22,346 bases of DNA from Nitrospirota bacterium (GTDB taxonomy: Bacteria; NPL-UPA2; JAADIA01): the NCBI GenBank assembly GCA_013151555.1, contig JAADIA010000034.1, positions 1 through 22,346 of the forward strand, read 5' to 3'. The notes below the pieces were generated by a model. That model worked only from the letters and a program-made list of their open reading frames with translations, did not search any database and was not told the DNA's origin. The position numbers and the translations under genes are program-made. Of the stretch, positions 1-22,346 are shown piece by piece; position 1 is the stretch's first letter; each line of letters begins with the position of its first letter.

Positions 1-3000
1 GGTAGTTGTATACATCCTTAAAGTCGCCGTATCGACAACCTGACCCGGAGGAAGCGTTGGCAGGGTAAACCCGACTAAGCCTCTTCTCTCTTCTCCACCC
101 CAAGTGCCCGTATGAATAAAGTTTTGGTTGCTGCCTTTGGCCCAACCACCACTCAATAACAGTTCCCGGATAAAGGTATCCTGATTCGTAGAATACACGG
201 TCAGGGGCAATGAAGTCGTTACCGATTCGGAAGTGGACCAGCCGGTAGTATTCTGGTTGGCGGACTTATCCCGGACCTGAACCCGGTAAGTATACAGGGC
301 ATCCGGATTCAGACCGGTATCTTCATAGGTCGCACTATCCTGCCAGCTGCTATCGTTACCACCACCGGCCGTGCACTGGAAATAGTATTCTACTCCACTC
401 ACATCGGATGCGGTGGTTGCCGTCATGGATACTGAGGTGCTGCTGGTAGCATGCGGGACGGTACTCCAGGTCATCGGATCCGGTATCGGCGGGGAGATAT
501 CCGGCGGAGTAACATCAAGCTGATGTAATCTGGCAGAGAAGACCTCCATATCCCCATACTTACGCGTAATATATATTGAGGTAGCCGTAGGATATTGACT
601 CAAAGGAATATTGATATCCTGTGTTAGCCTCTGTCCCGTCCCGGTGAGCAGGTTGCCGGTCAAATTAGCCAGCTGAGTTCCATTCGCATCTCTCAATCGC
701 ACAAACGTGTAGGAGTCAGCATTAGAGTAATCCGTATAGTCCAGAGTCAAAATCAAGTCGTTATTAGCCACTACGTCCCTATTTATATTCATCCACAGAC
801 TAGCCCAACCGGTTGCAGCTGCATCCACCCGGTATGAGGCACGACTGTAATCCCAATGCCCTTTGGAAGATTCACCCGTAGAAGTAACCCCCACATTCGC
901 AGCATAAATGAACCAGGCCTTATACCAAGTCCATGCCGGGGGAGAAATCTCCATATCCCCATTAAGCCGGTGCAGGAGGATATTCTTAAGAGAAGAATCC
1001 GTCAAGGGGATAGGAATCCTTCTGGTCAGTTTCTCCCCTGTCCCGGTGAGCAGGTTGCCCGTTAAGTCGTCAACTAAAACATTCCAATTAGAATCTCTCA
1101 ATTGGATATACATATAGGAGTTAGCATAATCCGTATAGGTTAATATCATCGTTATGCTTGGTTGAGTAACCGTATTCATATCCATCTTGGTCAGATAATA
1201 ACCTACATCCGCAGCCTCAGCTGCATCCACCCGCCAGGAGTAACTACTCGCGTCCCAGTACATGCTATTCTGGGTATTGCGAACCAGCCAAGGGTTACGG
1301 CTATCCAAATAAGTGGAAAAAATCTCCATATCCCCATAGTCACGATTAATATTTATCCACTCAGCGGTAGGATACTGACTGAGAACAATATTGATGCTCT
1401 TGGTTAACCTGTCTCCTGTACCGGTTAAGATGTTCCCGGTCAGGTCATCAACAACAACACTATCCGCAGCATCTCTTAACTGAACATGCATGGAGGCATT
1501 GGCATAATCCGTATAATCTATATTTAGGGTCAAGTCATTATCAATCACCGACCTGTCTATGCGCATCTTAAGCCCGCCGACACCGTTGGCTTCGCTGCTG
1601 CTTACCCGATACGAGGAACGGGTTGGATCCCAATAACCTGCGCTGCTGCGTTCCGCTGCCATAATCCAGGGATCATCTCCTATCCTGTCAGAGTTCAACA
1701 ACCATCCCGGGTAGCGGTCCAACCAGGAGTAGAATACTTCCACGTCTCCATAGTCACGACTAATATCTATCCAGCTGGCGGTAGGATAGTCAAGGAGGGG
1801 AATATTGAAACTTCTCGTTAATCTCCGCCCTGTCCCCGTGGTAACAATATCTATAAGCGGGCTAACTACAAGACTACCGTTGGAATCCATTAAATTGATG
1901 AACATACGGGAATTAGCATAATCCGTGTAGGCCACACTTAAAGTCAGATCATTATTAATCACCGACCTGTCCACATGCATCCTGAGACTACCGTTCCCTG
2001 CCCCTTCAGCGCTATCCACCCGGTAAGAGGACCGGTCATAATCCCAGTAACCGGACGCGCTCCGGCCCACTCCGGTAACCCAGGGAGGATTGGAGCTATA
2101 ATCGTCGCTGCCAATAACCGCGCCCCAATCAAAATCTGCGTGTCTGAAAGAACTGTCGGGTGGGACTAAATTCTCCCGGGAGGCCCAGTATTCTTCCAAA
2201 AGGGGACTGTAAGCATATGCAGATTGGGAAAGGCTCGAACTAAAGGAGGAAGCAGGATAAGCTGAATTCATATCCGGCTGGTACTTATGGTTGCGTTCAA
2301 TCTGTCTGGCAATAGCTCGCAGAGGAACGTGTACCTTTGTCCCAAAATTCCATAATTGGACAAACAGCCCCAAATCTTTACCGTGCGCTTCGGCTGCTTG
2401 ACCATAGGCTACGGCTCCGTCTTCAGATAAGTTGATATTATTATACGTCCCATAGGTATCGCTAAGTAAATTGACGATGTAAGGCGATTCCGCAATATAT
2501 TCCAGTCGGATTCCAGGCATCCGGGCACCGGTAACTTCATAGACATTATTGTTCAGACCAAAGTATATTGCTCCTTTATAATTCGTGTTGCCGGTAAAGG
2601 CATCACTGGCACCCTTGGCCATCTTGCCAAGGTAATCGGCAAAGGCCCGGAAACGCCAGTCCCACCACTGGTCCCAGAGAGGATCATCCGGAGCCGCATA
2701 GGCTATCTTATACTGGCTGTCTACAGGAATATCCGCATCAGCGATATCAACAGGAAACTTGGCAAGGCTGTTTCCTATATAGGTACGGAAACTGTCTAAA
2801 TCAGCATCACTGTAGGTGGGACTGTTATAATACGGGGAAGTGTTCGACCTGATCATTCCCAGGGATTCTTCACTGAACATTAAACGAGACTCTGTTGTCA
2901 GGGACAGCAAAGATAATCGATCCCGGAATTGGTCCGCCCTATACTGGGCTGCTTCCGCACTGCATACATCGTAATCGTTATTGTTGGTTAAGGTAACAAA

Positions 3001-3939
3001 TGTCCCGTCGGGATAGACCAACCCCACGGATCGGTAGGCATCCGGGATCTCCCAACTAAAATATGTTCCGGGATAGCGTAAACTATGGAAAGTAAAACCA
3101 AGATTATAACTCGCAAAAGCATCAATCCATTCCTGTGCTTCTGCAATAGCAGCGGTATCCCAATAATTAATGGCAATTCCAGCCATATCAAAATATTGAG
3201 TTATTTCCTGGGCCACAGATTCCTTAAATGCAACCGTATCATCTGTGCTTGCCCATATCGACCGCACACCAAAAGCAAATGTCTGAGGTTTGTTTTCTTT
3301 GCCGGCGACAATATTATCCACCCGGAGGGTTGTTGTGCCTCCATTGGATGCCGAACCGGAATATGCCGCATAGATAAAGATGTTCCTGATATCATCCAGC
3401 TGTAACACCCCGTCATCTTTGGGTCCGCCGGAGCCGCCATCATCAAAAAAGTCAGAGAAAGGAATAAATACCGACTGGCCATTGGAAGCCAGAGTACTGA
3501 TAGGCATAAGGGGTGACATAAATTGATCCCCCCAGGGATTATTCGCGTCACCTTCTTCAATACGCACCTGATAGTATTGCGGCGTATCTCCAGTCGTACT
3601 GGCCTGGATCCAGAGCCTGATTCCTTCCTGTCCCGTCCAGTCCGTAGTCGAGACAGGACCACCTACATATCCCCGGGCATTTGTGCTTCCTGCCGGGAAA
3701 CTGAACTCTATCCGCATTAACCTATTGGTTATAACAGAACCACCTTCGGTATCCAGGTAATACCCATCCAAACTGCCTCCGTTATCCACTCCGGAGGTCG
3801 GATAGGCTGCATGTAAGTCCGTATTGCTACTATAACCTTCGAAGTCATCAACAGAAACTTCCGCCCAGGCAGAGAACCCTACCATCAGACCGGCCAGGAG
3901 AAAAAACATTACCGTCAAAAAAGTTGCCTTAGCCCTCAT
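1..3939 (-). CDS. Secreted multidomain carbohydrate-binding / putative glycoside hydrolase-like protein, C-terminus outside window
   Basis: The reading frame is open from ATG at 3939 to base 1 (1313 codons, no stop), so the 3' end is missing. A strong ribosome site lies 7 bases before the ATG. Residues 1-26 form a signal peptide ending in SAWA. Residues ~27-215 resemble a CBM11/CIA30-like beta-sandwich (begins VDDFEGYS, ends VDNI). Residues ~216-580 look like a TIM-barrel glycosidase region (WDQWWDWRFRAFADYL, MFSEESLGM), but I cannot assign a family or catalytic acids. Residues ~595-1140 hold four tandem repeats of ~135 residues, each with YWD..RSSYRVD, YTDYAN, LTGNLLTGTG and YGDMEVF. Residues ~1143-1235 are Fn3-like, and the end (from ~1242) resembles a CBM96/DNRLRE domain (DTFIRE, VGFTLPTLPPG). 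It is probably an extracellular or cell-surface polysaccharide-active protein. Coding and secretion are clear; the enzymatic role is inferred. Confidence 0.9.
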   Translation of the reverse strand, partial: MRAKATFLTVMFFLLAGLMVGFSAWAEVSVDDFEGYSSNTDLHAAYPTSGVDNGGSLDGYYLDTEGGSVITNRLMRIEFSFPAGSTNARGYVGGPVSTTDWTGQEGIRLWIQASTTGDTPQYYQVRIEEGDANNPWGDQFMSPLMPISTLASNGQSVFIPFSDFFDDGGSGGPKDDGVLQLDDIRNIFIYAAYSGSASNGGTTTLRVDNIVAGKENKPQTFAFGVRSIWASTDDTVAFKESVAQEITQYFDMAGIAINYWDTAAIAEAQEWIDAFASYNLGFTFHSLRYPGTYFSWEIPDAYRSVGLVYPDGTFVTLTNNNDYDVCSAEAAQYRADQFRDRLSLLSLTTESRLMFSEESLGMIRSNTSPYYNSPTYSDADLDSFRTYIGNSLAKFPVDIADADIPVDSQYKIAYAAPDDPLWDQWWDWRFRAFADYLGKMAKGASDAFTGNTNYKGAIYFGLNNNVYEVTGARMPGIRLEYIAESPYIVNLLSDTYGTYNNINLSEDGAVAYGQAAEAHGKDLGLFVQLWNFGTKVHVPLRAIARQIERNHKYQPDMNSAYPASSFSSSLSQSAYAYSPLLEEYWASRENLVPPDSSFRHADFDWGAVIGSDDYSSNPPWVTGVGRSASGYWDYDRSSYRVDSAEGAGNGSLRMHVDRSVINNDLTLSVAYTDYANSRMFINLMDSNGSLVVSPLIDIVTTGTGRRLTRSFNIPLLDYPTASWIDISRDYGDVEVFYSWLDRYPGWLLNSDRIGDDPWIMAAERSSAGYWDPTRSSYRVSSSEANGVGGLKMRIDRSVIDNDLTLNIDYTDYANASMHVQLRDAADSVVVDDLTGNILTGTGDRLTKSINIVLSQYPTAEWININRDYGDMEIFSTYLDSRNPWLVRNTQNSMYWDASSYSWRVDAAEAADVGYYLTKMDMNTVTQPSITMILTYTDYANSYMYIQLRDSNWNVLVDDLTGNLLTGTGEKLTRRIPIPLTDSSLKNILLHRLNGDMEISPPAWTWYKAWFIYAANVGVTSTGESSKGHWDYSRASYRVDAAATGWASLWMNINRDVVANNDLILTLDYTDYSNADSYTFVRLRDANGTQLANLTGNLLTGTGQRLTQDINIPLSQYPTATSIYITRKYGDMEVFSARLHQLDVTPPDISPPIPDPMTWSTVPHATSSTSVSMTATTASDVSGVEYYFQCTAGGGNDSSWQDSATYEDTGLNPDALYTYRVQVRDKSANQNTTGWSTSESVTTSLPLTVYSTNQDTFIRELLLSGGWAKGSNQNFIHTGTWGGEERRGLVGFTLPTLPPGQVVDTATLRMYTTT
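840..2170 (-). repeat. Four tandem ~135-residue protein repeats within the secreted protein
   Basis: Four copies of a beta-rich unit follow one another in the protein. The conserved YWD/HWD...YRV entry motif of each copy lies near bases 2040, 1630, 1250 and 850 on the minus strand, a spacing of roughly 380-410 bases. Each copy then carries D-R-S-V-I-x-N-D-L, a YTDYAN motif, an L-R-D-x-x-G stretch, LTGNLLTGTG, an R-L-T-x-x-I-N-I-P strand and a YGDMEVF end. The fourth copy runs past base 840 to about base 520. Copy 3 has lost part of the entry and exit motifs and carries an aromatic-rich insertion (PPAWTWYKAW). I do not recognise the unit as a named domain. By pattern it is an adhesive or carbohydrate-binding beta-sandwich. 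Confidence 0.8.
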
Positions 3940-3946
3940 ACTTATA

Positions 3947-3955
3947 CACCCTCCT
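3947..3955 (-). promoter_or_regulatory. Strong ribosome binding site of the secreted protein gene
   Basis: The minus strand reads AGGAGGGTG, 7 bases before ATG 3939. It fixes the start of the open-ended reading frame and agrees with the signal peptide beginning immediately at that ATG. Confidence 0.8.
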
Positions 3956-4365
3956 CTCTTTTGTTAATAATAAAAAGACGTGTCCGGCAAGATTTGAAAT
4001 GCTGGGGAAATAATAGACAGAATCCAATAGGAGTAAACGGCGCTAATTTACGAACTGAGGCATTAACTTGAAAGGTAGTTAAATAGCAAGTGTTGTTAAG
4101 AAAGTTTTCGGGAAACTCTTGAAGTGATTGAAAAATATGGGGAAGAAGATTAAAAGACGGGTCAGAGATACCGGGATGTTTTGTAACATCGCTCTTGGTT
4201 CTTTTGGGAGTTACCTCCAAATTATATCTCCACTAATCTTATAATTAAGGATACCAATAACAAAATCTGGTTTCTTAATCGCTATCAGGTTTATACTAAG
4301 TAGTAGAAACTTTAAGTGCTTTAAGCTTGACGTCTCCTTCTCTTTTTATTTATCTAAACAGGTGC

Positions 4366-4402
4366 TAAAATAAGGTTTTAAATCGCTAAACACCTTAATT
4401 TA
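4366..4402. repeat. Imperfect A+T-rich inverted repeat
   Basis: TAAAATAAGG (4366-4375) pairs with CCTTAATTTA (4393-4402) at nine of ten positions across a 17-base loop. It overlaps the -10 of the minus-strand promoter, so it could be an operator-like site. No regulator is encoded nearby. Confidence 0.35.
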
Positions 4403-4426
4403 CCATAAGCATTATTTCTTTGTCAA
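4397..4426 (-). promoter_or_regulatory. Probable sigma70-type promoter for the secreted protein gene
   Basis: On the minus strand a perfect -35 TTGACA (4426-4421) is followed after 18 bases by TAAATT (4402-4397, four of six matches to TATAAT). A-rich phased repeats directly upstream resemble an UP element. Initiation near 4390 would give a leader of about 450 bases before ATG 3939. A TATAAT also occurs at 4226-4221 but without a good -35, so the true start could be nearer. Confidence 0.4.
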
Positions 4427-4430
4427 GAGA

Positions 4431-4475
4431 AATGTGCAAAAAAAAATGTGCAAATGCAAAAAATGCAAAAAATGC
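4431..4475. repeat. Phased A-tract tandem repeats between divergent promoters
   Basis: AATGTGCAA occurs twice (4431-4439, 4445-4453), followed by ATGCAAAAA units starting at 4454, 4463 and 4472 (9-base period). A-tracts at near-helical spacing suggest bent DNA or an UP element. They lie directly upstream of the minus-strand -35 and about 30 bases before the plus-strand -35. Confidence 0.6.
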
Positions 4476-4507
4476 GGTTGGGTTACCATACTACTAAGTC
4501 TTTCTCC

Positions 4508-4536
4508 TTGACCTGCTTGAGACTTGCTCTTATAAT
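4508..4536 (+). promoter_or_regulatory. Strong sigma70-type promoter for the VOC and C45 genes
   Basis: TTGACC (4508-4513) is followed by an exact 17-base spacer and a perfect TATAAT (4531-4536). Transcription would begin near 4543, giving a leader of about 135 bases before the VOC start at 4680. Confidence 0.65.
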
Positions 4537-4679
4537 ATATGGAGTATGATAGAAAATAGTTGAAAGATAGTATCGAATACCTAATTCACTTCATTAAGTA
4601 GGAAGTGGATTGGCTCCTAAATATTTTAATGAAATCCTTGGTTTTCTCACACAGTCTAATGTTATGGGAAGATATAAAA

Positions 4680-5150
4680 ATGAAATTGACAAAATTAACG
4701 CCGAATTTTTCCGTAAAAAATGTAAAAGATACTATCTTGTTTTATCGAGATATTCTTGGATTTAAATTAGAGATGGTTGTGCCGAAAAATAAAAATATAA
4801 TTGAGTACAATCTTGCTGATAGTGAGACATATAGTTATGCAATGATGAGTAAAGATGAAGTATTTATAATGTTTATAGAAGAAAATTGTTTTAAAAAAGA
4901 TATCCCGTTATTTAAAAATACTCCTCAAGGTGCATCTTTATTATTTTATATAGACGCAGAGGATATCGGCACTATATATGATTCTATAAAAGAAAAAGTT
5001 GAAATTGTGAAAGACCTTGAAACGACTTGGTATGGAAAGAAGGAGTTCTATATCAAAGATTGTAATGGGTATGTTTTAGGATTTGGAGAAAATGAGCAGT
5101 CTGTCCAAACCGGTTCGGAGGTTAAATGTTATCAAAAACAAGTTGGTTGA
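4680..5150 (+). CDS. VOC superfamily (glyoxalase / bleomycin-resistance-like) protein
   Basis: A 156-residue protein with the N-terminal half-domain pattern of the vicinal-oxygen-chelate fold: a strand (LTPNFSVKNV), a helix with FYRDILGF and a second half ending EFYIKDCNGYVLGFGE. Family members are metal-dependent lyases, dioxygenases or antibiotic-binding proteins; the substrate here is unknown. The usual first-strand His ligand is not evident (Asn lies near that position). I chose ATG 4680 over the in-frame GTG 4605 because GGGAAG precedes it and homology begins there. The gene is strikingly A+T-rich (9 G/C of 60 bases at 4861-4920) beside neighbours near 50-60 percent. Its last ~25 bases overlap the next gene, and the tail after FGE (QSVQTGSEV...) looks non-native. 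Family is clear, role is not. Confidence 0.8.
   Translation: MKLTKLTPNFSVKNVKDTILFYRDILGFKLEMVVPKNKNIIEYNLADSETYSYAMMSKDEVFIMFIEENCFKKDIPLFKNTPQGASLLFYIDAEDIGTIYDSIKEKVEIVKDLETTWYGKKEFYIKDCNGYVLGFGENEQSVQTGSEVKCYQKQVG
5117..5121 (+). promoter_or_regulatory. Ribosome binding site of the C45 gene, inside the VOC gene
   Basis: GGAGG lies 4 bases before ATG 5126 and inside the end of the upstream frame, which supports this start and suggests translational coupling of the two genes. Confidence 0.6.
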
Positions 5151-6955
5151 AGAGGTGTTTTCGATTTCATAATCTGATTCGGATAATCCTTGTTTTCATT
5201 CTTTTAGTTGTCTTTAATTGGACAATTGCAAGCTGGCTATTATGGTCAAATTACAATCGGTTAGTTGCTTCACTACAGGAAAGCCGATGGCCGTTTGAAG
5301 AAAACAAAGTCAGCGCAACCGTATTCCGGGAAAAACTTGACTCAAAACAAAAGAAATTGCTGGGGCAAGTGGATTTCAGGCATGGACCAGAGCAGTTTCG
5401 CCTCCGAATTGAGGCGGCAAATAAAGAAATCGAGATTGGTTCAGGCAAGGTTACCTGGCTTTCAAGGCCGGGAGGAAATGTTTATTTTGTAGCTAAACCA
5501 ACCGCCTTTCCGGAATCCCGTCGGGCTCTGGCGGAAGCGGGAAAATGGATGCCCCGGCCGAGATGGTGGCAACGCCTGGCTCTTTCAGCGGCAGCTCATC
5601 CTATAATTACAGGGTTGGAACGCCACAAAGACGGCCTTTACTGGCGTATTAGCCTTCAGGGCGGGAAGGCTACAGTGGCCATGGACCGATGGCTGGATGA
5701 ACTTTATGTGAAGAAGCCGGGTGCTAATTATGCCTGGCGTATTATTCTGCGGCGGCAACCAGGGATTGAAGATTTATCAGCTTTTCAAGCACCTTCGGTC
5801 GCAGCAGTTAAAGTATCGGCAAACGAAATTGATAAATCCCTGGCGGCGGCAATAAGGATTCTCTTGCTAAACCTCCAGCCGGTAAATCATGAACCGGATA
5901 AGTTGGAGTATCAGGGAAAGGGCCGGCTGCTTGTGAGGAACGGGCAAAGGTCACTGTATCTTGAAGGCACCCCGTACGAAATCGGCTATCAACATGGCAA
6001 GTTGCTGTCATCTTCTGTCAGACGACTCACAGAGCGGATAGTTTACGGCGTCGGCCTTTATTATTCCCTGGAGAAAGGACAATGGTTCCTCAATGAAGCC
6101 AAAAAAGTAATTGAGCGGCAACGGCCGTTTATCGCCCCTGAATATTTTGAAGAAATGCGCGGTCTTGCCGACGGATCAGGAGTGCCTCTGGAAATAATCC
6201 AGGCAGCCAATATATTCCCTGAATTTTTTCATTGCAGCGGAGTAGCTGTATTCGGCAGGGCGACCAAAAACGGTGAACTTTTGCACGCCCGGGTATTGGA
6301 TTATATGACCGAAGTAGGTCTGCAGGATGAGGCCGTGGTCATGGCGGTTAACCGTAATGGAGTACTGCGTTTTGTTAATGTCAGTTACGCGGGCTTCATC
6401 GGTTCGGTAACAGGAATGAATGAAAAGGAAGTTGCTATCGGCGAGATGGGCGGACGCGGGGAAGGGCTTTGGGACGGAACACCTATGAGTCTGCTGCTTC
6501 GGGGAGCTCTTGAACATGCGGGCACACTTGAGGAAGCGGTCTCTTATATGCGTAACCACGCCAGAACCTGCGAGTATTACTATGTTATCAGCGACGGAAA
6601 GATTCCGGATGCCGTGGGGATTGCCGCTACCCCTGATACTTTTCAGGTTGTTCGGGCCGGAGAAGCTGTTAAGAGACTACCGGAGGCAATTGATGACGCG
6701 GTACTCTTGTCGCAAGGAGGCCGTTATCGAAAGCTTGTCCAGCGTATCCGTCAGAATTACGGCCGGATCGATGCCCAGAAACTTTTTGAAATCGTAAAAC
6801 GACCGGTAGCTATGCGCTCGAACCTTCACACGGTTATCTTTGAACCGCAGGCACTCCGGATATGGGTAGCCAATGCCAGTCGTAATAAACCGGCCAGTGA
6901 CCAGAAGCCGGTGATCTATACCTGGCCGGAACTTTTCCCTCAAGTTAAGAATTAA
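5126..6955 (+). CDS. Membrane-anchored C45-family (Ntn) autoproteolytic hydrolase / acyltransferase
   Basis: A 609-residue protein. Residues ~16-40 form one hydrophobic membrane segment (IILVFILLVVFNWTIASWLL), followed by ~230 residues I do not recognise. From about residue 275 the C45/acyl-CoA:6-aminopenicillanate acyltransferase-like fold starts with LEGTPYEIGYQHGKLL. The candidate Ntn nucleophile is Cys370 (FHCSGVAVFG), followed by ATKNGELLHARVLDY, as is usual after the self-cleavage site. Such enzymes cleave or form amide bonds on acylated small molecules or peptides; the substrate is unknown. The chain is longer than typical members because of the anchored N-terminal extension, so the catalytic part is probably outside the cytoplasmic membrane, though topology is not shown. 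The gene overlaps the VOC gene by 25 bases and is far richer in G+C than it. Confidence 0.8.
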   Translation: MLSKTSWLKRCFRFHNLIRIILVFILLVVFNWTIASWLLWSNYNRLVASLQESRWPFEENKVSATVFREKLDSKQKKLLGQVDFRHGPEQFRLRIEAANKEIEIGSGKVTWLSRPGGNVYFVAKPTAFPESRRALAEAGKWMPRPRWWQRLALSAAAHPIITGLERHKDGLYWRISLQGGKATVAMDRWLDELYVKKPGANYAWRIILRRQPGIEDLSAFQAPSVAAVKVSANEIDKSLAAAIRILLLNLQPVNHEPDKLEYQGKGRLLVRNGQRSLYLEGTPYEIGYQHGKLLSSSVRRLTERIVYGVGLYYSLEKGQWFLNEAKKVIERQRPFIAPEYFEEMRGLADGSGVPLEIIQAANIFPEFFHCSGVAVFGRATKNGELLHARVLDYMTEVGLQDEAVVMAVNRNGVLRFVNVSYAGFIGSVTGMNEKEVAIGEMGGRGEGLWDGTPMSLLLRGALEHAGTLEEAVSYMRNHARTCEYYYVISDGKIPDAVGIAATPDTFQVVRAGEAVKRLPEAIDDAVLLSQGGRYRKLVQRIRQNYGRIDAQKLFEIVKRPVAMRSNLHTVIFEPQALRIWVANASRNKPASDQKPVIYTWPELFPQVKN

Positions 6956-7075
6956 ATTAAGTTGACAGTTTTTGGGTTTCCCCGGGATTACACTTTCCCT
7001 GCAAAGGATCAAAGACCGGGCGTATATCGTTAGCGGAAATTATGGGTACCCGATTTCAAGGTAGATATTCCTTGC

Positions 7076-7094
7076 CTGCAGGGTCAACCTGCAG
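7076..7094 (+). terminator. Possible terminator or attenuator hairpin between C45 and tupB
   Basis: CTGCAGG (7076-7082) and CCTGCAG (7088-7094) form a perfect 7-bp stem with a 5-base loop, followed by an interrupted T-rich stretch (TAAAATTGTTTTT). It lies about 120 bases after the C45 stop and 85 bases before tupB. The T-run is not directly adjacent, so it is a weak terminator at best. Confidence 0.35.
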
Positions 7095-7179
7095 TAAAAT
7101 TGTTTTTGAGCATCATAGAGCTTTAGCAAGGATTCGTTTCTAAAAATAGCATAACCAAGCATTTCGATGTATTGAACTT

Positions 7180-7887
7180 ATGGAATATATTTTTGACAGT
7201 TTAAAGAAAGCATTTGTCCTCATCGGCACTTTGGACAACGAGCTTCTGCGTATTTCCTGGACATCAATTTGGATAACGGGCACGTCAGTTACTCTGGCTA
7301 CTCTTTTCAGCCTGCCGGCAGCCGTTATTATCGCCACGAAGCGGTTTAAAGGAAAAGGCGCTTTAGTTACCACCCTAAATACCTTAATGGCCCTGCCTAC
7401 GGTTGTGGTAGGTCTTCTTGTCTATGCATTCCTGTACCGAAGGGGTCTTCTGGGAAATTTTTCTCTTCTCTATACTCCTTATGCGATGATTATCGGCCAG
7501 GTTATCCTGGCCAGTCCCATAATTACCGCTTTAACTGTCTCGGCTTTGGAAGGAGCGGATGAAAGAATCGAGGGAACGGCACTTACCTTAGGGGCAACGA
7601 AATTTCAGGCTCTTATGAGCTTGTCCGGCGAGGTACGCCCGGCAATTACAGCAGCGGTGATTGCCGGTTTTGGAAGGATATTTGCGGAAGTTGGTGTTTC
7701 CATGATGTTAGGGGGTAATATCAGAAATTATACCAGAAACATCACTACGGCTATCGCTTTTGAAACAGCCAGAGGACAGTTTTCTTTGGCTCTGGCTTTA
7801 GGAATGATTTTGCTTTTATTTGCTTTTACCGTGAACATCTTATTGCAGTGGCACCTGAAATCTCAGTCTTACTATGGAACGAAGTAA
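7180..7887 (+). CDS. tupB: Tungstate (or molybdate) ABC transporter permease, TupB-like
   Basis: A 235-residue integral membrane protein with about five to six hydrophobic segments and a permease cytoplasmic loop of the EAA type (EGTALTLGATKFQALMSL, then the GRIFAEVG stretch). The opening FDSLKKAFVLI and the overall size match the TupB/WtpB-like permeases that import tungstate with the TupC ATPase. Specificity for tungstate over molybdate cannot be read from the permease. I see no good ribosome site before ATG 7180, but the family start agrees with it. It is followed after 8 bases by the ATPase gene. No TupA-type binding protein gene precedes it; the 224 bases upstream hold no coding frame I can support. 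Confidence 0.85.
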   Translation: MEYIFDSLKKAFVLIGTLDNELLRISWTSIWITGTSVTLATLFSLPAAVIIATKRFKGKGALVTTLNTLMALPTVVVGLLVYAFLYRRGLLGNFSLLYTPYAMIIGQVILASPIITALTVSALEGADERIEGTALTLGATKFQALMSLSGEVRPAITAAVIAGFGRIFAEVGVSMMLGGNIRNYTRNITTAIAFETARGQFSLALALGMILLLFAFTVNILLQWHLKSQSYYGTK

Positions 7888-7895
7888 CCTGCTTT

Positions 7896-8912
7896 ATGAA
7901 TCTGTATGAGCTAAAAAAGGTAAAGAAACGTTACGGTTCCCTGCTGGCTCTGGATATTCCCTCACTTACTCTGGCTGAGGGTAATTTCTATGTGGTCTAT
8001 GGTCCTAATGGGGCGGGAAAGACTACTCTCTTGAATCTTCTGGCCTTTCTGGACAAGGCAAGCGAGGGCGAAGTTCTTTTTCACAATAGCCAACCGGACA
8101 TAAAAGATGTAACCATGGTTATGCAGAATCCCTATCTTTTTAAAACCACGGCGCTCGGGAATGTTTCCCGGGGATTAGTTTTCCGCTCTATCAATAAGAA
8201 TAAAATAGAGAAGATGGTTATGCCGGTAATGAAACAGTTGGGAATCTGGGAGATGAGGAACAGGGAGGCAAGGTCACTCTCAGGGGGGGAAAAGAGACGG
8301 GTTGCCATAGCCAGAGCCATGGTCCTGGACACAAAGGCTCTCATCCTGGATGAACCGATATCACATCTGGATAATATCCATGTCAATTTAATCGAAAATG
8401 CCATAAGTGATATGGCCGGAAATACTAAAAAGACCATAATAATGACGACTCATGATTTAAGCAAAGCCCATAAACTAACCTCAAATGTCATCTACCTTCT
8501 CAACGGCAAGATTACAGATAAACCTCTCTGGAATATGTTTCGGGTTAACTTAACCACACCCGAAAAGGTGCCCCCCGTTGTGAGAGACGGAGCTCCCAAC
8601 GGAGTGAAAAAGGCCGGGGTCGGCCAGGGAGTCGAAATTTATGTGGCTACGGATAGAACCGGATCAGCCTTAACGGCTATTGACCCGAAAGACATTATTG
8701 TTTCCCGGCAAGTTATTCATTCCAGCGCCTTGAACAATCTAAGAGGCCGAATTGTCAGCATCAATGAAATAAACGGCCTTGTTGATTTAGTTGTTGACAC
8801 TAAAGTTTTTTTCCATGCTTTTATTACCAGGAAATCTTTTTCTGATCTGCACTTGAGTGTAGGTGAAGAAATTTTTTTAACCTTTAAGGCCTCCGCAGTA
8901 GAGGTGTTTTGA
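7896..8912 (+). CDS. tupC: Tungstate/molybdate ABC transporter ATP-binding protein, TupC-like, with C-terminal TOBE domain
   Basis: A 338-residue ATPase. The Walker A motif GPNGAGKT is at residues 36-43, the ABC signature LSGGEKRR at ~128-135, Walker B ALILDEP at ~148-154 and the switch His in TTHD. After ~240 residues, the end (from about LRGRIVSINEING) matches a molybdate-binding-like TOBE domain, which in ModC-type proteins senses intracellular oxyanion. It would power the permease encoded 8 bases upstream. The frame could start at 7848 inside the permease gene, but the domain begins at MNLYELKKV (7896), so I take that. The stop codon overlaps the next gene's ATG by one base (TGATG), indicating coupled translation with moeA. 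Confidence 0.9.
   Translation: MNLYELKKVKKRYGSLLALDIPSLTLAEGNFYVVYGPNGAGKTTLLNLLAFLDKASEGEVLFHNSQPDIKDVTMVMQNPYLFKTTALGNVSRGLVFRSINKNKIEKMVMPVMKQLGIWEMRNREARSLSGGEKRRVAIARAMVLDTKALILDEPISHLDNIHVNLIENAISDMAGNTKKTIIMTTHDLSKAHKLTSNVIYLLNGKITDKPLWNMFRVNLTTPEKVPPVVRDGAPNGVKKAGVGQGVEIYVATDRTGSALTAIDPKDIIVSRQVIHSSALNNLRGRIVSINEINGLVDLVVDTKVFFHAFITRKSFSDLHLSVGEEIFLTFKASAVEVF
8901..8906 (+). promoter_or_regulatory. Ribosome binding site of moeA inside tupC
   Basis: GAGGTG lies 5 bases before ATG 8912, which overlaps the tupC stop. It favours ATG 8912 over the in-frame TTG at 8909. Confidence 0.6.
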
Positions 8913-10108
8913 TGATTACATTTGAAGAGGCGTTGAAAGAGATACTCAGGAAAACAAAGAGGTTGGAGATTGAAGAACTTCCTCTTGTTAAGACAAAAGG
9001 ATATGTTCTGGCAGAGAATATTAAGGCAAAGCTGGATATGCCTCCTTTTGATAAGTCGGCTATGGATGGATATGCCCTGCGCTCCGATGATTTAAAATCG
9101 GTCCCTGAGAAACTGAAATGCGTAGGTATAATTAAGGCTGGAGGAGGGTATAAAAAAACCGTCAAAAAGGGAGAATGCGTCAAGATAATGACGGGTTCAC
9201 CTTTGCCGAAAGGTACGAATGGTGTGGTAATGGTTGAACGGACTTCGGAAGACGAAAAGAGAGGCTGGATCAAGGTTCTGCAAAGCATAAGAGCAGGAGA
9301 GAATGTGTGTTTTAAAGGGGAGGATATAAAGAAAGGAACTGTTGTTCTTAGAAAAGGAATGCTTATAAGAGAGACGGAAGTTTCCATAGCTTCAAGCCAG
9401 GGAAGAACAAAAGTGAGAGTTTATAAAAAGCCTTCTCTGGCTATTCTGAATACAGGTGATGAAATAGTTGAACCAGGCAATAATTTAACTTATGGAAAGA
9501 TTTATAACAGCAATGGGCCTATGCTCTTGGCGCTCCTGCAGAACAAGAATATAAAAGTTCAATATCTTGGTATCGCGGCAGATAAAGAGAAAAGTTTGAT
9601 GAGATTAATGAGACAAGGGCTTAAAAGTGATATTTTCCTTCTCTCCGGCGGTGTTTCCATGGGAGACTATGACCTTGTTCCTGAAGTTCTAAAACAATGT
9701 GGAGTCAAGGAGGTCTTTCATAAAATTCAGATGAAACCCGGGAAACCGGTCTTCTTTGGAACCAAGGGAGAGAAACTGGTTTTCGGTGTTCCCGGCAATC
9801 CCGTTTCCACTTACCTTACCTTCTTAGTCTTGATTAAACCGGCTCTTGACAAAATGATGGGCAAAACACCACCTTTGCATATCTGCCGGGGGAGATTAAA
9901 AGAAGACTTCCGGCAAAAGCCGGGGAGAAAACATTTTGTTCCAGCAAAAGTTCTGGAGGAAAAAGGTCAACTCCATGTTTATCCGGTTAAGAAATACCAT
10001 GGCTCGGCTGATATCGCCTCGCTTTCTCAAGCAAATGCCTTCATGGCAATTGAAGGAAAATTCTCTTTCTTGAAAAAGGACAGCCTGGTGGAGATCATCT
10101 TGTGGTGA
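8912..10108 (+). CDS. moeA: Molybdopterin molybdenumtransferase MoeA
   Basis: A 398-residue MoeA/gephyrin-E-domain protein of usual length. It inserts molybdate (or tungstate) into adenylylated molybdopterin, the last common step of Moco synthesis in the cytoplasm. Visible signatures are MPPFDKSAMDGYA (residues 43-55), a TGSPLP motif, NTGDEIVEPG, SGGVSMGDYD (~residues 245-254), MKPGKPVFFGT and VFGVPGNPVSTYLTF. The C-terminal ~70 residues fit the small beta-barrel domain IV. It is translationally coupled to the oxyanion importer ATPase (overlapping stop/start) and followed 10 bases later by a MOSC gene, so metal uptake and insertion are co-expressed. Other Moco genes (moaA, moaC, mogA) are not in the window. 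Confidence 0.93.
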   Translation: MITFEEALKEILRKTKRLEIEELPLVKTKGYVLAENIKAKLDMPPFDKSAMDGYALRSDDLKSVPEKLKCVGIIKAGGGYKKTVKKGECVKIMTGSPLPKGTNGVVMVERTSEDEKRGWIKVLQSIRAGENVCFKGEDIKKGTVVLRKGMLIRETEVSIASSQGRTKVRVYKKPSLAILNTGDEIVEPGNNLTYGKIYNSNGPMLLALLQNKNIKVQYLGIAADKEKSLMRLMRQGLKSDIFLLSGGVSMGDYDLVPEVLKQCGVKEVFHKIQMKPGKPVFFGTKGEKLVFGVPGNPVSTYLTFLVLIKPALDKMMGKTPPLHICRGRLKEDFRQKPGRKHFVPAKVLEEKGQLHVYPVKKYHGSADIASLSQANAFMAIEGKFSFLKKDSLVEIILW

Positions 10109-10118
10109 GAATAAAATA

Positions 10119-10583
10119 ATGGGAAAGATTCTGGCTATTTATTTTAGCTCTAAGAAGGGAACGGCAAGAAAGAAGATAAAAGAAGGGATGTTGAGGAGAA
10201 ATTACGGTCTCCTCAAAGATGCCCATGCAGGACCGGGAAAAAGGCAGGTAAGTCTTTTCCTCCGGGAGAACCTCGAAGAGATGAGGGAAAAGGGTCTGAA
10301 GGTTGGTTGTAGTGGTTTTGGAGAAAATTTTACCATCTCCGGGATAAAAATTACCAGTTTAGCAATACGGACAAAACTCAAGGTAGGAAAAGCGGTTTTA
10401 GAGATTACCCAAATAGGCAAGACTTGTAAGAAGCCCTGTAAATTTTATCCCGTTCCTCTGTGCCCGGACAAAGTTGATAGAAAAAAGAAGAGGTGCTTTT
10501 TATCTTCCCGGGGGATATTTGCCCGAGTTCTGAAGGGAGGACTGGTAAGGAAAGGAGAACCAACTGAAATAATCAGGAGTTAA
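10119..10583 (+). CDS. Small MOSC-domain protein
   Basis: A 154-residue stand-alone MOSC domain, the fold found at the C-terminus of Moco sulfurase and in YiiM-like proteins. Visible motifs are the DAHAG motif (residues 34-38), GENFT (68-72), LEITQIGKTCKKPC with the conserved Cys103 and a second Cys107, and GIFARVLKGG near the end. Members bind Moco or carry sulfur; in clusters like this they are thought to handle Moco or molybdate, but the exact reaction is unknown. It lies 10 bases after moeA at the end of the plus-strand block. No clear terminator separates it from the convergent gene 61 bases away. Confidence 0.88.
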   Translation: MGKILAIYFSSKKGTARKKIKEGMLRRNYGLLKDAHAGPGKRQVSLFLRENLEEMREKGLKVGCSGFGENFTISGIKITSLAIRTKLKVGKAVLEITQIGKTCKKPCKFYPVPLCPDKVDRKKKRCFLSSRGIFARVLKGGLVRKGEPTEIIRS

Positions 10584-10644
10584 GAAGTGCGCCTTAATAA
10601 TCTGCAGAATCATATCGGTTTTTTAAGATTCCCCCCCTACCCCT

Positions 10645-11580
10645 TCAACTCTCCGCCGACTCAAACCAAGCGATTGTCTTCTTTAAACCTTCCTCGAAGA
10701 TAACTTCCGGTCTCCAGTTAAGTTCTTTTTTAGCTCTGGAAATATCGGGACGACGAACTTTGGGATCGTCTGTAGGCAAGTTCTTGTAGATAATCCGGCT
10801 TTGGCTTTTGGTTAAAGAAATGATTGTTTCAGCTAACTTGAGGATAGACATTTCCTGAGGATTTCCCAGATTGACCGGCTCGTTTAAATTCGATAACAGC
10901 AACTTATATATCCCTTCTATCAAGTCAGAGATGTAGCCGAAACTCCTTGTTTGGGAACCATCACCGAAGACTGTGATAGGTTTATCGTTCAGGGCTTGAT
11001 TAACAAAATTAGGAATAGCCCGTCCATCTTCCTTTCTCATCCTCGGACCATAAGTATTAAATATGCGAACTATCTTGGCATCAATCCCATGGGTGCGATG
11101 ATAAGCGAGAGTGATCGCTTCGGCAAAGCGTTTGGCTTCATCGTAAACCCCTCGTGGGCCAATAGGATTGACATTTCCCCAGTAGTCTTCTCTTTGCGGG
11201 TTAACAAGAGGATCCCCATAAACCTCGCTGGTAGAAGCAAGCAGGAACTTAGCATTTTTAACCTTGGCTAATCCCAAAGCATTATGAGTACCCAGAGAGC
11301 CGACTTTTAAAGTCTGGATGGGAAATTTTAAATAATCCACCGGGCTGGCAGGGGAAGCGAAGTGAAGAACACAATCTATCTTCTCATCTAAATCGATGTA
11401 CTTAGTAACGTCATGTTCGATAAACTTAAAATTTGTTTTTCCTTTCAGGTGAGCAATATTGGATACTTTCCCGGTAATCAGGTTGTCCATACAAACAACT
11501 CCATAACCTTCCCTAATCAATCGGTCGCAAAGATGAGAGCCGATGAATCCCGCCCCTCCGGTTATTAAGCAAGTAAGCAT
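10645..11580 (-). CDS. uxs: UDP-glucuronate decarboxylase (UDP-xylose synthase)
   Basis: A 311-residue short-chain dehydrogenase/reductase. It has the Rossmann motif GGAGFIG (residues 8-14), the Thr117-Ser118-Glu119 triad in STSEVYGDP and the Tyr146/Lys150 pair in YDEAK. The stretch [19 protein letters not shown] is characteristic of UXS, which converts UDP-glucuronate to UDP-xylose with bound NAD+. Its substrate is made by the UDP-glucose dehydrogenase two genes upstream. ATG 11580 is preceded by AAGGAG at good spacing, so I prefer it to the 10-codon-longer start at 11610. It follows the rmlB-like gene after 173 bases and ends the minus-strand series. Confidence 0.9.
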
Positions 11581-11608
11581 AAATACTCCTTTTAATTGGT
11601 TAACCGGC

Positions 11609-11625
11609 AACTTATAACTTTATGT
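11609..11625. repeat. Short heptamer-repeat trace between uxs and rmlB-like genes
   Basis: CTTATAA (11611-11617) and CTTTATG (11618-11624) followed by TTACCG continue a 7-base period and resemble units of the array at 14170-14197. It is too short to be firm alone. The rest of the 173-base gap shows nothing recognisable. Confidence 0.3.
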
Positions 11626-11753
11626 TACCGTTTAATAATCCTGTCTTTTCCCTCTCCGGAATATCGAGCAGGCAGGATATCCTTTCGTGATGATTTGTTA
11701 TCCGTTCCCTTCCCAGTCCGAAGACTGCTCCTTTTGTTTCCCGTCAGGAGATC

Positions 11754-12755
11754 TTATCCTTTAAGAACATACCGGTCGCCTTTTTTCTTCAATTCTTTCC
11801 ACCAATCTTCCTCCTTAACATACCAGTCGATAGTCCTCTCCAGACCCTTCCGGAAGCTAACATTCGGAGACCAGTTCAAAAGAACTTTGGCTTTGGAAGT
11901 AGAAGAGAGATGTTTCTGGACATGGCCGGGACGATCTTTCACAAATTTAGCTAAGGTCTCCGGTTTGTTTAGCTTCTCCAGGATTATTCCGGCGATAGTA
12001 TTAATATCGGTATCCACTCCCGTCCCCAGGTTGATCACTTCTCCTTTCAGCTTCTCAGCATCTCCTTGCAGAGCCTTATCCAAAGCCAGACAAGTATCTT
12101 CAACGAAGAGCCAGTCACGGCTGAAGGTCCCATCGCCGTAGATTGGCAGAGGTTTACCCTCCAGAGCATTAGTAACAAAGAGGGGGATCATCTTCTCCGG
12201 ATACTGGTTGGGCCCATAGTTATTAAAAGGCCTGATGATGATAATAGGGAGGTCGTAAGTAACGAAGTAGGAATAAGCCAGCCTATCCGCTCCCGCCTTG
12301 GCAGCCGCATAGGGACTTTTCGGTTTAATAGGATGATTTTCCGTCATGGGAACCTCTTCCGCCGTCCCGTATACTTCGCTGGTGGAAATATGAATAAACC
12401 TTTCTACCGGGTGACATCTCAAAGATTCCAGCAACGTCTGGGTTCCTTTGATATCTGTAGAAATGAAAGGGTCGGAGTCTCTGATAGACCTATCTACATG
12501 CGTCTCGGCAGCCAGGTGGACAACCATATCGGCCTGACGCATAACATTCTCTACCGTTTCCTTATCCCGGATATCTCCTTTCCAGAAAGAGAAACGGGGG
12601 TTCTCCCAGACCTCCGGAGTAAAATTATTCAGATTGCCACAATAAGTGAGAGCATCCAGAACCGTTACCAAATAATCCTCATGCCGGGATAACATGTATT
12701 TAGTTAAATTACTGCCGATGAAACCTGCCCCTCCGGTAATCAATAACCTTTTCAT
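11754..12755 (-). CDS. RmlB-like nucleotide-sugar 4,6-dehydratase (probably dTDP-glucose)
   Basis: A 333-residue extended SDR. It has GGAGFIG (residues 8-14), a VHLAAETHVDRSI block, YAAAK with Tyr149 and Lys153, RPFNNYGPNQ and PEKMIPLF, all RmlB-like. RmlB enzymes remove water from dTDP-glucose to give dTDP-4-keto-6-deoxyglucose, a precursor of rhamnose and other deoxysugars. Oddly, the catalytic Thr-Asp-Glu of RmlB reads Thr125-Ser126-Glu127 (HISTSEVYG), as in GDP-mannose dehydratases and UXS. The sugar nucleotide is therefore uncertain, and LegB-type UDP-GlcNAc dehydratases are an alternative. AGGAGG precedes ATG 12755. It lies 41 bases after ugd; rmlA, rmlC and rmlD are not present. Confidence 0.85.
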   Translation of the reverse strand: MKRLLITGGAGFIGSNLTKYMLSRHEDYLVTVLDALTYCGNLNNFTPEVWENPRFSFWKGDIRDKETVENVMRQADMVVHLAAETHVDRSIRDSDPFISTDIKGTQTLLESLRCHPVERFIHISTSEVYGTAEEVPMTENHPIKPKSPYAAAKAGADRLAYSYFVTYDLPIIIIRPFNNYGPNQYPEKMIPLFVTNALEGKPLPIYGDGTFSRDWLFVEDTCLALDKALQGDAEKLKGEVINLGTGVDTDINTIAGIILEKLNKPETLAKFVKDRPGHVQKHLSSTSKAKVLLNWSPNVSFRKGLERTIDWYVKEEDWWKELKKKGDRYVLKG

Positions 12756-12796
12756 ATTTCTTGCCTCCTGATAATTTCAGGCCTTCTAAACCTGGT

Positions 12797-14098
12797 TTAT
12801 ATTTCTGGTTTAATTCCTATTCCTATATAAGTAAATCCCATATTTTTTAATTCCCGGGGGTTGTAGATATTCCGTCCATCAAGGATAAGAGGATTGTTAA
12901 GAAGCGATTTTATGCGTTTAAGGTCTAAGTTTTTGAATTGCTCCCATTCCGTGAGAATAAGCAGACAATCACTGCCCTCGGCGACTTCGTAAGGATCAGC
13001 ACAATACTCGATATCTTTGAGAACTGCCCGGGTTGTCTCGATAGCAGCCGGGTCAAAGGCTTTAATTTTAGCCCCTTCGGCCTGAAGTTGTTCAATTATC
13101 TTGAGGGAAGGAGCTTCCCTTACATCATCAGTGTCCGGCTTAAAAGCAAGACCCAGGACCCCGATAGTCTTATTATTTAAAGTCCATAAGGAATCCTTAA
13201 TCTTCTTTAAGAATTGTTCTCTTTGTTCACGATTTACTTTCTCGGCAACTCTCAAGAGCTCGAAATCATATCCGGATTCTCCCGCTATTTTTATAAAAGC
13301 AGCTATGTCCTTGGGAAAGCAACTCCCTCCATAGCCTATCCCGGCTTTCAAGAAGCTCCGGCCAATGCGCTTATCCAACCCCATGCCTTCAGCCACCTTC
13401 TCCACGTCCGCCCCTACCAGCTCACAGACGTTAGCGATAGCATTAATGTAGGAAATCTTTAAAGCTAAGAAAGAGTTGGAAGCATGCTTGATGATTTCCG
13501 CACTCTTTATATCAGTAAAGATAAGGGAAGCTTTAAGGGGCTCGTATAGCTCCCGCATTACTTTCTCCGCCCTTTCGCTTTCTACTCCGACAACGATTCT
13601 ATCCGGATACATAAAATCATAGATAGCCGACCCTTCCCGCAGAAATTCCGGATTGGAGACGACATCGAAATCTACTCCATGAACATTATTGAGTTTAATC
13701 GTTCTCCTTACCCACTCTCCCGTCTTCACAGGAACAGTGCTCTTTTCTACAACTATCTTATATTCCTCCATAGCCCCGGCGATTCTCTTCGAAACGTCTT
13801 CCACATAAGAAAGGTCCGCTTCTCCATTATCCCGGGAAGGGGTACCTACAGAAATAAAGATTATCCCGGATTCTTTAACTCCTTCTTCGAGACCGGTAGT
13901 GAAAGACAGCCTTCCCTCTTTAACGTTCTTCTTCACTAACTCTTCTAATTCCGGCTCGAAAAAGGGAATAATTCCTTTTCTCAGTTTATTAATCTTCTCC
14001 CCGTCCACATCAACGCAAACCACTTCATTTCCCAGATCGGCAAAACAGGCGCCGGAAACCAATCCCACATGCCCTGCCCCAATTATACAAATTTTCAT
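12797..14098 (-). CDS. ugd: UDP-glucose 6-dehydrogenase
   Basis: A 433-residue cytoplasmic enzyme that oxidises UDP-glucose twice with NAD+ to UDP-glucuronate. Visible features are the N-terminal NAD fold GAGHVGLVSG (residues 7-16), VGTPSRD, VSNPEFLREGSAI, Lys204 in IKHASNSFLALK and the catalytic Cys260 in GIGYGGSCFPKD. The C-terminal UDP-binding half has GLAFKPDTDDVREAPS and DGRNIYNP. AAGGAG precedes ATG 14098. Its product feeds the UXS encoded downstream, giving UDP-xylose for surface glycans. A heptamer-built inverted repeat with a T-run lies between it and lptD, so its expression may be partly independent of the upstream genes. Confidence 0.95.
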   Translation of the reverse strand: MKICIIGAGHVGLVSGACFADLGNEVVCVDVDGEKINKLRKGIIPFFEPELEELVKKNVKEGRLSFTTGLEEGVKESGIIFISVGTPSRDNGEADLSYVEDVSKRIAGAMEEYKIVVEKSTVPVKTGEWVRRTIKLNNVHGVDFDVVSNPEFLREGSAIYDFMYPDRIVVGVESERAEKVMRELYEPLKASLIFTDIKSAEIIKHASNSFLALKISYINAIANVCELVGADVEKVAEGMGLDKRIGRSFLKAGIGYGGSCFPKDIAAFIKIAGESGYDFELLRVAEKVNREQREQFLKKIKDSLWTLNNKTIGVLGLAFKPDTDDVREAPSLKIIEQLQAEGAKIKAFDPAAIETTRAVLKDIEYCADPYEVAEGSDCLLILTEWEQFKNLDLKRIKSLLNNPLILDGRNIYNPRELKNMGFTYIGIGIKPEI

Positions 14099-14110
14099 CT
14101 TTATCTCCTT

Positions 14111-14220
14111 TTGAAAAAATAGGATTCAGGATTCAGCGCTCAGGATTCAGGATTCAGCAAAAAGAAAAACTTAATACTTATAACTTACCGCTTACAACTG
14201 AATCCTGAGCGCTGAATCCT
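14111..14220 (-). terminator. Possible attenuator or terminator before ugd
   Basis: Read in the gene direction, the 23-bp stem is followed by one more heptamer and then ATTTTTTC, just before the ugd ribosome site. The T-run is 8 bases from the stem and the loop is long, so termination is possible but not canonical. Confidence 0.3.
14121..14220. repeat. Heptamer-repeat element with 23-bp perfect inverted repeat between lptD and ugd
   Basis: On the plus strand the left part reads as 7-base units AGGATTC, AGGATTC, AGCGCTC, AGGATTC, AGGATTC (14121-14155). The right part reads CTTAATA, CTTATAA, CTTACCG, CTTACAA, CTGAATC, CTGAGCG, CTGAATC (14170-14218) with no slip in phase. Bases 14128-14150 and 14198-14220 are perfect 23-base inverted copies with a 47-base loop. 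It fills most of the 139-base gap and has no coding potential. Confidence 0.85.
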
Positions 14221-14237
14221 ATGCTTTGTGCTTCATC

Positions 14238-16436
14238 TCATTTAATAGGAATCGACACGGGAAGAGGAGAGGCCGGCTTCAACCGGAAAACAATAAATAT
14301 GCCTACCTCATCTTTACTATCCTGTCTCCACTTCTTCTGAACAAAGATTTGTCCATCCCAATGGTGGAGGTTGCGGGTAAGGGCTATCCTCCATTCCTCA
14401 TTATGGCCGTTTATTCCCAGAGTTTTGTCACCAATCCAGTCATAGCGCTGGTAGACTTGGAGCTTCCACTTAGGGCTGATTAGCCCGCTGGCACTAACGA
14501 TGGTATCAAAATTCGTGGGGCTCCCCTCCGGGTCATAATATTCCGTCCCCAGGGAGAGATTCCAGCTCTCATTCGTCCACCCAAGTCCTTCAAACCGGTC
14601 TCGATACTTATATTTATTTTGCTCTCCCCTCCATCCGAAACCGGTAGAAAATTCGTTCAGCCAGCCGGTATTGACATCATAATTTGCCTCTCCCTCAAAA
14701 CTTATTTTCTCTGTCGGAATTAACTTCAAATCAGCTATCAAATCTCCCCAGGCATGATGTCCCCGGCCAAGGAACTCACTATTCCGGTAAAACTTGCTGC
14801 TCAAGGTAAATGTTGCCAGCTCCCTTTTATTCCCCCCGGCCCCTTTTCCGATTAACCGATTGACCAGCTCTAAATCAAAATAGTCCTGCTTAAGGGAAAG
14901 TTTATCATTGAAAGAGAAGAGATCGTTCCGATTCTTAGTAGACTCCGGGGAATAGTAATAAGTCAACCTCGGCTGAATCAAATGTCGCATCTGCATCTTC
15001 CTGAACTGAAAGACAGGACTATAAAGAGTGGTATTCATTCCCAGGCGCGTTTCGTAGTTGCCCATCCAGCGGTTCCTATCACCCAACCTGTCCTTGCTAT
15101 ACCAAAATCCTCGGCCGCCCAGGGCCGGTTCCAATCGTAACCATCCTAACCGGCTCGGCCGGGATAACTCTAAATGGCTATCTACCTGAGTGGACACATC
15201 ACCTTGGGGTGCCTCGTGAAAATAGACCAGACCGCTATCGAAATTCCAGTAGAAGGAAGAATCTCCTAACTCCTGCCTGTTTAAATCGAAGGTAACCTCA
15301 GGCAATTTCTCCGGAATAACTCCCACGAAATCGTTTATTCGTTTCTTTATATAGAGCTGCGCCGTGTAGTCGGGACGGCTTTTGGTAATGGACAGGGTAC
15401 CTTCCGGCGATTGGTCTTCCAGATAATCTCGAAGAAATCCTTTCCATTGTTCTTCATCTTCGTAATCGGTATTGAAATCAGCATCACTGAATTTATCCAC
15501 CCGGATGATAGCGATCGTATCTTCAGATAATTTTTGCCGATGCCGGAGGTGTAACTTCCAGCGGTCAATGGTCTCAGCATCCGGGGGATTCTGCCACTTC
15601 CCCTTTTGTTCATTCCAGAGAAGTTCTTTCTCATCAATAAAATAGCCATAGAAGTAACCTTTTCCGGTTCGTTCCCCGGAACCAAACCGGTAAGAGGTAT
15701 CGAAACCTTTTCCTACTCCCAACCGCTCGATATAGTCCAAATAAATTCTTCCTCGCACTTGAGGATTTATATACCAGTTATAATGGCTGATGGCAAACCA
15801 CCCCTTTTTAGAATCGTGTCCCATCGGCCACAAAACAAGCCCATAAGGAACTTTTTTCAAAGAGCGTTTGAAAACGGGCAAATAAGCTAAAGGGACATTC
15901 CTCACATAAAAGATAACATTGTAAGCCCAGAACCTTTGGCCGGGGAATATCTTCATCCGACTGGCAGTAAACCGATAATGAGGTTTAGGAAACTCTGCAG
16001 GATTATCGGTGGTGAAAGTTCCTTTTTCCATAAGATACTCATTTTTCGCCACCTTCTTCATTTTATCTCCCCGAACAAACCAGGGCTCGAGGAAGGTTCG
16101 AGCTTTATCCATTGTCCCTTTCTGAGCGTTCAGGTCATAAACTAATGTCTCTCCATAAAATTTATCACCTCCTTCATTGAGGATAACATTCCCCTTTGCA
16201 AAGAGGAGCTTTTTCGCCAGATCAAATCTGGCCCAGTCCGCTCTCGTTTTCATTCCTTTATATTGCACTTCTACATTTCCCCGACCGATGATGATTTCCT
16301 CTCCCGCCAGGTACTCTAAATAATCCCCGGAGAAGTCAATGGGGAGTTCTTCCTCCGCCATGGATGTACTGGAAAGAAAAAGGCTGAGACCGATAAATAA
16401 AAAAACTTTCCAACTAAACACAGGTTTATCTACCAC
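14238..16436 (-). CDS. lptD: LPS-assembly outer-membrane protein LptD (OstA/Imp)
   Basis: A 732-residue protein with a signal peptide (residues 1-27, ending STSMA), an LptA/OstA-like N-terminal domain (~32-140, GNVEVQYKG and GNVILNEGG repeats) and a long C-terminal beta-barrel region rich in alternating aromatic strands, including the PLAYLPVFK segment typical of LptD. With LptE it delivers LPS to the outer leaflet of the outer membrane, so the cell is diderm. I find no cysteine in the sequence, so the disulfides used by E. coli LptD cannot form. The start is GTG 16436, overlapping the E2 gene's end by 7 bases with GGAG 8 bases before it; a second GTG at 16421 is possible. The length is near the family norm. 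Confidence 0.88.
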   Translation of the reverse strand: MVDKPVFSWKVFLFIGLSLFLSSTSMAEEELPIDFSGDYLEYLAGEEIIIGRGNVEVQYKGMKTRADWARFDLAKKLLFAKGNVILNEGGDKFYGETLVYDLNAQKGTMDKARTFLEPWFVRGDKMKKVAKNEYLMEKGTFTTDNPAEFPKPHYRFTASRMKIFPGQRFWAYNVIFYVRNVPLAYLPVFKRSLKKVPYGLVLWPMGHDSKKGWFAISHYNWYINPQVRGRIYLDYIERLGVGKGFDTSYRFGSGERTGKGYFYGYFIDEKELLWNEQKGKWQNPPDAETIDRWKLHLRHRQKLSEDTIAIIRVDKFSDADFNTDYEDEEQWKGFLRDYLEDQSPEGTLSITKSRPDYTAQLYIKKRINDFVGVIPEKLPEVTFDLNRQELGDSSFYWNFDSGLVYFHEAPQGDVSTQVDSHLELSRPSRLGWLRLEPALGGRGFWYSKDRLGDRNRWMGNYETRLGMNTTLYSPVFQFRKMQMRHLIQPRLTYYYSPESTKNRNDLFSFNDKLSLKQDYFDLELVNRLIGKGAGGNKRELATFTLSSKFYRNSEFLGRGHHAWGDLIADLKLIPTEKISFEGEANYDVNTGWLNEFSTGFGWRGEQNKYKYRDRFEGLGWTNESWNLSLGTEYYDPEGSPTNFDTIVSASGLISPKWKLQVYQRYDWIGDKTLGINGHNEEWRIALTRNLHHWDGQIFVQKKWRQDSKDEVGIFIVFRLKPASPLPVSIPIK

Positions 16437-17617
16437 TCTCCTGTCTCCAGAATCTCTTTTAATTTTTGCAGAAACCGAGCAGCCACAGCTCCATCCACTA
16501 CCCGATGGTCGACAGAGAGAGTTAATTTCATCAAAAGTCTTATTTCCACTCGGTCCTCCACGACGGCAGGCTTTTTCAGGATAGCGCCCACTCCTAAAAT
16601 AGCCGACTGATATTGATTGATAATGGGAAGAAAATTTTCTATTCCGAACATGCCTAAATTGGAAATAGTAAAATTTGCTCCGAAATACTCTTCTGCCTTA
16701 AGCTTCTTAGCCCGGGCTCTGGAGACAACATTCTCTACCTCAGAGGCCAACTCGACCAAACTTTTTTTATCTGCTTCTCTTAATACGGGAACAATGAGAC
16801 CCTCTTCCAAACCAACAGCAATGCCAATATTAATTTCCTCTCTAATGGCAATCCCTTCCTTATCCCAGACAGAGGTAACCCCGGGATATTCCTTTAAGGC
16901 CAGGGCAACTGCCCGGATCAAGAGATGGTTGAAAGATAGTTTCACCCCTGTCTTTTTCTCTACCTCAGGTAAGAGCTTCTTCCTCCGGCTGACTGCTTCC
17001 GTCATATCAACTTCAACCGTCAGGTAATAATGAGGAATAGTTTTCTTCGCCTCGGCCATCGATTCGGCAATAGCTTTCCTCATCGGACTAAGCGGCACTA
17101 TCTTTTCACTTTTAACTTTCAACTTTAAACTTTTAACTTTCAACACATCCTCTTTGGTAATTCTTCCTCCCGGACCGGTACCGGGAACCTGAGCTAAATC
17201 AATTCCTTTTTCCCGGGCTAATTTTTTAGCTAAGGGAGAAGCTTTTATCCGTGCACGGGACGATAGTTGATAATCCATAGAGTCTGTCTCTTCTGTCTCT
17301 CCGGCTTTCTCCTCAAAAACTTTATTCTCTCTGGTATCGAATTCCTTAGGCTTCCCACTAACCTCGGGCAGAGGTTCCCCTTTTTCCGCAATAAGGGCAA
17401 TTACCTGAGCTACAGGGACCGTTTCTCCTTCCGGGGAAAGTATTTTGCGAAGGATTCCTGAACCGTACGATTCTACTTCCAGGGTAGCTTTATCAGTAGT
17501 TACTTCCAGGAGAATATCTCCCTTTTCCACCCGCTCCCCTTCTTTTTTTACCCAGCGCTCAATGACCCCTTCTTCCATAGTCTCTCCCAGCTTGGGCATG
17601 ATTACTTCAGTTACCAT
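16430..17617 (-). CDS. pdhC: 2-oxo acid dehydrogenase E2 (dihydrolipoamide acetyltransferase)
   Basis: A 395-residue E2. One lipoyl domain (residues 1-80) carries the lipoylated Lys43 in TTDKATLE. An acidic linker is followed by the E3/E1-binding domain (~120-160, RIKASPLAKKLAREKGIDL, VPGTGPGGRI). A short Lys-rich linker (158-172) leads to the acetyltransferase domain (from LSPMRKAIAESM), ending with the active-site DHRVVDG (His371, Asp375). It transfers acetyl groups from E1 to CoA. The linker is encoded by six perfect 7-base repeats (17103-17144). ATG 17617 has AAGGA upstream and matches the domain start, so I reject the longer frame from 17656. It follows the E1beta gene after 211 bases of repeat sequence. 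Pyruvate is the likely substrate; acetoin is the alternative. Confidence 0.92.
   Translation of the reverse strand: MVTEVIMPKLGETMEEGVIERWVKKEGERVEKGDILLEVTTDKATLEVESYGSGILRKILSPEGETVPVAQVIALIAEKGEPLPEVSGKPKEFDTRENKVFEEKAGETEETDSMDYQLSSRARIKASPLAKKLAREKGIDLAQVPGTGPGGRITKEDVLKVKSLKLKVKSEKIVPLSPMRKAIAESMAEAKKTIPHYYLTVEVDMTEAVSRRKKLLPEVEKKTGVKLSFNHLLIRAVALALKEYPGVTSVWDKEGIAIREEINIGIAVGLEEGLIVPVLREADKKSLVELASEVENVVSRARAKKLKAEEYFGANFTISNLGMFGIENFLPIINQYQSAILGVGAILKKPAVVEDRVEIRLLMKLTLSVDHRVVDGAVAARFLQKLKEILETGEW
17103..17144. repeat. Six in-phase heptamer repeats inside the E2 coding sequence
   Basis: On the plus strand the units are TTTTCAC, TTTTAAC, TTTCAAC, TTTAAAC, TTTTAAC and TTTCAAC, exactly 42 bases with no slip. 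On the coding strand they give residues 158-172 with a 7-residue period (LKVKSLK, LKVKSEK). 42 is a multiple of three, so the frame is kept. Confidence 0.85.
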
Positions 17618-17666
17618 AAGTTTTTCCTTAGTATATCTTTGCCTGAACAGGTACACAGTTTAGAAA

Positions 17667-17803
17667 AATCCGAAATACTAAATTCGAAACTCGAAACAAA
17701 TCCTAAACTCTAATTCCCAAAATTCCAAACATGGTTTTGGTAATTTGTATTTTGGTCATTTGAGTTTGTTTCGTATTTCGAGCTTCGTATTTCGAGTTTC
17801 TAA
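17667..17803. repeat. Degenerate inverted heptamer-repeat element between E1beta and E2 genes
   Basis: The left half has A-rich 7-base units (AATCCGA, AATACTA, AATTCGA, AACTCGA from 17667). The right half has T-rich units (TTTCGTA, TTTCGAG, CTTCGTA, TTTCGAG, TTTCTAA from 17769). The halves are imperfect reverse complements centred near CATG at 17730-17733. It fills most of the 211-base gap, with no coding frame. Confidence 0.75.
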
Positions 17804-17828
17804 CTTTTGTGCTTTTGTGCTTTTTCCT

Positions 17829-18803
17829 CTAAGAGATAACTTTTTTCACCGCCTCAATTATCTTCTCCACGCTGGGAACGGCTGCTTTTTCCAGAACCGG
17901 ACTCATCGGAATAGGCACATCAGCAGCAGCTACGCGAATGATGGGAGCATCTAAATAGTCGAACCCCTTCTCTGCAATTTGGGCAGCAATTTCCCCGGCA
18001 ACTCCTCCTGTCTTACAGGCCTCTGAGACAATAATGACCCGGTTTGTCTTCCTCACCGAATCAAGAATCATATCCATATCAAGCGGCTTCAGCGTGCGGA
18101 CATCGATGACTTCCAAACTGATCCCTTCCTTTTCCAACTCCCCGGCCGCTTCTAAAGCCAGGAGGACCATGCGAGAATAAGCAACTACCGTTACATCGTT
18201 ACCCTTGCGCTTTATATCGGCTCTCCCCAGAGGAATGGTATATTCTTCCTCGGGAACATTACCCTTGGTCATGTAAAGCATCTTATGTTCGATGAAGATA
18301 ACGGGATTATCATCACGGATGGCCGTCTTGAGCAACCCTTTGGCATCATAGGAAGTAGAAGGCATAATTACGTAGAGACCCGGAACATGAACAAACCAAG
18401 CTTCCAGGCTCTGGGAATGGTGACCGGCAACACCTCTTCCGGTTCCTCCCTGTGTCCTCATAACCATAGGAACAGTAGTCTTTCCACCAAACATATAGCG
18501 GTTCTTGGCAGCAATGTTAACCAATTGGTCCATAGCGATAGTGCTGAAATCGATAGACATTATCTCTGCCACCGGTCTCATTCCCGTCATCGCAGCTCCG
18601 GCAGCAGCTCCGGCAATGGCAGCCTCAGAGATAGCCGTATCCCTCACCCGCTCGTCCCCGAACTCCTTATAGAGTCCTCTTGTCACTCCGTAAGCCCCAC
18701 CATAAGGGCCGACATCTTCCCCCATAATGAATACGTGCTCGTCCCGTTTCATTTCCTCTCTTAAAGCTTCATTTAAAGCCTGCCAGTAAAATATTTCCCG
18801 CAT
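17829..18803 (-). CDS. pdhB: 2-oxo acid (pyruvate) dehydrogenase E1 beta subunit
   Basis: A 324-residue transketolase-like beta subunit of usual length. Visible motifs are [12 protein letters not shown] with the conserved Glu29 near the thiamine-diphosphate site, [32 protein letters not shown] with His128/His129, and DVRTLKPLD in the C-terminal domain. With E1alpha it decarboxylates pyruvate and acetylates lipoyl-E2. It starts 11 bases after the E1alpha stop, which implies stoichiometric co-expression. The E2 gene follows only after a 211-base repeat-filled gap. Acetoin dehydrogenase AcoB has the same fold and cannot be excluded from sequence alone. Confidence 0.92.
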
Positions 18804-18814
18804 CTTTTTCTCTC

Positions 18815-19780
18815 TTATCCGGTAAAGAAAACATCACAAGTCAACTCATCTACCGATGGCCAGGGACTGGAAAGAGCATATTCAGTGGCTTCATTTACCT
18901 CTTGTTGAATGCTTTCTTCTAAATTATCAATTTCTTCTTCCGTTACTACATCTTCCTCAAGTAACTTTTTTTTAAAGCTCTCCACGGGATCTTTCTTTTT
19001 CCATTCTGCTTCCTCTTCTCTCGTCCGGTAAACACGAGGGTCACTGCGGGAATGACCGTAGTAGCGATAGGTCTTACATTCAATCAGGGACGGACCGTCC
19101 CCTTTTCGAGCTCTTCTCACTGCTTTAGCTACAACCTCTTTAACTTCGAGAACATTCATGCCATCTACAATTTCTCCCGGCATATTGTAAGATACGGCCC
19201 TGACGGCAATGTCGGTTACTGACAAAGCCCTTTTTACGGAGACCGACATTCCGTAGAGATTGTTCTCGCAGATATAAATCACCGGCAGTTTCCAGACGGA
19301 AGCCATGTTCAAAGATTCATGAAATCCTCCCGTATTAGAAGCGCCGTCTCCAAAGAAACATAAGACGACTCTATCCATCTTCTGCATTTTCATGGAGAGG
19401 GCAGCTCCCGTGGCCACCGGGATATTGGAACCGACTATACCGGTAGCTCCTAAGTTGCCTTTAGCTACATCGGCAATGTGCATCGACCCACCCCGCCCTT
19501 TACAGTATCCGGTAGCCCGGCCACAGAGTTCCGCCATCATTTTCTTCAGCTCTCCCCCTTTAGCCAAACAGTGTCCGTGCCCCCGATGAGTACTGGCGAT
19601 ATAATCATCCTCTCGAATAGCGGCAATGGCTCCCACGGCTACGGACTCTTCTCCTATGTAGATATGGGAAGTTCCTTTTATCAAATCCTTTCCTAACAAC
19701 TCGGAAACCTTTTCTTCAAAATAGCGAATCTTTAACATTGTTTCCAAGTAATTAATCAAATCTTCTTTCTTCTCGACCAT
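18815..19780 (-). CDS. pdhA: 2-oxo acid (pyruvate) dehydrogenase E1 alpha subunit
   Basis: A 321-residue thiamine-diphosphate enzyme subunit. It has the THRGHGH motif (residues 64-70), [10 protein letters not shown] (96-104), the ThDP/Mg motif beginning GDGASNTG (144-151) and closing ENN (172-174), and [11 protein letters not shown] in the C-terminal part. Its partner E1beta is encoded 11 bases downstream and E2 after that. No E3 (dihydrolipoamide dehydrogenase) gene is in the window, so E3 must be encoded elsewhere. The length is close to Gram-positive-type PdhA and AcoA. Pyruvate is the likely substrate because upstream genes are sugar kinases, but acetoin is possible. Confidence 0.92.
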
Positions 19781-19807
19781 AGATTTATTCTTCCCCTAAG
19801 GCCCTTT

Positions 19808-20788
19808 TCACGCCGGGTGTAACGAAGATATCTTGTTGGCTTCCACCTTGACCAGCATCCCCGCACCGATGAGGCCCGCATCCTTACCCAACTTTGCCGG
19901 TACTATTTTCACCTTTCGGGCGGGAATACTCATTGCTCGTTCTTTTACTGTCTTCCTTATCGGCTCGAATAAGAGCCTCCCTGCCTGAGCTACCCCTCCT
20001 CCAATAACTATTATCTCCGGATCAAGAAGATTAACCACCCCTGAGAGGACAATACCAATATATCTTCCCGTCTCCTCCCAGATCTCCCCGGCTAATCTGT
20101 CCCCCTGCCGGGCAGCTCTGGAGATAACCCGGGGAGTAACAGCTTTCAAGTCACCTTCTACCAATTTTTTAATAATGCTCCTTCTTCCTCCCTCAATAGC
20201 TTCCACCGCCTTCTTTACAATATAGGCATTCCCTACGTAACGCTCCAAGCAACCGTAGCTGCCACATATACAACGAGGACCATCGGCATTTACAGAAACA
20301 TGCCCTATCTCCCCGGCACTCAGGGTGCTTCCCCGATAAAGATTACCTTCGATGACAATTCCTCCGCCTACTCCCGTTCCCAGAGTAAGACAAACTATAT
20401 TCTTAGCTCCCCGGCCGGCCCCGCACATCAGCTCTCCCAGAGTCATCAGGTTGACATCATTATCAACATAAACAGGAAGCTTTATTTCCCTCTCTACATA
20501 TTCTTTTAAGGGCACATTTCTCCAACCTTTAATATTGGTAAAACCGCGAACGATGCCGTGGATATTATCCACCAATCCCGGCGTTCCGATACCTATGCCC
20601 AAAACAGCAGACTTTTTCACCCCTGTTTTTTCTAATACTTTCTCTATGGACTCAATAATCTGTTGGAGAACTGCCTGTTTTCCCCGGGCAGTCAAGACGC
20701 TGGTTTTTTTTCTTATCTCGCCTTTTTTATCTAACAAGGCCACCTTAAGGTTAGTCCCTCCCAGGTCAACTCCAATTAGATGCTGCAT
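19808..20788 (-). CDS. ROK-family sugar kinase, probably glucokinase
   Basis: A 326-residue ROK kinase of normal length. The ATP motif DLGGTN is at residues 8-13. GIGTPGLVD follows, with the probable catalytic Asp111 in VDNDVN. The ROK substrate/zinc signature is complete: Glu160 and His163 in GEIGH, then Cys173, Cys175 and Cys180 in CICGSYGC, with LER after it. The enzyme phosphorylates glucose (or a related hexose such as N-acetylmannosamine) using ATP in the cytoplasm. It has no N-terminal helix-turn-helix, so it is an enzyme and not a ROK repressor. It starts 18 bases after galK and ends 27 bases before the E1alpha gene, in one apparent operon. Confidence 0.88.
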   Translation of the reverse strand: MQHLIGVDLGGTNLKVALLDKKGEIRKKTSVLTARGKQAVLQQIIESIEKVLEKTGVKKSAVLGIGIGTPGLVDNIHGIVRGFTNIKGWRNVPLKEYVEREIKLPVYVDNDVNLMTLGELMCGAGRGAKNIVCLTLGTGVGGGIVIEGNLYRGSTLSAGEIGHVSVNADGPRCICGSYGCLERYVGNAYIVKKAVEAIEGGRRSIIKKLVEGDLKAVTPRVISRAARQGDRLAGEIWEETGRYIGIVLSGVVNLLDPEIIVIGGGVAQAGRLLFEPIRKTVKERAMSIPARKVKIVPAKLGKDAGLIGAGMLVKVEANKISSLHPA

Positions 20789-20806
20789 TCCTCTCCCTCT
20801 TTATCT

Positions 20807-22012
20807 CTATCTACCTTCTTCAATCTTAACCGGTACTATCTCAATCTTGCCTGCTTTCTTCCCCGCCTGACAAACGTAAATTTCCGGAGAAATACCTGTT
20901 TTCTCCCGGTATCGTTTGAAAATCTCCCTCTCGAATTCAGCAACTTTATTTTCCTTCACCAAATTCACCGTACATCCTCCGAATCCCCCCCCGGTCATCC
21001 GCGCCCCCAGGACACCTTCTGTTTCCCAGGCAATCTCCACCATTAAATCCAGCTCGGGGCAACTAACTTCATATTTATCTCTTAAGCTTTCATGAGATTC
21101 GTTCATCAACTTTCCAAACTTATTTAAATCACCTGCCCGAAGGGCAGCTACCGATTGAAGGACCCGTTGATTTTCCTTAATTACATGCTGACATCTTTTT
21201 TTAATCATCCCCGGCAGAAAACACTTGTACTTCTCAAAACTATCCTCCGTGACATCGCGCAAGGCCTTAATATCAGGAAGATATTTCTTAAGATAGGAAA
21301 CTCCTTCTTCACATTCTTTTCTTCTCTTATTATACTCAGAACCAGCTAAACCTCTCTTCACTTTAGTATTGCAAATAACTACCCTCAAATCCTCGTTGAG
21401 AAAAGGAATCAATTGATAATTAAGAGTACGGCAATCCAAAAAAAGAGCTTTATTGCTCTCCCCTATAAGAGAAACGAATTGGTCCATAATCCCGCAATTT
21501 ACTCCTACAAACTCATTCTCTGCCCTCTGGCAGAGCTTAACTACCTCTATCGGTTCCCATTCAAAGCCATTGAGTAACTGGAGACTGAGAGCCGTGGCTA
21601 CTTCCATAGCTGCGGAAGAACTAAGACCGGAGCCCATAGAAATGTTTCCCTCCAGAATCATGTTCATACCCGATAATTTAATTCCTTGCTCTCGAAAAAG
21701 ATAAATTACTCCCTTAACATAATTGGCCCAACTTGCGTTTCTTTCCGGTTCGATTTTGTTCAGAGAAAACTGACAAGATAAAGAAAAATTATAAGAATGA
21801 AGGGAAATTAAGCCATCAGAACGAGCTTGAAAAGCAGTGATTATCTCTCGATCAATGGTCATGGGAAGGACAAAACCATCGTTATAATCAGTATGCTCAC
21901 CGATTAAATTAACTCTTCCGGGAGCTCTGACAAAGGTAATATCCTCTCCGTCAACGCTGAAAACATCCTTGAACCTGGCTTTAATCCGTTCCGTTCTTTT
22001 CTCTATATCCAT
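20807..22012 (-). CDS. galK: Galactokinase
   Basis: A 401-residue GHMP kinase. The galactokinase signature [15 protein letters not shown] is at residues 32-46. The phosphate-binding loop [10 protein letters not shown] is at 126-135, the catalytic base is Asp177 in [10 protein letters not shown], and [17 protein letters not shown] lies near the end. It phosphorylates galactose to galactose-1-phosphate, the entry to the Leloir pathway; galT and galE are not in the window. ATG 22012 has AGGAAA about 10 bases upstream. It is first in the visible minus-strand series and probably starts the transcription unit, because a terminator lies ~90 bases upstream. I could not define its promoter. Confidence 0.95.
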
Positions 22013-22090
22013 TCTTATCTTTTCCTAGAACAGTTTTAAACTAATAAAGACTATCAGGATACCGTAAAACTTATTCCAGTTAACGATTTT

Positions 22091-22109
22091 ACAGGTTTAA
22101 AAAACCTGT
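22091..22109. repeat. Second hairpin overlapping the terminator
   Basis: ACAGGTTT (22091-22098) and AAACCTGT (22102-22109) form an 8-bp perfect inverted repeat with a 3-base loop. On the minus strand it shares the ACAGG segment with the terminator stem, so the two structures cannot form together. Confidence 0.55.
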
Positions 22110-22119
22110 CTCAGACAGG
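22099..22119 (-). terminator. Intrinsic terminator upstream of galK
   Basis: On the minus strand, CCTGTC and GACAGG form a 6-bp G+C-rich stem with a TGA loop, followed immediately by six T. It lies ~130 bases after the stop of the partial gene at 22247 and would end that transcript. Confidence 0.65.
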
Positions 22120-22246
22120 AAAGGAAAACGCGGGATAGGAACTAAAACAAAAGAGAAAGAAGCAAAACTATCCTCTCACCTCGTGTTAAGCTATCTCACA
22201 AGGCATAAACGTACCGGCTAAATGAAGTTGCCGATAGTTCCTGTAG

Positions 22247-22346
22247 TTACCGTTTTATCTCAACTTCGATTTTCTTTCCTCCGGAAACATTTATGCGCAG
22301 GAAAGGAATACTCTTGCTGACATCATAATACCAACTGTTCGGGGTC
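22247..22346 (-). CDS. C-terminal end of an unidentified gene (partial)
   Basis: The minus strand reads 32 codons and a TAA stop at 22247-22249, open to the window edge. The residues (TPNSWYYDVSKSIPFLRINV, then SGGKKIEVEIKR) look like the beta-strand-rich end of a real protein with a charged tail. An intrinsic terminator follows ~130 bases later, which supports a gene ending here. I cannot name a family. It is co-directional with galK. Confidence 0.45.
   Translation of the reverse strand, partial: TPNSWYYDVSKSIPFLRINVSGGKKIEVEIKR

Follow-up and report, generated by a model that had tools for sequence, protein, structure and literature searches.

Several systems of short repeats that reach into coding sequence have been described. 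The Rickettsia palindromic elements (RPE) are dispersed, palindromic repeats of 100-150 bp that lie in frame within preexisting genes without breaking them; orthologues with inserts at the same locus are known, and different element groups can occupy near-identical sites (PMC3767692). The TAACTGA heptamers of the Beggiatoaceae, cyanobacteria and Bacteroidetes are mostly intergenic, with some copies in genes where they are translated as the 7-residue peptide LSVISYQ. These in-gene cases, built from one exact unit, are mostly in hypothetical proteins or at protein ends, and a role upstream of start codons has been proposed (PMC4679880). In the part of the Geobacter report that deals with them, heptanucleotide elements (GGGACCG x4 and MTYCTGA x5) are both intergenic and intragenic, with some sites paired on opposite strands, and that part does not analyse frame, codon phase or sites in orthologues (PMC2700814). 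Finally, the tandem repeats within Borg open reading frames generate peptide repeats that are often disordered, their units being, with few exceptions, perfect and of a length divisible by three (PMC9879509).

How does the locus described here, a heptanucleotide array within the gene for a dihydrolipoamide acyltransferase (E2), compare with these systems? The likeness to RPE lies in the presence of in-frame dispersed repeats in preexisting genes, at orthologous loci and with different families at one site. The difference is that the repeat is a degenerate 7-base tandem array, often with one arm only, which comes in several unit families and belongs to an unrelated candidate phylum; the E2 array, one arm of 42 nt, has neither the RPE size of about 100-150 bp nor a palindromic structure. 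In-frame insertion relative to orthologues, as in RPE, is seen in HisF, MiaB and PyrK on comparison with orthologues and solved structures, and E2 shows no net gain. With the TAACTGA heptamers the arrays share tandem 7-base units, some of which are translated as a 7-residue peptide, and as with both the TAACTGA and Geobacter elements such units occur at many genomic places and are enriched between genes. However, the units are not TAACTGA, nor the GGGACCG or MTYCTGA given in the relevant part of PMC2700814, but AARGTTN, ACAGANN, CTTAATA, AGGATTC and others, and, unlike the TAACTGA heptamers, they are degenerate, fall into several families and lie within core enzymes and near gene 3' ends. As in Borgs, nucleotide repeats in genes yield peptide repeats, but here the degenerate 7-nt units encode the same peptide whichever frame is read. 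What sets these arrays apart is the combination of several degenerate families with core-enzyme hosts, independence of codon phase and the occupation of one orthologous loop by different families; the literature found on NPL-UPA2 and repeats contains, by title or abstract, nothing about repeats. Repeat DNA appears to supply segments of essential enzymes; the half-genome sample contains at least 16 such genes, and in related genomes different repeat families settle in the same protein loop.

The E2 gene and its linker array

The window, meaning the whole stretch of 22,346 nucleotides that was analysed, is contig 46 of a 1.81 Mb draft assembly of 99 contigs. Its minus strand carries an E1alpha-E1beta-E2 gene set, and the relevant features are as follows.

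14119-14225: AGGATTC array that folds as a hairpin (23-nt perfect arms; -50.4 kcal/mol, z -8.5), in the space separating the gene at 12797-14098 from that for LptD (14238-16436)
16430-17617, minus strand: gene for the E2 dihydrolipoamide acyltransferase (Pfam, homologues and a gene call with ATG at 17617)
17102-17143, minus strand: linker array of E2, with five heptanucleotide units of the form AAAGTTN and a sixth that is degenerate, encoding LKVKSLKLKVKSEK (sequence, TRF and significance tests)
17660-17805: CGAAAYN heptamer arrays in the gap between E1beta and E2, with inverted arms in a long imperfect hairpin (RNA fold -45.8 kcal/mol, z -7.1)
17829-18803, minus strand: gene for the E1 beta subunit, as context (Pfam)
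18815-19780, minus strand: gene for the E1 alpha subunit, as context (Pfam)

The host gene is identified as E2 by the succession of lipoyl (PF00364), E3/E1-binding (PF02817) and catalytic acyltransferase (PF00198) domains in that order in Pfam, with the E1 alpha and beta genes adjoining. The array lies in frame in the second linker, between the E3/E1-binding and catalytic domains (the flanking Pfam domains are at 137-172 and 183-405 in the numbering of the longer E2 ORF), and encodes residues 159-172. The Lys-rich 7-residue repeat (KVKSLKL/KVKSEK) that a preliminary description of the window had placed between these two domains is borne out by both the E2 translation and the Pfam layout. Structure prediction from a two-row alignment gave a poor model (mean pLDDT 46), whose one usable indication is that residues 163-196 lack confident structure.

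Read on the coding strand from 17143 to 17102, the units are TTGAAAG, TTAAAAG, TTTAAAG, TTGAAAG, TTAAAAG and TGAAAAG, and TRF reports the array at 17102-17144 with 6.1 copies and 86% matches. The preliminary description had seen six exact units of plus-strand consensus TTTYAAC; six in-frame period-7 units are indeed present, but they are not exact: TTTYAAC does not fit the plus-strand unit TTTAAAC, and the sixth unit of the coding strand is degenerate. Across the family the consensus is AARGTTN, where N is usually A, G or T. It had also placed arrays of the same type in the gaps of this gene series. Period-7 arrays do occupy 14119-14225 and 17660-17805, but with different units (AGGATTC and CGAAAYN) arranged as long hairpins; AACTTTN arrays are present in gaps elsewhere in the same genome. 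As a single 42-nt arm the E2 array has no RNA structure alone (fold z +1.2), and Rfam gave no match within the window.

Heptamer families across the genome

The wider survey covered 0.86 Mb of the genome, about half, with 708 predicted genes of at least 120 aa from a home-made gene caller that recovered the main genes of the window; the identities of the HisF, MiaB and LeuRS hosts were set by homology. The 708 genes contain 13 strict period-7 arrays, against none after codon shuffling and a mean of 0.05 after synonymous recoding (20 replicates each). Across the 0.86 Mb, where array density is biased upward because part of the sample was chosen for AACTTT hits, there are 60 period-7 arrays, compared to 23 of period 8 and, for most of the remaining periods not divisible by 7, no more than six; 29 of the 60 lie wholly in gaps, 13 run across a gene end and 18 are inside ORFs. 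AARGTTN arrays with at least four units number 32 in this sample (14 in genes of at least 120 aa, 10 in gaps and 8 overlapping a gene end), and the in-gene hosts include E2, HisF, PyrK, LeuRS, Lon, Mfd, Lnt, KdsB, TrxB, a phosphoglycerate mutase and GmhB. The ACAGANN unit forms arrays within MiaB and UvrA. A pattern search allowing at most one mismatch gave 64 matches in this genome against 5 in a reversed control, and none in most of 98 genomes. Among named genome contigs, a scan yielded NPL-UPA2 MAG-914 as a close relative and one further, distant relative. With three mismatches the figures in this genome are 185 and 130, weak alone, and with the control so high the strict count alone is relied on.

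Among 49 gap arrays, 47 lie in co-directional gaps, 2 in convergent gaps and none in divergent gaps, although the length of these predicts about 8, and their median distance from a gene 3' end is 12 nt. Inverted partners were found for 12 of the 49, against 2 in the control; perfect hairpin arms were looked for among AARGTTN pairs and none was seen.

Reading of the arrays in all frames

Fundamental to the translation of such arrays is that 7 equals 1 modulo 3, so that N lands on every codon position in turn and 21 bases span all three phases. Because of this 21-base cycle, the 7-residue peptide read from one strand is of one kind whatever the frame, which explains the any-frame reading and makes the question of selection on DNA or on protein directly testable. 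One strand yields K-V-x-S-x-K-L/F and the other N-F-x-L/P-S-T-L/F; the Lys-rich reading is found in E2, LeuRS and PyrK site 1, and the opposite strand is read, as NFxLSTF-type peptides, in KdsB, Lnt, Mfd and PyrK site 3. In the 14 in-gene arrays, core mismatches stand at 9, 7 and 7% at codon positions 1, 2 and 3, and the N position varies in 33, 60 and 30%, respectively. Were the repeat peptide under selection, variation would be expected at third positions, unlike what these arrays display; since the core is conserved to the same degree whatever the codon position, the pattern is a feature of the DNA.

E2 and other host proteins in related genomes

The relatives compared all lie outside the genus of the present genome (G000), and G001 belongs to another family. 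In the E2 linker of G001 three units agree with the G000 array in 19 of 21 bases, the genes as a whole being 66.5% identical; both differences in these shared bases are synonymous, and the number of units differs between the two genomes by about three. The linker stretch measures 21 residues in G000, 21 in G003, which has no AARGTTN array, and 39 in G001. The linkers of G003 and G004 are K/E/G-rich, and those of G006 and G008 short and Lys-poor. The preliminary description had named as the contrary case a Lys-rich linker in distant E2 proteins with other codons and no 7-base period; the distant linkers of G006, G008 and G039 are not Lys-rich, and the relative that does have KLKVKSE, G001, shares it through near-identical DNA with another unit count. 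The units shared with G001 suggest that the E2 array predates the split of the two families, or else that capture may have occurred repeatedly.

Two other E2 linkers were considered as array copies and rejected: that of G004 is lag-7 periodic (p 0.0005) but of low complexity, that of G003 has a lag-7 p of 0.08, and neither has strong dispersed matches.

In HisF of the present genome (L162 14918-15760), the two arms of an inverted heptamer pair together encode 31 residues in a single loop that are extra relative to solved HisF. This loop contains AARGTTN in G000, CGAATAN and GCAAATT in G003 and CATCTGA in G004, all three inserts being lag-7 periodic to a degree that none of 2,000 shuffles reached in each case; no comparable insert is present in the HisF loop of G001, G006 or G008. 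In MiaB of the present genome (L073 3316-4947) an ACAGAAC-type array adds about 66 residues within the radical-SAM part, between positions 252 and 319. The MiaB of G001 (L173) has a long charged insert at another site, and its 15-base period is a true 5-residue repeat and not a heptamer.

PyrK is a further host.

L124 3040-3969, L104 4963-5847 and L183 1501-2358: PyrK genes with two or three heptamer arrays each, in three genomes of two families

Arrays at two PyrK sites are common to the present family and the genus of G001 and G004, and do not occur in G002, G006 or G008, and at one more site, the third, G001 and G004 alone have an array. Site 1 involves a net insertion of about 10 residues. 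PyrK of G004 also has an added palindrome, CGACCCACNCTGTGGGT, of which there are two copies in nine genomes (L103 5616-5708 and L124 3688-3730), one in the G001 E2 linker and one in G004 PyrK; both are in genes and both are joined to AAGTT heptamers through TACCCC. An exact 19-base match to the G001 palindrome/heptamer junction occurs in a LipB-like gene (L086 17506-17524), with DTPKLK in both, and is possibly a coincidence.

Origin of the E2 array

Where, then, did the E2 array come from? An origin from dispersed repeats is well supported, and the linker array is probably a captured copy of the AARGTTN element that is found between and inside genes of this NPL-UPA2-lineage genome. Candidate routes of spread would be mobilisation in trans or repair-coupled copying. 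An array persists wherever the reading frame is kept by its total length, none of its units introduces a stop and it falls at a flexible site of the protein. E2 may retain its copy since the linker between the binding and catalytic domains would tolerate almost any soluble sequence, and the array would have no special role in E2 chemistry. After the family split, G001 would have gained the palindrome at the edge of its array. The earlier proposal that an intergenic repeat entered a tolerant linker fits insofar as a DNA-level repeat of a family found between genes is tolerated by the linker, but net lengthening is not supported; as the linker is equal in length to that of the array-free G003, insertion, replacement and overwriting all fit, and TrxB presents a similar picture. 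The proposal also left out the wider extent, in that many core genes bear such arrays, drawn from several unit families. Recent copy-and-paste of whole arrays is not supported either, as unit order is not shared above chance and no pair of arrays has a common run of four or more units.

The units could also be functional DNA sites, for instance for binding of a regulator or nucleoid protein, that are kept by selection even in genes. This is unlikely as the explanation, although the core is conserved at every codon position and the gap arrays keep close to gene 3' ends and out of divergent gaps, an avoidance that also fits simple purging from promoters. Similar paired heptamer arrays of Geobacter are annotated as putative regulator sites in the relevant part of PMC2700814; however, many unrelated unit families behave alike here. 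The rates in PyrK are divided. Between families (G004 and G000) the core of site 1 differs at 2 of 24 positions compared to 262 of 743 in flanking codons, but in the closer pair G001 and G004 the array changes no more slowly than the sequence around it (4/24 in the core and 4/4 at N, against 89/770 in the flanks), such that the site 1 rates between families hint at DNA-level maintenance and those of the closer pair do not. That the 6-base core is actively maintained in coding genes, by way of a bound protein or consensus-restoring repair and with an incidental, frame-independent peptide, is accordingly put forward as a doubtful proposition; if true, core enzymes would carry overprinted DNA sites.

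Distinctly less probable is that the E2 array arose in place by replication slippage, independently of the intergenic arrays. In many bacteria no class of repeat is commoner than the heptanucleotides, and polymerase slippage has been proposed (summarised in PMC4679880), and the difference of about three units between G000 and G001 is in keeping with it. Yet the E2 unit is the common AARGTTN of the genome, recurring in at least 32 arrays and carried by HisF and PyrK too, and not a random local word. Simple slippage yields identical neighbours, whereas adjacent units are alike in 16 of 50 cases against 14.7 for independent draws, so that growth in place, which the preliminary description had allowed, is unlikely as the sole origin. 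With neighbours no more alike than chance and unit order unshared, simple slippage and recent whole-array copying are each unsupported as the only process.

Linkers of E2 proteins are variable and flexible, and a Lys-rich flexible linker might itself have been favoured, with the DNA period as a by-product of the peptide repeat. The K/E/G-rich linkers of G003 and G004 and the synonymous nature of both G000/G001 differences agree with selection of this kind, but it is very improbable: with the E2 peptide held fixed, only 2 of 200,000 synonymous recodings were as periodic as observed, variation sits at N whatever its codon phase, and the other strand of AARGTTN is read as a different peptide in KdsB, Lnt and Mfd. 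Chance low-complexity sequence or an assembly artefact, conceivable in a draft of 99 contigs, can be given next to no credence when null counts are near zero, reading frames stay open and orthologous PyrK arrays occur in the separately assembled G000, G001 and G004.

Other repeats

Arrays of ACAGANN heptamers are present too in G037, G094 and G095, which are distant bacteria outside the phylum. Within the window, the E1beta gene contains a perfect 12-base tandem duplication (GCAGCTCCGGCA) at 18592-18615.
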